NCBI GenBank assembly: GCA_900318085.1
Contig: ONJF01000020.1
Location: forward strand, 1-64,000
Direction of reading: 5' to 3'
Length of the DNA stretch: 64,000 nt
Source of the DNA: an uncultured Bacteroidales bacterium
GTDB lineage: Bacteria > Bacteroidota > Bacteroidia > Bacteroidales > F082
Below the pieces are notes generated by a model. The model was not told the origin of the DNA and searched no databases. It saw only the letters and a list, made by a program, of their open reading frames with translations. Position numbers and translations under genes: made by a program. Positions within the stretch are counted from its first letter, which is position 1; each line of letters starts with the position of its first letter. Of the stretch, positions 1 through 64,000 are shown piece by piece.

Positions 1-474
1 AGCCTCGAAATTTGGGAGGTTTATAACTGGATTAGGGTTCCGGATAAGGAGCGTTTTCTTGAGACCACAACTGTGGAAGACAATGATTCTTTGGTGTGTC
101 GATGGTCGGCAGATACCACCGATCTCATGCTTTACACCTTGAAAAAGACTACGGAAGTCGGTCCTGCCATCAGTTCGGCGGTACTAGGTGGGAAGCCTTT
201 GGTCAAACGACTGGACAGTGGACCCTATAAAGAAGGAACCTTCACAGCCATCATTCTCGAGTTGATGCCTGAAGCCACGATTATGTTCAAACGAATGACC
301 GAAGAGGCGCTACTACAGCATCAACCTGTCAATATAGCAGTCGTTATTGACGGCTTGGTTTATCAAGATTGGCGCATCGCTAATGCTGTTTCAAGTGCTT
401 TCTTTATCAACGCCAATCCCAATTGGTCGAAAGAAGAAGTGGAGGCCTTCTGCGAGCAATTGATAAAGCAGTAA
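1..474 (+). CDS. SecD P1-head-like domain protein, 5' end outside window
   Basis: The reading frame is open from the first base of the window, so this is the C-terminal 157 residues of a longer protein. The last ~100 residues follow the pattern of the periplasmic P1 head of SecD: a 'VGPAI' strand, an 'ILELMPEA' strand followed by 'F.R.T', then 'VNIAVVIDGLVYQD' like the SecD 'lAivlDg.vys.P' strand, and a closing 'W..EEVEAFCEQLIK' helix. No transmembrane segments of a full SecDF are visible in this part, so it may be a stand-alone domain protein rather than the translocase itself. A GTG at 73 could give an internal start but homology-like sequence continues upstream of it. Family assignment is by pattern only. 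The next gene starts 45 bases downstream in the same direction. Confidence 0.55.
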   Translation, partial: SLEIWEVYNWIRVPDKERFLETTTVEDNDSLVCRWSADTTDLMLYTLKKTTEVGPAISSAVLGGKPLVKRLDSGPYKEGTFTAIILELMPEATIMFKRMTEEALLQHQPVNIAVVIDGLVYQDWRIANAVSSAFFINANPNWSKEEVEAFCEQLIKQ

Positions 475-519
475 ATATAAAAAATCATGCATATCGTCGA
501 ATTCTACAAATCATCAACT

Positions 520-1425
520 ATGAAAAAAGTTATTATTATTGTTTTGGCACTTGTCGTTGGCTTCGCCTTCGAATCTCATGCACAAATTCTGTATCGCATT
601 TCTGGCAATGGCCTTGAAACACCTAGCTATATTGTCGGCACTTACCATTTGGCACCTGCTTCGTTCGCTGATAGCATTCCAGGTATGCGTCAGGCCATAG
701 AAGAAACTACTCAAGTATGTGGTGAATTGGATATGATGGATGTTTTCAAACCTGAGAATGCCGCACGCATGTTGCAGTCGCAGATGTTGCCGGAAGGGGT
801 CACACTATCCTCGCTACTCACTACCGAACAGCGTACACGTCTGAATGCTGTGTTGCTTGAGGTATTGGGTACGAATTTGGATGATGAGGCTTATGCCGCT
901 CAAGTGGAAAAGATGAAGCCTGTAGCTCTCTCCACCACGCTCTCCTTGGCAGCCTTCATGAAGAAGACACAGTCATTCAATCCCATGGAACTGCTTGATA
1001 GTTATTTTCAGGTGCTTGCCTTGCAAAACGGCAAAAGCGTCAAGGGGTTCGAAACCGTTGACTTCCAGATGGAAGTGCTCTACGGAGGAGAACTGCCAAA
1101 GCAGGTGAATGACCTTATGTGTATGGTGGACCACTTTGAGGAGAGCACAAAACTGGTCGATCGGATCACGGATGCCTATTTTTCGCAAGATCTTCAACAG
1201 TTAGAAGCGGTATTAGAGGAAGAATATAATGGTGAATGTGGTGGTTCCCCAGAGGATGAGGCTGCCTTAATCGATAATCGTAATCACAACTGGATCAAAA
1301 TGATGCCTGAAATAATGGCAGAGCAACCAACACTCTTCGCCGTCGGCGCCGGACACCTCTGCGGGGAGCAAGGCGTACTGAAACTTCTCGAAGGATTAGG
1401 CTATATCGTCGAAGGTGTAAAATAG
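520..1425 (+). CDS. TraB/GumN family protein
   Basis: A secreted or periplasmic 301-residue protein of the TraB/GumN (PrgY) family, whose members are thought to be metal-dependent proteases or inhibitors of signalling peptides; the substrate here is unknown. The start at 520 is preferred over the ATG at 487 because it gives a clean signal peptide (MKKVIIIVLALVVGFAFESHA-type). The family's hallmarks are visible: the N-terminal 'GLETPSYIVGTYH' motif with the conserved GT.H, a mid-protein region with 'SFNPMELLDSY', and the C-terminal 'FAVGAGHLCGEQGVLKLL' motif. Length is normal for the family in Bacteroidota. It lies downstream of the SecD-head-like gene and is probably co-transcribed with it; a strong new promoter follows at 1463-1492. 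Confidence 0.85.
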   Translation: MKKVIIIVLALVVGFAFESHAQILYRISGNGLETPSYIVGTYHLAPASFADSIPGMRQAIEETTQVCGELDMMDVFKPENAARMLQSQMLPEGVTLSSLLTTEQRTRLNAVLLEVLGTNLDDEAYAAQVEKMKPVALSTTLSLAAFMKKTQSFNPMELLDSYFQVLALQNGKSVKGFETVDFQMEVLYGGELPKQVNDLMCMVDHFEESTKLVDRITDAYFSQDLQQLEAVLEEEYNGECGGSPEDEAALIDNRNHNWIKMMPEIMAEQPTLFAVGAGHLCGEQGVLKLLEGLGYIVEGVK

Positions 1426-1462
1426 CGGAAAAGAAAAAAATCGAAAAAAACTCTCTTTTTTC

Positions 1463-1492
1463 TTGACAGTATCGAAAAAAGCCGTACTTTTG
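1463..1492 (+). promoter_or_regulatory. Bacteroidota-type promoter for the outer-membrane receptor gene
   Basis: A -33 box TTGAC (1463-1467) is separated by 17 bases from a -7 box TACTTTTG (1485-1492), which fits the Bacteroidota TTG/TAnnTTTG consensus. Transcription would begin near 1499, leaving an unusually long leader of about 130 bases before the ATG at 1634. Confidence 0.7.
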
Positions 1493-1633
1493 CAGTGTTC
1501 TAATAAACTAATACACTAAAACAAAATCGGTACACAAAACAATCAATTATTTCATTTAGAAGGCAATAACACGGTTTTACCTTCGTTATTTAGTCAATTC
1601 AACAGGAGTTTTTCACTTTCGACATTTACAACT

Positions 1634-4081
1634 ATGAAAAAGCGTGTTTTTATCCTTTTTGCACTCATTGGGTGCTTCATTATGCCAGGCTTGGCGCAAA
1701 ACAAAGTGACGGGAACCATCGTCGAGGAAGCCAACGGCAAGGTCATTCCCTTCGTTAATGTGGGTCTGTTTCGTCAGGCCGACAGCGTCTTCGTGAGCGG
1801 TGCAGCCTCTGACGACAAAGGTCGTTTTGAACTATTGGCGCCCAACGGCGACTATCGTTTGGCTGTTTCGGCCATCGGTTTCCAGACCTACGAGCAGATG
1901 CTCACCGTGAAGGGCAACCAAGACCTCGGTAAGTTGAAACTCTCGGAAGGTTCCACTAAACTTGGCGAAGTGGTCGTCGCCGAAAAGCGTCCTTTGTTCG
2001 CTGTGGAAGGGGAGAAGACCATGTATAATGTGGCCGAAGACCCGAGCATCCAAACGGGAACGGCCTCCGATGCCTTGCAGAATGCCCCTGGTGTGGAGGT
2101 CGATGTGGAAGGAAACATCACTTTGCGTGGCACTTCGAGCGTGGAGGTATGGATCAACGACAAGCCCTCGCACATGACCGCGGAGAACCTCAAGACCTAC
2201 ATCCAAACCATGCCTGCCAACAGCATCGACCGCGTGGAGGTCATCACCAACCCCTCGGCGCGTTACGGCTCGAAGGCCGACGGTATCATCAACATCGTCA
2301 CCAACGCCAAGATTCAAAAGAATGAGTTCTTCAGCTTTGGCGTGAATGCCTCGACGAGTCCTTACATCGGTCCATGGGCTTCCTACGTGTGGTCAAACGA
2401 CAAACTGACGGTCAACGCCTACATCAATGGCGGCTATTCGCATTGGAAAGGCTTCAACAAGGTTGAACAATCTCTGTTCAACGACGATGGTGTTTTGGCC
2501 AACCATGAGTCTGACTCATCGTACTACACCAGCAAGAACTATAACACGGGCGGTTTCTTTAGCCTTGATTATGAAATTGATACGGCAAACAGCCTCAACC
2601 TTTGGTTCAGTGGTTGGCCGAGCTGGGGCGGCAACAACAATTTTACCGCAACAGCCCGTGAAGAATTCCTGCCCAATCCGCTGAATACCGTCTATGAAGA
2701 GCGCTCTGATGCCTACGACCGAAACTTTTTCGCCAATGGAGGCCTGTATTACCAGCACAAGTTCGACAACAAGGGTCACAGCCTGTCTGTCAGCGTCAAC
2801 GGCATGGGTTGGGGCGGCGCCAATGGCGGTGAAGTGAAGCGACAGTTTACTTCTCCTATGGATTACACCTTCCTGTTTCGACAGGAAAACAGTTATAAAT
2901 CCATGGGCGCTGAAGCTGAAATCGTCTACAACCGACCTTATTCCGAGAATGGCGAGATTTCGGTGGGTTACACCGTGGGCTATGATCCCGAGAAGCAGTA
3001 CCTTAAGACAGATTCGGTTGTTGACGGCGAATGGGTGAACGATGTCTACCGTTCCTACAAGGCCAACTTCACTAACCTGAACAACGAGGCCTTCATTACC
3101 TTACAGCACAAGTTCGGTGGCTTCACCGTGAAGCCGGGCATCCGCTTCGTTAGTGAGCTGGTCAGCGGAGAATATCCCTTTACCTTCCCTGGCGACACCA
3201 CCGATTATAATTTCAGGAAGCATTTTCCCAGCGTTAGGCCGTCGTTGCATCTGTCATACCGCACCGAGTCGATGCACAACTTTAAATTGAGCTACACGAT
3301 GCGCATCACTGCACCTAATGCTGAACAATTGAGCATGTTCCCATTGTATCACATGGATAGCTACAGCACGGGTAATCCTGATCTGGAACGCATCTACACC
3401 CACTCCGTCGAGGCGGGTTGGACCAAGTATTGGAACAACTTTGGCTCGGTGGGTTTGTCGGCCTACTATCGCGGCAAGAACAACGAGGTCAATCAGATAA
3501 AACTATCAAAATACCATTGGCTTTACGACCGTGTGGTACCCTATTCCTATCCTGTCAATGTGGGAAAGAGCCATACTACTGGTTTTGAGTACAACATGAT
3601 GTATCGTCCGAGCGCTTTCTTCAACTTGCGTTTCTATGCCAACCTTTACGATTCCTATATCTATACGGAATACAACGAGAAACCATACGAGTTTGAGAAG
3701 TGGTCGTACAGTTTCCGCCTGAATATGTGGGCCAAACTTTGGAACAAACTGGAAGTGACGGCATCGGGCTATTACAGCTCGCCGACGCAGTCCTTGTTCA
3801 GCGAGCGTAAAGGCTGGTTCGGCGTTAATGCGGGTCTGCGTGCCGACTTCTTCGACCGCAAGATGTCGGTGTATGTCAACGCGAACGACATCTTTAACAC
3901 GAACCAATTTGGGCAGACGAATAGCAGCCCGTATGTGCAGTCGACATCAAACTATAAGTACAACACCCGTAGCGTGGCGGTCGGTGTGACCTTCCGTTTC
4001 GGTAAGATGGAACTTGAACAACGCGCCCGCCAAGGTGAGGGAGAATCTGGCAGCGCTCCTCAAGGCATGGGTGGAATGTAA
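1634..4081 (+). CDS. TonB-dependent outer-membrane beta-barrel protein
   Basis: An 815-residue outer-membrane receptor. A signal peptide (residues 1-21, ending 'MPGLAQ') is followed by a carboxypeptidase-regulatory-like beta-sandwich (about 23-105: 'KVTGTIVEEANGKVIPFVNV'), a TonB plug domain (about 110-230, with 'SDALQNAPGVEVDVEGNITL' and 'IDRVEVITNPSARYG.KADGIINI'), and a long C-terminal barrel ending in 'VGVTFRFGKMELEQ'. The architecture matches the outer-membrane beta-barrel family (OMP_b-brl_3-like) rather than SusC, because no SusD partner follows. The tail after the last strand is Gly/Gln rich and Met-terminated. The substrate cannot be told. It is expressed from its own promoter with a 140-base leader and is convergent with the T9SS protein at 4100. 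Confidence 0.88.
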   Translation: MKKRVFILFALIGCFIMPGLAQNKVTGTIVEEANGKVIPFVNVGLFRQADSVFVSGAASDDKGRFELLAPNGDYRLAVSAIGFQTYEQMLTVKGNQDLGKLKLSEGSTKLGEVVVAEKRPLFAVEGEKTMYNVAEDPSIQTGTASDALQNAPGVEVDVEGNITLRGTSSVEVWINDKPSHMTAENLKTYIQTMPANSIDRVEVITNPSARYGSKADGIINIVTNAKIQKNEFFSFGVNASTSPYIGPWASYVWSNDKLTVNAYINGGYSHWKGFNKVEQSLFNDDGVLANHESDSSYYTSKNYNTGGFFSLDYEIDTANSLNLWFSGWPSWGGNNNFTATAREEFLPNPLNTVYEERSDAYDRNFFANGGLYYQHKFDNKGHSLSVSVNGMGWGGANGGEVKRQFTSPMDYTFLFRQENSYKSMGAEAEIVYNRPYSENGEISVGYTVGYDPEKQYLKTDSVVDGEWVNDVYRSYKANFTNLNNEAFITLQHKFGGFTVKPGIRFVSELVSGEYPFTFPGDTTDYNFRKHFPSVRPSLHLSYRTESMHNFKLSYTMRITAPNAEQLSMFPLYHMDSYSTGNPDLERIYTHSVEAGWTKYWNNFGSVGLSAYYRGKNNEVNQIKLSKYHWLYDRVVPYSYPVNVGKSHTTGFEYNMMYRPSAFFNLRFYANLYDSYIYTEYNEKPYEFEKWSYSFRLNMWAKLWNKLEVTASGYYSSPTQSLFSERKGWFGVNAGLRADFFDRKMSVYVNANDIFNTNQFGQTNSSPYVQSTSNYKYNTRSVAVGVTFRFGKMELEQRARQGEGESGSAPQGMGGM

Positions 4082-4099
4082 GGCAAAGGCCGATCTTAA

Positions 4100-5638
4100 T
4101 TAAGGAATTACTATCTTTTGCGTTCTGATGGTGTTTCCATCCTTGAGACGCAGGACATAAATGCCCGATGACATGGTAGAGACGGTGTGCACACCGTCTC
4201 TATTGTTTATGGTCTCTGACCAAACGGTTCTACCCGTCATATCCACCATCTGCAGAGACGCGCCATGGTACGTTTCTACATCGTTGATAATGATTTCACC
4301 ATTCGCATAATACGCAAAGGTCTCTGAACCTGTCGAAGGGCCGTCTTCTTCCACGCCATAATGTGGGTCAAACACCAGCTTGAATCGTGAGGCATAGTCG
4401 GTGGTCTTGGCAGAGAAGCTATAATTTGGTGCCGTCAGCAGGTCGATGTTGTCGCCCGTCATATTGTCGATGAGATGCAGGTAGTCGAGGTCGTTATTGC
4501 TGTTTTCAAAATGAAGGGTGTAGTTGCCGTTTTTCTCGACTTTAAACTTGAGGGGCTGCATAATGACGCTGTCGATGCTTAAGATGCCAAAGTCCTTGTT
4601 GGCATTCGAGAAATAGACCCTCGGCGCGTCCTCGAACAGGCTGAATTTGGCCAAATCGTCACCTTCGTTGAAGCTTAAAAGAGCTTGGTCCAGCACTAAT
4701 GTCGGTACATCACTCTTGGCCACAGTTATTTCTATATATCCTTGATGACCAAGATATTGAAAAAATGGCATATAGTCAAACAATACTTCAGAGTCATCAA
4801 GGCCATTCGAATTGACAATAATCCCTGAACATGGCGCTACGCTTCTGGTTGCGGAATTGGGCACAGCAATTAAGGAATTGCTTTCATCGCTTAAAACATA
4901 ATAGCTTCTGTTTAGGAAGGCCTCGCATGGCAAGGGATTGCCTATGAAGTTGCATCCAGCATACGCTCCGTTTCCGGCATGATAGGAAAGGTTGCATTCG
5001 GCATAGCTGCCAACCGTGGTTCCCTCAAATATTAAAGTGGTGTCGAAAGCATTGGCATACAGGTAACTCTTTCCGTTTTCGATGACGAATGGGTCCTCTT
5101 TGTAGTTGATCCAATTCGTTGTGTTATCGTCAAATGAATATAGTGCAAAAGCCGTTTCGGGATCGGTGAGGATCCCGTTCTCCGTTGATGGAATGACGTC
5201 TTCACGAACAGGTGAGGCGATGAGGTCCCAAAGATGGTTGTCATCATTGTGGGCGCTGATGTTCTTTTTTATTGTTACCTGAATGGGATTACTATGGACC
5301 AATCGGGCATTGTCTTCAAGGATGAAATCACTGTCGCCCCAGTAGATGGCTGTATTCACCATGAGAATCTTACCTGAAAGGATGGTGAGTGAGTAATGGC
5401 CTGCATTGTTTAAGGTGCCGATGCTGACATCTTCATCAACGATGACATCGGAGGAAATGGTCACCTCGGAAAACATTCCGGTGGGTTTTAGTCCGTCAAG
5501 CCAGTTGTCCTCATTCGACCAGAGATGGTCGCCAGCCGTTCCCAAAAAGGTCTGTGCTTGGGCAAAAGTCATCATCGAGAAGAGGAAAGTCAACAAAGCG
5601 ATTGCACGATGGAGCGGGGTAAATCTGCTATTTCTCAT
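4100..5638 (-). CDS. T9SS type A sorting-domain protein of unknown function
   Basis: A 512-residue secreted protein that starts with a signal peptide (hydrophobic 'LLTFLFSMMTFAQAQ') and ends in a typical Por/type IX secretion C-terminal domain: 'LQMVDMTGRTVWSETI' followed by 'SSGIYVLRLKDG' and 'RTQKIVIP'. The middle resembles the large, poorly characterised Bacteroidota surface proteins ('GNPLPCEAFLNRSYYVLSD' and 'HLIDNMTGDNIDLLT' blocks), probably beta-sandwich, with no catalytic motif seen. It has the divergent promoter region with the fab operon at its 5' side and is convergent with the TonB receptor. A 26-base palindrome (4177-4202) that also occurs at 29766 is embedded in the sorting-domain coding sequence. 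Confidence 0.85.
   Translation of the reverse strand: MRNSRFTPLHRAIALLTFLFSMMTFAQAQTFLGTAGDHLWSNEDNWLDGLKPTGMFSEVTISSDVIVDEDVSIGTLNNAGHYSLTILSGKILMVNTAIYWGDSDFILEDNARLVHSNPIQVTIKKNISAHNDDNHLWDLIASPVREDVIPSTENGILTDPETAFALYSFDDNTTNWINYKEDPFVIENGKSYLYANAFDTTLIFEGTTVGSYAECNLSYHAGNGAYAGCNFIGNPLPCEAFLNRSYYVLSDESNSLIAVPNSATRSVAPCSGIIVNSNGLDDSEVLFDYMPFFQYLGHQGYIEITVAKSDVPTLVLDQALLSFNEGDDLAKFSLFEDAPRVYFSNANKDFGILSIDSVIMQPLKFKVEKNGNYTLHFENSNNDLDYLHLIDNMTGDNIDLLTAPNYSFSAKTTDYASRFKLVFDPHYGVEEDGPSTGSETFAYYANGEIIINDVETYHGASLQMVDMTGRTVWSETINNRDGVHTVSTMSSGIYVLRLKDGNTIRTQKIVIP
4177..4202. repeat. Palindromic repeat embedded in coding sequence
   Basis: A perfect 26-base palindrome (two 13-base arms, core GACGGTGTGCACACCGTC). 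The same 26 bases form the core of the intergenic 30-base palindrome at 29766-29795, and a sister sequence with another centre sits at 8230-8259. Here it is read through in frame and encodes the stretch NRDGVHTVST of the T9SS sorting domain. Confidence 0.85.
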
Positions 5639-5684
5639 TTTAAATTCTGCTTTTTTATTCCAAAATCAGGTTGTATTTTGGCTC

Positions 5685-5692
5685 CAAAAATA
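5685..5692 (-). promoter_or_regulatory. -7 box for the T9SS protein gene
   Basis: TATTTTTG on the minus strand, about 47 bases before the ATG at 5638. No convincing -33 TTG was seen at the usual spacing. It lies just beside the repeat array at 5711-5800, so the array sits between two divergent promoters. Confidence 0.45.
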
Positions 5693-5710
5693 GGGAAATT
5701 CGGCCTAATA

Positions 5711-5800
5711 TGTGTCCGAAAATCGGTTTTTCGCCACAAAAAAGCCCAAATTTCGCCACAAATAGCCGAATTTCGCCACAAAAGTCCGGTTTTGGACACA
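5711..5800. promoter_or_regulatory. Operator-like repeat array between divergent promoters
   Basis: Three copies of TTTCGCCACAAA occur at 5729-5740, 5751-5762 and 5771-5782, spaced 22 and 20 bases apart, i.e. about two helical turns. They are bracketed by an inverted repeat with TGTGTCCGAAAATCGG at 5711-5726 and CCGGTTTTGGACACA at 5786-5800. The block ends about 28 bases before the -7 box of the fab operon and starts about 18 bases from the -7 box of the divergent T9SS gene. This layout suggests binding of a cooperative regulator, plausibly one that senses fatty-acid status; the regulator is not identifiable here. Confidence 0.55.
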
Positions 5801-5827
5801 TTTTCCACGCAGCATGATGCGATGCTG

Positions 5828-5835
5828 TACTTTTG
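5828..5835 (+). promoter_or_regulatory. -7 box for the fab operon
   Basis: TACTTTTG, matching TAnnTTTG, 51 bases upstream of the fabH ATG. A T-rich stretch at 5801-5804 could stand for the -33 element, directly abutting the inverted repeat of the operator-like array. Confidence 0.6.
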
Positions 5836-5886
5836 TAGCGTTTTTAAAAAAATTGAAAACGAGTTTTTAATCTAATCGGAAACGAA

Positions 5887-6840
5887 ATGAAAATAATTGG
5901 AACTGGAAGCGCGTTGCCGTCCCTCACCGTCACCAATGACGACTTGGCGACTTTCTTGGACACCAACGACACTTGGATTACGTCAAGAACGGGTATCCAG
6001 GCCCGTCATCTTTTATCAACCGAATCTTTATATGACTTGGCTGTTGATGCTGCCACTAAAGCCATCAACGCCTCGGGTTTGCGGCCCGACCAGATTGACT
6101 TCCTCTTGGTTTCTAATGTGGCAAACCAACACGTCACCCCAGGCTTGAGCTGTATCATCCAAAAACGTATTGGCGTCACCTGCGCTGGTCTCGACATCAA
6201 TGTGGCTTGCGCAGGTTTTGTCAACGCCCTGATGCTTGCCGACAGCATGATCAAGGCGGGCCATGCCAAGAATATACTGATTGTGTGTGCTGAAGAACCC
6301 ACGAAATATTGCAACTGGCACGAAAGAGATTGCAGCGTGTTGTTCGGCGATGGTGCTGGTGCCGTGGTGTTGACCGAAGGCACGGCCTTTAAGGATGTGA
6401 AGCTCACCATGATCAGCGATCGCGATGTGCTTTATTATGAGCGCGGCATGGAGACGACGCCTTTCGAGCAGCACTATGTCAAAGGCCAGCCTTTGGTGAT
6501 GAAAGGTAAGGAATTGTTCAAAACCGCTGTTACCGAGTCGGCCAAAGATATCCAGAATGTTTTGGACTACAATCACTTGACCCACGAAGACATCACTTGG
6601 TTCTTGCTGCATCAGGCCAACAAGCGCATCATTGAGGGCATCCGCAACATCATTGGAGGTCCCGAAGAGAAATATCCTACCATCATCGAGAAGTATGGCA
6701 ACACCTCATCAGCCAGCATCCCGATTATGCTTGACGAGATGTTGAGAGCAGGTAAGATTAAGGAAGGCGACAAAATCATTATGAGTGCCTTTGGCGCCGG
6801 CTTCGTTTCGGCTGCCTGCCTTTGGGAATGGGAATTTTAA
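5887..6840 (+). CDS. fabH: Beta-ketoacyl-ACP synthase III
   Basis: A 317-residue KAS III that condenses acetyl-CoA (or another short acyl-CoA) with malonyl-ACP to start fatty-acid synthesis in the cytoplasm. The catalytic triad is visible: Cys108 in 'VACAGF', His242 in 'LLHQANKRI' and Asn272 in 'GNTSSASIP'. The 'FGDGAGAVVL' motif typical of FabH is at 153-162. Length is close to the 315-335 normal for FabH. It is the first gene of a five-gene cluster (fabH, fabF, fabZ, acpP, fabG) all on the plus strand. A 139-base gap with short repeats separates it from fabF. A pigment or aryl-polyene pathway was considered, but the set lacks the extra KS/CLF, aromatase or ammonia-lyase genes, so a general fatty-acid role is favoured. 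Confidence 0.9.
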   Translation: MKIIGTGSALPSLTVTNDDLATFLDTNDTWITSRTGIQARHLLSTESLYDLAVDAATKAINASGLRPDQIDFLLVSNVANQHVTPGLSCIIQKRIGVTCAGLDINVACAGFVNALMLADSMIKAGHAKNILIVCAEEPTKYCNWHERDCSVLFGDGAGAVVLTEGTAFKDVKLTMISDRDVLYYERGMETTPFEQHYVKGQPLVMKGKELFKTAVTESAKDIQNVLDYNHLTHEDITWFLLHQANKRIIEGIRNIIGGPEEKYPTIIEKYGNTSSASIPIMLDEMLRAGKIKEGDKIIMSAFGAGFVSAACLWEWEF

Positions 6841-6947
6841 TGAATGTTGAATGATGAATGTTGAATGATGAATGTTGAATGATGAATGATGAATGATGGT
6901 TTTTGCCCCATTCAGCATTCAGCATTCCGAATTCAGCATTATAGAAA
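6841..6947. repeat. Intergenic microsatellite with inverted half
   Basis: From 6841 the gap holds about seven tandem units of the form TGAATGT/TGAATGA, followed at about 6910-6943 by units of the complementary sense (ATTCAGCATTCAGCATT and ATTCAGCATT). The two halves can fold back on each other. It belongs to the same class of low-complexity spacers seen at 24530, 25871 and inside sufS at 27815. Confidence 0.75.
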
Positions 6948-6979
6948 TACTAACAGAGAAGAAAAAACTATAACAATAT

Positions 6980-8221
6980 ATGAATACTAATTATAGAAGA
7001 GTAGTAATCACTGGCATGGGCGCTATTTCGCCGATTGGCAACGACCTGCCGACCATTTGGGATAACCTGATGAAGGGCTATTGTGGCATTGACTTCATCA
7101 AATCGTTTGATACCACAGATCTCCCCGTGAAGATCGCTGCCGAGCTGAAGGACTTTGATCCCGAGGCTTGTGGTGTTGACAAGGGTTTCGTCAAGCGTAA
7201 CGACCGTTTTGCAGTCTACACCTTGGCTGCCGCCTATCAGGCCATGAAGGACAATGAGGACCTGCAGATGGATCCCAGCCGTTTGGGCGTGTATGTTGGT
7301 TCAGGTATCGGTGGCTTCGACACCATTATGAAGGGTGTCAAGACCTATTATGATGAAGGTGCGCGTTGGATCTCACCTTTGATGATCCCGACCATGATTG
7401 GCAATCAAGCTTCGGGCAGCGTCGCCATCCGCTACAACGCACAAGGTCCTTGTGTTCCGATTGTGACGGCATGCGCCACGGGTACCCATAGCATTGGCGA
7501 GGCTTATCGTGCCATCAAGCACGGCTATGCCGATGCCATCATTACGGGCGGCTCGGAGGCGGGTATCAATCCTGTTTCGATAGGCGCATTCGCCAACTGC
7601 AAGGCCCTGACCAAGTCGGAAGACCCCAAATACTCCTCGCTGCCGTTCAATAAGAACCGCGCTGGTTTCGTCATCGCCGAAGGTTCAGGTATTGTTCTTC
7701 TTGAAGAATACGAGCATGCCAAACAGCGTGGCGCGAAGATCTATGCTGAACTGTGCGGCTATGGCAATAGCTGCGATGCCTATCATAGCACTGCCCCTCG
7801 TCCCGACGGTACTACACAATCCTTGGCCATCAAGCAAGCTTTGGATGAGGCCAAGTTCAAGCCGGGCGAGACGATTTACATCAATGCCCACGGCACGGGT
7901 ACGCCCATGAACGACAGCGGCGAGACCAAAGCCATCAAAATTGCGATGGGTGAGGAAGAAGCACATAAGGCACTCATTAGCTCCACCAAGTCGGAGATGG
8001 GTCATGCCCTTGGTGCTGCTGGTGCTATCGAACTGATCATCAGTGTGATGGCGCTGAATAACGGTATCATCCCCCCGACTATAGGTCTGGATGAGCCCGA
8101 CCCGGAATGCGACCTTAATTATACGCCCAACGTACCCGTTAAGGCGAATATTGACATCGCCATTTCCAATTCCTTGGGCTTCGGCGGACATAATGCCTGC
8201 TTGGCAATTAGGAAGGTATAA
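6980..8221 (+). CDS. fabF: Beta-ketoacyl-ACP synthase II
   Basis: A 413-residue KAS II that elongates acyl-ACP with malonyl-ACP. The Cys-His-His catalytic set is present: Cys165 in 'VTACATGTHS', His304 in 'INAHGTGTPMND' and His342 in 'KSEMGHALGAAGA'. The gatekeeper loop 'NSLGFGGHNACL' closes the protein. Length and all motifs are those of housekeeping FabF. It follows fabH and precedes fabZ; a perfect 30-base palindrome lies in the 73-base gap downstream, which could act as a processing or attenuation point in the operon transcript. Confidence 0.93.
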   Translation: MNTNYRRVVITGMGAISPIGNDLPTIWDNLMKGYCGIDFIKSFDTTDLPVKIAAELKDFDPEACGVDKGFVKRNDRFAVYTLAAAYQAMKDNEDLQMDPSRLGVYVGSGIGGFDTIMKGVKTYYDEGARWISPLMIPTMIGNQASGSVAIRYNAQGPCVPIVTACATGTHSIGEAYRAIKHGYADAIITGGSEAGINPVSIGAFANCKALTKSEDPKYSSLPFNKNRAGFVIAEGSGIVLLEEYEHAKQRGAKIYAELCGYGNSCDAYHSTAPRPDGTTQSLAIKQALDEAKFKPGETIYINAHGTGTPMNDSGETKAIKIAMGEEEAHKALISSTKSEMGHALGAAGAIELIISVMALNNGIIPPTIGLDEPDPECDLNYTPNVPVKANIDIAISNSLGFGGHNACLAIRKV

Positions 8222-8229
8222 TAAAACAA

Positions 8230-8259
8230 TGTAGAGACGCAATGCATTGCGTCTCTACA
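8230..8259. repeat. 30-base perfect palindrome (GTAGAGACG family)
   Basis: Perfect palindrome beginning TGTAGAGACGCAATG and ending with its reverse complement, located between fabF and fabZ. It shares the outer TGTAGAGACG arms with the palindrome at 29766-29795 but has a different centre, as expected for a dispersed family of miniature palindromic elements. Confidence 0.85.
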
Positions 8260-8294
8260 ACAATTAAACGATTCAACAAACAACAATCAACAAT

Positions 8295-8723
8295 ATGAAC
8301 AGAGACGAAATCAAACAGTATCTTCCGCACCGCGAGCCTATGCTCCTGGTCGACGAGATGACCCTCGACGAGAACCATGTGGCCCATTCCAAGTACCATG
8401 TGACGGGCGAGGAGTTTTTCCTGCAAGGCCATTTTCCTGGCGAACCCGTCGTGCCAGGTGTCATCCTTTGCGAAATCATGGCCCAGTCATGTGCCCTCCT
8501 GATGAAGGACGACCTCATCGGCAAGTTGACCTTCTACACTGGTATCGACAAGGTGCGTTTCAAAAACAGCGTCAAACCGGGCGACACCGTTGAGGTGGAA
8601 GCCACGCTGACCTATCACCGTGCCAACATCTACATCTGTTCCGCTGTGCTCAGCGTGGGCGGCAAGATGTGCGTGAAGGGTGAATTGTCATTTGCCCTAC
8701 TGCCGGATACAAGAAATAAATAA
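8295..8723 (+). CDS. fabZ: 3-hydroxyacyl-ACP dehydratase
   Basis: A 142-residue single hot-dog protein that dehydrates (3R)-hydroxyacyl-ACP to trans-2-enoyl-ACP. The N-terminal 'LPHREPMLLVDEM' block and the active-site helix 'GHFPGEPVVPGVILCEIMAQ' are clear, giving catalytic His46 and Glu60. Length is that of stand-alone FabZ; in many Bacteroidota FabZ is instead fused to LpxC, so a separate copy in a fab operon suggests a dedicated fatty-acid role. Eight bases separate it from acpP, implying one transcript. Confidence 0.9.
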   Translation: MNRDEIKQYLPHREPMLLVDEMTLDENHVAHSKYHVTGEEFFLQGHFPGEPVVPGVILCEIMAQSCALLMKDDLIGKLTFYTGIDKVRFKNSVKPGDTVEVEATLTYHRANIYICSAVLSVGGKMCVKGELSFALLPDTRNK

Positions 8724-8731
8724 TCAATGCT

Positions 8732-8977
8732 ATGGCAACAATTCAAGACAAGACGAGGGCGTTTATCGCAACCAAACTGAACATCAGCGAGAGTGAGATC
8801 ACGCCAGAGAAGCACCTTTTCAACGACCTGGGTGCCGACTCGCTGGATTTTGTGGAGCTCTCCATGATTCTTGAACGCGAATTTAATATTAAATTCTCTG
8901 AAAACGATACAGCCAAAGTCAAGACTGTCAGCGATTTGTATAAACTAATTGAAAAATATACTTGTAAAACCAAATAA
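8732..8977 (+). CDS. acpP: Acyl carrier protein
   Basis: An 81-residue acidic carrier protein that holds the growing acyl chain on a 4'-phosphopantetheine arm attached to Ser37 in the motif 'LGADSLDFVEL'. Four-helix ACP layout is consistent with 'KLNISESEITPEKHLFNDLG' before and 'VKTVSDLYKLIEKY' after the attachment site. It lies between fabZ and fabG with gaps of 8 and 9 bases. The short basic C-terminal tail (CKTK) is slightly unusual for an ACP. Confidence 0.92.
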   Translation: MATIQDKTRAFIATKLNISESEITPEKHLFNDLGADSLDFVELSMILEREFNIKFSENDTAKVKTVSDLYKLIEKYTCKTK

Positions 8978-8986
8978 AAGAAAATC

Positions 8987-9733
8987 ATGGGATTATTAGA
9001 CAATAAAGTGGCTCTGATTACGGGAGCTGGTCGTGGCATCGGCAAGGCTATCGCCCTGCGTTTTGCCCAGGAAGGCTGCAATATCGCCTTCACCGATATC
9101 GCTTTGAACGATGTCGTCATGGAAACGGAAAAGGAGCTGCAAGCCCTTGGCGTCAAGGTTAAGGCTTATGCCTCCAACGCTGCCAACTTTGAGGAGACAC
9201 ACCAAGTCGTTGACGAAATCGTCAAGGACTTCGGCCGCATCGATATTCTCGTTAACAATGCTGGTATCACCAAGGACACTGCGTTGAAGCGCATGACCGA
9301 GGAACAATGGGATGCCGTCATCAACGTCAACCTCAAGTCGGTGTTTAACTTCACCAAGGCTGTGCAGCCTGTCATGTGGAAGCAGGCTGGTGGTAGTGTC
9401 ATCAACATGAGCTCCGTGGTGGGCGTTTCGGGCAATGCCAACCAGTGCAACTACAGCGCTTCTAAAGCCGGTATCATCGGATTTACGAAGAGTGCTGCCA
9501 AGGAAATGGGCGTGCGCAACATCCGCCACAACGCCATTGCTCCTGGCTTCATCATCACTGCCATGACCAATGCTCTGCCAGAGGATGTGCGTAAGGCATG
9601 GGAAAGCCTCATCCCGTTGCGTCGCGGTGGCACCCCAGAGGATGTGGCCAATGTGGCTCTCTTCCTCGCCTCCGATCTCAGCTCGTATGTCACGGGACAA
9701 GTCATCCACTGCTGTGGCGGCATGAATTGTTAA
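8987..9733 (+). CDS. fabG: 3-oxoacyl-ACP reductase
   Basis: A 248-residue short-chain dehydrogenase that reduces 3-oxoacyl-ACP with NADPH. The Rossmann motif 'TGAGRGIG' is at residues 12-19, 'NNAG' at 90-93, and the catalytic Asn115, Ser143, Tyr156 and Lys160 are in place ('NYSASKAG'). The C-terminal 'VTGQVIHCCGGMNC' is a Cys-rich version of the usual 'G.vl.vdGG'. It is the last gene of the fab cluster and is followed by a strong hairpin terminator at 9763-9792. Confidence 0.93.
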   Translation: MGLLDNKVALITGAGRGIGKAIALRFAQEGCNIAFTDIALNDVVMETEKELQALGVKVKAYASNAANFEETHQVVDEIVKDFGRIDILVNNAGITKDTALKRMTEEQWDAVINVNLKSVFNFTKAVQPVMWKQAGGSVINMSSVVGVSGNANQCNYSASKAGIIGFTKSAAKEMGVRNIRHNAIAPGFIITAMTNALPEDVRKAWESLIPLRRGGTPEDVANVALFLASDLSSYVTGQVIHCCGGMNC

Positions 9734-9762
9734 GCATATAAATTTTGAAAACGATAGCAGTA

Positions 9763-9792
9763 GAAAGGCCTCGCCGATTGGCGAGGCCTTTC
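9763..9792. terminator. Bidirectional hairpin terminator after fabG
   Basis: A 13-base-pair stem GAAAGGCCTCGCC / GGCGAGGCCTTTC with a four-base loop. The T-rich stretch downstream serves fabG on the plus strand, and A-rich sequence on the other side could serve the convergent LytTR gene. Confidence 0.85.
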
Positions 9793-9796
9793 ATTT

Positions 9797-10684
9797 TTAT
9801 TTCTTGTTGAAGGCTTCCAAAACCTTTGCTGAATAGGTTTTGGAGACAGGCACTGAATCCAGACCCTCGCGTTCAAAATCGATGACGAAGCCGTCTGCCT
9901 CATTGTGGAGTACGCTCACTTTCTTGATGTTGACGATATAGGAGCGGTGGCAACGCATCAAGGAACTGGAATCCACGCAGTTGTCGGCTATGGTTTGCAT
10001 CTTGCAACGCAGCATGTAACTGGCGATGGCGCCGCTACGTTGATAAAAAACATTGATATAGTTGTCCTCTGCCTTGATGTAGTAAAGGTTGTCGAGTTTG
10101 ACGGACAACTTCAGGTTGCCGTTGTTGTCCATCAGGTTGATGATTTCAGTATGTTCAGGCATCACTTCGTCATCCGACTCTACAGTGTCGCTCTTGGTAA
10201 GCATGAGTCGCTGTTGCGTGTCTTTCAAAAGGATAACCAAGTCGGTGACGGTGTAAGGGACGCCCAAGGCCACCAAAGTAACGAGGAAACTCTTGGCCAA
10301 GATGTATGCAAATCCAAGGCTTTCACCTCCTGTTGGCTGTATCTGGAAATAGGAAAGGAGGGTGTAAAACACCGAAATCAACACGATTTCAAGGAAAAGC
10401 CACAGGATATAGAACCAAAACGGGAAATGCCGCATTTTCTTGACAAGCCAGGTCATCAATGTGCGGCTGAGAGCAAGAAACAAGGTGCCAGTGCCCACGA
10501 ATGCCAGGGTGGTGAAGAAATAGCTTCCTCTTCCGACTTGAAACCAAGCGGTGGCTGAAAAAGGGACATAGGCGGTTAAGAAAACGAGAGCAAACAAAGT
10601 CGAGATGATGACGTTAATCGACTGGCTGACAGGCTCTGTCAGACATTCGGGGGTTTGCGTTATCAGTCGTTTTGGATATTTCAT
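9797..10684 (-). CDS. Membrane-anchored LytTR-family transcriptional regulator
   Basis: A 295-residue protein with four predicted membrane helices in the first ~165 residues (hydrophobic blocks near 24-46, 56-76, 89-111 and 125-150) and a C-terminal LytTR DNA-binding domain ('LYYIKAEDNYINVFY', 'RCHRSYIVNI', 'VPVSKTYSAKV'). LytTR domains bind direct repeats of about 9 bases in promoters. No response-regulator receiver domain is present, so the membrane part may sense the signal directly. It lies convergent to the fab operon and its start is supported by a TATCTTTG box 22 bases upstream. Targets cannot be named from this sequence. Confidence 0.85.
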   Translation of the reverse strand: MKYPKRLITQTPECLTEPVSQSINVIISTLFALVFLTAYVPFSATAWFQVGRGSYFFTTLAFVGTGTLFLALSRTLMTWLVKKMRHFPFWFYILWLFLEIVLISVFYTLLSYFQIQPTGGESLGFAYILAKSFLVTLVALGVPYTVTDLVILLKDTQQRLMLTKSDTVESDDEVMPEHTEIINLMDNNGNLKLSVKLDNLYYIKAEDNYINVFYQRSGAIASYMLRCKMQTIADNCVDSSSLMRCHRSYIVNIKKVSVLHNEADGFVIDFEREGLDSVPVSKTYSAKVLEAFNKK

Positions 10685-10705
10685 CGTTTACTCTCAATTG
10701 GGCAG

Positions 10706-10713
10706 CAAAGATA
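10706..10713 (-). promoter_or_regulatory. -7 box for the LytTR gene
   Basis: TATCTTTG on the minus strand, 22 bases before the ATG at 10684, in the 45-base gap after recX. Confidence 0.55.
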
Positions 10714-10729
10714 CAAAAAATCGCTAAAA

Positions 10730-11203
10730 TCAAAATTCCTTCAAGACCTCCCAGACCAAGGAACTCTCAAATCCCTTCTGTATGGCGTATGCGGCCAGTT
10801 TGCGTTTTTTCTCGAAGTCGGTGGCTGCTTTTACGGTCTTGGCCTTTGTTTTTAGGATGTCAATAAGACGCTGGCGATAAACCTCTTCATCGGTCTGTCC
10901 AAGGGCTTCATCGATGAGTTCCTTGACGATGCCTTTCTGCATGAGGTGGAAACGAATTTTGTTGACACCCCATCCGCTTTGGTTGACTTTGCCTCGAACA
11001 AAAGCCATAGCAAACCGTTCATCATTGACGAAACGGTTATCCAGCAGATACTCTAGGATTTTGGTTTTTTCCTCTTCGGAGATATCGAAGGTCTTCAGTT
11101 TGTCTCTCACGTCTTTTACACAACGTTCCTGATAGGCGCAGTATTTGGCCATTTTGTCAAGAACCTGGTCTGGCGTGAGTGGCTTTTGGGGCTTTTTCGG
11201 CAT
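10730..11203 (-). CDS. recX: RecX family regulatory protein
   Basis: A 157-residue RecX, which modulates RecA filaments in recombination and SOS repair. The all-helical three-repeat layout is visible: 'KMAKYCAYQERCVKDVRDKL' (first repeat), 'LLDNRFVNDERFAMAFVRGK' (second) and 'KLAAYAIQKGFESSLVWEVL' (third). Size is normal for Bacteroidota RecX. Its ATG overlaps the TAA of the upstream PTS-IIC-like gene by one base (TAATG), so the two are translationally coupled although functionally unrelated. Confidence 0.88.
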   Translation of the reverse strand: MPKKPQKPLTPDQVLDKMAKYCAYQERCVKDVRDKLKTFDISEEEKTKILEYLLDNRFVNDERFAMAFVRGKVNQSGWGVNKIRFHLMQKGIVKELIDEALGQTDEEVYRQRLIDILKTKAKTVKAATDFEKKRKLAAYAIQKGFESSLVWEVLKEF

Positions 11204-12222
11204 TAGCAGTCGATTTTGAGGTCGCCTTCCTTAATCCATCCGATTTTGCGGAAGACGAGGCCGAAGAGCCATGTGAGCAAGGCGGGTAATACGAAGCAGA
11301 CCAGACCCATGCCTATCCACATGTTCATGCCACCTTCAGGCATGGCGGTGTAGATGCCGATGGGACCGACGAGGCCACAGGTGCCCATGCCAGAACCAAT
11401 TGGGATGTTCTCCAAATGGAAGACACAAGTCGAAATGGGTCCCGTGATGGCGGAGGTGAGCAGGACAGGAATCCAGATTTTGGGATTCTTCACGATGTTG
11501 CCCATCTGCAGCATCGAAGTGCCGAGACCTTGTGCCACCAGTCCGCCCCAGCGGTTTTCCTTGAAGCTCAACACGGCAAAGCCAATCATCTGGGCACAGC
11601 AGCCGGCTGTGGCAGCTCCTCCTGCGATGCCGCCCAAGCCGATGGCGAGGCAGATAGCCGCCGAGCTGATGGGCAAGGTGAGCACCGAGCCGATGACCAC
11701 CGAGACGATGATGCCCATGAGGAAGGGCTGCATCTGTGTGGCGTTCTCGATGAAGGTGCCGAGGGCGGTCATCACCTTTTGGATGGGAGCACCTACGGCG
11801 TAAGCCATTAGCACACCGCTGATGATGACCACAGCAGGCGTGACGAGGATGTCGACTTGGGTCTCCTTGTAGACGATTTTGCCTAGTTCTGCCGCAACGA
11901 TGACGGCGACGTAGGCGCCCATGGGTCCGCCCAATTCGTTGCCCGCGATGCCGACGGCGATGGCGCTGAACAGCACCAAGCCTTCGCATTTGAGTTTGTA
12001 GGCAATGGCCACAGCAATGGCGGCTCCCGTGGCGGCCTTGGCGTATTTGGCGATGGTCACAAATGCCTCAATGCCTGTCTTGTCGCCCAAGGTCTGGAAG
12101 ATGGTGCCGATGAGCAGCGAGGCAAACAAGCCTAACGCCATAGCACCAAGAGCGTCGACAAAATAGGCCTTCCAGGTCATGTCGACGCCCTTGCGCTGTA
12201 GGAATGATTTGAATTTGCTCAT
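11203..12222 (-). CDS. PTS_EIIC_2-type membrane protein
   Basis: A 339-residue very hydrophobic protein with about nine or ten membrane segments and many Gly-rich turns, matching the PTS_EIIC_2 group annotated as PTS sugar transporter subunit IIC-like. Blocks such as 'VGIAGNELGGPMGAYVAVIV', 'LPISSAAICLAIGLGGIAGG' and 'GLVGPIGIYTAMPEGGMN' support this. No EIIA, EIIB, HPr or EI gene lies nearby, so sugar phosphorylation by a classic phosphotransferase chain is not supported and another transport role is plausible. It is followed by recX with a one-base overlap and is preceded by a 22-base-arm inverted repeat at 12241-12299. Confidence 0.75.
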   Translation of the reverse strand: MSKFKSFLQRKGVDMTWKAYFVDALGAMALGLFASLLIGTIFQTLGDKTGIEAFVTIAKYAKAATGAAIAVAIAYKLKCEGLVLFSAIAVGIAGNELGGPMGAYVAVIVAAELGKIVYKETQVDILVTPAVVIISGVLMAYAVGAPIQKVMTALGTFIENATQMQPFLMGIIVSVVIGSVLTLPISSAAICLAIGLGGIAGGAATAGCCAQMIGFAVLSFKENRWGGLVAQGLGTSMLQMGNIVKNPKIWIPVLLTSAITGPISTCVFHLENIPIGSGMGTCGLVGPIGIYTAMPEGGMNMWIGMGLVCFVLPALLTWLFGLVFRKIGWIKEGDLKIDC

Positions 12223-12240
12223 GGTTGTGACACGGGACTT

Positions 12241-12299
12241 CGAGACTTCGAGACTACGGGACTTTGCTTGTCTCGTAGTCCCGTGGTCTCGAAGTCTCG
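12241..12299. repeat. Long inverted repeat built from CGAGACTT units
   Basis: Arms 12241-12262 and 12278-12299 are complementary over 22 bases with one mismatch, around a 15-base loop. Each arm is itself made of near-tandem CGAGACTT / CGGGACTT units. Related units occur at 16083-16130 and 22984-23062. Confidence 0.85.
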
Positions 12300-12308
12300 C
12301 GTCAAATA

Positions 12309-13031
12309 TTAAAACTCAATGCCTTCGATGCCGTTCTCCTTCATCAGGTCGGCGAGTTTGGTGTCGTTGTCGTCGACGGCGGCGAGGCAGTTGGTGACGA
12401 TGCGGATCTGCTTGGCGGGATAGAATCCCATCAAGTCTTTGGTGGTCTCGTAGACGCAGTAGTCCGTTGCAATGCCGCACACGTCAATGCCTTCAAACTT
12501 CTCTTGTTCGATGACGGCACGAAGCTTGGCTCCGCTACGTTCGTTTTGGAAAATGCTGAACTCCTCTTTCTCTGCGAGGTCACCCTTTTGCATGTAATGG
12601 ATGTTCGAGATGTTGGGCATAATGTCCGTCAACACTTTTTGGAGGGCGGGATAGACATTCATGCCGTCGGTGCCTTGCACGCAGTGAGGCGGGAACACAC
12701 CGCCTTGCTCAACAAAAGAGCAGTGGTTAGCCGGGTGGGCGTCTTGGGTGACGATGATCCATCCGTAGTTCTTCCAAGCGCCTTCATTGAGGGCCTTGGC
12801 AAGGTATTCCATGGATGCGGGACCTTTGGCAGTGGCCAGGCTGCCCGTGGTGAAGTCGATTTGCGGGTCGACGATGATGAGCATGCGGTTGGGCAGCTCG
12901 GGCTTTTTGGCTTCTGCCTCGGTGGCAGCGCCGGTGACTTCTTCTTTTTCTTTCTTTTCATTGTTGTTGCCGCAGGCCGTGAAGGCAAGGGCGGCGAAGA
13001 GCACGATGGCTCCGATGAGATGCTTTTTCAT
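12309..13031 (-). CDS. Nicotinamidase/isochorismatase-family lipoprotein
   Basis: A 240-residue cysteine hydrolase carrying a lipoprotein signal peptide (lipobox AFTAC with Cys20) and a charged linker before the catalytic domain. The nicotinamidase triad is complete: Asp55 in 'VDPQIDF', Lys149 in 'MQKG' and Cys192 in 'ATDYCV'; metal ligands Asp97 and His99 ('TQDAHP') and His116 are also present. The enzyme would turn nicotinamide into nicotinate, but PncA is normally cytoplasmic, so an exported lipidated form is unusual and could act on nicotinamide or another amide in the periplasm. The gene has its own TACTTTTG box at 13063-13070. Confidence 0.85.
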   Translation of the reverse strand: MKKHLIGAIVLFAALAFTACGNNNEKKEKEEVTGAATEAEAKKPELPNRMLIIVDPQIDFTTGSLATAKGPASMEYLAKALNEGAWKNYGWIIVTQDAHPANHCSFVEQGGVFPPHCVQGTDGMNVYPALQKVLTDIMPNISNIHYMQKGDLAEKEEFSIFQNERSGAKLRAVIEQEKFEGIDVCGIATDYCVYETTKDLMGFYPAKQIRIVTNCLAAVDDNDTKLADLMKENGIEGIEF

Positions 13032-13062
13032 TGCTTGGTTTTTATGATTTGGAAATTTGCGG

Positions 13063-13070
13063 CAAAAGTA
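13063..13070 (-). promoter_or_regulatory. -7 box for the nicotinamidase-like lipoprotein
   Basis: TACTTTTG on the minus strand, 32 bases before the ATG at 13031. The box sits within the 47-base gap after the stop codon of the YgiQ gene. Confidence 0.55.
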
Positions 13071-13078
13071 GTGATTTT

Positions 13079-14896
13079 TTATGACTTGAAGAGCTTTTTA
13101 ATCGTGTGCCCAATGCGTCTTAAGGCGCTCTTCACCCACTCGCGGTTCTCGGGTTTGTACCAGAAGAAGAAACGTTGCTGGGCGAGTTTCTCCTCTTTAG
13201 TCTTGGCACAAAAGACGGGCTCCAAGGTATAAGGATCATATCCCGAATAATAGATTTCGGTGGCCAAGGTCATGGGAGTGGGGGTGAAGTCTTGTACTTG
13301 CTCCAGGTGATATCCTAACTCTTTGGTTCTCACGGCTAACTCTGCCATGTCCTCGAGACAACAGTCAGGGTGGGAGGAGATGAAATAAGGGATGAGTTGC
13401 TGGTTGAGGTGCTCCTTTTCGTTGATTTGGTCGAACTTCTTCTTCAGTTTGACGAACATGTCGAACTTGGGCTTGCGCATGAGTTTGAGCACAGCGTCGC
13501 TGGTGTGTTCGGGGGCGACTTTCAGTCGTCCGCTCACATGTCTGGTGACCAACTGATGGAAATATTCATCATAGCCCATCGCCTTGTTTTCCTCGGGTGT
13601 GCTGTCGTGCAGAAACAGGTCGTAGCGGATGCCCGATCCAATGGTGGCTTTCTTCACTTTCGGGTTCTTGTCCACCTCTTTATAGATTTCGATCAGCGGA
13701 TGGTGGTCGGTGTTGAGATTCTTGCAGACGTTGGGTTGTAGGCAGGTGGGACGTGCGCATTTCTCGCAGAGGCGTTCGTCTTTGCCTTTCATGCGGTACA
13801 TGTTGGCCGAGGGACCACCCAAGTCGCTGATGTAGCCTTTGAAGTCCTCCATCTCAGTCACTTTCTCCACCTCTTTTAATATGGATTCCTTGCTGCGCGA
13901 AGCCACAAACTTGCCCTGGTGTGCCGAGATGGTGCAGAAGGCGCAACCGCCAAAGCAACCGCGATGTAGGTTGACGGAATGGCGGATCATCTCATAGGCG
14001 GGGATGACGCCACGCTTAAAGTATTTCGGATGCGGCAGGCGAGTATAGGGCAGGTCGAACGAAGCGTCAATCTGTTCTGTGGTAAAGGTTGGCAAAGGAG
14101 GATTGATGACAAGTCTTTGGTTTCCAATGTCTTGAATCAGCCTTGCTGCATGCTTCTTGTTGGATTCCTCTTCGATGTGGCGGAAGTTGGAGGCGTATTT
14201 TTTCTTGTCTTTCATGCAGACCTCATGTGAGACGAGTTCGATGGTCTCGCCTTCGAAGTCGGGGAGGGGGGCCTTTTTGTCTTGCAGGAAGAAAGTTTGC
14301 TTGATGTCGGTCAACTCGCTGACTTTTTTGCCGCTTTGTATGGCTTTGGCGATTTCCACCATGGTGAGTTCACCCATGCCGTACACACCAAGGTCGGCTT
14401 TTGAGTCGACCAGGATGCTGGGCTTCAGGCAGTCGTCCCAATAGTCATAATGTGTTACCCTTCGGAGTGATGCCTCGATGCCGCCAACGATGACGGGTAC
14501 GTCGGGATAGAGCTGTTTGAGGATGTTACAGTAGACGATGGTGGCTCTATCTGGGCGGAATCCTGCCTCGCCACCGGGGGTGTAGGCGTCGTTGCTGCGC
14601 AGGCGCTTGTTGGCGGTGTAATGGTTCACCATTGAGTCCATGCAACCTGCCGACACACCAAAATATAGCCTCGGTTTGCCGAATTTCTTGAAGTCGCGCA
14701 GGTCGTCACGCCAGTTGGGTTGGGGGATGAGTGCGACGCGGAAGCCATTGTGTTCCAACACCCTCCCGATGACGGCAGCCCCAAAGGCAGGGTGGTCGAC
14801 GTAGGCATCGCCTGTGACGAACACCACGTCCACCTCGTCCCAACCGCGCAGGTCGGTTTCTTTCTTCGTTATGGGGAGCCAGTCGAGCAGGGTCAT
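13079..14896 (-). CDS. YgiQ family radical SAM protein
   Basis: A 605-residue YgiQ-family protein with a cobalamin-binding-like N-terminus and a central radical SAM core, cluster motif 'RGCFGGCAFCTISAHQGK' (CX3CX2C). Other family marks are 'PLPTFTTEQIDASFDLPYTR', the extra Cys set 'CEKCARPTCLQPNVC' and 'YFISSHPDC'. The reaction of YgiQ proteins is unknown. ATG 14896 (MTLLDWLP) is preferred to the TTG at 14914 because the latter lies inside the -7 box. The leader would then be only about ten bases. Confidence 0.9.
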   Translation of the reverse strand: MTLLDWLPITKKETDLRGWDEVDVVFVTGDAYVDHPAFGAAVIGRVLEHNGFRVALIPQPNWRDDLRDFKKFGKPRLYFGVSAGCMDSMVNHYTANKRLRSNDAYTPGGEAGFRPDRATIVYCNILKQLYPDVPVIVGGIEASLRRVTHYDYWDDCLKPSILVDSKADLGVYGMGELTMVEIAKAIQSGKKVSELTDIKQTFFLQDKKAPLPDFEGETIELVSHEVCMKDKKKYASNFRHIEEESNKKHAARLIQDIGNQRLVINPPLPTFTTEQIDASFDLPYTRLPHPKYFKRGVIPAYEMIRHSVNLHRGCFGGCAFCTISAHQGKFVASRSKESILKEVEKVTEMEDFKGYISDLGGPSANMYRMKGKDERLCEKCARPTCLQPNVCKNLNTDHHPLIEIYKEVDKNPKVKKATIGSGIRYDLFLHDSTPEENKAMGYDEYFHQLVTRHVSGRLKVAPEHTSDAVLKLMRKPKFDMFVKLKKKFDQINEKEHLNQQLIPYFISSHPDCCLEDMAELAVRTKELGYHLEQVQDFTPTPMTLATEIYYSGYDPYTLEPVFCAKTKEEKLAQQRFFFWYKPENREWVKSALRRIGHTIKKLFKS

Positions 14897-14911
14897 TCCG
14901 CTATTTTTTTG

Positions 14912-14919
14912 CAAAGATA
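14912..14919 (-). promoter_or_regulatory. -7 box for the YgiQ gene
   Basis: TATCTTTG on the minus strand, 16 bases before the preferred ATG, which argues for the shorter protein start and a very short leader. Confidence 0.55.
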
Positions 14920-15023
14920 ATTATTTCTTGAAAACCCTTCTTTATCTCAAAAAGAATTCCGACCTTTGCAGCCTCAAAAATCAAGGGTAAGATTTTATTT
15001 AAGAATTTATAAATCAAACATTT

Positions 15024-16016
15024 ATGAAAAAATTTAACGACATAATGAAGGAAATTGGCCAGGCTTTGGTCAGTAAAAAGTTCTGGGTGGAGCTGCTGAT
15101 CATGACTTTCGGCATGTTTATGACGGGTGTTTGCGTCTATTATTTCCTCGTTCCTAGCAAGCTGATTGTGGGCTCCATCTCGGGTCTCTCCATCGTGCTG
15201 ACCAACATCTTCAACAGCATGGGCATCAACATCAGCCTGTCGATGATGATTACCATCATCAATGCCATCCTGCTGATTTTGGCCTATCTGCTCATTGGCA
15301 AGGAGTTTGGCTTGAAGACGGTGTATTGCGCCTTGATTCTCGGTCCCATGACCAAGGTCTGTGAATGGATCTATCCTTGGGAAAACTTTGCAACCCCCAA
15401 TAGCTATTTGGTCAACATGGGGGTCGACCCTAGTTCGGCCTTTTCGGTGATGGGTAATCCCTGGTTCGACTTGCTCTGCTGCGTGATTATCCTTAGTGCC
15501 GCCCAAACGCTGATGTTCTCCATCAACGCATCCACAGGTGGTCTTGATATCCTGGCAAAGATTGTCAACAAATACTTGCACTTCGACATGGGTAAGTCAG
15601 TGAGCGTGGCAGGTGCCATCATCTGTCTTACGGCTTTTGCCATCAACCCTTTCCAGATGGTTGTCATCGGCCTCATTGCCACGTGGATCAATGGTCTGGT
15701 GGTGAATATGTTCACGGCCAACTTGAACCAACGCAAGCGTGTTTGCATTGTTTCGAAAGACTACGATCGCATTCGCCATTACATCATCGACGAACTCCAT
15801 CGAGGCTGCACCCTTTATGAAGTGATCGGTGGTTATACCAACGAAAAATCGATTGAGTTGGAATCCTTGCTCACCAATGATGAGTTCTCCAAATTGATGG
15901 AGTATCTCGGCAAGAACGAAATCAATGCCTTCACGACTGCCGGCAATGTCAGCGAAGTCTATGGTTTGTGGGCCAAAGATCGTCACCGTGCGAGAAAACA
16001 CGCCGAGAAGCGTTAA
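15024..16016 (+). CDS. YitT family membrane protein (first copy)
   Basis: A 330-residue YitT/DUF161 membrane protein with five or six membrane helices in the first ~215 residues and a C-terminal cytoplasmic DUF2179 domain ('KRVCIVSKDYDRIRHYIID', 'GGYTNEKSIELESLLTNDEF'). Typical features are 'YYFLVPSKLIVGSISGLSIV' and 'STGGLDILAKIVNKY'. Function is unknown; the family has been linked to transport. A paralogue with the same layout lies at 59551. The gene ends in a hairpin terminator at 16044. Confidence 0.88.
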   Translation: MKKFNDIMKEIGQALVSKKFWVELLIMTFGMFMTGVCVYYFLVPSKLIVGSISGLSIVLTNIFNSMGINISLSMMITIINAILLILAYLLIGKEFGLKTVYCALILGPMTKVCEWIYPWENFATPNSYLVNMGVDPSSAFSVMGNPWFDLLCCVIILSAAQTLMFSINASTGGLDILAKIVNKYLHFDMGKSVSVAGAIICLTAFAINPFQMVVIGLIATWINGLVVNMFTANLNQRKRVCIVSKDYDRIRHYIIDELHRGCTLYEVIGGYTNEKSIELESLLTNDEFSKLMEYLGKNEINAFTTAGNVSEVYGLWAKDRHRARKHAEKR

Positions 16017-16043
16017 ACGATAGTAATGTTGTTTTTTCATGGT

Positions 16044-16080
16044 ACCGCGGCAGGAGCGATTCTGTCGCGGTTTTGTTTTG
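16044..16080 (+). terminator. Hairpin terminator after YitT gene
   Basis: Stem ACCGCG-CAG / CTG-CGCGGT with single-base bulges and an eight-base loop (16044-16071), followed by a T-rich run TTTGTTTTG. Confidence 0.75.
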
Positions 16081-16176
16081 CTTTCGGGACTTCGGGACAA
16101 ATCCAATGCCCCGTTCGTAGTCTAGCGTCAACAAACAATTAAACGATTAAACATTCAACAGTTCAACAGAAATCCT

Positions 16177-16184
16177 TACCTTTG
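16177..16184 (+). promoter_or_regulatory. -7 box for pepT
   Basis: TACCTTTG, 22 bases before the pepT ATG. The preceding 100 bases hold degenerate CGGGACTT units and AACA-rich low-complexity sequence. Confidence 0.55.
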
Positions 16185-16206
16185 TGCCAAATTTAATCCT
16201 TGCAAA

Positions 16207-17430
16207 ATGGAAAAGCTTTTAGACAAATTCTTGAGATATGTCTCCGTTGAGACGACCTCCGACGAAAACTCCGAGTCACAACCCAGCACTGCCAAACAGT
16301 TGAACCTGTTGAAGATGCTCTGCGATGAACTGCAAGCCATGGGCATCAAAGCCGAGTTAGACGAATACGGCTATGTGATGGCCACCATCCCCTCTAATGT
16401 CGATCGTGCCATACCTGCTATCGGTTTTATCGCTCATGTCGACACTTCTCCTGACGCTTCGGGAGCTGACATCAAGACGCAAATCATCCCGAACTACGAT
16501 GGCAACGACATTGTGCTGAACAAGGAAAAGAACATTGTCCTGCGTGTCTCCGAATTTCCCGAGATGCAGCAATACAAGGGCCAAACGATGATTACCACCG
16601 ACGGCACGACCTTGCTCGGTGCTGACGATAAGGCTGGTGTGGCCGAAATTATGTACGCTGCCCAGTATATGATGGAGCATCCCGACTTCAAGCATGGCGA
16701 GATCAAGATCGGATTCACGCCCGACGAGGAGATTGGTCGCGGTGTGGTGAAGTTTGATGTGGCCAAGTTCGGTGCCAAATATGCCTATACCATGGACGGT
16801 GGTGAAATAGGTGAATTGGAGTATGAGAATTTCAATGCCGCAGGTGCCAAGATCCACATCCAAGGCAGCAACATCCATCCTGGCTATGGCAAGGACAAGA
16901 TGGTCAACTCGATGCTGATCGCCATGGAACTCAATAGCATGTTGCCCGTGGAACAGCGTCCACGCTTCACTCAAGGCTACGAAGGCTTCTTCCACCTGAC
17001 CGAAATCAACGGCACGGTGGAGGAGACCACGATGTCATACATCATTCGCGATCACGACCGCGCCAAATTTGAGGAAAAGAAAGCCCTGATGACCTCCGTG
17101 GTGGAGTTCCTCAACAAGAAATATGGCGATGTGGTGAAGCTGGAACTGAAGCACCAGTACTATAACATGCGCCAAGAGGTGGAGCCTCATTTCTTCATTG
17201 TCGAAAGAGCGATTAAGGCCATGGAGATGGCCAACATCAAACCCAAGGTGCAACCCATTCGTGGTGGTACTGATGGCGCCAACCTATCGTTCATGGGTCT
17301 GCCATGTCCCAATATCTTCGCTGGCGGTCACAACTTCCACGGCAAGTTGGAGTATGTGCCGCTCGAGAGCATGATGAAGGCCTCTGAGGTGATTCTGAAC
17401 ATCATCACCTTGTTCCAAGCTGAAGGATAA
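16207..17430 (+). CDS. pepT: Peptidase T (tripeptidase)
   Basis: A 407-residue M20B aminotripeptidase that removes N-terminal residues from tripeptides in the cytoplasm using two zinc ions. Metal and catalytic residues are all visible: His77 and Asp79 in 'IAHVDTSPDASG', Asp140 in 'LGADDKAG', Glu174-Glu175 in 'TPDEEIGRG', Asp197 in 'TMDGGE' and His378 in 'GGHNFHGK'. Length is the family norm. It has its own promoter and is followed after six bases by the DUF2079 membrane gene, so the two may share a transcript. Confidence 0.93.
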   Translation: MEKLLDKFLRYVSVETTSDENSESQPSTAKQLNLLKMLCDELQAMGIKAELDEYGYVMATIPSNVDRAIPAIGFIAHVDTSPDASGADIKTQIIPNYDGNDIVLNKEKNIVLRVSEFPEMQQYKGQTMITTDGTTLLGADDKAGVAEIMYAAQYMMEHPDFKHGEIKIGFTPDEEIGRGVVKFDVAKFGAKYAYTMDGGEIGELEYENFNAAGAKIHIQGSNIHPGYGKDKMVNSMLIAMELNSMLPVEQRPRFTQGYEGFFHLTEINGTVEETTMSYIIRDHDRAKFEEKKALMTSVVEFLNKKYGDVVKLELKHQYYNMRQEVEPHFFIVERAIKAMEMANIKPKVQPIRGGTDGANLSFMGLPCPNIFAGGHNFHGKLEYVPLESMMKASEVILNIITLFQAEG

Positions 17431-17436
17431 TACCTT

Positions 17437-18891
17437 ATGAAGGAACAGACCTTGGTCAAACGGCCAAACACCGTCACCTTGGCGGCGGTTTTCACCGTCG
17501 CCGGGGTGTTGTATTGCCTCATTTCCTTGGTTAACCATTACCTTTTCAAGACTTATACGCTTGATTTGGGACTTTACACCCATGCAATGTACGACTATGC
17601 GCACCTCCGCATCGACGATTGCAGCATGTTCAAAGATGCACGGCAGAGCATTCTCAGCGACCACTTCGATTTGTACTTGATGTTATTGTCGCCTTTGGTG
17701 TATGTGTTTGGCACCTATACTTTGCTTATTGTGCAAATTATTGGGATTCTGCTCGGTGGCTGGGGTATCTACAAGCTTATTGGCCTTTATACTGATGACC
17801 GCTGGATGCCCATCCTCGCTACAACAATATTCTTCTTCTCTTTTGGCATCATTCAGGCATTGGGTTACGACTATCACTCCAATGTGCTGACCGCCATGCT
17901 GCTGCCGTGGTTTCTTTATTACCTTAAAAAACAAAGGTTTGCATTGGCTTCCTTGTTTGTTGTGCTGTTTGTCATCGGTAAAGAGAACATGTCGCTTTGG
18001 CTGTTTTTTATCGCGATTGGATTGATGTGGGACTATCGCAAAGATCGCAAGACATTATGGCATCTGGCGGCATATGCCTTGTTTTCTATCGCCTATTTCA
18101 TCTTGATCAACATGGTGGTGATGCCCAAGCTGGGAGGCTCGGGAGGCGGTTTTGCCCGTTATTCCTACCTCGGCAATAGCTATGGTGAGATTGCAAAATA
18201 CCTGCTCTCCCATCCTTGGGAAGCAATTAAGATATTGTTCACCAATACATTGGGAAAACCTCATTATGACGGCATCAAGGCAGAGTTTTACATTTGTGCT
18301 TTGGCTACAGGGATGATTCTTACGCTCTTGAAGCCCAACTATTTCTTTATGCTTTTGCCGCTCATTGGACAGAAGATGCTGGCCTCCGACCGTATGTTTT
18401 GGGGTGTCTCGCTGCAATATTCAGTGGAGTTCATGCCCGTGTTGGTCATCTCTTCATTTTTGGTGATTATCAAGATAAAAAAGCAGTGGTCTCGATTAGT
18501 ATTGGCTTGTGCCTTGCTGCTTTCCACCATTTTGACGACATTCTACACCATTGGCGTTCCCAAGTCCTATATTATGGTCGACCAACTATGTATCTATCAG
18601 GGACGCCATTACCAGCAAAAGGATTTTGACATTGATTATGCCCGTCAACTGATGGAGATGATTCCTGAAGATGCCTCGGTGTGCGCAGGCCGTATGTTTG
18701 TCCCGCATCTCGCCTTGCGTCCAGAGATTTACGATTACTATGCTGTAGCACCTCATGTTCGCGCCGACTATGTGCTTATCCCGGACGAATACCTCGAAAT
18801 GACGCGGGGCGGAAAGCCTCTGTTTTATTACCGCGATGAATACGAAACGGTGGCTACTGATGGGTCGTTGACGCTGTTCCGTCGGAAGTAG
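17437..18891 (+). CDS. DUF2079 membrane protein
   Basis: A 484-residue protein with about eleven membrane helices and a soluble C-terminal part. The region 'LDLGLYTHAMYDYAHLRIDD' plus 'ILSDHFDLYLMLLSPLVYVF' and 'YDYHSNVLTAMLLPW' is typical of DUF2079 proteins, which resemble GT-C glycosyltransferases. A role in transferring sugars from lipid carriers to envelope glycans is a family-level guess. Its 3' end overlaps the opposite-strand GT39 gene by 38 bases, with both stop codons inside the other gene. Confidence 0.8.
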   Translation: MKEQTLVKRPNTVTLAAVFTVAGVLYCLISLVNHYLFKTYTLDLGLYTHAMYDYAHLRIDDCSMFKDARQSILSDHFDLYLMLLSPLVYVFGTYTLLIVQIIGILLGGWGIYKLIGLYTDDRWMPILATTIFFFSFGIIQALGYDYHSNVLTAMLLPWFLYYLKKQRFALASLFVVLFVIGKENMSLWLFFIAIGLMWDYRKDRKTLWHLAAYALFSIAYFILINMVVMPKLGGSGGGFARYSYLGNSYGEIAKYLLSHPWEAIKILFTNTLGKPHYDGIKAEFYICALATGMILTLLKPNYFFMLLPLIGQKMLASDRMFWGVSLQYSVEFMPVLVISSFLVIIKIKKQWSRLVLACALLLSTILTTFYTIGVPKSYIMVDQLCIYQGRHYQQKDFDIDYARQLMEMIPEDASVCAGRMFVPHLALRPEIYDYYAVAPHVRADYVLIPDEYLEMTRGGKPLFYYRDEYETVATDGSLTLFRRK

Positions 18892-20440
18892 CCTTGAAAT
18901 CCTGTAGTGTGGGAGGTTGGTCCATTAAGTCCTTACAGGTGTAGACGAAAAAGCTCTTGGCAGGTTTACCACAGCGGTCGATTTCAATCACGCCGACCAA
19001 TTCAATCTCTTTGAAAAACCATTGGTAAGTCTCCTTCGGATCTTTCGGATAGCGGCTGTCGGAGAGGAACCAATAGTTCTCGCCGATGTGGAAGCCGCCT
19101 CTTTCATCGTTGATCCATAGGTATTTGTGTAGCTGTTCTGGCCAGCCTAATCCCATGACGCGCATACCTAGTGGTCGTGCGACATAATAGTCGAGATTGG
19201 CCAAGGGGAACCATTGGTTGGCCACTATGCCGTCTTCCTCTTTCATGATGCCCTCGGCTATCTTCTCTTCGCGGAAGTCGGCGAATTTCTCACCAAGTTG
19301 TCGCCAACCGTACATGTCCACGGTGAAGTCGTCGCGGCCCACCATCTCTGGCTCGTTGTGCTTGTCCAAAGGTATGAATCCTGTCTTGATTTCGGCAACC
19401 CCAACGACCAATGTGACCGCAAGCACGGATAATGCCGCAATGATGGATTTGGGCAACTTTTCAGAATTGGTATGCTTATCTCTCAGATAGACAGCAGATA
19501 ACAGGATGAGTAAGACGTAAGCGGGGGCGTTCCAATGGGGAAGGGTGGAGCGCATGAGGGAGAAGACCCAAAACACCACAATCATGGGCAAGGCAATGCA
19601 CAAAATGAGGCGTTGCACGGATTTCTCCATGCCAATTTTCTTTTTGAGTGCCGCGAAAATGGCAATGAAGGCTGAAATGAAAATCACCGGGTTGTTATAA
19701 AGGAACTCCCCGGCCAACTCTGTTCCAAAGGTGCCAAAATTGATGCTGCTGCCTCCCACGCGCCCGCCATGGAAATGGAAACTGATGAAACCGTTTTGTA
19801 TGTTCCAATAGAGGATGGGAATGCAGCAAACGGCTGAAATCAACAGCGAGAGATACAAATAAGGATTCTTCAGTTGTTTTCTATTGAAAACCAGTATGTA
19901 TAGCATCATTCCGACCCATAGGAAAACGCCTGAATATTTGGAAAGCATGGCGAGGCCTGCGAACAGTCCGAAGAATAGTATGAACCGGCCCTTCGACAGG
20001 CTCAGGGACCTAACTGCTGACCAAACCGCCAGCAGCCAAAACAGCATCAGCGGTGTGTCGGGCATGATGAAGATGCCAGTGATGACAAAGGCATATATCG
20101 AGGCTGTGTAAAGCAGTGCGGCATATAGTCCAGTCCGAGCGTCTTTAATCTCTTTGCCGATTCGGAAGATGATATAGGTATTGGCCGTCATGAAGACCAC
20201 CGAAGCCAAGCGGATAAAGAACTCGCTGTCGAGCAACAAGTTAAGACTAAACAATTGGATGACCCAGCCCACCATAGGTGGATGGTCGAAATGGCTCCAA
20301 TCGGGATAGAGCGCATAGGTCCAATAGTAAACTTCATCGTTGCCAAATTCCATCCATGCGGCCAAAAAGCTTCTCACGACAGCGCTGATGGCCAAGAGCC
20401 ATATCAGTATCTTGTTGATATTTTGCTCTTTGATTCTCAC
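18854..20440 (-). CDS. GT39/ArnT-like GT-C glycosyltransferase
   Basis: A 528-residue membrane protein of the PMT/ArnT type. The first extracytoplasmic loop 'MEFGNDEVYYWTYALYPDW' followed by 'HFDHPPMVGWVIQLF' carries the acidic and HPP motifs typical of these lipid-sugar transferases; about eleven membrane helices follow and a soluble C-terminal domain ends the protein. GTG 20440 (VRIKEQNINK) is chosen because it overlaps the stop of the upstream PHP gene (GTGA) and has GAGGAG just before it; a longer frame back to 20521 would intrude 85 bases into that gene. It lies in a minus-strand set of envelope genes (GT4, PHP, GT39). Confidence 0.85.
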   Translation of the reverse strand: MRIKEQNINKILIWLLAISAVVRSFLAAWMEFGNDEVYYWTYALYPDWSHFDHPPMVGWVIQLFSLNLLLDSEFFIRLASVVFMTANTYIIFRIGKEIKDARTGLYAALLYTASIYAFVITGIFIMPDTPLMLFWLLAVWSAVRSLSLSKGRFILFFGLFAGLAMLSKYSGVFLWVGMMLYILVFNRKQLKNPYLYLSLLISAVCCIPILYWNIQNGFISFHFHGGRVGGSSINFGTFGTELAGEFLYNNPVIFISAFIAIFAALKKKIGMEKSVQRLILCIALPMIVVFWVFSLMRSTLPHWNAPAYVLLILLSAVYLRDKHTNSEKLPKSIIAALSVLAVTLVVGVAEIKTGFIPLDKHNEPEMVGRDDFTVDMYGWRQLGEKFADFREEKIAEGIMKEEDGIVANQWFPLANLDYYVARPLGMRVMGLGWPEQLHKYLWINDERGGFHIGENYWFLSDSRYPKDPKETYQWFFKEIELVGVIEIDRCGKPAKSFFVYTCKDLMDQPPTLQDFKATSDGTASTTHQ

Positions 20441-21672
20441 TTGCTCTCCTCTTTTTTCTCTTTGGCTTTTTTGAAGAGATACCAAATTAGGGCCGCAAAG
20501 GCGACGATGTAAACGAACCAATACAGATAGGTTTGTGACTTGTTGACGAAATCGAGCCGTTGGTCGACGGGTTCAGGTGCAGGATGCCTTGTCACTGGGT
20601 TGAGGTAAAAATGCTGCAGTCCGTTGACATTGATTTCTGTCCTGACATAGGGGTCTTCGGGCTGGATGACATAATAGGCGGTCGCAATATTTTCTTCTGT
20701 TTTCAATGTCGTGCCGTCCTGCCCGATGAATTTCACCTCTTGCATTTTGTCGGCGGAAGTTTCGATAAATAAGGTGTCACCCAATAGTTCAGCGCGTGTC
20801 AGAAGAGGCAGTTTCCGGGCTTGTTCGACCTTTTCGGATAAAGACATGGGATGATGGAACCAGTTGTCGAACTCGACGGCGTAGCAGAGTCCTTTGTCAA
20901 GGGCTTCATAGACATGCTCGGGGTTGAGGTCAGGGATGTTGATCATGGTCAGGTTGTGGCACACCTCGCTGGCTTTTGTGATGTCATGCGTGTCGTCGTC
21001 GCCCAATGCATACACACGGTGTCCATTGGAAAGGGCCTTGTCCCAATGCTCGATGGCGTTGCCATAGGGATTGACCACCTCGATCAGACGGTAGTTACTC
21101 AAAAAAACCATGTCGCTCACTTTGTAGCCTTTGGTGAACGAGGCATGGGCGGGCATGACGAAACGGCACCGTTCTCCTAACTTATTGATCATGTGCTGCT
21201 TCATGTTGAGGTTCTGCATGAAGAGGAAGTCGGGCCAATACACTTTCTCGGCACCGATGCAGATTTGGTGCGTCTTGCGGATAAGGCCATAGCCGTGTTC
21301 GTATGCGGGGATATAGTCTTCTCTTTCCGAGCCGTGCGTGTTGATGCCCATATAGTCCGAGATGCCGTAGTGGTCGTAGCCCAAGGCCTGATAGACGCTG
21401 TCAATGGTTACTTCCTTGCTTTTCCGTCCGTTGGTCAGGCCGAAATACTTGCGTGAGTGGCAATGGAAATGATACTTCTTCCATTGGTCGGGTTTCATGT
21501 CTTGATAAGGATTGTAGAGGTATTCGCCGCTGAAGTGTTTGGGTTCCTTGAAACCATAGGTGGGGACGGAGAGGTAGATATATAATATAAGCAGCAATAA
21601 GGCGATGCCTAGGCCTGCCATCACCCTGCCGAAATAAAACCAAAAACCGTGTTTTTGTTTCCCTTTGCTCAT
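20437..21672 (-). CDS. Membrane-tethered PHP-domain protein
   Basis: A 411-residue protein with a membrane helix near each end (about 11-31 and 383-401) and a PHP-type metallohydrolase domain between. Metal-binding motifs seen are 'YHFHCHSRKYF' (HxH), 'YDHYGISDY', 'GAEKVYWPDF', 'VMPAHASF' and 'GDDDTHD'. PHP proteins hydrolyse phosphoesters; the position of the domain next to glycosyltransferase genes suggests a substrate in envelope assembly, which is inference. The downstream GT39 begins at its stop codon, so translation is coupled. Confidence 0.75.
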   Translation of the reverse strand: MSKGKQKHGFWFYFGRVMAGLGIALLLLILYIYLSVPTYGFKEPKHFSGEYLYNPYQDMKPDQWKKYHFHCHSRKYFGLTNGRKSKEVTIDSVYQALGYDHYGISDYMGINTHGSEREDYIPAYEHGYGLIRKTHQICIGAEKVYWPDFLFMQNLNMKQHMINKLGERCRFVMPAHASFTKGYKVSDMVFLSNYRLIEVVNPYGNAIEHWDKALSNGHRVYALGDDDTHDITKASEVCHNLTMINIPDLNPEHVYEALDKGLCYAVEFDNWFHHPMSLSEKVEQARKLPLLTRAELLGDTLFIETSADKMQEVKFIGQDGTTLKTEENIATAYYVIQPEDPYVRTEINVNGLQHFYLNPVTRHPAPEPVDQRLDFVNKSQTYLYWFVYIVAFAALIWYLFKKAKEKKEESK

Positions 21673-21714
21673 TTTGGGTTATTTTGGTGCAAAACTAAAG
21701 AAAAATCTTATGAT

Positions 21715-22884
21715 TTAAGGTATGGCAATCAATTTCTTTTTGGCAATCAGACGATTGTAGCGTTCAAGTACCTCATTGACTACATCTTCCCAAGAGCGTA
21801 CGAGGGAAAGCGAGGCTTGTACACCCACACGGTGCACCCGTTCCGGGTCATGAATCAATTCACGCAATCGGTTGGCGAAGGCATCCAAGTCATTGGAAAT
21901 CAGAAAACCATTCTCATTATCGGTGATGATGGAGGCGGCAGTGGCAGTTTCCACCATAACGGAGGGCGTTTGCAGTGCCGCAGCCTCTTTGACGACCAAG
22001 CCGTCAGTGTCGTAAAGCGAGGGGAATAGGAATAGGTCAGCCGCAGCATAATATTGCTTGATAACTTCGCGATCAGTGACGGTGCCCACAAAGGTGACTT
22101 GGTTTTCGAGGCCTTTTTCTGTCACCATTTCCTTCATAGCATCAGCTGCGTAGCCGTTGCCGACAAAAAACATCTTGAAAGGCGTATCTTTCACTTTTTC
22201 AAGGGTTTCGATGATGAGACGCACATTTTTCTGCCAGATATGCTGTCCAACAAAAAGGCAAACGAAGTCGTTGGGAGCAATGCCTAACTTCTTTCGTGCC
22301 GCAGCGAAATAGGTCTCGGGATAGTCGGCCACGAGGTCGCTACCATTGGGCACCACCTCCACATTGCCCTTAAATCCATAATCTTTAATCACTTCTTTTA
22401 CAGAGGCTTGAGGCACCCAAACTTCATCGGCGTGTTCATAGAAACTGACGATGCGCTTGATAATTTGTTCCACGACGGCTTTGGAGGGAATGGTTTGACT
22501 GAAGTCGTCGCGGTATTTTGAGTGGAATGTGGCTACCATAGGGATATTGAGCCTTTTGGCGACATTGACCGCTGCCCAACCTGCAGCAAAAGGCGAATGG
22601 GCATGGACAATCTTGAAGCGACGTTTGACGATTTTTGCAATGAAAGCAGGGTCAACTTCTGCAATTCCAGTGACATACGGCTGACGGAAAGGCACCGGAA
22701 CCGAGAAATAGTCAAGCACCTCGTAGTCGTACTGTTTGTAATCCGCTCCCGGAACATTAGGCGTGATGACGGAAACGCCGCCCACTTTTTTCTGCATCCA
22801 ATAGGCATAGTTTTGCACGCAAATGGCGACGCCATCCATAACAGGCGGGAACGATTCATTGAAAAGTCCGATGTTTAAATCCAT
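21715..22884 (-). CDS. GT4-family glycosyltransferase
   Basis: A 389-residue GT-B glycosyltransferase. The N-terminal 'NIGLFNESFPPVMDGVAICV' and 'IVHAHSPFAAGWAAVNVAKR' blocks and the donor-binding C-terminal 'FLFPSLYDTDGLVVKEAAAL' motif (E-x7-E region) are typical of GT4 enzymes that resemble glucosyl/mannosyl diacylglycerol synthases. A transfer of a sugar to a lipid acceptor is likely but not proven. ATG 22884 (MDLNIGLF) is preferred over the TTG at 22905. It heads the minus-strand set GT4-PHP-GT39. Confidence 0.87.
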   Translation of the reverse strand: MDLNIGLFNESFPPVMDGVAICVQNYAYWMQKKVGGVSVITPNVPGADYKQYDYEVLDYFSVPVPFRQPYVTGIAEVDPAFIAKIVKRRFKIVHAHSPFAAGWAAVNVAKRLNIPMVATFHSKYRDDFSQTIPSKAVVEQIIKRIVSFYEHADEVWVPQASVKEVIKDYGFKGNVEVVPNGSDLVADYPETYFAAARKKLGIAPNDFVCLFVGQHIWQKNVRLIIETLEKVKDTPFKMFFVGNGYAADAMKEMVTEKGLENQVTFVGTVTDREVIKQYYAAADLFLFPSLYDTDGLVVKEAAALQTPSVMVETATAASIITDNENGFLISNDLDAFANRLRELIHDPERVHRVGVQASLSLVRSWEDVVNEVLERYNRLIAKKKLIAIP

Positions 22885-22945
22885 CTCTGTTGAAATTTGG
22901 CGCAAAATTATAAAAAAAGAAGCTTTTTAAACCATAATAAAATTG

Positions 22946-22953
22946 TATCTTTG
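22946..22953 (+). promoter_or_regulatory. -7 box for the suf operon
   Basis: TATCTTTG, 125 bases upstream of the sufB ATG; the long leader contains the CGAAGTCC repeat cluster at 22984-23062. No Fe-S regulator site was recognised. Confidence 0.5.
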
Positions 22954-22983
22954 CGGCCTAATTTGAAATCATTCTTAATAGTG

Positions 22984-23062
22984 ACTGCGAGACTACGAGA
23001 CTGCGAGACTTTTCGGGGCTAAATGAAGACCCCGAAGTCCCGAAGTCCCGAAGTCCCGAAGT
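22984..23062. repeat. Tandem GACTGCGA / CGAAGTCC units in the sufB leader
   Basis: Three CGAGACT units (22988-23011) are followed by a short spacer and four tandem CCCGAAGTC units (to 23062). The two halves are partly complementary (ACTTTTCGGGG with CCCCGAAGT) and can form a hairpin in the leader of the suf transcript. Same family as 12241-12299. Confidence 0.75.
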
Positions 23063-23077
23063 CAAAAAAGCAGAATC

Positions 23078-24529
23078 ATGGATCAGAATCCGAACGAAAA
23101 TATCATCAGTGAAGTCACGAATAAGGAGTATGGATACGGCTTCGTGACCGACATTGAAACTGATTTTGTGCCGAAAGGCTTGAACGAGGACATCATCCGC
23201 CTCATCTCCAAGAAGAAAGAAGAGCCTGAGTGGCTGCTGGAGTTTCGCCTGAAGGCTTTCCGCCATTGGCAGACGCTGAAACAGCCCAACTGGGCGCATC
23301 TTGACATTCCTGAAATCAACTACCAGGATATCATCTATTATGCAGCGCCGCGCAAACGCCAGCAGAAGCAGAGCCTCGACGAGGTGGATCCGGAACTGTT
23401 GGCCACCTTCGACAAACTCGGCATCTCGCTCGACGAGCAGAAGAAGCTCTCGGGCGTGGCCGTCGATGCGGTGATGGACTCCACTTCGGTGAAGACGACC
23501 TTTCAGGAGACGCTCTCCAAACACGGCGTTATCTTTATGTCGTTCAGCGAGGCGGTCAAGCAGCACCCTGACTTGGTGAAGAAATACCTCGGCAAGGTGG
23601 TGCCTTATACCGACAATTTCTTTGCTGCTTTGAACTCGGCAGTCTTCAGCGATGGTTCGTTCTGCTACATCCCGAAGGGTGTGCGTTGCCCTTTGGAACT
23701 ATCCACCTATTTCCGTATCAATGCGGCCAATACGGGGCAGTTTGAGCGCACGCTTATCGTGGCCGACGAAGGTGCATACGTGAGTTACATGGAGGGCTGC
23801 ACTGCTCCGCAACGCGACGAAAACCAACTTCATGCCGCCATCGTGGAAATCATCGCCGAAACCGATGCCGAGGTGAAATACTCCACCGTGCAGAACTGGT
23901 ATCCTGGCGACAAGGATGGCAAAGGCGGCGTGTATAACCTTGTCACCAAACGTGGTCTCTGTCGCGGCGACCGCTCCAAGATTTCTTGGACGCAGGTCGA
24001 GACAGGTTCGGCCATCACTTGGAAATACCCGGGCTGCGTGCTGTTGGGCGACAACTCCGTGGGCGAGTTCTACTCCGTTGCCGTCACCAATAACTACCAG
24101 CAGGCCGACACGGGTACCAAGATGATTCACTTGGGCAAGAACACCCGTAGTACCATCATATCTAAAGGTATTTCTGCCGGTCACAGCCAGAACGGTTATC
24201 GTGGCTTGGTGAGAGTGGCTGCCAAAGCCGAGAACTCGCGTAACTACTCGCAATGCGACTCTTTGCTGTTGGGTGACAAATGCGGTGCTCATACCTGGCC
24301 TTATGTCGAATGCGGCAACGAATCGAGCATTCTTGAACACGAAGCCACGACCTCGAAAATCTCCGAGGACCAACTCTTCTATTGCCAACAGCGTGGCATC
24401 CCGACGGAAAAGGCCATTGGCCTCATCGTCAACGGCTATGCCAAGGATGTGTTGAACAAACTGCCTATGGAATTCGCCGTTGAAGCACAGAAATTATTAT
24501 CAATAACCTTGGAAGGCAGCGTCGGATAA
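23078..24529 (+). CDS. sufB: Fe-S cluster assembly scaffold protein SufB
   Basis: A 483-residue SufB, which with SufC and SufD forms the scaffold that builds Fe-S clusters in the cytoplasm. The sequence is complete, from '[19 protein letters not shown]' and '[15 protein letters not shown]' at the N-terminus, through '[20 protein letters not shown]' to the beta-helix core with '[20 protein letters not shown]' and the C-terminal '[20 protein letters not shown]'. It is the first gene of the suf operon. Unusually, the next gene is a GT39-like membrane protein and sufC follows only after that. Confidence 0.95.
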
Positions 24530-24565
24530 ACAATTATCAATTCTCAATTATCCATTATCAATTCC
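24530..24565. repeat. ATTATCAATT-type microsatellite, left of the inserted GT gene
   Basis: The 36-base gap consists almost wholly of CAATTATCAATT / CTCAATTATC / CATTATCAATT units. A matching stretch lies at 25871-25922 on the other side of the glycosyltransferase gene. Confidence 0.8.
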
Positions 24566-25870
24566 ATGTCTGCCCGTTCAAATAACACCCCCTTTTGGTT
24601 GCTCCTCATCGGATTGTTCCTCATTCTGGTGAGCAAGAACCTTTTGACCGAGGGCATGTTTCTTGATGGTGTGACATATGCCTGCATTTCCCGCAATATG
24701 GCCTGCGGTCTAGGCTCGTTTTGGAGCCCAAGTTATACCCAAACGATAGGTCATGTATTCCATTCTCATCCGCCTTTGGCTTTCGGATTAGAAGCATTGT
24801 TTTTCAAGGTTTTGGGCGACCACTGGTGGGTTGAGAAGTTATATTCCGTTCTAGCTTTCCTTTTTACTGGCTTGTTGATAGCCTTGATTTGGAAGCGCAC
24901 CACCAACAACCTTCGTTGGGCTTGGTTGCCGTTGCTATTTTGGATTGCCATGCCTTTGGTTTCGTGGAGTGCGACAAACAACCTGCTCGAAAACACCATG
25001 TCGGTCTTTGTGTTGCTCTCCGTCTATCTGATGATTGTCGGTTACCAGCGTAACCACAAGATTTGGTTGTTTTTGTCGGCTTTCACTCTGTTATTGGCCT
25101 TCCTTTCCAAAGGATTCACTGGTCTGTTCCCCTTGGTGTTTCCGATTCTTTATTGTGCTTTTGACCAAAAGCGCAAGTGGATCCAAGGTCCGATTGACAG
25201 CTTGATCCTGCTGGTTGCCGTGGCGGTGTTTGCCGGAATTATGTTCTTGGTTTGCCCTGGCTCTTTTGGCTATATTAAGGACTACATCCGACTTCAAGTC
25301 ATCGTTGGAGGACTGTACGAAGCGACAGCATCTTCAAGGTTCTATATCGTTTTCACTTTATTGCAACAACTGTTGATCCCGTATGTGATTGCCATGGCGT
25401 TGGTGATTTGCAAAGCGAGAAGTAAGGTCAATAGTAAAGTGTTTGAGTTCCCACCTGATAAAGGTTGGTTTTATAGCTTCCTGATTTTAGGGCTTTTGGG
25501 CGTACTGCCCATCATGGTGAGCGTGAAGCAACGCGACTTCTATATGCTTGCTGCGTTGCCTTTCTTTGCCTTGGCCTGCGGGCATATCACCCTCTCGATG
25601 CTGACCTTATGGTTGCCAAAAATGACGCCAACAGTCCGCAGATGGATGACTATAGGAGCAAGTTGCATCGTGTTGTTGGGATTGGTCTTGAACGTAATCC
25701 ATTTCGGGAAATACGGCCGTGATGAAGCGTTGATAAAAGAAGTGAAACAAAGGATTGCGGAATCTGAAGACAATAATGTCATTGAGATATCACCAGAAGA
25801 ATATACACAGTGGGCGAAGCATGCCTATTATATGCGCTACGGCAAAATCAGCTTGAGCCCAACCCAATAA
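24566..25870 (+). CDS. GT39-like GT-C membrane glycosyltransferase inside suf operon
   Basis: A 434-residue protein with about ten membrane helices. The N-terminal loop 'LTEGMFLDGVTYACISRNMA' and 'HVFHSHPPLAFGLEALFFKV' carries the acidic residue and HPP motif of PMT/ArnT-type enzymes, which move sugars from polyprenyl carriers to proteins or lipids on the outer face of the inner membrane. It sits between sufB and sufC with no link to Fe-S chemistry and is bracketed on both sides by the same ATTATCAATT microsatellite, suggesting that it was inserted through recombination between such spacers. It is in the same direction as the operon, so it need not block sufC expression. Confidence 0.8.
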   Translation: MSARSNNTPFWLLLIGLFLILVSKNLLTEGMFLDGVTYACISRNMACGLGSFWSPSYTQTIGHVFHSHPPLAFGLEALFFKVLGDHWWVEKLYSVLAFLFTGLLIALIWKRTTNNLRWAWLPLLFWIAMPLVSWSATNNLLENTMSVFVLLSVYLMIVGYQRNHKIWLFLSAFTLLLAFLSKGFTGLFPLVFPILYCAFDQKRKWIQGPIDSLILLVAVAVFAGIMFLVCPGSFGYIKDYIRLQVIVGGLYEATASSRFYIVFTLLQQLLIPYVIAMALVICKARSKVNSKVFEFPPDKGWFYSFLILGLLGVLPIMVSVKQRDFYMLAALPFFALACGHITLSMLTLWLPKMTPTVRRWMTIGASCIVLLGLVLNVIHFGKYGRDEALIKEVKQRIAESEDNNVIEISPEEYTQWAKHAYYMRYGKISLSPTQ

Positions 25871-25922
25871 TTCAAAAACAGAAAACTATCAATTATCAAT
25901 TGTCAATTATCAACTGATCAAT
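25871..25922. repeat. ATTATCAATT-type microsatellite, right of the inserted GT gene
   Basis: Gap filled with ACTATCAATTATCAATTG and TCAATTATCAAC units, mirroring 24530-24565. Confidence 0.8.
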
Positions 25923-26651
25923 ATGTTACTGAACATCAAAAACCTACACGTCTCCATCGGAGGCAAGGAAATCCTGAAAGGATTGAATTTGGGCGTCAAC
26001 GAAGGCGAAATCCACGCCATCATGGGTCCTAACGGAACGGGAAAGAGTACGCTGGCTGCGGCCATCACGGGTCGCGAAGGCTATGAAATCACCGAAGGTG
26101 AGATCTGGTACAAGGGCAAGAACATCGTTGGGATGTCGCCCGAGGACCGCGCCAACGAAGGCATCTTCCTGAGTTTCCAATATCCTGTCGAAATCCCAGG
26201 TGTGAGCATCCAGAACTTTATGCGTACTGCCGTCAATTCGAAGCGCGAGTACCAAGGTCTGCCGCCAATGAGCACGGTCGACTTCATGAAGATGATGAAG
26301 GAAAAGCAGGCCATGGTGGAAATCACCGAGAAGTTGCAGAACCGTTTCGTCAATGTGGGTTACAGCGGCGGCGAGAAGAAGAAGAACGAGATCTTCCAGA
26401 TGGCCATGCTAGAGCCGAGCCTCGCTATCCTCGACGAGACCGACTCGGGTCTCGACATCGACGCGCTGCGCATCGTTGCCCATGGCGTCAATCAATTGCA
26501 TAATAATGAGAACGCTTTTGTGGTCATCACGCACTACCAACGTCTGCTCGACTATATCGTCCCCGACTTCGTCCATGTGATGTACGACGGACGCATCGTC
26601 AAGACGGGCGGCAAGAACCTCGCCCTCGAACTCGAAGAAGAAGGTCTCTGA
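25923..26651 (+). CDS. sufC: Fe-S assembly ATPase SufC, shortened C-terminus
   Basis: A 242-residue ABC-type ATPase that drives SufBCD. Walker A 'GPNGTGKST', the Q-loop 'LSFQYPVEIPGV', signature 'YSGGEKKKNE', Walker B 'LAILDETDSGLD' and the H-loop 'VVITHYQRLL' are intact. The expected ending in Bacteroidota is longer and usually reads like 'ELEEKGYDW...'; here it stops after 'ELEEEGL', exactly where sequence homologous to the middle of SufD begins in another frame. The last few residues therefore appear lost with the 5' part of sufD. The ATPase core should be functional. Confidence 0.93.
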   Translation: MLLNIKNLHVSIGGKEILKGLNLGVNEGEIHAIMGPNGTGKSTLAAAITGREGYEITEGEIWYKGKNIVGMSPEDRANEGIFLSFQYPVEIPGVSIQNFMRTAVNSKREYQGLPPMSTVDFMKMMKEKQAMVEITEKLQNRFVNVGYSGGEKKKNEIFQMAMLEPSLAILDETDSGLDIDALRIVAHGVNQLHNNENAFVVITHYQRLLDYIVPDFVHVMYDGRIVKTGGKNLALELEEEGL

Positions 26652-26652
26652 G

Positions 26653-27384
26653 ATCATCCTCAATGAGAATTCGAGCCTTGAGTTGTATGTGCTGCAGAAT
26701 GTAAGCAATGAGGCCTCCATCCAAAGGGAGTTTAAGGTCAAGCAGCTGGCCGACAGCCGACTGAAGATTGTGGTTATCACCTTCAACGGCGGCGATGTGC
26801 GCAACACCTATCATGTCGACCTGGATGGCGAAGGTGCCGACACGCAGGTGCATGGCTTGTATCTCATCGACAAGACCCAGCATGTGGAAAACTTCTTGAA
26901 GGTGAACCATAATGTGCCCCATTGCACCAGCAACGAAAAGTTCAAGGGTGTTATCGACGACTCGGCCTCGGCGGTGTTCAACGGTCATGTGTATGTGGCC
27001 AAAGATGCCCAAAAGACCGATGCTCACCAAAACAACAGCAATATCCTCCTGACATCGACGGCCAAAGTCAACAGCCAACCTTTCCTTGAGATCTATGCCG
27101 ACGATGTGAAGTGCTCGCACGGCACGTCCACGGGCCAACTTGACCAAGAGGCCATGTTTTACATGCGCCAGCGTGGCATCAGCAAGGCCAATGCCAGAAT
27201 TTTGTTGATGTATGCCTTTGCCGCCGAGGTGAGCAACCATATCGGCAACGAGATGCTGCACGAACACATCGACGACATGATCAAGCGTCGCCTGCGTGGT
27301 GAATTGTCGAGTTGCGAGAACTGTGTGTTGCGCTGCAGCCACCCGAAGGAATATAATTTTGACATTGATTATTCTAAAATCTGA
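26653..27384 (+). pseudogene. sufD: sufD lacking its 5' part
   Basis: The frame from 26653 reads as the C-terminal ~243 residues of SufD: beta-helix strands with 'NTYHVDLDGEGADTQVHGLY', 'NHNVPHCTSNEKFKGVIDD', then 'LEIYADDVKCSHGTSTGQLD' and 'FYMRQRGISKANARILLMYA'. Normal SufD has about 440 residues; roughly the first 190-200 are missing. No proper start exists: the first possible codon in frame is TTG at 26683, well inside the fold. The homology starts at the SufC stop, in a frame shifted by one. A deletion of roughly 600 bases, or an assembly collapse, would explain both the SufC and SufD ends. If real, SufBCD would lack a complete SufD unless another copy exists. Confidence 0.8.
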
Positions 27385-27398
27385 CGATGGCTTATGGC

Positions 27399-27444
27399 CT
27401 ATGACTATGGCTCTCCCAAGCCGTGAAAATAGCCATAGTCATAG
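27399..27444. repeat. Inverted repeat of ATGACTATGG units before sufS
   Basis: Arms CTATGACTATGGCT (27399-27412) and AGCCATAGTCATAG (27431-27444) are perfectly complementary around an 18-base loop; a further GGCCATAGTC copy follows. It fills the 108-base gap between sufD and sufS and belongs to the low-complexity spacer class of this genome. Confidence 0.8.
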
Positions 27445-27492
27445 TCAGAGGCCATAGTCAAAGGAACTAAAGATAAAAGTGAAGTCAGAAAA

Positions 27493-28758
<1,266 letters not shown>

Positions 28759-29241
28759 CGACATCTTGGCTTTCGACCTCGGGGACTTCTGTGGTTTCCG
28801 GTTCTTTTTTCTCTTGTTTTGTTTTCACCTTCTTCTTCACGCGGATGGGTGCGATGAGGAGCACGAGTAACACCTCAAGTGCATATTTTAACCAAGGCAC
28901 CATTCCTGTGACGAGTAGTTGGAAGATGATTAAAACCAAGGAAGCGCCCACAAACAAGGCTTTGCCATGGTTTTTCTTCCTAAAGATTTGTATCAGGCTG
29001 AAAACCAAAATGGCGGAGAGGGCGAGTTGTACGATTTGGATGACAAATTCCGAGGTGCCTTCTGCCGCTTGACCTTCGTTGAAATAATAGGAGTCGATGT
29101 AATAGCGTCGGTATACGACGGTGATGATCTCGAACACGAACAGCAATCCGTAATAGGTGATGGCGAAGGCGGCAGCCAGTTTCATAGCCACCGTCATTTC
29201 AGGCTTGAGATTGAATATCTTTCCTTCGCTGGGCGTCTTAC

Positions 29242-29754
29242 TCATGGCTGTTCCGGGCTTTTTGGTGGGTTACCCAACATTTCCATCCGTTTGAAATACA
29301 GATAGTAAAGCAGGATGAAGATCAAGGTGAGCAATAGGTCGGAGACGAATCCCGATTGAGGTTGATGGGGATAGAGATAGACCGACGAATTGATGAGCAT
29401 TAGTATTTGAGAGATGGAATAGATGTGGAGACCGGTTTTCTTCCCCTTGAACATCTGGATCACACCTATCAACGAGCCGACGAAAAGGATGCCAAGGAAG
29501 AGGAAATACTTCGGATCCATCTGCGAAAGCATCTTGATTCCTTCCATCATGGTCTGCTTCATTTCGTCCGACATCATGGCATAAAAAGGTCCCATTGATT
29601 CTTCCATCTGTCCGTCTTCATACATCTTGCGGACTTGGGGGAGCATCAAAAACGACACTGATGCGCTAAAGATGTTCCAGCAGGCGTTGATGAGCGACAA
29701 CACCAAGAGGATGGTCATCCCTACGGGGCGTTTTTTCTGGTTGGTGGATTCCAT
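29242..29754 (-). CDS. Small membrane protein of unknown function
   Basis: A 170-residue protein with four predicted membrane helices (about 13-36, 84-102, 108-124 and 135-151). The loop between helices one and two is Met-rich ('MEESMGPFYAMMSDEMKQTM'). It is not recognised as a named family. It is the first of a coupled pair with the next gene (ATGA overlap). A 30-base palindrome of the GTAGAGACG family lies directly upstream at 29766. Confidence 0.6.
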   Translation of the reverse strand: MESTNQKKRPVGMTILLVLSLINACWNIFSASVSFLMLPQVRKMYEDGQMEESMGPFYAMMSDEMKQTMMEGIKMLSQMDPKYFLFLGILFVGSLIGVIQMFKGKKTGLHIYSISQILMLINSSVYLYPHQPQSGFVSDLLLTLIFILLYYLYFKRMEMLGNPPKSPEQP

Positions 29755-29765
29755 ATCATCAAAAC

Positions 29766-29795
29766 TGTAGAGACGGTGTGCACACCGTCTCTACA
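29766..29795. repeat. 30-base perfect palindrome (GTAGAGACG family)
   Basis: Perfect palindrome with arms TGTAGAGACGGTGTG and CACACCGTCTCTACA, located between hutH and the small membrane gene. Its inner 26 bases are identical to the copy inside the T9SS gene at 4177-4202. Confidence 0.88.
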
Positions 29796-29808
29796 TGTTA
29801 AATTTAAA

Positions 29809-31284
29809 TCATTTGTTTTGCAAATCGTCAAATGCCAACGGGTAGTCCTTCACAAACTGCACGCTCTTGGCAATCTCGGTGTACATCACCTTGTCGATGC
29901 GCACGAACTCCACCTGTTTGCGGTATTCGGCGACAAACTTCTCGATGATGGGCGATGACTTCAGCGGACGGCGGAACTCAAGGGCCTGTGTTGCATTGAA
30001 CAATTCAATAGCTAAAACACGCTCCAGGTTTTCGGCCACGCGCAAAGCCTTGGTGGCGGCGTTGGCACCCATGCTGACATGGTCTTCCTGACCTTGCGAC
30101 GACTCGATGCTGTCGACCGAAGCAGGCGTGCAGAGTTGCTTGCTCTGGCTTACGATGCTGGCGGCGGCATATTGAGGGATCATGAAACCGCTGTTGAGGC
30201 CGGGCTCGGCGACGAGGAACGACGGCAGACCGCGTTTGCCACCGATGAGTTGGTAGATACGGCGCTCGCTGATGTTGCCCAATTCCGCCATGGCGATGGC
30301 CAAGAAGTCCAAGGTGATGGCGAGAGGCTGGCCGTGGAAGTTGCCGGCGCTGATGACCAGATCTTCATCGGGGAAGATGGTCGGGTTGTCGGTGACGGCG
30401 TTGATTTCCTCGCTGAACACGGAGGCCACATAGTCGATGGCATCCTTGGAGGCACCATGCACTTGAGGCTTCTCCCTGACGATCAGTTCGCTGCCTTTGG
30501 TGAACTCACGCACGCGCTTGGCTGTGACGATTTGTCCGTTGTGGTGACGGATCTGATGCACCTGGTCGAAGAACGGCTCGATGCGTCCGTCAAAGGCTTC
30601 CAAGGAAACGGTACCGATGAGGTCAGCGAGATAGCTGAGACGGAAGGCCTTCAGCAGCACATAGGTGCCATAGCTGCTCATGAACTGCGTGCCATTGAGC
30701 AGGGCAAGACCTTCTTTCGACTGCAGCGTAATGGGCTTCCATCCGAACTTCTTCAAAACTTTCTCGGCAGGGACAATCTTGCCTTCAAAATGCACCTCGC
30801 CCAGACCGAGCAGAGGCAGCATGAGGTTGGCCAAAGGAGCCAAGTCACCTGAGGCGCCGAGTGAGCCTTGGTTGTAGACCACGGGCAGCACGTCATTGTT
30901 GAAGAAGTCGATGAGGCGCTGGACGGTCACCACTTGCACACCACTGTTGCCGTAGCTGAGGCTCTGCACCTTCAGCAGGAGCATGAGACGGATGATCTCT
31001 TCGGGCACCATTTCGCCAGTGCCGCAAGCATGCGACATGACGAGGTTCTTCTGAAGGGTGCTCAGGTCTTCTTTCGAGATGCTGTGATCGCAGAGTGAGC
31101 CGAAACCGGTGGTTACACCGTAGATGGGCTTCTCAGGATTTTCCATCTTTTTGTCGAGGTAGTCGCGGCATTTCTGGATGCGTTTGACAGCGTCGGCGCT
31201 GAGTTCGAGCTTGTACCCCTTGGTGAGTATTTCATTTACCTGTTTGAAGGTCAGCTCTTTGGCTGAGATTTTATGGATTTTCAT
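29809..31284 (-). CDS. hutH: Histidine ammonia-lyase
   Basis: A 491-residue aromatic amino-acid lyase that deaminates L-histidine to urocanate without added cofactor, using an MIO group made from Ala144-Ser145-Gly146 in 'GSLGASGDLAPLANL'. Tyr55 in 'YGVTTGFGSL' and the Ser84-His85 pair in 'VMSHACGTGE' are those of histidine-selective enzymes rather than Phe or Tyr lyases. No other hut gene (hutU, hutI, ftcD) lies beside it, so histidine breakdown would depend on genes elsewhere. It sits upstream-adjacent to hisS on the same strand, a neighbourhood that links both genes to histidine. Confidence 0.92.
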   Translation of the reverse strand: MKIHKISAKELTFKQVNEILTKGYKLELSADAVKRIQKCRDYLDKKMENPEKPIYGVTTGFGSLCDHSISKEDLSTLQKNLVMSHACGTGEMVPEEIIRLMLLLKVQSLSYGNSGVQVVTVQRLIDFFNNDVLPVVYNQGSLGASGDLAPLANLMLPLLGLGEVHFEGKIVPAEKVLKKFGWKPITLQSKEGLALLNGTQFMSSYGTYVLLKAFRLSYLADLIGTVSLEAFDGRIEPFFDQVHQIRHHNGQIVTAKRVREFTKGSELIVREKPQVHGASKDAIDYVASVFSEEINAVTDNPTIFPDEDLVISAGNFHGQPLAITLDFLAIAMAELGNISERRIYQLIGGKRGLPSFLVAEPGLNSGFMIPQYAAASIVSQSKQLCTPASVDSIESSQGQEDHVSMGANAATKALRVAENLERVLAIELFNATQALEFRRPLKSSPIIEKFVAEYRKQVEFVRIDKVMYTEIAKSVQFVKDYPLAFDDLQNK

Positions 31285-31370
31285 ATCGTTTTGTGTTTGT
31301 TGTGTTTTCTTCTTTTGACACAGGGACTTACGTCGCCTGCTTATTGGCTGTCGCCCCTTCGGGGCTAGGT

Positions 31371-32729
31371 TTATTTCATTATCGTTTCAACCAATTTGTT
31401 GGCATCCACGGTTTCCTGTGTGCCTTCCTTCATCCATTTCACGGTGAATTTCTGCTCGGCCACTTCGCTTTCGCCTGCGATGACCACAATAGGGATGGCG
31501 CGTTGGTTGGCGTATTTCATCTGTTTCTGGATCTTGGCGGCCTCGGGATAGATCTCCGCGTTGATGCCGTGCTTGCGCACTTGGTTGAGGTATTTCAGAC
31601 AATATTTTTCTTCGTTCTTGCCGAAGTTGAGGAAGATGACTTTGGTGCTTTCCGACATGGTCTCAGGGAAGAGGTTAAGGCCTTCCAACACGTCGTAGAT
31701 GCGGTCGGCACCGAAGCTGATGCCCACGCCTGAGACGTTGGGCAGACCGAAGATGCCTGTGAGGTTGTCGTAACGACCACCGCCCGAGATGCTACCCATC
31801 GGGAAGTCGTTAGCCTTCACCTCAAAGATGGCGCCAGTGTAGTAATTCAGGCCGCGGGCGAGGGTGAGGTCGAGTTCGGTGTCGATGCCGAGTTCCATAT
31901 TCTCGATGTAGTCGAATAGGGTCTCAAGTTCCTCGATGCCTTTTTGCCCGACTTCGTTATCCAACAAAGGCTTCAATTGGGCCAGCTTTTCGCGTGTGTT
32001 ACCTTTCATGAAAAGGATGGGCTGCAACTTGTCGATGGCGGTTTGTTCCAAACCCTTCTCGGCCAGTTCTGCGTTGACGGCATCGATACCAATCTTGTCC
32101 AGCTTGTCGATGGCCACGGTGATGTCGATCAAAGCGTCCGACTTGCCGATGTATTCGGCGATGCCAGCCAACACCTTGCGGTTATTGATTTTCAGTGTGA
32201 CATTAATCTTCAAGGCATGGAACACTTCATCGACGATTTGCACCAATTCGGCTTCGTTCAACAAGGAATCGCTGCCGATGATATCGACATCACATTGGTA
32301 GAACTCGCGGTAACGTCCTTTTTGGGGACGGTCGGCGCGCCAAACGGGTTGGATCTGGTAGCGCTTGAAGGGGAAGGCGATCTGGTCGCGATACATGGTG
32401 ACGAAACGTGCAAAGGGCACGGTCAGGTCGTAACGCAGGCCTTTCTCGCTGATTTTGCTCGCCAATTTCAATGATTCAAGTGGCTCACCATTTTGTTCCA
32501 CACCACTCATGAAATCGCCCGAGTTGAGGACACGGAAGAGGAGCTTGTCGCCCTCGTCGCCGTATTTGCCCAATAGGGTGCTGAGGTTTTCCATCGAGGG
32601 CGTCTCGATAGGTTGGAAACCAAAGCGTTTGAAGACGGTTTTGATGGTGTCGAAGATATAGTTACGGCGCACCATGACTTCGGGCAGGAAGTCGCGTGTA
32701 CCTTTGGGAATGCTGGGTTTTTGTGCCAT
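31371..32729 (-). CDS. hisS: Histidyl-tRNA synthetase
   Basis: A 452-residue class II synthetase that charges tRNA-His. Motif 2 ('[15 protein letters not shown]' with the preceding '[10 protein letters not shown]') and the histidine-binding '[15 protein letters not shown]' and 'SGGGRYDNL' segments are clear, followed by an anticodon-binding domain. ATG 32729 ([18 protein letters not shown]) is chosen over a longer frame because it starts the conserved N-terminus and follows a TATCTTTG box by 16 bases. HutH lies downstream on the same strand. Confidence 0.95.
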
Positions 32730-32744
32730 TTTTGAAAATTTTTG

Positions 32745-32752
32745 CAAAGATA
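32745..32752 (-). promoter_or_regulatory. -7 box for hisS
   Basis: TATCTTTG on the minus strand, 16 bases before the preferred hisS ATG, supporting the shorter start. Confidence 0.55.
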
Positions 32753-32901
32753 GGAAAAATGTGAAGAGGAAAAGAACTCCGTATTGAAAATTACGAAATC
32801 CTTTCCCTCTCGGCAATAGGTAAGCCTTTTGACAATCCCGCTTTATTTGAGGATCTTGATTTTGCCTATGATGGGCAGCATTGCTATTATGCCATTATTT
32901 A

Positions 32902-34314
32902 TTATTTTAATTCGAATTCTTCTCCAGGTTCGGGGATGACGATGTTGTCCCAACCGGCCTTGCGTAGCTGGCGCTTATAAAACTCTTGCGCTTCTGGATC
33001 GCCGTGCACGATGAAGGTCTTCTTCACCTTGCTCGGGTCTTGGCAGCTGAGGTAGTCGAGCATTTCCTTGTAGTCGCCGTGGCCACTGAAAGCGTCGATT
33101 TCATAGATGTCGGCGTTCACAGGATGTTCCATGCCGAAGATGGAAACGGTCAAAGGCTTGGGATCGGCCAACAATTTGGCGCCCAAGGTGGTGGGAGCGC
33201 AATAACCGATGGCGAGGATGCTGTTGTTGGGGTTCTCGATGCTGTTCGCGATATGGTGTTTCACGCGACCAGCCTCCATCATGCCCGATGCAGAGATGAT
33301 GATGCAAGGCTCCTTGCGGGCGTTCAGTTCCTTCGACTTGTTGATGTCGCGCACAAAGGTGAGGCTGTTGAAGCCGAAGGGGTCAGGGTTGTATTCGATC
33401 ATGTCGTGGACATCGTCATTGAAGAGGTCGACATACATGCGGAAGATTTCGGTGGCATTGACGGCCAATGGGCTATCCACAAATACTGGGATTTTCTCGG
33501 GCAACTTGCCTTGGTTATAGAAGTTGTTGAGCAGGTACACGATCTCTTGGGTGCGGCTGACGGCGAACGAAGGTATGATGAGTTTGCCGCGTTTCTCGAC
33601 GCAAGTGTGGTATATGATTTCCAATAGCTGCTGCTCTGCATTTTCACGGTCGCTATGGAGGCGGTTGCCGTAGGTCGATTCGGTGATGAGGTAGTCACAG
33701 TGCGGGAAAGGCTCTGGCGAACGTAGCAGGTAATTGTGTTCGCGGCCGATGTCGCCGGTGTAGCCGATGCGAGTCATCTTGCCGCCCTCGTCGATTTCGA
33801 GGATGGCACAACCACTACCGAGCAGATGGCCGGTGTTATTGAACTTCACCTTGATATTGTTGTCGAGATACAGGAAATGGTTGTAACTGACGGTGACAAA
33901 GAGGTCCATACAGGCTCGGGCATCTCTCTCTGTATAGATGGGTTGCAGGGCGGGAAGGCCTTGCTTACGGCGTTTCTTGTTGAACCACTCCATATCGTTC
34001 TCCTGGATGAAGCCCGTGTCGGGGAGCATGATGCTGCACAGGTCCTTGGTGGCGGGGGTGCAGATGACCTGCCCTCTGAATCCCAGTTTATGGAAATAGG
34101 GGATGAGGCCGCTGTGGTCGATGTGCGCGTGAGTGAGGATGATATAGTCGATTTCTTTCGGTTCGACCATGATGTTGCGGTTCATAGCATCGGTCTCAAG
34201 GCCCTTGCCTTGGAACATACCGCAATCCAAAAGAATTTTCTTGCCATGGTCGGTGGTGATGAGGTGCTTGCTGCCCGTCACTTCCTGGGCCGCACCGATG
34301 AATTTGATTTTCAT
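32902..34314 (-). CDS. Beta-CASP metallo-beta-lactamase RNA nuclease
   Basis: A 470-residue MBL-fold protein of the beta-CASP family with an RMMBL C-terminal segment, related to CPSF73-like RNA nucleases. The metal motif 'ILTHAHIDHSGLIP' (HxHxDH) is followed by 'YTGDIG', the beta-CASP region 'VFVDSPLAVNATEIFRMY' and 'ISASGMMEAGRVKHH', and the last motif 'FSGHGDYKEMLDYL'. It probably cleaves RNA in the cytoplasm; its specific target is unknown. The gene stands alone between hisS and the gingipain-like gene. A GTA-rich leader of about 70 bases precedes it. Confidence 0.9.
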   Translation of the reverse strand: MKIKFIGAAQEVTGSKHLITTDHGKKILLDCGMFQGKGLETDAMNRNIMVEPKEIDYIILTHAHIDHSGLIPYFHKLGFRGQVICTPATKDLCSIMLPDTGFIQENDMEWFNKKRRKQGLPALQPIYTERDARACMDLFVTVSYNHFLYLDNNIKVKFNNTGHLLGSGCAILEIDEGGKMTRIGYTGDIGREHNYLLRSPEPFPHCDYLITESTYGNRLHSDRENAEQQLLEIIYHTCVEKRGKLIIPSFAVSRTQEIVYLLNNFYNQGKLPEKIPVFVDSPLAVNATEIFRMYVDLFNDDVHDMIEYNPDPFGFNSLTFVRDINKSKELNARKEPCIIISASGMMEAGRVKHHIANSIENPNNSILAIGYCAPTTLGAKLLADPKPLTVSIFGMEHPVNADIYEIDAFSGHGDYKEMLDYLSCQDPSKVKKTFIVHGDPEAQEFYKRQLRKAGWDNIVIPEPGEEFELK

Positions 34315-34352
34315 AGGCTGAATTCAAAAATTTGCACCAAAAATAACAAAAA

Positions 34353-34386
34353 AAAGTGAGGTGGCAAAAAAATGTCACCTCACTTT
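34353..34386 (-). terminator. Hairpin terminator after the gingipain-like gene
   Basis: An 11-base-pair stem AAAGTGAGGTG / CACCTCACTTT (34353-34363 with 34376-34386). Read on the minus strand, it is followed by a run of T, so it ends the protease transcript. Confidence 0.85.
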
Positions 34387-34415
34387 GAGTTTTTTTTCAA
34401 TCTGATGGTTGTGGC

Positions 34416-37400
34416 TTATTCCACCACAATCTTTCTCACGGCTTGTCCACCATCAGCCTCGATGTGCATCATGTAGATGCCCTTGCCCATTTGCGACAGG
34501 TCGATGCGGACTTGGTCGCCTTCCACCTTGGTGTTGTAGATGGTCTGTCCGAAGGCGTTCGCGATGCGGACGCTTTGGAGTCCTTCGCCCTCAAGAGTGA
34601 TTTCGCCCTTGGTCGGGTTGGGGTAGACCTTGGCGGAGATGTTGTTCTCTCCGATGTCTTCGGTGTACATGAAGTGGGCCACCAGGTCGCGGTTGTGGGT
34701 GATGGTGAAGACGTAAATGGGTTCTTCCGAAACCACTTCGCCATTTTCAGTCCAGTTCAAGAAGGCCCAGTCCTCGTTGCGAATGACGGACAAGGTGACC
34801 TCATCACCATAGTTGTAGGAACCTTCTCCGGTAACGTCGCCTGCTTCTGCGGGTTCAATGGCAACTTTGACCTCTAAAGTCTGCAAGGAGAAGTTGGCAG
34901 TCAGATTGACATTGTTGGTGACGGTGAAGGTATAGGAAGCTTCGTTGGAAACCGAGAAAAATCCTTGTGCCCAATTGACGAAGTCGTAGCCTTCATTGGC
35001 CGTGGCAGTGATGGTGCAGGTCTCGCCATAGTTGAAGGTGCCGCCGCCAGTAACGGTGCCGCCTTCAGTCGGGTTGGCGTTCACATTGACGGTGAAGGTC
35101 TGCAATTGGAAATGGGCCACATAAGCCGCCGATTCGGTCACGGTGAAGGTGTAAGAGGCATTAGTGCTGACTTGAGTGCCGTTCTTGGTCCAATTGACGA
35201 AGGCATAGCCTGCAGCAGGGGTGGCGTTAAGCGTGCAGCTATTTCCATAATTATAGGTGCCGCCACCTGTGACGTTACCACCGTTGACAGGATCAGCCGT
35301 GGCGGTGATGGTGAATTGCTGTGCGGTGAAGTTGGCAACTAAAGTGCGGTTGCCATTCACGGTGAAGGTGTAGCTGGCTTGGGTGGAAACCACATTGCCA
35401 TTCTCGGTCCAGTTGGAGAAGGTGTAGCCCGTGTTGGCTGTGGCAGAGACTGTGCAGGATTGGCCTTGTTGGTAAGTGCCGCCGCCAGTGACGGAGCCGC
35501 CATTGGTCGGGTTGGCCGATACGGTGATGGTGTAGTTCTGCGGTTGGGCTTGGAAGTTAGCCACCAATGTGCGGTTGTTGTTAACGACGAAAGTGTAGTT
35601 GGCTTGCGAAGAGACCACATTGCCATTTTCTGTCCAGTTGGTGAAGGTGTAGCCCGCATTAGGCGTGGCAGTCACCGTGCACGATTGACCTTGGTTATAG
35701 GTGCCACCACCTGTGACAGAGCCGCCGATGGTCGGGTTGGCCGAAACGTTAACGGTGTATTGTTGCGTACCGCCTCCAGTGATCTGGATGGTAGCGATGT
35801 AGGTGATCTTGTTGTAGCCGAACACGGTCAATGTGGCGGTGCCCGTCGTTCCAGGAGCGGCGAAGGTGATGTTACAGGTGCCATTGTTGATGGTGGCCGA
35901 GCCCATGATCTCGTTGTTGCGGGTCAGGGTGGCCAAGGCGCCATTGCCGTTGGTGGCATTGACGGTGAACGAGGTCGCGCTAGTGCTCATGGAGGAGGCG
36001 TGGGTCACGTTCATGTTAGCGGGCGTCATATTACGCACGGTGAGGGTCGGGTCGCCGAAGAGGAGCCAGAACTGATAGGTGGCCAAACCTTGACCATTCG
36101 AGTTGTATTGGTCAAGAATCTTCATGTTGCCGTCGGTCGAAATGCCGCCGAGGGTGCGCTTGATGCTTCTGTGTTCTGTAAGGACGTTGTTCATCTCATC
36201 CTGACCGTACATAGGCGGCTGCCAAGGTTGTGAGATGTAGCTGAACATGCCGCCGATAGCTCCGGTAGGCGCACCAGTGCTGTTGTTGGTGGCACGCATC
36301 CAAGCCTCAGCGAAGCAGGGCTGCGAATAGTCAAGTTGTCCGTTGTTGCAAGCTACCGACCAGATGAAAGGCAACTTGTTGTCGTTGGTCAATGCGTTGA
36401 TGTGCGAGTTGCTGTAGTTGAACACTCCCCAACTTGTCGGTGAACCGTGGTTGCAGTAGTTGATGATGCTCACGCCTTCGTTGATGTGCTGGCTGATGAT
36501 GGCTGCACTTGACGAAACGCCTTGTACGTTCTGGTAATCACGATGAATGCTGGTGTAATTGTAGTGCAATAGCGTGTCTCTGATGTAATCAATGTGTTGA
36601 TAGTCGGCCTCACCAAAGTGGCCACTGCCTGCACCTTCGTTCTTTGAAACGCCTTGTCCAATCGAGAGCCACGTGTCGGCGGCAGTGACATCTCTTTCGT
36701 AGTGGATCACCTTGTCAACTTGAGTGGTGACATGGTCGGCGTTCTCGGCAGAGAAGCGGCCAACGATGACATCGTTGTAATAGTCATTGCCGACCAATTG
36801 TCCATAGTATTGGTCGGTACGGCCGGAATAGCCGCCAGAGAAGGTGTAGTAACTCTGCACTTGTGCATTGTCGCCCACGAGCAGGATGTGGCTGATGTTG
36901 GGGTTGCTGTTGTATTGGTTTTGGATGTAGGTTTTAATGGCTTCGCTGGTGGAACCTGAAACCGAGGTGCCAACCATCGTAACGGGTCTTCCGATCTGTT
37001 TCTTCCAGTTGACGAAAGGCTGCATGGCATCCATGAAAGCGTCGTGGCAGATAATGAGCAGTTCGCCAGTCTCGTCGACGGCGTTGTATTTGCTCAGACC
37101 TTGGCTGTAGTTGATGAAGTGGTTTTGGTACAAGGCACCAAATTCGGGATCCATTCTCACCTCAGATGAACGGCGGCTGAGGGTGTTCTCACCGAGTTGG
37201 CCGTCGCTGTACATTTCAACGGTCATGTTGTAATACACGCGCAAAGTGTGTGTGACAGGGTTGTAGGCGAAAGGATAGAACACCATGTTCTGTCCACGGA
37301 AGTCACGCAGGATGTATGGATCATATAAACCTACATTCTGAGCAGGGAAGAAAGCGTCTGTCGAATAGGCCTCACCATAGGTGTAAGGCACATCGTCGGG

Positions 37401-37784
37401 ATTGACGCTACGCGGGAAATCGCCTTTTGATGGCGCGACCTCCATTTGGAAGTCGGTGTATTGAGCGTCAATGAGGCGAATGCTGTAATGCTGTTGGTCG
37501 CCGATGATGGCCGGAACGGCAATCATGGGGAGGTTGGGCTCGCCGGCAGCAGCGGTGCTGACAGTGCGCGGAACCGAGACGATGTTGGCTTCGCCACGAG
37601 GCGTGGTCACCTCGAAGGTGTAAAAGCCGGGGACTTGCATGTTGACGGTGATTTGGCTCTCCGAAGAGGCAACCAAAGTCGTCTGGATGGTGCTCGGGGC
37701 ATCGCTCTTGATGGCGACCCACTGCTGACCGAAAGTCACTACGGTAAGCAAGACGAGCAGGGTGGTTAGGATATGTTTTCTCAT
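34416..37784 (-). CDS. C25 gingipain-like T9SS protease with five beta-repeats
   Basis: A 1122-residue secreted cysteine protease. After a signal peptide ('ILTTLLVLLTVVTFG') comes a C25 propeptide and a peptidase C25 domain whose catalytic His is in 'INYCNHGSPTSWGVF' and Cys in 'WSVACNNGQLDYSQPCFAEA'. Next is an Ig-like segment, then five tandem InlB-B/Listeria-Bacteroides-type repeats of about 74 residues ('GGSVTGGGTYNQGQSCTVTA' pattern), and a T9SS sorting domain ('YPNPTKGEITLEGEGLQSVR', 'GKGIYMMHIEADG'). ATG 37784 (MRKHILTT) fits the signal peptide. It probably degrades external protein at the cell surface. It differs from P. gingivalis gingipains in carrying the repeat array. Confidence 0.9.
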   Translation of the reverse strand: MRKHILTTLLVLLTVVTFGQQWVAIKSDAPSTIQTTLVASSESQITVNMQVPGFYTFEVTTPRGEANIVSVPRTVSTAAAGEPNLPMIAVPAIIGDQQHYSIRLIDAQYTDFQMEVAPSKGDFPRSVNPDDVPYTYGEAYSTDAFFPAQNVGLYDPYILRDFRGQNMVFYPFAYNPVTHTLRVYYNMTVEMYSDGQLGENTLSRRSSEVRMDPEFGALYQNHFINYSQGLSKYNAVDETGELLIICHDAFMDAMQPFVNWKKQIGRPVTMVGTSVSGSTSEAIKTYIQNQYNSNPNISHILLVGDNAQVQSYYTFSGGYSGRTDQYYGQLVGNDYYNDVIVGRFSAENADHVTTQVDKVIHYERDVTAADTWLSIGQGVSKNEGAGSGHFGEADYQHIDYIRDTLLHYNYTSIHRDYQNVQGVSSSAAIISQHINEGVSIINYCNHGSPTSWGVFNYSNSHINALTNDNKLPFIWSVACNNGQLDYSQPCFAEAWMRATNNSTGAPTGAIGGMFSYISQPWQPPMYGQDEMNNVLTEHRSIKRTLGGISTDGNMKILDQYNSNGQGLATYQFWLLFGDPTLTVRNMTPANMNVTHASSMSTSATSFTVNATNGNGALATLTRNNEIMGSATINNGTCNITFAAPGTTGTATLTVFGYNKITYIATIQITGGGTQQYTVNVSANPTIGGSVTGGGTYNQGQSCTVTATPNAGYTFTNWTENGNVVSSQANYTFVVNNNRTLVANFQAQPQNYTITVSANPTNGGSVTGGGTYQQGQSCTVSATANTGYTFSNWTENGNVVSTQASYTFTVNGNRTLVANFTAQQFTITATADPVNGGNVTGGGTYNYGNSCTLNATPAAGYAFVNWTKNGTQVSTNASYTFTVTESAAYVAHFQLQTFTVNVNANPTEGGTVTGGGTFNYGETCTITATANEGYDFVNWAQGFFSVSNEASYTFTVTNNVNLTANFSLQTLEVKVAIEPAEAGDVTGEGSYNYGDEVTLSVIRNEDWAFLNWTENGEVVSEEPIYVFTITHNRDLVAHFMYTEDIGENNISAKVYPNPTKGEITLEGEGLQSVRIANAFGQTIYNTKVEGDQVRIDLSQMGKGIYMMHIEADGGQAVRKIVVE
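34660..35765 (-). repeat. Five tandem ~220-base repeats coding surface beta-repeats
   Basis: Five in-frame coding units of roughly 220 bases encode about 74 residues each, with conserved core 'GGSVTGGGTY...G.SC...A....GY.F.NW..NG' and closing 'LVANF'. Repeats one and two are nearest to each other; repeat five is the most divergent and lacks the Cys. Confidence 0.85.
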
Positions 37785-37824
37785 AGTAAAATGAATGTTG
37801 ATTTTGATGTAGGTTTTAAAAGGG

Positions 37825-37832
37825 CAAAAATA
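37825..37832 (-). promoter_or_regulatory. -7 box for the gingipain-like gene
   Basis: TATTTTTG on the minus strand, 41 bases before ATG 37784, inside the 70-base gap after hydE. Confidence 0.5.
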
Positions 37833-37854
37833 GTGATTATTTTTGGAATGGCTA

Positions 37855-38943
37855 TCATTTTGGAGCATTTTTCCGTGTAAAAGCGACCGAATCTCCCCAA
37901 GCGTTATACAAAACCTTGTGTCCGATGGCGGCTAGGCGTACATCGAGACAGCTGTGACACTCGTCAGGTTTGTCCTTTACGCAGGCCTTGTCGGGGTAGA
38001 TGAGGTAGTTCTCGCGGAACTCGTTCGGCGTGAGGTTGGGCATGATGACGTTGGCGCCAGCAAGGATGGCTTTCTCGCGCCCCTGTGGGTCGACGGTTTG
38101 GTTGGCGGTGGCGGCTACCATGTTGATTTCGGGCATCATCAGTCGGAGGATGGCGATCATCTTCAAGGTCAGCTCCATGCGTTCCTCGGCCGACGGGATT
38201 TGGTCTCTGTATTGCCACAAAGGCGTGTCGGGGTGGGGGATGAAAGGCCCCATGCCGACCATGGCCACATCTTTTTGCTTGAAGAACAACAGGTCATCGG
38301 CGAGGTCGTCAAGAGTCTGGAAAGGCAGGCCGACCATCACGCCCGTGCCAGTCTGGTAGCCGACTTTCAATAGGCTGTCGATGCAGGCGATACGTTGCTT
38401 GAAGTCGTGTTTCTCATCGTGCGGGTGAATCTTATAATATAGGTCTTCGTTCGAGGCTTCGATGCGGAGCAGGTAACGGTGCGCGCCCGCCTCAAACCAA
38501 CGGCGGTAGGTCTCCTCGGTTTGCTCACCTAATGACAGTGTGATGCCCAAACTTCCATTGTCTATCTTCTTGATTTCCTTGACCAAATAGGTGATCTTAT
38601 CCACGAAAGCCTTATCGCTTCTCTCGCCGCTTTGCAGTGCCACGGAGCCATAGCCCAACTCCTGTGCTAGTTTGGCACATTCGATGACTTCTTCGTCGCT
38701 GAGCGTGTAGCGTTCCACCTTTAGGTTTTTGCAGCGCACGCCACAATAAAGGCAATACTTAGTGCAAATGTTGCTGTACTCAATCAGCCCGCGCAGGTGG
38801 ACGTAGTTGTCCAAATGTGCCAGCTTCACCTGTAGGGCGCGGTCGAAAAGTTTCTTTTTGTTTTCGCCTTCAGCAGCAAGCAGCGTTTTGATTTCCGCTT
38901 TGGAAAGGTTGGCTTTATGTAGTATATCGTCGAATGACAACAT
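37855..38943 (-). CDS. hydE: [FeFe] hydrogenase maturase HydE
   Basis: A 362-residue radical SAM enzyme that helps build the H-cluster of [FeFe] hydrogenases. Cluster ligands Cys60, Cys64 and Cys67 lie in 'YSNICTKYCLYCGVR'. Other HydE marks are 'GSVALQSGERSD', 'LRIEASNEDLYYKIHP', 'QTGTGVMVGLPFQTLDDLA' and the second Cys set 'ACVKDKPDECHSCLD'. HydF, HydG and a hydrogenase are absent here, so they must lie elsewhere if the pathway works. The minus-strand TATTTTTG box at 38961-38968 precedes the gene by 18 bases and diverges from the nucleotidyltransferase promoter. Confidence 0.93.
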   Translation of the reverse strand: MLSFDDILHKANLSKAEIKTLLAAEGENKKKLFDRALQVKLAHLDNYVHLRGLIEYSNICTKYCLYCGVRCKNLKVERYTLSDEEVIECAKLAQELGYGSVALQSGERSDKAFVDKITYLVKEIKKIDNGSLGITLSLGEQTEETYRRWFEAGAHRYLLRIEASNEDLYYKIHPHDEKHDFKQRIACIDSLLKVGYQTGTGVMVGLPFQTLDDLADDLLFFKQKDVAMVGMGPFIPHPDTPLWQYRDQIPSAEERMELTLKMIAILRLMMPEINMVAATANQTVDPQGREKAILAGANVIMPNLTPNEFRENYLIYPDKACVKDKPDECHSCLDVRLAAIGHKVLYNAWGDSVAFTRKNAPK

Positions 38944-38960
38944 GAATGTAAAATTTGCGG

Positions 38961-38995
38961 CAAAAATAAGTATTTCAGAAAAATGTTTATATTTG
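38961..38995. promoter_or_regulatory. Divergent -7 boxes for hydE and the nucleotidyltransferase
   Basis: TATTTTTG on the minus strand (38961-38968) serves hydE; TATATTTG on the plus strand (38988-38995) serves the gene at 39016. The two boxes are 19 bases apart, so the -33 regions overlap the opposite promoter. Confidence 0.5.
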
Positions 38996-39015
38996 CAAAT
39001 TGAAAAAGAAAGAAA

Positions 39016-39339
39016 ATGTCAACACGACAACTTGAAATAGAAAGTTTGATAAAGCATCTTGGAGAGGAAATACTACCCCAAGGAGCTCGCTTGCTGCTTT
39101 TTGGTTCCCAAGCTCGTGATGAGGCAAGACCCGATTCCGATTGGGATTTACTGATTTTGTTGGAAGGTGAAAAAGTGAGCAATGAAGATTTCGACCGTTG
39201 GGTGTTTCCGTTCATTTCATTGGGATGGTCGCTTGGTGTCGACATCAATCCTGTGGCTTACACTTACGATGAATGGATGAGCCGGCAGATAACTCCATTT
39301 TATAAAAATGTAATGAAAGAAGGGGTGGAGTTGAATTAA
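39016..39339 (+). CDS. MNT-type minimal nucleotidyltransferase
   Basis: A 107-residue single-domain nucleotidyltransferase with the family signature 'LLLFGSQARDEARPDSDWDL' (GSx10DxD), giving metal-binding Asp residues in the DSDWD segment. Such proteins usually act as antitoxins that adenylylate (AMPylate) HEPN toxins and are encoded next to them. No intact HEPN gene follows; only 48 bases downstream of the stop can be read as VEEYINKIKTLVEPK, weakly like the start of a HEPN partner. It may be an orphan. Confidence 0.8.
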   Translation: MSTRQLEIESLIKHLGEEILPQGARLLLFGSQARDEARPDSDWDLLILLEGEKVSNEDFDRWVFPFISLGWSLGVDINPVAYTYDEWMSRQITPFYKNVMKEGVELN

Positions 39340-39447
39340 GGTTGAAGAATACATAAACAAGATAAAAACATTAGTTGAACCAAAATAATCGAACAAAAGA
39401 AAACCTAAACACAATAGACATATTATAAGCAGATAGCACTTGTTGCT

Positions 39448-39605
39448 GTCCTTGACTCTCAATTTTCCACAAGCTCCCGTTTTGACGGGACACTCTTCAA
39501 GGACAAGTTGCAAATGCCGTAGTTGTTACGGCGTGGAATACTTGTTAGAAGAGTGGGCGTGGAAACCCGAGAGTCAAGCAAGGAATTGATTCCACGCTTT
39601 TTTTT
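39448..39605 (+). ncRNA. Candidate structured RNA (three-way junction) with competing terminator
   Basis: A strongly base-paired RNA. P1: 39451-39460 with 39569-39578 (10 bp, CTTGACTCTC / GAGAGTCAAG), then a symmetric 3x3 internal loop, then 39464-39470 with 39559-39565 (7 bp). P2: 39475-39480 with 39485-39490 (6 bp, TTTG loop). P3: 39491-39498 with 39548-39555 (8 bp), then 39503-39508 with 39540-39545 (6 bp), a 7x7 internal loop, and 39516-39521 with 39527-39532 (6 bp, five-base loop). Junction strands are AAGC, none, and GGC. The 3' strand of P1 is also the 5' strand of the terminator at 39557-39605, so the two cannot form together. This is the arrangement of a riboswitch or attenuator for the acyltransferase gene 26 bases downstream; a free sRNA is the alternative. 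It matches no RNA family known to me. Confidence 0.7.
39557..39605 (+). terminator. Terminator overlapping the structured RNA
   Basis: Stem GCGTGGAA (39557-39564) with TTCCACGC (39590-39597), an inner TCAA/TTGA helix, and eight T residues (39598-39605). A second GCGTGGAAT copy at 39531-39539 can pair with 39589-39597 instead, giving an alternative fold. Confidence 0.75.
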
Positions 39606-39630
39606 GTATATCAAACATTCAAAGAGAATT

Positions 39631-40785
39631 ATGCAAACTGTTGACAAAAAGAGCAATATCTGGAAAGCATTGAGCTCTTTGTTATCACTAAATGTGAATT
39701 ATCAAGATCGCGTTTTTGGCCTTGACATGATGCGAGCTATAGCCATTCTTAATGTTGTTATTGTTCACGCTGGTAGTTGGATGAACATTTTCCCGGGCTA
39801 TCCGTGGATACCAATCATTCCTGGTGTTGAGTTGTTTTTTGTCTTGAGTGGTTTTCTGATTGGTAGCATTTTATTGAAGACTTATTTGAACGATGGTCCA
39901 TACGGCTTTAAGCAAATGGCAAAATTTTGGAAAAGACGTTGGTTCAGGACTTTGCCCAATTATTACTTGATATTGCTGCTGAACATTGTTTTTGTGTATT
40001 TTGGTTTTATTCATGAAGATTTCACGCAATTCAATTGGAGGTTTTTCCTCTTTGCTCATAACTTGTATGATGGTTTCTATGGATTTTTTTGGGAATCGTG
40101 GAGCTTGTCGATTGAAGAGTGGTTTTATTTGTCTTTCCCGATTGTCCTATTGGTTTTACATTGGTTTTTGCACAAAACGAAGCTGGAAAGAAAGTACATT
40201 TTCTTGGTGAATATTGTCTTGTTTCTCTGTTTTTCCATTTTGATGAGAGTTCTTTTTGGCAGTAAGCAACAGGTGACAGGCAGTTTTTCGTATGGTATGA
40301 AGATTGAAAAAGTCGTGGTTTATCATCTGGACGGCATCGCCTTTGGCCTTTTGGGTGCTTACCTGAAGTATTGGTTCCCGGTTTTTTGGCATAAATCTCG
40401 TAATGTGACTTTTATTGTAGGTTTGTTTGTCTGTTTTTTTCTCATGCAATACATTAATTGGTCTCCAACCGATTCCACAGCGGTAGTTTTGAAAATAGCA
40501 TTACAAAGTTTGGGATGCTTTCTGCTGTTGCCTCGTTTTGATACCATAAAATCGGCTCCAAAAACATTGAGAAAAGTCGTTACGCACATTAGCCTGATTT
40601 CCTATTCCATGTACCTGATTAATCTTTCAATGGTTGCTTCAGTGATTACGTCTAATATCCATATAGAAGGTAAGTTGAGTGCGGTAGTATGGTACTTGGT
40701 TTATTGGACCATTGTTATCGTTGCCTCCACGCTCTTATACAAGTATTTCGAAAAGCCGATAATGGACTTGCGGGACAAGGTTTGA
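39631..40785 (+). CDS. Acyltransferase family 3 (OafA/YrhL-type) membrane protein
   Basis: A 384-residue integral membrane O-acyltransferase with about ten helices. The N-terminal 'GLDMMRAIAILNVVIVHAG' (with the conserved R and catalytic-type H), 'GVELFFVLSGFLIGSILL' and 'WSLSIEEWFYLSFP' segments are diagnostic for the Acyl_transf_3 family, which acetylates polysaccharides, LPS or other envelope sugars. ATG 39631 is preferred over a longer frame that would run back through the terminator and RNA. Low GC and many Phe/Leu/Ile codons set it apart from the nearby fab and etf genes, hinting at acquisition. The structured RNA just upstream may control it. Confidence 0.88.
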   Translation: MQTVDKKSNIWKALSSLLSLNVNYQDRVFGLDMMRAIAILNVVIVHAGSWMNIFPGYPWIPIIPGVELFFVLSGFLIGSILLKTYLNDGPYGFKQMAKFWKRRWFRTLPNYYLILLLNIVFVYFGFIHEDFTQFNWRFFLFAHNLYDGFYGFFWESWSLSIEEWFYLSFPIVLLVLHWFLHKTKLERKYIFLVNIVLFLCFSILMRVLFGSKQQVTGSFSYGMKIEKVVVYHLDGIAFGLLGAYLKYWFPVFWHKSRNVTFIVGLFVCFFLMQYINWSPTDSTAVVLKIALQSLGCFLLLPRFDTIKSAPKTLRKVVTHISLISYSMYLINLSMVASVITSNIHIEGKLSAVVWYLVYWTIVIVASTLLYKYFEKPIMDLRDKV

Positions 40786-40899
40786 GAATCAAAGAATCCA
40801 TGTCTTTGCCGCTGAATGTCTAGGATTTATGTAGGTTTCTATACTAAATTATACTAATAAATGTTTGGTATTGGTGTGATTGTTTTTAGTGTAGTGTTT

Positions 40900-40969
40900 G
40901 TAGGTCTGTCACATCGTGGCAGCCGCAGCGATAAATGATGCTGCGGCTGCCGTGGTACGACAGCCCTAC
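40900..40969. repeat. Long hairpin bounded by GTAGG / CCTAC
   Basis: The arms pair as GTAGG (40900-40904) with CCTAC, CTGTC with GACAG, a 7x7 internal loop, and a perfect 12-base helix GGCAGCCGCAGC (40918-40929) with GCTGCGGCTGCC (40940-40951) around a ten-base loop. The GTAG...CTAC ends recall the palindromes at 8230 and 29766. It could be a mobile palindromic element or part of a small RNA that ends at the terminator just after it. Confidence 0.75.
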
Positions 40970-40970
40970 A

Positions 40971-41000
40971 ATCCTCGGCCTTCGGGTCGGGGATTTTTTT
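40971..41000 (+). terminator. UUCG-loop hairpin terminator
   Basis: Stem ATCCTCGGCC / GGTCGGGGAT (10 pairs including two G-U) capped by TTCG and followed by seven T. It can end the acyltransferase transcript or a small RNA covering 40900-40969. Confidence 0.85.
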
Positions 41001-41026
41001 GTTTCATGGCCTTATGTTTTTTTTTC

Positions 41027-41048
41027 GTACAGATTTACGATTGAATCG
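41027..41048. repeat. 22-base repeat, left copy beside the ATPase gene
   Basis: GTACAGATTTACGATTGAATCG-type 22-mer (starts GTACAGATTTACGATTG), identical to 42244-42265. Its last bases supply the -33 TTG of the ATPase promoter, and it forms an imperfect palindrome with the following ATAATTTGTAC. Confidence 0.85.
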
Positions 41049-41067
41049 ATAATTTGTACTATCTTTG
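41041..41067 (+). promoter_or_regulatory. Promoter for the DUF4143 ATPase
   Basis: TTG at 41041-41043 and TATCTTTG at 41060-41067, 16 bases apart; the ATG is 20 bases past the -7 box. The promoter is built into the 22-base repeat, so the repeat may carry the regulatory site. Confidence 0.65.
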
Positions 41068-41087
41068 CGGGATCAATTGAATTTGTG

Positions 41088-42236
41088 ATGATAGAAAGAA
41101 CGATTACCGCAAAATTGCGTCGGATGACGACATTTTATCCGATCGTGTTGCTGACGGGTCCACGACAGTCGGGGAAATCCACTTTGCTTCGCGAGGAATT
41201 TCCTGAATACCAATATGTTTCGTTGGAAGATTTGGATAACCGCAGCTTTGCATTGGACGACCCTCGAGGTTTTTTGGATACCTACCCCGACAAAACCATC
41301 ATCGACGAGGCGCAATATGCCCCAAACTTGTTTTCCTATTTGCAAACTCACGTGGATAGTGTCAATAAGGAGGGAATGTACATCCTTTCCGGCTCACAAA
41401 ATTTCCAACTTATGGAAAAGATTTCGCAGTCTTTGGCGGGTCGCGTGGCCATTTTGGAACTGTTGCCGTTTTCTCGTGAGGAACTAAAATCTGCCGATAT
41501 GCTTCCTCAAACGATTGAGGATGAAATGTTTATGGGTGCCTATCCGCGTTTATTCGACAAAGGCATCCCGCCCACTGAGTATTATCCTTATTATATCAAG
41601 ACCTACGTGGAGCGTGATGTCAGGCAGTTGAAGAATGTGAGCGATTTGGGCCTGTTCGTGAAGTTCATCAAGTTGTGCGCAGGTCGCATAGGTCAGTTGC
41701 TGAATTATTCTTCGCTGGCCAACGATTGCGGCATTGCGGTTTCCACGGCACAGGCATGGCTTTCAATGCTTGAAACAAGTTATATTGTGCATTTGTTGCG
41801 GCCTGATTTCAATAACTTTTCAAAGCGACTGATTAAATCACCAAAGTTGTATTTCTACGATACAGGCTTGGCTTGTTCGCTTTTGGAGATAAAAGACGCG
41901 AAGCAGATTGAATCTCATTATCTTAAGGGCGGGTTGTTTGAGAATTATGTCATCAACCTATTCTTGAAAAAAGCATTCAATAAAGGTGAAACGCCCCAAT
42001 TGTCGTTTTGGCGCGACAACAAGGGTAACGAAGTTGATTTATTGGAAACTATTGAAGGAAAGCAGTTTGCCTACGAGATCAAGTCGGGAAAGACCTATTC
42101 GACAGATTATGCCAATTCATTGAAGTATTGGGCAGGTTTGTCGTCAGCTGATGCTGAACACTGCAATATCGTGTATGGTGGCGAACAGAAACTAAATATG
42201 TCAGAATTTAATGTGCTGACTATAAATGATATATAA
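41088..42236 (+). CDS. AAA_14/DUF4143 ATP-binding protein
   Basis: A 382-residue ATPase of the AAA_14 plus DUF4143 type. Walker A 'LTGPRQSGKSTLL' is near residue 24 and Walker B 'KTIIDEAQYAPNLF' near 70; sensor-like 'YILSGSQNFQLMEKIS' follows, and the C-terminal DUF4143 nuclease-like segment is seen as 'SFWRDNKGNEVDLLE' and 'FAYEIKSGKTYS'. Such genes are numerous, poorly understood and often spread horizontally in Bacteroidota. ATG 41088 is supported by the promoter 20 bases upstream. The gene is flanked by a 22-base direct repeat, and the right copy is part of a 43-base near-perfect palindrome. Confidence 0.87.
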   Translation: MIERTITAKLRRMTTFYPIVLLTGPRQSGKSTLLREEFPEYQYVSLEDLDNRSFALDDPRGFLDTYPDKTIIDEAQYAPNLFSYLQTHVDSVNKEGMYILSGSQNFQLMEKISQSLAGRVAILELLPFSREELKSADMLPQTIEDEMFMGAYPRLFDKGIPPTEYYPYYIKTYVERDVRQLKNVSDLGLFVKFIKLCAGRIGQLLNYSSLANDCGIAVSTAQAWLSMLETSYIVHLLRPDFNNFSKRLIKSPKLYFYDTGLACSLLEIKDAKQIESHYLKGGLFENYVINLFLKKAFNKGETPQLSFWRDNKGNEVDLLETIEGKQFAYEIKSGKTYSTDYANSLKYWAGLSSADAEHCNIVYGGEQKLNMSEFNVLTINDI

Positions 42237-42238
42237 TA

Positions 42239-42281
42239 TATTAGTACAGATTTACGATTGAATCGTAAATCTGTACTAATA
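42239..42281. repeat. Palindrome holding the right copy of the 22-base repeat
   Basis: Arms of 21 bases (42239-42259 and 42261-42281) around a single base form a perfect palindrome; it contains the 22-mer shared with 41027-41048. It directly follows the stop codon of the ATPase gene and could serve as a terminator or as the end of a mobile unit. A 15-base CTTAGGATTGGTGTA direct repeat follows at 42294-42308 and again about 40 bases later. Confidence 0.85.
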
Positions 42282-42412
42282 ATATCGCAAATACTTAGGA
42301 TTGGTGTAGATTTTTGAGAAATGAATGCTTAGGATTGGTGTACGGTTATGTGTTTCTGCCGCTTTATATGACTCCTTTTTTGTGAGATTGAGCCTCATAA
42401 GGAATTTTTCCG

Positions 42413-42420
42413 TACCTTTG
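42413..42420 (+). promoter_or_regulatory. -7 box for the etf/acyl-CoA dehydrogenase operon
   Basis: TACCTTTG, 31 bases before the etfB ATG; a TTG at 42388-42390 lies 22 bases upstream as a possible -33 element. Confidence 0.6.
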
Positions 42421-42451
42421 CCGCCGATTTGAAAACGAGAAATTTTATTTT

Positions 42452-43327
42452 ATGACCAAAGCATTGAAAATCGTGGTGCTTGCCAAGCAGGTGCCCGATA
42501 CTAGAAATGTGGGCAAAGACGCCATGACGCCGGAAGGCACCGTCAACCGCGCCGCCCTGCCCGCCATCTTCAACCCCGAAGACCTGAACGCCCTTGAACA
42601 GGCGCTGCGCCTCAAGGAGCAGAATCCAGGCAGCATCGTCGGCGTGCTCACCATGGGCCCGCCGCGCGCCGGTGAGATCATCCGCCAAGGCCTCTTCCGT
42701 GGAGCCGACACGGGCTGGCTGCTCACCGACCGCCTCTTCGCAGGCGCCGACACCCTCGCCACTTCGTATGCCCTCGCCACCGCCATCAAGAAGATCGGCG
42801 ATGTCGACATCGTCATCGGAGGCCGTCAGGCCATCGACGGCGACACCGCCCAGGTGGGTCCGCAAGTGGCACAGAAACTGGGTCTCAACCAAGTGACTTA
42901 CGCCGAGGAAATCCTCAAGATCGAAAACAACATCGCCACTATCCGCCGCCATATCGACGGTGGCGTGGAGACCGTGGAAGTGCCGCTGCCCTGCGTGATT
43001 ACCGTCAACGGTAGCGCGGCACCCTGCCGTCCCTGCAACGCCAAGTTGGTGATGAAATACAAGTATGCCTCATGCCCGCTGGAGCGTCAGCCCGAAGATC
43101 CTCGCGCCGACCTCTATGCCAAACGTGACTACCTCAACCTCAACCAGTGGAGCGTGGCCGACGTGGATGGCGACCCCAACCAGTGCGGCCTCTCTGGTAG
43201 TCCCACTAAGGTGAAAACCGTGCAAAACATCGTCTTCCAAGCCAAGGAGAGCAAGACCCTCACCGCCAGCGATGCCGATGTGGAAGGATTGGTGAAAGAG
43301 TTGTTGTCCGAAAAAATTATTGGTTAA
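42452..43327 (+). CDS. etfB: Electron transfer flavoprotein subunit beta
   Basis: A 291-residue EtfB/FixA that binds AMP or FAD and with EtfA shuttles electrons to or from acyl-CoA dehydrogenases. Typical blocks are 'VLAKQVPDTRNVGKDAMTPE', 'IFNPEDLNALEQALRLKEQ', 'GADTLATSYALATAIKK' and 'IGGRQAIDGDTAQVGPQVA'. It is longer than housekeeping EtfB and resembles anaerobic forms that can take part in electron bifurcation. It heads an operon with etfA and the dehydrogenase, but a small unrelated membrane gene interrupts it. Confidence 0.93.
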   Translation: MTKALKIVVLAKQVPDTRNVGKDAMTPEGTVNRAALPAIFNPEDLNALEQALRLKEQNPGSIVGVLTMGPPRAGEIIRQGLFRGADTGWLLTDRLFAGADTLATSYALATAIKKIGDVDIVIGGRQAIDGDTAQVGPQVAQKLGLNQVTYAEEILKIENNIATIRRHIDGGVETVEVPLPCVITVNGSAAPCRPCNAKLVMKYKYASCPLERQPEDPRADLYAKRDYLNLNQWSVADVDGDPNQCGLSGSPTKVKTVQNIVFQAKESKTLTASDADVEGLVKELLSEKIIG

Positions 43328-43330
43328 AAT

Positions 43331-43621
43331 ATGAAAGAGAATAAAACAAATAGAACTATAGGAATAATAGCAATGGTTATTAATGCCTTTATAGTAATTG
43401 TGTCTCTTGTTTTATTTTGCCTATATAGTTTTAGTGGAAAACTATTCTTATTCATGTATCCAAATTGGGTATTATTGGTAAATGCATTGCTTGGAGCTAT
43501 AGGACTATCCATATCAGTACTTTTTTGCAAAAGAAGGATTGGTTTTAGAATCTTTGCGTTATTGATTTTATTAGTATGGATATTTCCTTTTGTAAGTTAT
43601 GTTCTAGGAATAAGACTATAA
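43331..43621 (+). CDS. Small AT-rich membrane protein between etfB and etfA
   Basis: A 96-residue protein with three predicted membrane helices (about 10-34, 44-62 and 72-91), no recognised family. It starts three bases after the etfB stop and is followed by a 54-base gap to etfA. Codon use is strikingly AT-rich against the GC-rich etf genes on both sides, so the gene looks inserted into the operon. It may be a membrane anchor for the flavoprotein, or a passenger; the sequence does not decide. Confidence 0.6.
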   Translation: MKENKTNRTIGIIAMVINAFIVIVSLVLFCLYSFSGKLFLFMYPNWVLLVNALLGAIGLSISVLFCKRRIGFRIFALLILLVWIFPFVSYVLGIRL

Positions 43622-43675
43622 TCACCAGCATCAATGCGTTAAGTGGTTATGGCTATAGTTTAAAAGTGAAGAAAT

Positions 43676-44698
43676 ATGAATAATGTATTTGTATATTGTG
43701 AGACCGAAGGTGCTATAGTCGCCGAAGTGTCTCAGGAGTTGCTCACCAAAGGGCGTAAACTGGCCGACCAGCTGGGCGTGGAACTGCACGCTGTAGTGGC
43801 TGGCACGGGCATCAAGGGCAAGGTGGAAGACCAAATCCTGCCTTACGGCGTGGATAAGCTGTTCGCTTTCGATGGCGAGGGCTTGTTCCCCTATACCTCT
43901 GCTCCCCATACCGATATCCTCGTCAACCTGTTCAAGGAGGAACAACCGCAGATTTGCCTGATGGGCGCCACCGTCATCGGTCGCGACCTCGGTCCGCGCG
44001 TCAGCTCTTCGCTGACCAGCGGCCTCACCGCCGACTGCACCCAGCTCGAAATTGGTGACTTCGACGACATTAAGACCAAGAAGCACTACGACAACCTGCT
44101 CTATCAGATTCGTCCCGCTTTCGGTGGCAACATCGTGGCGACCATCGTCAACCCCGACCACCGTCCGCAGATGGCCACCGTCCGCTCGGGCGTGATGCAG
44201 AAAGCCATCTACGAAGGCAAGGCCAAGAACGAAGTCGTTTATCCCGAGGTGAGCAAGTATGTCTCGCCCGAGGCTTACGTCGTGAAGGTCCTCGACCACC
44301 ATGTGGAGGCCGCCAAGCACAACCTGAAAGGTTCGCCTATCGTGGTTGCCGGCGGTTATGGCATGGGCTCGAAGGAAGGCTTTGATATGCTGTTTGAACT
44401 CGCCAAGGTGCTCCACGGCGAAGTCGGTGCCTCGCGTGCCGCCGTCGATGCGGGCTTCTGCGATACTGACCGCCAGATTGGTCAGACGGGCGTCACCGTG
44501 CATCCCAAGGTTTATATCGCCTGCGGTATCAGCGGTCAGATTCAGCACATCGCCGGTATGCAGGACTCCAAGATCATCATCTCGGTGAACAGCGACCCCG
44601 ATGCACCTATCAACCGCATTGCTGACTATGTCATCGTTGGTACCGTTGAGGAAGTCGTCCCGAAGTTGATTAAGTATTACAAACAAAACTCGAAGTAA
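43676..44698 (+). CDS. etfA: Electron transfer flavoprotein subunit alpha
   Basis: A 340-residue EtfA/FixB. The FAD-binding C-terminal domain shows 'VVAGGYGMGSKEGFDML', 'VGASRAAVDAGFCDTDRQIG' and 'HPKVYIACGISGQIQHIAGM', and ends with 'IADYVIVGTVEEVVPKL'. The N-terminal domain has 'ICLMGATVIGRDLGPRVSS'. It pairs with the EtfB encoded upstream and passes electrons between FAD and the acyl-CoA dehydrogenase that follows two bases later. Confidence 0.95.
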   Translation: MNNVFVYCETEGAIVAEVSQELLTKGRKLADQLGVELHAVVAGTGIKGKVEDQILPYGVDKLFAFDGEGLFPYTSAPHTDILVNLFKEEQPQICLMGATVIGRDLGPRVSSSLTSGLTADCTQLEIGDFDDIKTKKHYDNLLYQIRPAFGGNIVATIVNPDHRPQMATVRSGVMQKAIYEGKAKNEVVYPEVSKYVSPEAYVVKVLDHHVEAAKHNLKGSPIVVAGGYGMGSKEGFDMLFELAKVLHGEVGASRAAVDAGFCDTDRQIGQTGVTVHPKVYIACGISGQIQHIAGMQDSKIIISVNSDPDAPINRIADYVIVGTVEEVVPKLIKYYKQNSK

Positions 44699-44700
44699 CC

Positions 44701-46428
44701 ATGGCAAACTATTATAACGACAACCCGAACCTGCAATTCTACCTCGACCACCCGCTGATGAAGCGCATCGTCGAGCTGAAGGAACGCAATTTTGCGGATA
44801 AGGACAACTACGATTATGCTCCCGTCGACTACGAAGACGCGATGGAGAACTACCGCCGCGTTTTAGACATTACGGGCGACATCACCGCCAATATCATTGA
44901 ACCCAACTCCGAGAGCGTCGACCTCGAAGGTCCGCATTTGGAGAATGGCCGCATGATCTATGCCTCCAAGACCGTGGAGAACCTCGATGCCTGCACCAAA
45001 GGCGGCCTCTGGGGCGTTTCCATGCCGCGCCGTTACGGCGGCTTGAACCTGCCCATCACCGTTTTCTCCATGTTGAGTGAGATGGTGGCCAGCGCCGATG
45101 CTGGCTTCCAGAACATTTGGTCCTTGCAGTCGTGCATCGACACCTTATATGAATTCGGCAACGAGGAGCAACGCATGAAATACATCCCGCGTGTTTGCGC
45201 CGGCGAGACCATGTCGATGGACCTCACCGAGCCCGATGCCGGTTCCGACCTGCAGAGCGTCATGCTGAAGGCCACCTACTCCGAGAAGGACGGTTGCTAT
45301 CTGCTCAATGGCGTGAAGCGTTTCATCACCAACGGAGACTCTAACATCCACCTTGTGCTGGCTCGTTCCGAGGAAGGCACCAAGGACGGTCGCGGCCTGT
45401 CGATGTTCATCTACGACAAGCGTCAGGGCGGCGTCAATGTGCGTCACATCGAGCATAAGCTCGGCATCCATGGTTCACCCACCTGTGAGTTGACCTACAA
45501 GAATGCCAAGGCTGAGCTTTGCGGTGAGACCCGTCTGGGCCTTATCAAGTACGTCATGGCTCTGATGAACAGCGCCCGTCTCGGCATCGCTGCGCAGTCC
45601 GTCGGTCTGGGACAGGAGGCTTACAACGAGGCTCTGAAGTATGCTAGCGAACGTCAGCAGTTCCACAAGAGAATCATCGAATTCCCGGCTGTCTATGACA
45701 TGCTTTCGCGCATGAAGGCTAAGATCGACGCAGGTCGTTCGCTGCTTTACATGACCGCCCGTTATGTGGACATCTACAAGTGCCTTGAGGACATCCAGCG
45801 CGAGCGTCCGCTGACGCCCGAGGAGCGCGCCGAATGCAAGAAGTACTCGCGCCTCGCCGATGCCTTCACGCCTCTGGCCAAGGGCATGAACTCCGAGTAC
45901 GCCAACCAGAACGCCTACGATGCCATCAGCATCCACGGCGGTTCGGGCTTCATCATGGAGTACAAGTGCCAGCGCCTCTACCGCGATGCCCGTATCTTTT
46001 CGATTTATGAAGGCACGACGCAGCTGCAGGTGGTGGCCGCCATCCGTTACATCACCAATGGCACCTACCTCACCATCATGAAGGAAATGCTCGAAAACGA
46101 AGTCTCCGAGGACCTGAAGCCCTTGCAGAACACCGTGCGCACCCTCGTGGAACTCTACGAGCAGAGCATCAACTACGTGAAGGGTGCCAACAACCAGGAG
46201 GTTCAGGACTTCTTGGCCCGTCGTCTCTACGACATGACTGGCGACATCATGATGTCGCTGCTCATCCTCGACGACGCCACCCACGCCCCGCACCTCTTCA
46301 CCCAGTCGGCCAACGTCTACGTGCACGCCGCCGAGGAAGACGTCATCGGCAAGAGCGTCTACGTGAAGAACTTCATCGAAGAAGACTTGGTGAACTTCAG
46401 GGCTAAGGCGAAGGAAGATCTGGATTGA
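44701..46428 (+). CDS. Acyl-CoA dehydrogenase
   Basis: A 575-residue FAD-dependent acyl-CoA dehydrogenase with a C-terminal extension of about 140 residues. Signature segments are 'MSMDLTEPDAGSDLQSVML' and 'RFITNGDSNIHLVLARSEEG', the FAD/helix region 'GLGQEAYNEALKYASERQQF', and the catalytic-base segment 'RIFSIYEGTTQLQV'. Co-location with etfBA in a strict anaerobe suggests the enzyme works in the reducing direction, as crotonyl-CoA reductase or a similar step of short-chain acyl metabolism, possibly with bifurcation. Substrate is not certain. A hairpin terminator at 46453 ends the operon. Confidence 0.92.
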   Translation: MANYYNDNPNLQFYLDHPLMKRIVELKERNFADKDNYDYAPVDYEDAMENYRRVLDITGDITANIIEPNSESVDLEGPHLENGRMIYASKTVENLDACTKGGLWGVSMPRRYGGLNLPITVFSMLSEMVASADAGFQNIWSLQSCIDTLYEFGNEEQRMKYIPRVCAGETMSMDLTEPDAGSDLQSVMLKATYSEKDGCYLLNGVKRFITNGDSNIHLVLARSEEGTKDGRGLSMFIYDKRQGGVNVRHIEHKLGIHGSPTCELTYKNAKAELCGETRLGLIKYVMALMNSARLGIAAQSVGLGQEAYNEALKYASERQQFHKRIIEFPAVYDMLSRMKAKIDAGRSLLYMTARYVDIYKCLEDIQRERPLTPEERAECKKYSRLADAFTPLAKGMNSEYANQNAYDAISIHGGSGFIMEYKCQRLYRDARIFSIYEGTTQLQVVAAIRYITNGTYLTIMKEMLENEVSEDLKPLQNTVRTLVELYEQSINYVKGANNQEVQDFLARRLYDMTGDIMMSLLILDDATHAPHLFTQSANVYVHAAEEDVIGKSVYVKNFIEEDLVNFRAKAKEDLD

Positions 46429-46452
46429 TTGACTTTAGTCCTGTTGAATTAT

Positions 46453-46487
46453 AAACGGTATGCCTCGGATGAGGTGTACCGTTTTTT
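46453..46487 (+). terminator. Terminator of the etf/acyl-CoA dehydrogenase operon
   Basis: Stem AAACGGTATGCCTC / GAGGTGTACCGTTT (14 pairs with two G-U) around GGAT, followed by a T run. Confidence 0.85.
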
Positions 46488-46578
46488 ATTAATCCTATGA
46501 ATTCAAAATCCAATAACGAATCAAATTATGCCGAAACAAACTATCGTTATTGATTCAAAGTCGCAATTGTCTGTATGT

Positions 46579-46610
46579 TTTAGATGAACGAGGATTGAGG
46601 GGGATAAATG
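46579..46610. repeat. 32-base direct repeat, left copy
   Basis: A 32-base sequence beginning TTTAGATGAACGAGGATTGA recurs with one mismatch at 47126-47157, bracketing the gene at 46629. Read on the plus strand both copies encode LDERGLRGIN, so they may be remnants of one duplicated gene end. Confidence 0.8.
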
Positions 46611-46628
46611 TTATTCAGATTTTGCGTC

Positions 46629-47093
46629 TTACAAATCAGGCATATCCTTCATGTATCTATTATATCCTAAATCTTTACCACAAATGACATCCATTATACA
46701 ACATGGAGGATAAACTGCACCCGCTTCACATCTGTATCCAGGCAATTCCTTCACGATTTTTTCATTACCGTTAACCGTCCATATTCTCCAGTTTACATCT
46801 TGGTTTTTAAACACGTACAATTTAGCAGCCTCATCAATACTCGTAAAGAAAACCACATTAGAAATGTCTGGTACAGGACCATTGCCGACTTTCACCCATC
46901 CGTACTGCTTTACTCCAATGGAGATGATTGTATGGAGATAGAATTCGACATCAGTCATGGTATCGTCCTTAAACACACGAATAACATTTCCATTCAACTG
47001 ATACGCATCTTTGCAAATGTATTGGAAATATCGTTTCCCTTTTTCCGTTTCTATGGAGAATATGTCTCCTTGTTTGACTATTACTCTTTTCAT
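46629..47093 (-). CDS. Hypothetical 154-residue protein flanked by direct repeats
   Basis: Not recognised with certainty. The N-terminus 'VKQGDIFSIETEKGKRYFQY' and the following beta-rich 60 residues loosely recall the Imm26/Imm-like small proteins that begin with a 'GDvf.i' strand; the C-terminus has paired Cys ('YRCEAGAVYPPCCIMDVICG'). It has no signal peptide or membrane helix and is AT-rich. The 32-base direct repeat on both sides (46579 and 47126) suggests arrival by duplication or insertion. RhuM lies downstream on the same strand side. Confidence 0.5.
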   Translation of the reverse strand: MKRVIVKQGDIFSIETEKGKRYFQYICKDAYQLNGNVIRVFKDDTMTDVEFYLHTIISIGVKQYGWVKVGNGPVPDISNVVFFTSIDEAAKLYVFKNQDVNWRIWTVNGNEKIVKELPGYRCEAGAVYPPCCIMDVICGKDLGYNRYMKDMPDL

Positions 47094-47125
47094 GATTATG
47101 GTAATGTTGAAACTTGTATTACAGC

Positions 47126-47157
47126 TTTAGATGAGCGAGGATTGAGGGGGATAAATG
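47126..47157. repeat. 32-base direct repeat, right copy
   Basis: Matches 46579-46610 with one mismatch. The frame continues to a stop at 47220 and reads LDERGLRGINDRFVEFECV, which could be the tail of an otherwise missing gene. Confidence 0.8.
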
Positions 47158-47273
47158 ATCGCTTTGTAGAGTTTGAATGTGTTCATAGTTTTGGGATATT
47201 GAGTTTGAATTTTTGTGATTAACTTATTGGTTGTGACATTTCTTCCAGTGGGTTTTATCTATGTGTAGTTCGT

Positions 47274-48302
47274 TCATTGCTTCTTGCCTTTTGTGTTCTT
47301 TTTCACCAACTTGGCAGTCTCCTTCACGGTCTCCAAATAGGCTTCTTCCACGGGCGAGAGGGTGCTGCTCTGGTATTTGCGGTATTCAGCGGTGGCCTTC
47401 TCCAAGGCTTGGGAGTGGCTTACAGAGCCTGCTCCTTCGAGTAACGGTCGGTTACCGGAGGTGAGCACCGAATCCAATTGGTGGATATAGTCGCTCATGT
47501 ACATGGGCTTGTGCTCCAACGCATTGATTTCGGCCAAATCGAAATAACCCGAAACGAGGTTGTTCAAAATCTTCAGTTCGTTTTCGCTCAGATAGTTTTT
47601 GGCAATGCCAATATCTTTCAGCGCGGGCAACTCACCCGAAAAAGTGGTCAGTCCCATAAAAGGCTTGTCGGCATCGGCACGCTCGTAGATGACTTCGGCA
47701 GCAGTATGACCATGGGCGGCATAGTGCAGTTTGTTCTGAACTACTTTGAAAAAATGGATGGATTCATCACTCTTGGGATCATAATCCACGCTGGTGGCGT
47801 AGAGGTCAAGCACTTGGCGATACAGCACCTTCTCCGATGAACGGATGTCGCGAATGCGGTCGAGCAACTCTTTCCAATAATTGCCGCCGCCGTTGCCCTT
47901 CAGCCGCTCGTCGTCCATCGTGAAGCCTTTAATCATATACTCCTTCAACCGCTGCGTAGCCCAGATGCGAAAACGGGTGGCAATGGCCGATTTGATGCGA
48001 TAGCCAAGCGATATAATCATGTCGAGATTATAATAGGTAACCTCGTAGTTTTTGCCATCATCGGCAGTTGTTCGGAATTTCCGAACAACTGATTTCTCAT
48101 CCAATTCCCCTTCTGCAAAAATATGCTTAATATGTTCGCTGATATTAGATTTGCTGGATTGGTAAAGCATGACCAACTGTTGCTGATTCAGCCATACAGT
48201 TTCATTGTTCAATTTCACATTGATCTTCGTCAAACCGTCTTCGGTCTGGTAGATGATGATATCGCCAGTGTTTCCTATATTTTGTTCCATATTATTGTCC
48301 AT
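47274..48302 (-). CDS. RhuM family protein
   Basis: A 342-residue RhuM-type protein. Family marks are 'LNNETVWLNQQQLVMLYQSS', 'VVRKFRTTADDGKNYEVTYY', 'NLDMIISLGYRIKSAIATRF' and 'WATQRLKEYMIKGFTMDDER', followed by a Fic-like C-terminal region ('HYAAHGHTAAEVIYERADA'). RhuM was named for a Salmonella pathogenicity island gene but its role is unknown; many copies sit in defence or mobile gene neighbourhoods. An inverted repeat at 48330-48355 covers its promoter, which suggests self-regulation. Confidence 0.87.
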   Translation of the reverse strand: MDNNMEQNIGNTGDIIIYQTEDGLTKINVKLNNETVWLNQQQLVMLYQSSKSNISEHIKHIFAEGELDEKSVVRKFRTTADDGKNYEVTYYNLDMIISLGYRIKSAIATRFRIWATQRLKEYMIKGFTMDDERLKGNGGGNYWKELLDRIRDIRSSEKVLYRQVLDLYATSVDYDPKSDESIHFFKVVQNKLHYAAHGHTAAEVIYERADADKPFMGLTTFSGELPALKDIGIAKNYLSENELKILNNLVSGYFDLAEINALEHKPMYMSDYIHQLDSVLTSGNRPLLEGAGSVSHSQALEKATAEYRKYQSSTLSPVEEAYLETVKETAKLVKKNTKGKKQ

Positions 48303-48314
48303 AGCTTTCGAATG

Positions 48315-48355
48315 TAAAGATACAAATTATTGGCAATAACCAAATAAATTGCCAA
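48315..48355 (-). promoter_or_regulatory. RhuM promoter overlapped by an inverted repeat
   Basis: A -7 box TATCTTTA (48315-48322, minus strand) lies 13 bases before the ATG. TTGGCAAT (48330-48337) and ATTGCCAA (48348-48355) form a perfect 8-base inverted repeat with a ten-base spacer in the -33 region, as expected for an operator. Confidence 0.6.
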
Positions 48356-48439
48356 AAATTTGAAATCTGATCTTCTAATGTTTTGTTGATGGATAATGAA
48401 AGCATTAGATGATATTTTCCGCAAAATTACGAAAAACTA

Positions 48440-50155
48440 TCACATCTTCACCACTTTCCAGTTCACAATCCCTTTCTCTGTCTCCATCCTCACCAAATAG
48501 ACACCCCGCTCCAAACCCTCAATGCGGCACTCAGTTTCATTGGCTTCAAAAGTCTTCACCAATCGTCCATCAACGGAATAGGCCGAAACCTTTTTCATGC
48601 CCTCGCAAACGATGGTGAAACTTCCAATTGAAGGATTCGGGAAGATCTCAGCCTCAATGCTTTGCTCATTGACGCCATCGTAGGCTTCCACGGCATTCAC
48701 AGCCGCCAAGGCATCCACGCGGCCCACGCCGGTGATGTTGCTCTTGGTAGGTGTCAGTTTGACGGAGGTCTCTTCCAAAATGCGGCAAATCTCGGCGGGT
48801 GTCAGCTCAGGGTTCTTTTGCAGCATCAGGGCAACAATGCCCGCCACGCAAGGTGTGGCCTGTGAGGTTCCGTCCATATTGGTGTAGCCGCTGATGTTGT
48901 TGTAATCCAACGACTTGATGCTTACCCCAGGAGCGCACACATCGGGGCGGATGAGACCGATGCCGGGGCTGTAGGCGTAGTCGCCAAATTCGGTGTCCTG
49001 CCATGTGACTGGGCCTCGCGAGGTGAAGTCGGCGGCAGCATCGTTGTAGTTCACCGCACCGACAGCAACCACACAACTCAACGCTCCGGGGTTGGCCATT
49101 TGGTCGGGGTCGAGGTAGGGCGGGGGACAACAGGCAGGAACGCGGACGTTGTTGGGCACTGGATAGGTCATCTGGAGAAAAGCATTGCCTTCGTTGCCAG
49201 CGCAGACCATGGCAACGATCCCTGCATCCAAGACGGCTTCGCATGTGCGGCGCAAAATCTCTTTATCGGTAACTCCAGCATCGACCATGCCTAAAGACAT
49301 GCTGATCAGGTCGCAGCCATGCTCGACGGCCCATTCCATGCCGCCCGCGATGTTCACTGCGCCGCCGAAGCCATCCCCTCGGATGCTCTTGACGCACATC
49401 AAAGTGGCATCGGGAGCAATACCCGTCAATGCGCCTGCTGTGCCGTCGCCACAGACCGTTCCGGCACAATGCGTTCCGTGGCCTTTGTCGTCCATCGGGT
49501 CGTTGTCATCGTTGACAATATCATAGCCGTGGTGCGGAAACGCTTCACCACCGTCCCATAGGTGGTCGACAAGGTCGAGGTGCTCGTAGTTCACTCCTGA
49601 ATCGACGACGGCCACCACGACACCTGCACCCGTGTAGCCCAATCCCCAAACTTGGTCGGCGTTTACTTGGGTGATGTTCGGTGTAACTTCACGCGTTGTG
49701 GATGCCGGTTTCAATCTCTCGCCGTCGGGAATCCATCGGTGTTGGAGGTTGAGGCTAATGGTTTCAATGTCAGCGCGTTCTGAGAGGTCGAGCAAAGCAG
49801 TTTTTGTAGCCTTAAAATATAGCGTATTGGCCGACCAAAGGCTGCGTACAGACGAAACCAAGCCGTGACTTTCCATCTCGACAAGGATGCTTTTCAAGTC
49901 ATGCTGCGAAGCCTCTGTGAAAGTTTTCAACTCATTGACTACAAACGCTCTGCGCTCTGCGCGTGAAGAGTAATAATCGGCACGACGGCACAACTGCGAG
50001 CGGTCGTATTGCGCTTTCATCAGCACAATGACCTCGATTCGCTCGTCATCGCTTCGGCGGTTCAATTCCTGGCTTAAAAGTGGGTCGAGGCAACCTTGGG
50101 CAAAGCCCATCATGCAGGCCAACAACAGAAAGGAAATCAGGGCAATCCTTTTCAT
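48440..50155 (-). CDS. S8 subtilisin-like protease with T9SS sorting domain (copy 1)
   Basis: A 571-residue secreted serine protease. After a signal peptide ('ALISFLLLACMMGFAQ') and a propeptide-like region, the catalytic Asp is in 'VVAVVDSGVNYEHLDL', His in 'GHGTHCAGTVCGDG' and Ser in 'NMDGTSQATPCVAG'. The C-terminus is a T9SS domain ('EIFPNPSIGSFTIVCEGMKK', 'GVYLVRMETEKGI'). It follows its paralogue at 50160 by four bases, so the two arose by tandem duplication and share an operon. Likely role: surface or extracellular proteolysis. Confidence 0.93.
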   Translation of the reverse strand: MKRIALISFLLLACMMGFAQGCLDPLLSQELNRRSDDERIEVIVLMKAQYDRSQLCRRADYYSSRAERRAFVVNELKTFTEASQHDLKSILVEMESHGLVSSVRSLWSANTLYFKATKTALLDLSERADIETISLNLQHRWIPDGERLKPASTTREVTPNITQVNADQVWGLGYTGAGVVVAVVDSGVNYEHLDLVDHLWDGGEAFPHHGYDIVNDDNDPMDDKGHGTHCAGTVCGDGTAGALTGIAPDATLMCVKSIRGDGFGGAVNIAGGMEWAVEHGCDLISMSLGMVDAGVTDKEILRRTCEAVLDAGIVAMVCAGNEGNAFLQMTYPVPNNVRVPACCPPPYLDPDQMANPGALSCVVAVGAVNYNDAAADFTSRGPVTWQDTEFGDYAYSPGIGLIRPDVCAPGVSIKSLDYNNISGYTNMDGTSQATPCVAGIVALMLQKNPELTPAEICRILEETSVKLTPTKSNITGVGRVDALAAVNAVEAYDGVNEQSIEAEIFPNPSIGSFTIVCEGMKKVSAYSVDGRLVKTFEANETECRIEGLERGVYLVRMETEKGIVNWKVVKM

Positions 50156-50159
50156 GGTT

Positions 50160-51887
50160 TTACAATTTCACGATTTTGTTTACGATGACACCGTTCTCCG
50201 TGTCGATTTTCAATAAATAAACACCATTCGTCAAGTCTTCGATGCGACATTTGTTTCCGTTCATTTCGATGGTTTTCAATAACTTGCCTTCAACCGAAAA
50301 CACGGAAACCCTATGGATTTCCTCTCCGACAACGGTAAAATCCCCCATGCTCGGATTGGGATAAACTTGTGCTTCATTTTGTATCTCTTCGACTCCGTCA
50401 TAGTCCACGGCATTCACGGCAGCCAAGGCATCCAAAAGGCCTGAGCCAAAGTCGTTGCTCTTGTGTTCAGTGAGTTTTACAGCAGTGCGCTCAAGAATCT
50501 CGTCGATTTGCGCGGGTGTGAGTTCGTGGTTTTTGGAGAGCATCAAGGCGATGGTGCCAGCAACCAAGGGAGTGGCCATCGAAGTACCGTCCATCAAAGT
50601 GTAGCCGTCGGTGGTGTTGAAATCCAATGACTTGATTTGCACACCCGGAGCACAAATGTCGGGGCGGATGAGGCCAATCTCGGTCGTGCTGCCCGCTGTA
50701 TAGGGATAGTCGTCGTATGCAGTCACATCAGTCCATTGCGAAGGGCCTTCGGACGAGAACGAGGCGATGGTGTTGTTGTAATTCACCGCGCCCACGCATA
50801 TCACGCAACTTGTTCCGCCTGCATTAACCAACTGGTCTTCGTGCAGATGCGGCGGCGGACAGTCGCCTGGAGTATAGATATTGTTCGGCACGGGCACCAT
50901 GAACTGCATTTGTCGGATGTTGCCTGCGCAGGCTGCCACCACCACGCCAGCCGCCAAAGTGTTGTCGCAGGCCTGGCGCGTCATCAGTTTCTGTGCAGCG
51001 TTGGGTTGGGGTCGGCCCAACGACATGTTCATCAAGTCGGCACCATGCTCCAAAGCGAACTGCATGGCGGCCACCCAATGGGTTTCCTCGCCAACACCAT
51101 CGCTGTTGAAGGTTTTCAAAGCCATGATGGTGGCCTCTGGAGCGATGCCCGTCTGTGAACCAGAAGTTCCTGTGCCACAAATGGTTCCGGCTACATGCGT
51201 GCCGTGTCCCCAATCATCGGAAGGATCGTTGTCATGGTAGTAGAAGTCGTAGCCGTGATGAGGATAATCCACGCCGCCGTCCCAAAGTCGACCGGCCAAG
51301 TCGGCGTGGTCGAGGCGGATGCCCGTGTCAATGACAGCGATCAAAACACCTGCGCCCATGTAGCCTTGTTCCCACGCCTGCGGCGCATTGACTTGCAGCA
51401 GGTTTTCCGTGATTTCGCGCCCATTGCCTCTCGGGGCAGGCGTGGCCTCATTTTCAAAAATCCATTGGGTTTCTTGGCAGTGGTAAATCGTCATGATGTC
51501 GCGATGCTGCGCCAAGTCGTTGATGGCTGCTTTGTTAGCCTTGCAACTGACGCAATTCACAAGCCAAAACTGTTGAATCTCGTCCACCATGCCGTTGCGC
51601 TCCATCTCGTTCAAAAGTCCAATCAACTCATTTTGAGTGATTTCTGCCTGCCGTTTCAAGGTCTCAATGACAAATTGCCTCTTTTCTTGTCTGGAGGTGA
51701 AATAATCAGCCTTACGAAGTAAAGCCATTGCATCGGATTGCTCCGAAAGGAGGATGACAACCTTTGTTTTCTCCTCATTGCCAAGGCGTTGCATATCCAC
51801 TTCAAGCTCGGGGTCGATGACGGGCTGTGCGACAAGACCGGAGAAGCTGAGAATAAGCACGATAAAGATAGAGATAAGTCTTTTCAT
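50160..51887 (-). CDS. S8 subtilisin-like protease with T9SS sorting domain (copy 2)
   Basis: A 575-residue paralogue of the downstream protease. Signal peptide 'ISIFIVLILSFSGLVAQ', catalytic Asp in 'IAVIDTGIRLDHADL', His in 'GHGTHVAGTICGTG', Ser in 'LMDGTSMATPLVAG', and a T9SS domain 'QVYPNPSMGDFTVVGEEIHR' with 'NGVYLLKIDTENG'. The N-terminal propeptide of both copies carries the same 'KVVILLSEQSDAMALLRKAD' pattern. A -7 box TATTTTTG lies at 51919-51926 on the minus strand. Sequence identity between the two is partial, so duplication is not recent. Confidence 0.93.
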   Translation of the reverse strand: MKRLISIFIVLILSFSGLVAQPVIDPELEVDMQRLGNEEKTKVVILLSEQSDAMALLRKADYFTSRQEKRQFVIETLKRQAEITQNELIGLLNEMERNGMVDEIQQFWLVNCVSCKANKAAINDLAQHRDIMTIYHCQETQWIFENEATPAPRGNGREITENLLQVNAPQAWEQGYMGAGVLIAVIDTGIRLDHADLAGRLWDGGVDYPHHGYDFYYHDNDPSDDWGHGTHVAGTICGTGTSGSQTGIAPEATIMALKTFNSDGVGEETHWVAAMQFALEHGADLMNMSLGRPQPNAAQKLMTRQACDNTLAAGVVVAACAGNIRQMQFMVPVPNNIYTPGDCPPPHLHEDQLVNAGGTSCVICVGAVNYNNTIASFSSEGPSQWTDVTAYDDYPYTAGSTTEIGLIRPDICAPGVQIKSLDFNTTDGYTLMDGTSMATPLVAGTIALMLSKNHELTPAQIDEILERTAVKLTEHKSNDFGSGLLDALAAVNAVDYDGVEEIQNEAQVYPNPSMGDFTVVGEEIHRVSVFSVEGKLLKTIEMNGNKCRIEDLTNGVYLLKIDTENGVIVNKIVKL

Positions 51888-51918
51888 TATCCAAGTTGTC
51901 CAGTTTAATTATTAGGCG

Positions 51919-52000
51919 CAAAAATAGCTAAATAGTAACACTTGAGCTAAATTTTGGCAAAATAACAGTGCACAAGATTTCTCTAAATTCCGTAATATTG
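51919..52000. promoter_or_regulatory. Divergent -7 boxes of the S8 pair and the PAP2-VanX gene
   Basis: TATTTTTG on the minus strand (51919-51926) is 32 bases before ATG 51887; TAATATTG on the plus strand (51993-52000), a 7-of-8 match, is 26 bases before ATG 52027. Confidence 0.45.
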
Positions 52001-52026
52001 CACCCAAAAATCAACCCCAAGACAAA

Positions 52027-53421
52027 ATGAAAAAGCTTTTCATAGTATTCCTTGCCGCCTTCCTGTTTTGCGGTAGCCTGCAATCCAAAGCACAAAACGA
52101 CGGCGTAACACTGTATTTCAGCACGGAAGAGATGCCCAACCTCATCAAGTGCCTGCCTCCGCCGCCCGACACCATCGGTGTTGATTTTGCCCATGACATT
52201 TTGCGTTACATGTGGGGCAAGACACAACGCTGCGATTCGGCCCGAGCCGCCATCGCCTTCCGCGATGCCGTATGGGATTACGATTCGCTTTTTGCGGAGT
52301 TCAATGTGCCTTTCGGCCTTGAGATATCCAAGGAAGGGACACCCGAGATATACAAGTTTTTGGTCAACAGTCTCTCCACCATCGACCAGACGCGCGTCGA
52401 GCCGAAGGCTTTCTATCATCGTAAGCGCCCGTTTGAACGCTTCCGCGAACACATGCTCACCATAAATGAGGAAAAGTATCTGTCGGGCGAGGGCTCCTAT
52501 CCCTCGGGGCATAGCCAACGCGGTTATGCGACAGCCTTGCTGCTCTCGGAAGTCAACCCCGCCAGTGCTGACACCCTCATGGCTCGTGGCTATATGTATG
52601 GCGAGAGCCGCGTCATCGTGGGCGCCCATTGGCAGAGCGATGTGGATGCGAGCAGGCTCTGTGCTGCCATCGGCTTGGCCCGTCTGCACACCAGTTCCGC
52701 TTTCCTTGAACAACTTGGCAAAGCCCAAGCCGAGTTCAAACGCTTGTCTGGGACTTTGTCGCGCACCGATGATGCCAGTCAGTTCGTGAACATTACCGAC
52801 GTCGTCCCCGATGCCATCTTGGAAATACGTTATTATAGCACCTATAACTTTGTCGGTGCCCGAGTGGATGGCTATGAGGAACCAATCGCCTTGCTCACGC
52901 GTCAAGCTGCTGACAGCCTTCGTGCCGTGAGCGACGACTTGAAGAAACAAGGCTATCGCTTAAAGATATTCGATGCCTACCGGCCGCAGTGTGCCGTCGA
53001 CCACTTTGTGCGTTGGGCCGCTGATGTCAACGATACGCTTATGAAACCTTATTTCTATCCCGATGTGCCGAGAGACAAGCTCTTCAAGTTGGGCTATATC
53101 GCCGAGAAGAGTGGTCATACCCGTGGTTCCACTGTCGACCTTACCCTGTTCGACATGGCCACGGAGAAGGAAGTGGATATGGGCGGCACATTCGATTGGT
53201 TCGGTCGTGAGAGCCATCCCGACTTCGGCGGCAACCCCAACACGGGGAAATACAAGCCCAATGACCGTATCACCGCCGAGCAGTTCCATAATCGCATGAT
53301 ATTGCGTGAGGCCATGCTGCGTCACGGCTTCAAGCCCATCGGTGAGGAATGGTGGCATTTCACGCTGAAGAACGAGCCTTTCCCCGATACTTATTTCACT
53401 TTCCCGGTGAAGAAACTCTGA
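52027..53421 (+). CDS. PAP2 acid phosphatase fused to VanX-type D-Ala-D-Ala dipeptidase
   Basis: A 464-residue exported two-domain protein. Signal peptide is residues 1-22. Residues ~45-235 form a class A/PAP2 phosphatase with Lys127-x6-Arg134-Pro135, 'GSYPSGHSQRG' (His162) and 'SRVIVGAHWQSDV' (His201, Asp205). Residues ~250-464 form an M15D dipeptidase with Arg319 in 'FDAYRP', zinc ligands His364 and Asp371 in 'SGHTRGSTVD', catalytic Glu441 and zinc His444 in 'EEWWHF'. Both active sites appear complete. The domains could act on lipid-linked wall precursors and D-Ala-D-Ala peptides in the periplasm. It is expressed on its own and ends in a bidirectional terminator. Confidence 0.88.
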   Translation: MKKLFIVFLAAFLFCGSLQSKAQNDGVTLYFSTEEMPNLIKCLPPPPDTIGVDFAHDILRYMWGKTQRCDSARAAIAFRDAVWDYDSLFAEFNVPFGLEISKEGTPEIYKFLVNSLSTIDQTRVEPKAFYHRKRPFERFREHMLTINEEKYLSGEGSYPSGHSQRGYATALLLSEVNPASADTLMARGYMYGESRVIVGAHWQSDVDASRLCAAIGLARLHTSSAFLEQLGKAQAEFKRLSGTLSRTDDASQFVNITDVVPDAILEIRYYSTYNFVGARVDGYEEPIALLTRQAADSLRAVSDDLKKQGYRLKIFDAYRPQCAVDHFVRWAADVNDTLMKPYFYPDVPRDKLFKLGYIAEKSGHTRGSTVDLTLFDMATEKEVDMGGTFDWFGRESHPDFGGNPNTGKYKPNDRITAEQFHNRMILREAMLRHGFKPIGEEWWHFTLKNEPFPDTYFTFPVKKL

Positions 53422-53446
53422 AGATTCCGTCATAGGAACATAAATG

Positions 53447-53480
53447 AAAGCGGTGCGCATCATTCGAAGCGCACCGCTTT
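53447..53480. terminator. Bidirectional terminator
   Basis: Stem AAAGCGGTGCGC / GCGCACCGCTTT (12 pairs) around a ten-base loop, between the convergent PAP2-VanX gene and the SH3 lipoprotein gene. Confidence 0.85.
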
Positions 53481-53502
53481 ATTATTGCCAGAGGCTTGTG
53501 CT

Positions 53503-54522
53503 TTATTCTTCCACGTGCGTAAACTGCTTCGACACCCAAAGCATGTTGCCGTAGTATTCGATTTGGTAGAAGTCGCCTTCCTCGCCGAGAAATGGGAACC
53601 GCTCGCCTACTTTGGGGTGGCGGTTGGTGCCGTCAGGCCATTTGAAGGTGTCGGCACTCGTTGAAGGTCCTAACCTCAAGCGAAGATCTGAGCCGTCGAT
53701 GACGACATGGTATTCGGGGTCTCCTTCAAACTCTTCTTCTTCGTACCATCCATCCTCGCTTTCCCAATAGTAGTCCTCCATGTTGAAAACATATTCTGGA
53801 TGGTAGGCCTTGAAGATGGTGTTGAGAGCATCGTAAAAGTGGTCTATGGTGCCGTCGGCCCAGCGTCTTGCCCAAAAGTATAGGAAATTCTCGTTAGAGC
53901 CGTTGCCTGTCCATGAGTCAACGTCGATACGCATGATGCTATAGAATTGGCTGGAGATATCGGATTGATAGCCATGGTTTTCCACGATTTCACCGAGAAT
54001 CTCTTCCCTGGCTTGTTCCGTGCTTCCGTTATAATCCAACCATTTGGGAAGGTCGTTGGAATATAACGCGTCGTGGTACGCCATCATAATGAGCATCTTG
54101 TCGTAGAGGTATTCGTCCACCAAGGGTTTGCTCGCATTCACGAACTGCTTGTCGGCGACCACATTTTTCGCAAGGTTGGCAAGGTACTGAATGGCTTTGG
54201 GGTTGTAGTGCCCAAACTCGTCCTCGTTGTCGAGACTCCACTGTCCGTCATGATGCGGTCCCGAAACGTAAAGAGGAGCGGGGAGCATCTTTTCAAGTTC
54301 TTCCAGTGAGATTATAGAGGCGAGATGGCTTCCTGTGACACGGATGCCACATACCGGCCAATAATCATACAGGTCGGTAAAAGTGTGCTTGGTTTGGTCG
54401 AGCTGCATGGCAGCGTCTTTGAAACGTTGGGCATTTCCCTTGTCGTTGTTGCATGCGCTAAAGGCAGAAACGAGGACCGCGACAGAAAGGGCCATCAAAA
54501 ATTTGTTAATGATCTTATGCAT
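53503..54522 (-). CDS. Hypothetical lipoprotein with C-terminal SH3-like domain
   Basis: A 339-residue exported lipoprotein: signal peptide with lipobox FSAC and Cys at about residue 24 counted from ATG 54522 (MHKIINKF). The body is rich in Trp, Tyr and acidic residues and contains 'YWPVCGIRVTGSHLASIISL' and 'FYDALNTIFKAYHPEYVF'. The last ~70 residues ('GSDLRLRLGPSTSADTFKW' to 'EYYGNMLWVSKQFTHV') look like a bacterial SH3 domain of the kind that binds peptidoglycan. No enzyme motif was found. A TATCTTTG box lies 23 bases upstream. Confidence 0.65.
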   Translation of the reverse strand: MHKIINKFLMALSVAVLVSAFSACNNDKGNAQRFKDAAMQLDQTKHTFTDLYDYWPVCGIRVTGSHLASIISLEELEKMLPAPLYVSGPHHDGQWSLDNEDEFGHYNPKAIQYLANLAKNVVADKQFVNASKPLVDEYLYDKMLIMMAYHDALYSNDLPKWLDYNGSTEQAREEILGEIVENHGYQSDISSQFYSIMRIDVDSWTGNGSNENFLYFWARRWADGTIDHFYDALNTIFKAYHPEYVFNMEDYYWESEDGWYEEEEFEGDPEYHVVIDGSDLRLRLGPSTSADTFKWPDGTNRHPKVGERFPFLGEEGDFYQIEYYGNMLWVSKQFTHVEE

Positions 54523-54544
54523 GGTTTTGTTGTTTAGGATGCTC

Positions 54545-54552
54545 CAAAGATA
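54545..54552 (-). promoter_or_regulatory. -7 box for the SH3 lipoprotein
   Basis: TATCTTTG on the minus strand, 23 bases before ATG 54522; favours that start over the further upstream ATG at 54555, which lies beyond the box. Confidence 0.5.
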
Positions 54553-54579
54553 CAACTTTTTATAATTGCCTATCGTCTC

Positions 54580-55527
54580 TTATTTGCAATTATAACATTT
54601 CCCTTGCCAGGTCTCCTTTTCCTCCATCCGCTTCTCAATCTTAGCCAGCACCTCATCATACCGCAACTTCATCCAAGGCTCAGAGATCAGATAGCGCGGC
54701 GGCACTTCACCAGCAAAACGCTCAATGACGATGTCGGGATTGAGCCGCTCGGCAAAATCGATGACAAAATCGATGTATTCCTCGAGGTTAAAGAGATGGA
54801 AATGCTCGGGATGCTCAAGGTATTCTTCAGCCATCGTGGTGCCTTTGAAAATTTGCAGCTGGTGGAATTTGACCGTGGTTAAAGGCAGTCGTGAGATGAT
54901 GTCTGCAGCATCAAGCATCATGCCCTTGGTTTCTCCGGGTAGGCCAAAGATGAAATGCGCTCCGCAAGGGATGCCATAGTCGGCGGTCATGCGAATGGCT
55001 TTCTCTGCCGTGGCGAAATCGTGGCCTCGGTTGATGCGCTTCAAGGTCTCGTCATAGACGCTCTCCACACCGTATTCCAGCATGACATAATGCGATTTCT
55101 GTATCTCGTTGAGGTATTGCAAAAGATCCTCGTCAACCAAATCGGGTCGTGTTCCAATAACGATTCCTGCGATATTGGGCAATTCTAATGCTTGCTGATA
55201 GATGCTCTTCAGCTCTTCCAGCGGTTTATATGTATTCGAAAACGGCTGAAAATAGGCCAAATACTTGTTCGCCCGACGGTAACGCCTTTGATGAAATTCA
55301 ATGCCTTCCTCAATCTGTTGCTTGATGCTCTTCTCTGGTCTGCAATACGACGGATTGAAGGCCTCATTGCTGCAAAAGGTACAACCACCTGTGCTGATTC
55401 TCCCATCCCGATTGGGGCAGCTGAAGCCCGCGTCGATGCTGATTTTCTGCACGCGCCCGCCGAACTGCTTCGTAAAGTAGTTGCTGTAGCTGTTGAAACG
55501 CCGGTTGTCGCCCCATGGGAATAGCAT
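54580..55527 (-). CDS. TIGR01212/YhcC-family radical SAM protein
   Basis: A 315-residue radical SAM protein of the YhcC group. The cluster Cys are Cys37, Cys49 and Cys52 in 'FSCPNRDGRISTGGCTFC', the usual widely spaced pattern of this family. Further marks are 'YFQPFSNTYKPLEELKSIY', 'GTRPDLVDEDLLQYL', 'LEYGVESVYDETLKRINRGH' and 'FGLPGETKGMMLDAADII', and an ending 'KCYNCK'. Reaction unknown. The 5' end adjoins the folded element at 55543-55680, which would be the leader of this gene if transcription came from upstream. Confidence 0.9.
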   Translation of the reverse strand: MLFPWGDNRRFNSYSNYFTKQFGGRVQKISIDAGFSCPNRDGRISTGGCTFCSNEAFNPSYCRPEKSIKQQIEEGIEFHQRRYRRANKYLAYFQPFSNTYKPLEELKSIYQQALELPNIAGIVIGTRPDLVDEDLLQYLNEIQKSHYVMLEYGVESVYDETLKRINRGHDFATAEKAIRMTADYGIPCGAHFIFGLPGETKGMMLDAADIISRLPLTTVKFHQLQIFKGTTMAEEYLEHPEHFHLFNLEEYIDFVIDFAERLNPDIVIERFAGEVPPRYLISEPWMKLRYDEVLAKIEKRMEEKETWQGKCYNCK

Positions 55528-55542
55528 ATTTTATCTTTTTGT

Positions 55543-55680
55543 CACAAAACTAGCAAAACCAACAAAACTGTTTGGTAAATGTGGTGGAAAGCTGCCAACC
55601 GGCGGCTTTCCAGCGGCCACACGGTTGTGTGGGCCGCTCCAACTGTTCTTGGATGTTTTGCAAGTTTTGTGGGTTTTGTG
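55543..55680. ncRNA. Large folded intergenic element with two inner hairpins
   Basis: The whole 154-base gap folds. Outer stem: CACAAAAC-TAG-CAAAAC-CAA-CAAAAC (55543-55568) pairs with GTTTTG-CAA-GTTTTG-TGG-GTTTTGTG (55655-55680) as three helices of 6-8 pairs separated by 3x3 loops. Inside are hairpin A, 55586-55596 with 55601-55611 (loop AACC), and hairpin B, 55612-55618 plus four pairs with 55627-55638 (loop GGTT). It lies between two minus-strand genes. It could be a miniature mobile element, an RNA leader, or a transcription-processing site. Confidence 0.55.
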
Positions 55681-55681
55681 A

Positions 55682-56740
55682 TTAATGATTAGGGTCGGAA
55701 TAGTCAGGATTACTTAAAAATTGCTCATCGGTTAAAGTATTCAAAAAAGCCTTCAACTGCATTTTCTCCAAGTCGGTGAGTCGCACACCACCGTCCATCA
55801 CATGGTGCATCAGTGGGTTGATGTTCTCGGAGTCCTTCACGCCTTCGCTGTAAAAGTCGATGACCTCGTCCAAAGTGGTGAAGCGTCCATCATGCATATA
55901 GGGTGCCGAAACGGCGATGTTGCGCAGGGTTGGAGCTTTGTAGGCGCCACGGTCCCAATGGCTTCCCGTGACGGCCGACCGGTCTTCTGGATCGTTGAAC
56001 TCATCATCCAAGCCGTTGTTATAGAACAAGTTGGTGGTCATCAAGGCAAGCCCTCCACCGCCATGGCAGTGGAAACAGTCGGCGCCTTCCTCGGTGCAAA
56101 ACAACTCGTAGCCAGCCAACTCATCTTCGGTAAGATCTTCTTCCCCAAGTAGATAGCGGTCGAATTTGCTGTCGGCTGATACCAGGCTCCTCACAAACTG
56201 TGCAATGGCTTTTTCTACATTGAAAAAGGTGATGTGGCGGCTGCCAAAAGCCTTCTCGAACAATTCGGGATAATCGGCAGTTCTCTGCAAGTATTTGACG
56301 ACCTGATTGGTGTCGGCATCGATTTCCACAGGGCTTGTGACTGCAGCTAGGACCATGTCCTCCAAAGTGGCCACTCCTCCGTTCCAGCCCAAGCCCGTGC
56401 GATTCCAAGCCAGATTGATTAAAGGAAGCATGGCGTGATGGGTGTTGGTCGGGGCACCAAACTCAAAGTTGTGCTCCTGATGATGGCATGAGGAACAACT
56501 GCGGATGCCGTCAGTGCCATCGCGACCCGATAGTCGTACATCGTAGAAGAGTTTCCTGCCCAATGCAACGCCTTCCTCGGTCATAGGATTGTCGTCGGGG
56601 ATGTTGGTCCGAGAAGGGAAATAGGAAGGTCTCGCCAGCTCGTATGGTGTGGGCTGATATGGCTCCTCGTGCACTGGAGTGCATGAAATCATCCCAAAAA
56701 GCAGAACCCCAATCGTCATTATGGTCTTAATAACCTGCAT
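55682..56740 (-). CDS. Di-heme cytochrome c peroxidase/MbnH-like lipoprotein
   Basis: A 352-residue exported protein with lipobox Cys20 ('FGMISCTP') and two c-type heme sites, Cys82-Ser-Ser-Cys85-His86 and Cys222-Phe-His-Cys225-His226. It belongs to the cytochrome c peroxidase/MauG superfamily ('LGRKLFYDVRLSGRDG', 'YKAPTLRNIAVSAPYMHDGR'). It follows a MbnP-like gene by 25 bases, which is the arrangement of MbnH, a MauG-like enzyme that oxidises a Trp of its partner to kynurenine. An ordinary periplasmic peroxidase remains possible. ATG 56740 is preferred to TTG 56746. Confidence 0.87.
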   Translation of the reverse strand: MQVIKTIMTIGVLLFGMISCTPVHEEPYQPTPYELARPSYFPSRTNIPDDNPMTEEGVALGRKLFYDVRLSGRDGTDGIRSCSSCHHQEHNFEFGAPTNTHHAMLPLINLAWNRTGLGWNGGVATLEDMVLAAVTSPVEIDADTNQVVKYLQRTADYPELFEKAFGSRHITFFNVEKAIAQFVRSLVSADSKFDRYLLGEEDLTEDELAGYELFCTEEGADCFHCHGGGGLALMTTNLFYNNGLDDEFNDPEDRSAVTGSHWDRGAYKAPTLRNIAVSAPYMHDGRFTTLDEVIDFYSEGVKDSENINPLMHHVMDGGVRLTDLEKMQLKAFLNTLTDEQFLSNPDYSDPNH

Positions 56741-56765
56741 CGCCAATCCTCAAATCTTGAAATTA

Positions 56766-57692
56766 TTAAATCAAATCCTGGATTCTCTGTATCCTTTTTT
56801 TCGTGTTTTCCCAACTCCAAAAATGAGGTTGTGGTGCGCCTTTACGCATTACATTTCGGAGTTTTTCAGCCAACTGTTCTTTCTTTTCCTTATCCATATC
56901 GTTTTTGTTTTCAGTGGGTTTCCCTATTTTGAACACATCCTTGCCGTTACCGTTGAACAACCGTTGCGCGGTTTGGTTCTGCATGATGCCGCTACCCAAT
57001 TCATTGAAATCGATGGTGTTCGGATTGCGGAACCAGTTGTCGATGACCATGGTCAAATCCAGATGGTTTTCTGTGTTTGCCTTGACATTGAAGTTGATGG
57101 GCAACTCCACGATGAAATAGTTTTGGTAGAATTGGGTGAGATTTTCGTTTTGTCCGATGCCAAGATGTACGGCGAGAGGTTTGAGCCGGCCATCTCCGCC
57201 CGCAAATTTCCCGTTCAATTTCATATAGTGGTAGCCACCGCCCAACATGTCGGGCCAGAACATGTCCGACTCTGGCGGGTCATTGTACAACCCCGTTTCA
57301 TTGTCGGTTTCATCGAGGCCGAAAGTGAAACGCAGCGCAGTGTAGTGCCCGACGGGGATCTTTTTTCCATGAAGCACTTGGCTTTCTGGGATGTCGGTGT
57401 CAATGTAGAAGATGTGTTCCGTCAACTCGGCAACAGAATCTATCGCCTCGCGCTGAAGCATGGTGTGCCATTCTCCTTCCTGATTGAGTAGTTGGACATT
57501 TGACAAGAACCATTGAATTTCGGTGATAAGGAATGGGTTGCCTGCCTCGTTGGTATAGCACAAGGTGTCGGTGGCCAACGCCTCGCCATTGACCTCATAG
57601 CCGATGTTGAGATCGACATAGGCGCGCTCGTCATGCTTGGTGCATGACACGGCGCATACCACTAGCAGTATCAAGAGGAGTTTTGGTTTCAT
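56766..57692 (-). CDS. MbnP-family copper-binding-type lipoprotein
   Basis: A 308-residue exported lipoprotein (lipobox 'CAVSCT', Cys17 from ATG 57692). The beta-rich domain has the family pattern 'YVDLNIGYEVNGEALATD', 'ITEIQWFLSNVQLL', 'ALRFTFGLDETDNETGLY', 'ESDMFWPDMLGGGYHYMKL' and 'NHLDLTMVIDNWFRN'. MbnP binds copper(I) after a Trp is oxidised by MbnH, and the next gene encodes an MbnH-like di-heme protein. A charged, Lys-rich C-terminal tail of ~60 residues after 'NGNGKDVFKIGKPTENKNDM' is an addition relative to the core. The pair probably handles copper at the cell surface. Confidence 0.8.
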   Translation of the reverse strand: MKPKLLLILLVVCAVSCTKHDERAYVDLNIGYEVNGEALATDTLCYTNEAGNPFLITEIQWFLSNVQLLNQEGEWHTMLQREAIDSVAELTEHIFYIDTDIPESQVLHGKKIPVGHYTALRFTFGLDETDNETGLYNDPPESDMFWPDMLGGGYHYMKLNGKFAGGDGRLKPLAVHLGIGQNENLTQFYQNYFIVELPINFNVKANTENHLDLTMVIDNWFRNPNTIDFNELGSGIMQNQTAQRLFNGNGKDVFKIGKPTENKNDMDKEKKEQLAEKLRNVMRKGAPQPHFWSWENTKKRIQRIQDLI

Positions 57693-57740
57693 CTTTGTCG
57701 AATTCGGCTGCAAGTATACAAAAATTCTGCCAAAAATGTG

Positions 57741-57748
57741 TAACTTTG
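57741..57748 (+). promoter_or_regulatory. -7 box for the DUF2027-Smr gene
   Basis: TAACTTTG, 20 bases before the ATG at 57769. Confidence 0.55.
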
Positions 57749-57768
57749 CCGCTCAAAACTGAAATACA

Positions 57769-58857
57769 ATGGCAGAGTTTAAGATTGGCGACAAAGTGAA
57801 CTTCCTCAGCACTGTGGGCGGAGGCAAGGTCACGAAGATTATTGACTCCCGAATGGTGATGGTCGAGGTGGAAGACGGCTTCGAGATTCCCACTTTGATA
57901 ACGGATTTGGTACTTGACTACCGTTCCATGCCAGCTCCTTCGAAGCAGCAGGAAACCGTTGACAAGGTGCAGAAAGAGGTTCAAGGGCAGGAGCTTCTGA
58001 AACAGCAACAAGCCGAGGAAGCCCGTAAGGGTGGCTTGCGCCGCTTCGCAAAAGAGGCGGAGAAAGAGGGTGTCTATATGGCTTTTGTGCCGCACGAACA
58101 GCAGTGGCTTCTCACGGGTCCGCTCGATGTGGTGCTGGTCAATCACACACCCTACGAGATGCTCTACACTTTCACCATTAAAGAGGAAGACAAGTTTGCC
58201 AATGTGGATTACGGCCAAGTCGACAAATACGAGAGAATCGTTATCGAGACCATCTCGCGCGATGATCTGGAATACTGGCTCAACGGTGTCGTTCAAGCCA
58301 TTTTGACGGCCGAAACCTCCGATTGCATGCTGCTTCCGTTGAATGCACCTTTCTCGCTGCGCGTGGGGCGTTTCATGAAAGAAGGCAGTTATCTGCCGTC
58401 AGGCATCCTCGGCGAAAAGTCGGTGATGATCTGCCTGTCGGAGTTGATTGCCCTGAAGCATGGCGACGGCGACTTCACGAAGATTCTTAAGGAAGGGGTA
58501 GGTGCCCAGGCACCGGCCAAGACGCTGGTGAAGCAGGAGGCTCCCATCGACAAGCACCGGACCGCTCCGGGAGAAGCCATTGTGGATTTGCACATCGGTG
58601 AGCTGGTTGACAATATCCTTGGGATGTCGAGTCACGACATGTTCAAGATCCAGATCGACTATTTCAAGCGGATGCTCGAGAGTGCCATCGCAGCCGAGTA
58701 TTCCAAGGTGACCTTCATCCACGGCCTGGGTAACGGCGTGCTGAAAAATGCCATCATTGAAGAACTCAAGAACTATCATAACACCGAGAACCGCATGGCA
58801 AGCATCGCCAAGTTTGGTGTCGGGGCCATCGATGTCATCATTACTGAGAAGAAATGA
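57769..58857 (+). CDS. DUF2027 and Smr-domain protein
   Basis: A 362-residue cytoplasmic protein. The N-terminus 'IGDKVNFLSTVGGGKVTKII' is the typical DUF2027 start, followed by a Lys/Gln-rich linker and a beta-rich domain. The C-terminal ~85 residues form an Smr domain with 'EAIVDLHIGELVDNILGMSS' and 'VTFIHGLGNGVLKNAIIEEL'; the DLH and HGxG motifs are intact. Smr domains nick DNA or cut RNA and are found in MutS2; here it is a stand-alone Bacteroidota form. It overlaps the next gene by four bases (ATGA), so both are made together. Confidence 0.88.
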   Translation: MAEFKIGDKVNFLSTVGGGKVTKIIDSRMVMVEVEDGFEIPTLITDLVLDYRSMPAPSKQQETVDKVQKEVQGQELLKQQQAEEARKGGLRRFAKEAEKEGVYMAFVPHEQQWLLTGPLDVVLVNHTPYEMLYTFTIKEEDKFANVDYGQVDKYERIVIETISRDDLEYWLNGVVQAILTAETSDCMLLPLNAPFSLRVGRFMKEGSYLPSGILGEKSVMICLSELIALKHGDGDFTKILKEGVGAQAPAKTLVKQEAPIDKHRTAPGEAIVDLHIGELVDNILGMSSHDMFKIQIDYFKRMLESAIAAEYSKVTFIHGLGNGVLKNAIIEELKNYHNTENRMASIAKFGVGAIDVIITEKK

Positions 58858-59213
58858 AGCGAGTGCTTTTGATAGGATGGGCGTTACTCTTGCTCGCTTC
58901 ATGTGCTCCCAACGAAGATCCTTTCTTCGGACGTTGGACGGTCGACAAGGTAAATGTGGAATTCGATGAGGAATGGGCCACGCCCGAGATGGTGCGGCAG
59001 GTGGGCGCGATGGAGAAGAACAATGTGGTTATCATCACGCCCGACTCATTGCTGACACTTGTCAATGAGGGCGACACAATACAATACCGCTGCAGGTTGC
59101 GCGGCAATCAAATCCTTTGCGACGGCGAACCGTGGGGAAGCTATGAGCGAGGTGTCATAACAACAAAGACCTCCTCGCCAATGGGTAGCGTGAAGGTCTT
59201 GTATAAGAAATAA
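58854..59213 (+). CDS. Small lipoprotein with lipocalin-like strand pattern
   Basis: A 119-residue lipoprotein (signal peptide ending in lipobox LLASC, Cys17). After the anchor, 'FFGRWTVDKVNVEFDEEW' resembles the 'GxW' start of lipocalin-like domains, followed by alternating strands. No catalytic motif. Its ATG overlaps the stop of the Smr gene. Function unknown. Confidence 0.6.
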   Translation: MKRVLLIGWALLLLASCAPNEDPFFGRWTVDKVNVEFDEEWATPEMVRQVGAMEKNNVVIITPDSLLTLVNEGDTIQYRCRLRGNQILCDGEPWGSYERGVITTKTSSPMGSVKVLYKK

Positions 59214-59219
59214 ATTCGG

Positions 59220-59291
59220 TGAGCCCGCTGGGAATCGAACCCAGAGCGAAGGAACCGGAATCCTTTATTTTATCCATTAAACTACGGGCCC
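59220..59291 (-). tRNA. tRNA-Arg, anticodon CCG
   Basis: On the minus strand the 72 bases fold as a normal cloverleaf: acceptor GGGCCCG with CGGGCTC (one G-U), discriminator A, an anticodon stem AAGGA/TCCTT around loop TTCCGGT (anticodon CCG, reading codon CGG), and a T arm CTGGG/CCCAG with TTCGATT. The CCA end is not encoded. A TATTTTTG box at 59309-59316 (minus strand) lies 18 bases upstream. Confidence 0.93.
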
Positions 59292-59308
59292 TTGCTTTTT
59301 TTGCGGTG

Positions 59309-59316
59309 CAAAAATA
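59309..59316 (-). promoter_or_regulatory. -7 box for tRNA-Arg
   Basis: TATTTTTG on the minus strand, 18 bases before the tRNA 5' end. The rest of the 235-base gap to 59550 shows only AT-rich sequence and the -7 box of the next gene. Confidence 0.55.
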
Positions 59317-59522
59317 GGAAGAATTTGTTTTGGTCGGGAGGGTGACACGCAAATTTGTTTCCTTTTCGGTAGGGGAAAAGCTTTAGTAAATTCGGTATAT
59401 GAGTTCCAAACTGACGTATCGGCTGTTTTCCTTATACGAACTATACGAGAACACGTATGGCAGACGGTTTGCTTTCCGCATTTTTTGAGGTTTTGTTATG
59501 GCAAAGATACATAGTTTTTTCT

Positions 59523-59530
59523 TACTTTTG
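59523..59530 (+). promoter_or_regulatory. -7 box for the second YitT gene
   Basis: TACTTTTG, 20 bases before the ATG at 59551. Confidence 0.55.
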
Positions 59531-59550
59531 CCGCTTCAAAACTCATTATC

Positions 59551-60495
59551 ATGAAAAACGAGAAATTGAAGCAAGAAATCTTGGCCTATTTCTATTTGAT
59601 TTTAGGCTCGGCTCTTTTCGCTGTCGGCGATGTGATGTTCGTGAATCCCTATCACTTGGCTCCTGGCGGCGTTTACGGTCTCGCCAACGTGTTCAATGCC
59701 TTGTGGGGATGGAAGATCTCCGTGTCTGGCATTTGTATGGACATTCCATTGTTGATCATCGGTACGATCATATTGGGTCCAAAATTTGGCATCAAGACCA
59801 TTATTTCGGTGATCCTGATTCCTGTATTTACTTATATCCTCGAGACATTTTGGGGGTATGCACCTGTGATTCATGGTGGTGCAGTGGCCGCCGACACCCA
59901 GTCCGCCCTCTATTATATCGCCAAGGATGGCTCCCAGAGTTGGTTCATGCCCGACATGTTCTTGAACACGGTGGTTTCTGGCCTCATCTATGGCGTGGCC
60001 ATCGGTGTCATTTTCCGCTCGGGTGCCACTTCTGGCGGTTCTGACATTATCTCTATGATTATCCACAAATACACCAAAATCAGTCTTGGAACGCTGGTAC
60101 TGATTGTCGATAGTATCATTTCGCTGACCACGCTGATTGCTTTTGAAGATTTCCGTTTGCCTATTTATTCCATCATCCTTATCTTCATCGAGAGCAAGAT
60201 CATCGACCTTGTGGTGGAAGGCGTGAAGAGCTACAAGACGGCCTTCATCGTCACGGATAAGATTGAAGAGGTGCGTGCCTTTATCCTTAAGGATTTGGAT
60301 CGTAGTGGTACGGTATTCGTGGGTAGCGGCCTTTATCAAGGTGCCGAGCGCAAGATGATTTATGTCACCTTGAACCGTTCCGATTTGGTTAAACTGAAGG
60401 CCAACCTCCGCTTCCTCGACCCGAATGCTTTTGTCAACGTGATCGAGAGCTCGGAAATCATGGGTAACGGCTTTAAGGCGCTTCCAACTGAATGA
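59551..60495 (+). CDS. YitT family membrane protein (second copy)
   Basis: A 314-residue paralogue of the protein at 15024, with the same five-to-six-helix membrane part and a C-terminal DUF2179 domain. Common features are 'LAPGGVYGLANVFNALWGW', 'FRSGATSGGSDIISMIIHKY' and 'KTAFIVTDKIEEVRAFILKD'. It has its own -7 box 20 bases upstream. Two copies in one 64-kb window fit the multi-copy nature of this family. Function unknown. Confidence 0.88.
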   Translation: MKNEKLKQEILAYFYLILGSALFAVGDVMFVNPYHLAPGGVYGLANVFNALWGWKISVSGICMDIPLLIIGTIILGPKFGIKTIISVILIPVFTYILETFWGYAPVIHGGAVAADTQSALYYIAKDGSQSWFMPDMFLNTVVSGLIYGVAIGVIFRSGATSGGSDIISMIIHKYTKISLGTLVLIVDSIISLTTLIAFEDFRLPIYSIILIFIESKIIDLVVEGVKSYKTAFIVTDKIEEVRAFILKDLDRSGTVFVGSGLYQGAERKMIYVTLNRSDLVKLKANLRFLDPNAFVNVIESSEIMGNGFKALPTE

Positions 60496-60522
60496 TTTAT
60501 AAATACCTAAATATCTACAACT

Positions 60523-61251
60523 ATGAAGAAAACCTTATTTGCAGCAATCGCTTTTCTGGCTGTGATGGCTATGGCTTGCCAGAACACGAACAACGGAGGC
60601 AAAGAACAAGCCTCGAAAGAAAAAGAAAATGAAGCCCAAATCAAACAACGCGTCGAGCAGATGATGCAAATGCACGAATTGTTTGATGCCGACAAGATCC
60701 TCTCCGCCGATTTGTTGGCCCTTCAGGAAAAGGCTCAAGGTGTTCATTTATGGGCCAACTTCTTCCCGGGTTTCCAATGGGACCTCGCCGTGCAAGACGC
60801 TTGCTCCGAGAACAGAAGCGCCAAAATCGAAGGTGTCACTCCTGTCGATTCGCTGCATTGCGACGTCGCCATGCGTTATGTCGACTCGACTTGCTACGAT
60901 GCTCCTTACACGCTGAAACTCTTAAAGGAGAACGGCGAATGGAAAATTGATGATGTGCTCTTTAATGAATCTTCTCTGCGTGAAGATTGCAAAGACTTTT
61001 ATGAGGACATGGTGGATAGCTATAGCACGGAAGATCCTAAAGATATCATGGAATTCTTTGCTGGAGAAGAACCTTTGGAAGCCAATTATTCGGATCCAGA
61101 GTGCATTTATTACAATAACCCGGATGCCGTGAAGAGTCTCATCGATAATATCAAAAACTGCCAAGAGCTTTTCAAGAAGAATCCTGGTTATACCGAAGAG
61201 ATGGGTAAGCAGATTGATGCTATGATTGAACGCATCTCAGCACACATCTAA
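60523..61251 (+). CDS. Hypothetical lipoprotein (DUF3828-like fold possible)
   Basis: A 242-residue lipoprotein with signal peptide and lipobox AMAC (Cys19), then a Lys/Glu-rich linker. The domain that follows ('HLWANFFPGFQWDLAVQDAC', 'VAMRYVDSTCYDAPYTLKL') resembles periplasmic DUF3828-like proteins, in which a cystatin-like fold is predicted. It follows the second YitT by 27 bases, so they may be co-transcribed. Its last four bases overlap the opposite purN gene. Confidence 0.6.
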   Translation: MKKTLFAAIAFLAVMAMACQNTNNGGKEQASKEKENEAQIKQRVEQMMQMHELFDADKILSADLLALQEKAQGVHLWANFFPGFQWDLAVQDACSENRSAKIEGVTPVDSLHCDVAMRYVDSTCYDAPYTLKLLKENGEWKIDDVLFNESSLREDCKDFYEDMVDSYSTEDPKDIMEFFAGEEPLEANYSDPECIYYNNPDAVKSLIDNIKNCQELFKKNPGYTEEMGKQIDAMIERISAHI

Positions 61252-61820
61252 TCCTTTTGTGAGCGTAGCACTTGCTCAATCGCTATAGGAAAATACGCCT
61301 GCTCCAGTTGGTGGATCTTTGCCGCCAGGGAGTCAGGCGTTTCTTTTTCGTCCAAGCAGACACGGGCTTGCAGGATGATCTCGCCGCTGTCGTATATCTC
61401 GTTGACATAGTGCACTGTGATGCCCGACTGCGCTTCTTTTGCTGCTACTACGGCTTCGTGAACGTGCTCACCGTAAAAACCTTTGCCACCATATTTGGGC
61501 AATAGGGCAGGGTGGATGTTGACGATCTTTTTCGGGAAGGCTTTGACCAAGTTCTCCGGAATTTTCCACAGGAAACCCGCCAACACGATAAGGTCGACAT
61601 GAAGGTCTTGCATCTCCTTGACGAAGGCCTCGCTCTTGAATTCCTCGCGGGTGATCATCCGTAAAGGAATGCCAAGGTTCTTTGCACGTTCAATGGAATA
61701 GGCCTTTGGGTTGTTGCACACCACATTGGCAATTTCAACTTCTGGGTTGTTGGCGAAATATTCGGCAATGCGCTGCAGGTTGGTGCCATTGCCGCTGACG
61801 AATATGGATAGTCTTTTCAT
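61248..61820 (-). CDS. purN: Phosphoribosylglycinamide formyltransferase
   Basis: A 190-residue PurN that formylates GAR with 10-formyl-THF, the third step of purine synthesis. The N-terminal phosphate-binding 'IFVSGNGTNLQRI', the active-site 'KIVNIHPALLPKYGGKGFYG' (with conserved Asn-His) and the catalytic Asp in 'EIYDSGEIILQ' are all present. ATG 61820 (MKRLSIFVSGNG) is preferred to an upstream in-frame start at 61937 because it overlaps the stop of the preceding gene (ATGA) and gives the family length. Confidence 0.93.
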   Translation of the reverse strand: MKRLSIFVSGNGTNLQRIAEYFANNPEVEIANVVCNNPKAYSIERAKNLGIPLRMITREEFKSEAFVKEMQDLHVDLIVLAGFLWKIPENLVKAFPKKIVNIHPALLPKYGGKGFYGEHVHEAVVAAKEAQSGITVHYVNEIYDSGEIILQARVCLDEKETPDSLAAKIHQLEQAYFPIAIEQVLRSQKD

Positions 61821-64000
61821 TCTCTGTATCTTATGGTTACGGTTTCGTTTTTGTCCAAATCGAACCACACCAAATAGCCTTCGTCCACCTTGCGGAAATC
61901 GATGGCTTTGCCTTCCACAACGATGGGTTTGGTGCAAAGTAAGGTCAGCCCTTTGATGGCTTCATTGGGATTGGTCAATTGTATGGTCTTGTGGTCGATT
62001 ATCAGGTACTCGATGCTGTTGAGATTCTCGTAATAGCTGAGGTATTGTTCAATGGTAGTGGGAAGGATTTTCTTCTCGTCGCGGAAGTGGGCGAGTTGGC
62101 TCAGCGCGAAGTTGAAGCCAGGCATGGCCACGGCTGTACCGTTTTCGTTGTACTGCCAGAAAGCGCGATAAGGATTACTCCAAGCGGGATAGACATGGGT
62201 GATAAATACATTGTGTTGGTCTACGAGGCGTTGAAGTCTTGTTGAATCAAAGAAATAGTACCAATCGCGGTCTTCATTCACTTCCAAAGTCGAGGGCGTC
62301 GACCACAGCAGGAAGTCCTTGTCGCCGTTGGGCAAAGTGGTAATCTGCCGGTTGGGCAAAGCGTCGCCAAAGCCATCATAAGGTTGCACAAAGTGGCTGT
62401 CGAAGTTGTATCGCTCCATGCGGTTTTCCTCATAGTAGGCATTCCATAGGTAGCTCACGCCGTTCTCTTTCCATAGCTCGGCGGCATATTGCGGCGAGTC
62501 AGGCAGTAGGCCGTCGCAAACCAAGTCTTCGCGGTTCTTCTCTGGACCGTTGTTGTAACCATGATCAATCCAGGAGACTGTGCCGAAATGTTTGCGCATA
62601 AACCGCATGGCTTTTGGAAACTCGCTTGGGATGGTGGTGTAAACCTCGGGTGAGTGCAGACAAATCTCAAAGCCTTGTTTTTTAATGGTTTTCAGTAGTT
62701 TATAGAACTCCTTATCCGTCTTGATGGAAGCTACTAGTCCTTTGAAAAGCCCGTTGCTGGTCTTTTCGTTGGTCACATTGTCGGGATTCCAATAGAACAC
62801 ACTCTTCGTGACGGGGATGTTGAAGTAGCAGAAGCCTCCAACGGCATCTTCAGGCTTGGTAATGTTCTCATTTCCAAACAGCACGGCGCGATGGGTTCTG
62901 ATATCCGTCCAGTCGGCGTGTTCGGTGAAGATGAAGGCACTTTGGTAGCCATCCCAGACGGGCATGATGCGAGGGAGGTCATCGGGAGCCTTTGAAAAGA
63001 TATTGAATTCGCCTGTCAGCACCTCACCGGCTTTGACGTTACGATAAGAAATGTCTTCGAAATAGTCGCTTGTGTCGCTACGCATTGGGTAATGCAGCAA
63101 AGGGTGGTCGCGCCAATAGTCGATGTTGAAACAAGCAGTACGGTTCACTACATCCAATTGCAGTGATGAGATATTAGTGTTGTGATATGTGCTGAATCCG
63201 ATGTTGCCGTATTTTATTGAAAATCCTTCCTGATCAAGATAATAGGTAGGCTGTAGGTTAAGACTATCGATATGCTGGTTGCGGCGGTAAACAGTTATAT
63301 CACCTTTCACAGGCATAGAAAGAACAAAAGCCAATCGGAGTAATTTGACATCTTCCTTGAATCGTGTTTTTGTCGTGATTTTTCGACCGAAACGGGGTTG
63401 GTAATCCCAACGGTCTTTAAGTTTATAGGATTTATCCCAGATGATGTCCCGCTGGATGTCGATTTCCGCAATAGTAGGGTCGTTGACAGTGTCGCCATCG
63501 GCATTGATATATTCAACGACAGGTTTTAAATCGTACCAGTAATCGAGGTATTGTAATTCATAATATAGTGAGTCTTGCTCAGTTGATGAGCTTGTGCTTC
63601 GTTTGATAACGGGCTGATAGCTTGGTAAAACATCGGCATTGATTTCCAATGCAGCATCGTCAAAAACCAATAATTCCTTAGCTTTGTTCCATACGAAGCT
63701 TTTCAATTCGCCCTTGTCATCGAAATAGTCGGAAGGGAAAACAAGGTCAAAGTGGGCTGCCGACCATTCTGCAGTGTCGGAAACAAAGTCCTTTAGCAAA
63801 TAGGCATTCCAATAGCGGTTGCCCTTTTCGCCATCGATGGTGAAAACGATCTCTGCCTCCGTATCAGCGCTGGCTTTGAAAAGGAAGTCGTACTGGCAAT
63901 GGAGGTTTTGGTTCGGTAGTTCCTTGCCAGCTTCAATGACAACCCCCAATCCATACTCGCGCGCGGTGTCGCAAACGCAAACAAAGTTTCCTGAATGGGC
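61817..64000 (-). CDS. Large extracellular protein, 5' end outside window
   Basis: The frame stays open from base 64000 to the stop at 61817, giving the C-terminal 727 residues. The first half is beta-rich ('HCQYDFLFKASADTEAEIVF', 'RYWNAYLLKDFV'). From about 62990 downwards the sequence 'DGYQSAFIFTEHADWTDI' and 'KKQGFEICLHSPEV' with 'VSWIDHGYNNGPEKNRED' recalls the polysaccharide deacetylase-like (NodB-type) fold, with metal-site-like His and Asp; this is tentative. No signal peptide can be judged as the start is missing. It is coupled to purN by an ATGA overlap, which is odd for an exported protein. Confidence 0.55.
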   Translation of the reverse strand, partial: AHSGNFVCVCDTAREYGLGVVIEAGKELPNQNLHCQYDFLFKASADTEAEIVFTIDGEKGNRYWNAYLLKDFVSDTAEWSAAHFDLVFPSDYFDDKGELKSFVWNKAKELLVFDDAALEINADVLPSYQPVIKRSTSSSTEQDSLYYELQYLDYWYDLKPVVEYINADGDTVNDPTIAEIDIQRDIIWDKSYKLKDRWDYQPRFGRKITTKTRFKEDVKLLRLAFVLSMPVKGDITVYRRNQHIDSLNLQPTYYLDQEGFSIKYGNIGFSTYHNTNISSLQLDVVNRTACFNIDYWRDHPLLHYPMRSDTSDYFEDISYRNVKAGEVLTGEFNIFSKAPDDLPRIMPVWDGYQSAFIFTEHADWTDIRTHRAVLFGNENITKPEDAVGGFCYFNIPVTKSVFYWNPDNVTNEKTSNGLFKGLVASIKTDKEFYKLLKTIKKQGFEICLHSPEVYTTIPSEFPKAMRFMRKHFGTVSWIDHGYNNGPEKNREDLVCDGLLPDSPQYAAELWKENGVSYLWNAYYEENRMERYNFDSHFVQPYDGFGDALPNRQITTLPNGDKDFLLWSTPSTLEVNEDRDWYYFFDSTRLQRLVDQHNVFITHVYPAWSNPYRAFWQYNENGTAVAMPGFNFALSQLAHFRDEKKILPTTIEQYLSYYENLNSIEYLIIDHKTIQLTNPNEAIKGLTLLCTKPIVVEGKAIDFRKVDEGYLVWFDLDKNETVTIRYRE

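Follow-up and report, generated by a model that had tools for sequence, protein, structure and literature searches.

Transcription attenuators of the trp and erm type consist of four leader segments that pair either as 1:2 and 3:4 or as 2:3, with an intrinsic terminator ahead of the gene. 6S RNA is rod-like and similar in length to the element analysed here, and the RNA of type III toxin-antitoxin systems, ToxI, is a structured RNA with a terminator and a small ORF directly behind it. Structured RNAs of Bacteroidota include 6S-Flavo (RF01685) and Bacteroidales-1 (RF01693), as tabulated in PMC2864571.

The present element lies in a stretch of 64,000 nucleotides (the window) from a Bacteroidales genome of 3.24 Mb in 93 contigs. 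It is probably a cis-acting transcription attenuator, and one copy of a widespread Bacteroidales leader RNA. We find predicted terminator and antiterminator helices that exclude each other, are both conserved and lie ahead of a gene; these two pairings and this position support the attenuator logic that a preliminary description had read from the window's letters.

Fold and distribution of the leader

The compact, RNA-like element spans positions 39432-39605 (Table 1), and the RNA structure at 39448-39605 is real and under selection. Folding of 39440-39610 gives a minimum free energy of -66.7 kcal/mol (z -5.52), which none of 200 shuffles equals. The preliminary description had counted 43 nested pairs; the z score and covariation uphold the fold, and remapping gives 45 pairs. 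Its list of parts lacked P0 and the second partners of 39449-39455 and 39497-39503, while the duplicate GCGTGGAA that it placed at 39531 is present. P0, drawn here in the open fold, has altered letters in other copies, for example ATAGC/GCTAT and AAAAGC/GCTTTT (read by eye). In the open state the last five bases of X pair with 39574-39578 within P1a, P4 is closed by part of copy 1, and P3b is made with Z.

Table 1. Positions of the RNA parts and adjoining genes in the window
Feature	Positions	Strand	Remarks
Nucleotidyltransferase (MNT, antitoxin-like) gene	39016-39339	+	Pfam NTP_transf_2, 2.2e-8; upstream of the RNA
P0 hairpin, GATAGCA/TGCTGTC	39432-39438/39444-39450	+	5' of P1; also begins segment 1
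Segment X, TCCTTGA	39449-39455	+	Partner 39497-39503 in the terminator state
P1a, 10 pairs	39451-39460/39569-39578	+	Open state
P1b, 7 pairs	39464-39470/39559-39565	+	Open state
P2, 5 pairs	39476-39480/39485-39489	+	Open state
P3a, 8 pairs	39491-39498/39548-39555	+	Open state
P3b, 7 pairs	39502-39508/39540-39546	+	Open state
P4, 8 pairs	39514-39521/39527-39534	+	Open state
Open state, P1a+P1b+P2+P3a+P3b+P4	39451-39578	+	Fold, alignment, tree
Segment X', TCAAGGA	39497-39503	+	Partner of X in the terminator state
Copy 1 + Z (GCGTGGAAT, CTTGTT)	39531-39546	+	Terminator state: putative terminator 5' arm
GGG...CCC flanking the P1b 3' strand	39555-39568	+	Could form a mini-hairpin in the terminator loop
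X'' (AGCAAG) + tail (ATTCCACGC)	39577-39597	+	Putative terminator 3' arm
Terminator U-run, eight T	39598-39605	+	Letters of the window
Acyltransferase gene	39631-40785	+	Pfam Acyl_transf_3, 1.1e-20; ATG at 39631

The covariance search that the preliminary description had proposed turned up covarying homologues in many genomes, ahead of genes. Alignment A7, with 79 distinct copies including that of the window, was made to covariance model R1, and its counts therefore lean towards the R1 structure; on this basis, 96.2% of the 3424 cells of the open fold are paired, 29 of 44 pairs have changed on both sides, and covariation scores 0.478 versus 0.186 after shuffling (0/500 shuffles), while slid versions of the nested fold pair in 37.5 to 44.3%. 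Double changes that keep pairing on the tree number 82 in P1a, 81 in P3a, 19 in P1b, 13 in P4 and 3 in P3b. Both P1a, where 97.7% of cells are paired, and P3a are hypervariable in sequence and strict in pairing. The GGG...CCC bracket is paired in 99.2% of 236 cells, with A-U replacing G-C in 3 of the 79 rows and no double change on the tree.

Homologues of the window's type of leader (type I) were found in many copies by BLAST across 60 relatives. Model R1, built from 19 sequences, matches at E<=0.001 in 71 of 99 genomes of the genus, with up to 12 copies per genome. Within the order it matches in 27 of 392 genomes, which represent 17 of 204 genera, and model R2, built from 79 sequences, matches across the phylum in 4 of 392 genomes, the window's own included; searches over 40 genomes, that with R2 among them, were run with stricter filters. 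The window's genome contains a second, weak match (C31:33558-33705, 33.1 bits). Pattern matches outside Bacteroidota, in Paenibacillus, Methylococcaceae, Rhodobacteraceae, Dehalococcoidia and Proteobacteria, were unconfirmed by R2, which was run on 24 of 80 listed pattern loci and matched 19. Neither a blastn search of plasmids and phages with one type I and one type II copy (E<=1e-5) nor a search of viral contigs with two exact patterns returned a match, and both searches reach close relatives only. Four further loci (L317-L320) hold relatives of the leader in other families of the class; at two of these, L318 and L319, ~225 nt separate the element from the start of the first long ORF, which has 424 and 423 aa, respectively, and looks SusC-like at its beginning by eye.

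Reading upstream of homologues of a short XRE-like helix-turn-helix (HTH) protein with an N-terminal HIG motif (HIG-HTH), a family found in 37 of 60 genomes at E<=1e-6, revealed a divergent relative of the leader, which we call type II. Model R3, a covariance model built from 15 type II sequences, detects it at E<=0.001 in 105 of 295 Bacteroidales genomes, representing 66 of 177 sampled genera. Its nested fold is paired in 88.0% of cells, with a covariation score of 0.479 versus 0.207 (83 aligned copies). Fifty HTH loci included 16 with a type I leader (R2 was run on the first 30 only), 21 with type II (R3) and 13 with neither; 30 of these loci came from the search and 20 were picked for the absence of R1 hits, so the sample is biased.

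The preliminary description knew of no fitting Rfam family, and we likewise find none at gathering score on the window's element or on 56 further loci, most of which carry a type I, type II or divergent copy and part of which were compared at gathering scores only. Rfam 15 annotates only a tRNA in the whole window, and comparison of the element with 4227 Rfam models at E<=10 gives Ysr202 (9.0 bits) and snR41 (15.7 bits), both far under their cut-offs. MicX overlaps the type II leader at L172 with 27.3 bits (cut-off 75, E 0.04), a match that we take as chance. Identification as a known riboswitch, 6S RNA or T-box is thus unsupported by Rfam searches. Two other Rfam RNAs lie near leaders: a Flavo-1 RNA (RF01705; L169:975-1056, 43.7 bits, gathering score 42), which lies outside the leader and precedes a type II leader with its HTH gene by ~200 nt, and a group II intron domain (RF00029, 65.6 bits) at L105:1915-1989 on the minus strand, near a divergent leader copy. 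We found no description of such a leader in the literature, PMC8040213, PMC2864571 and PMC7366714 included, although it may overlap with one of the thousands of candidates in PMC8040213. The family is apparently new to description, judged against motifs that have an Rfam number; two motifs tabulated in PMC2864571, Bacteroides-2 and GUCCY-hairpin, are given there without one.

The terminator state and its strands

As the preliminary description proposed, the closing stem and the terminator are alternatives. Which strand enters the predicted terminator was read differently there: copy 2 (39557-39564), the 3' strand of P1b, was assigned as the 5' strand, with P1 as the antiterminator. In the aligned sequences, the conserved 5' strand of the putative terminator is instead copy 1 (39531-39539), because copy 2 does not covary with the tail, shows no kept double change, and fits worse in all 12 divergent copies. 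Pairing of copy 2 with the tail suffers a T-T mismatch at one pair in 27 of 79 rows, no double change in it is kept on the tree, and in the 12 divergent copies the copy 2 region pairs with the tail at -3.0 to -9.7 kcal/mol, versus -13.2 to -20.0 for copy 1. By nearest-neighbour energy, however, 87 of 117 type I copies, that of the window among them, give a better terminator with copy 2 than with copy 1, since P3 and P4 are then left in place, and GCGTGG/CCACGC is kept in most of the 79 type I rows. We consider it very unlikely that copy 2 is the terminator strand. Copy 1 had been offered as the source of a third state; its pairing with the tail holds, but as that of the conserved partner and not as an extra state.

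Support for the terminator state within type I alone is modest. Its helices are paired in 96.9% of 1949 cells, with a covariation score of 0.132 versus 0.095 (0/500), and X:X' is paired in 97.1% of 549 cells, with six kept double changes on the tree. Among 11 divergent copies, copy 1 pairs with its own tail at -16.3 kcal/mol, versus -13.7 when tails are swapped (0/5000). For type II, the terminator stem scores -25.7 kcal/mol with its own partner and -20.2 when swapped (sd 0.36; 0/5000), and X:X' scores -12.7 versus -11.8 (0/5000). A T-rich run follows the tail in the other copies inspected, and is weaker in some of type II (ATTTTG).

In type I the open fold has a mean advantage of 10.1 kcal/mol (131 of 134 copies, three being dropped where the regular expression failed), and it scores clearly better than the terminator state in the window. 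Among 15 type II leaders, two are near-equal in both states (L172, -63.0/-62.7; L180, -64.9/-64.3) and the remaining 13 favour the open state, although in two the terminator state was only partly forced. These energies do not settle which state is the default. They also score no pseudoknots, which bears on another reading, in which P1 to P4 coexist with the pairing of copy 1 and tail in one stable pseudoknot, so that the terminator would be constitutive and no switch would occur. Inspection of the fold shows that GGAAT of copy 1 is unpaired in the open state and complementary to ATTCC of the tail, and could therefore pair with it while P1 stays intact. We regard such a pseudoknot as unlikely.

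Genes and promoters around the leader

Enough flank was available for 120 copies, and in 117 of them the ATG of a same-strand ORF of 60 aa or more lies within 250 nt downstream, versus 53 when the other side is taken as a mirror control; with a minimum length of 150 aa the counts are 68 and 11. Recurrence of the acyltransferase as a target, which the preliminary description had raised, is not borne out: over the loci examined, tblastn (E<=1e-8) matches this gene in no copies other than the window's own, and because it is peculiar to these, acyltransferase control is rejected as a general function. The commonest downstream gene encodes the HIG-HTH protein, which has a weak Pfam match to HTH_26. 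By regular expression it lies behind 47 of 134 type I copies, with four more visible (L047, L107, L128 and L131), and behind 32 of 65 type II copies, with one more by eye (L349); these 65 are 25 loci from the search and 40 chosen out of its list. Restriction-modification-type genes follow nine of the 65, eight with DNA methylase Pfam matches and one with ResIII-HNH. A Pfam scan of 70 of the 74 de-duplicated other downstream proteins gives, among the 25 listed of 47 families, BspA-type LRR (12), T9SS sorting tails (10) and zinc ribbons (7). No leader peptide across X is evident by eye.

Of 133 copies, 66 have the Bacteroidota -7 motif TAnnTTTG at a distance of 30-130 nt before P1, compared with 12/133 on the other strand and 1/132 and 11/131 in windows further up. 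Together with the strong 3' end and the highly structured element, this promoter motif would suit a free small RNA, that is, a 160-nt transcript that ends at the U-run and acts in trans, with the downstream genes controlled separately. However, many HTH start codons follow the U-run by as little as 0-30 nt, which leaves no room for a promoter between them, and 115 of 127 copies have no TAnnTTTG in the interval from the U-run to the start codon. Same-strand downstream genes are enriched (above), and two competing folds are kept. A free small RNA is accordingly improbable, and we prefer the attenuator. A start-stop sequence, ATGTAG or ATGTAA, lies upstream of many promoter-type copies; together with GACATA it recurs 40-60 nt before P0, between promoter motif and leader (L022, L023, L025, L044, L050, L137, L146 and others).

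Toxin-antitoxin genes often lie just upstream of the leader in the genus. An MNT gene and then a HEPN-like gene directly precede the RNA at L004, L005, L006, L008, L009, L013 and L016, and also at L031, L033, L034, L037, L038 and L041, unlike in the window, where no HEPN partner lies between MNT gene and RNA. Of 173 de-duplicated representatives, taken from either strand with at most two per copy, 117 were scanned together with the window's MNT gene, which makes 118 upstream ORFs; the other 56, likely antisense, short or redundant, were left out by eye. Pfam families found were NTP_transf_2 (11), DUF4160 (7), PIN_3 (6), HEPN (6), DUF1016_N (5), and AbiEi, Fic, Zeta, DUF2442 and GNAT (2 each), with members overlapping between some families. 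These families are absent from the 25 listed of 80 families in 49 other genes of the window, and from the 25 listed of 47 families in the downstream proteins, although single members could hide below the listed families in both sets. By eye, no toxin-antitoxin neighbourhood is evident for type II copies.

Synteny at one place shows that the RNA stays while the genes around it change. By tblastn, the element sits between a hydE gene and an ETF gene in the window and likewise in L007, L031, L037 and L145. This interval holds MNT, HEPN, RNA and zinc ribbon in L031 and L037; DUF4160/DUF2442, RNA and zinc ribbon in L145 (by eye); and MNT, RNA, acyltransferase and AAA_14 in the window. L015 was compared on the hydE side only; its RNA lies ~145 nt from hydE with no toxin-antitoxin gene between, and a zinc ribbon comes next.

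In a further reading, the element would be a recombination site at the end of mobile toxin-antitoxin cassettes, folding as single-stranded DNA in the manner of integron attC sites. Many kinds of toxin-antitoxin genes occupy the upstream position in the genus, and L041-L043 contain arrays of toxin-antitoxin-like gene, element and HTH gene. However, many copies have a promoter motif and lack any toxin-antitoxin gene, the element is co-directional with the downstream gene and keeps its U-run, and the same syntenic place has the element both with and without toxin-antitoxin genes. Judged mainly by gene context, a cassette end seems highly improbable, and attenuation of the downstream gene is again the reading we favour.

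The hydE-ETF interval (window positions 38943-42452) varies among related genomes, where toxin-antitoxin, zinc-ribbon, acyltransferase and AAA_14-DUF4143 genes replace one another beside the RNA. L041, L042, L043, L125 and L139 each have two or three copies of the leader within a few kb, separated by HTH genes and by toxin-antitoxin-like, Fic or DUF1016 genes. Elsewhere in the window, a large gene on the minus strand (34416-37868) encodes 1150 aa with repeated units, and the families represented in the window's genes include Divergent InlB B-repeat, Peptidase_C25 and T9SS sorting.

Proposed mechanism and comparison with known leaders

We divide the leader into four segments: 1 is P0 plus X, 2 is X' plus the 5' strand of P4, 3 is copy 1 plus Z, and 4 is X'' plus the tail. 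In the terminator state, 1:2 and 3:4 would form, and because the 3:4 helix ends at the U-run, transcription would stop before the gene. In the open state, 2:3 (P3b and P4) and 1:4 (P1) would form, leaving the tail free and allowing RNA polymerase to enter the gene. Termination of transcription by the helix, the choice of default state and a signal that shifts the leader from one state to the other are inferred. During transcription 1:2 might form first, and a protein or other RNA bound to the 5' strands of P1 or to P2 might then decide whether P1 replaces it; both steps are guesses. The leading candidate for the regulator would be the HIG-HTH protein encoded right behind many copies. The window itself has no HTH gene behind the leader, and has an MNT-type gene before it and the acyltransferase after it.

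A broader and tentative proposal, which we put forward as a possibility well short of probable, is that this one bistable RNA architecture gates a conflict regulon, by which we mean restriction-modification systems, HIG-HTH regulators and genes behind toxin-antitoxin modules. HIG-HTH proteins would act on RNA and determine, in cis and in trans, which state the leaders adopt, and P1a and P3a, hypervariable but strictly paired, would prevent cross-pairing between the many copies of one cell.

If the attenuator reading holds, a dominant gut order would possess a large class of regulatory RNA of which Rfam models caught none of the tested copies. With two complete folds that are alternatives to each other, the leader is a clean candidate for natural bistability in an RNA. 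The targets suggest that attenuation controls some restriction-modification and other accessory genes of Bacteroidales, and the signal that these genes sense becomes directly testable. The family may thereby reveal how accessory genes, such as those for small regulators, restriction-modification and surface proteins, are gated in these bacteria.

Several known RNAs invite comparison. T-box leaders (RF00230) likewise have an antiterminator and a terminator, and copy 2, GGGCGUGGAAACCC, resembles a T-box bulge; the element has no Rfam T-box match at E<=10. In T-box leaders a conserved UGGN bulge binds the end of a tRNA. Both copies of type I contain UGG, which is missing from copy 2 in some divergent copies (L099, L100 and L103-L105) and from copy 1 of the type II copies inspected except L186. 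The element has no match at E<=10 to 6S-Flavo or Bacteroidales-1 and occurs in many copies per genome ahead of genes; a 6S RNA, which would have one housekeeping locus, was rejected on the lack of matches to its models and on the presence of up to 12 copies per genome (E<=0.001). With ToxI the element shares a structured RNA, a terminator and a small ORF directly 3', but we saw no repeats, the downstream protein is an HTH protein (HTH_26) rather than a ToxN-like nuclease, and many other genes also lie behind the leader. In layout the leader also resembles the trp and erm type of attenuator, with which it shares the re-pairing of 1:2 and 3:4 versus 2:3 and a terminator before the gene. Unlike those attenuators, it has no conserved leader peptide by eye, precedes unrelated genes in several copies per genome, and has four segments that all swap partners, since 1:4 also forms.
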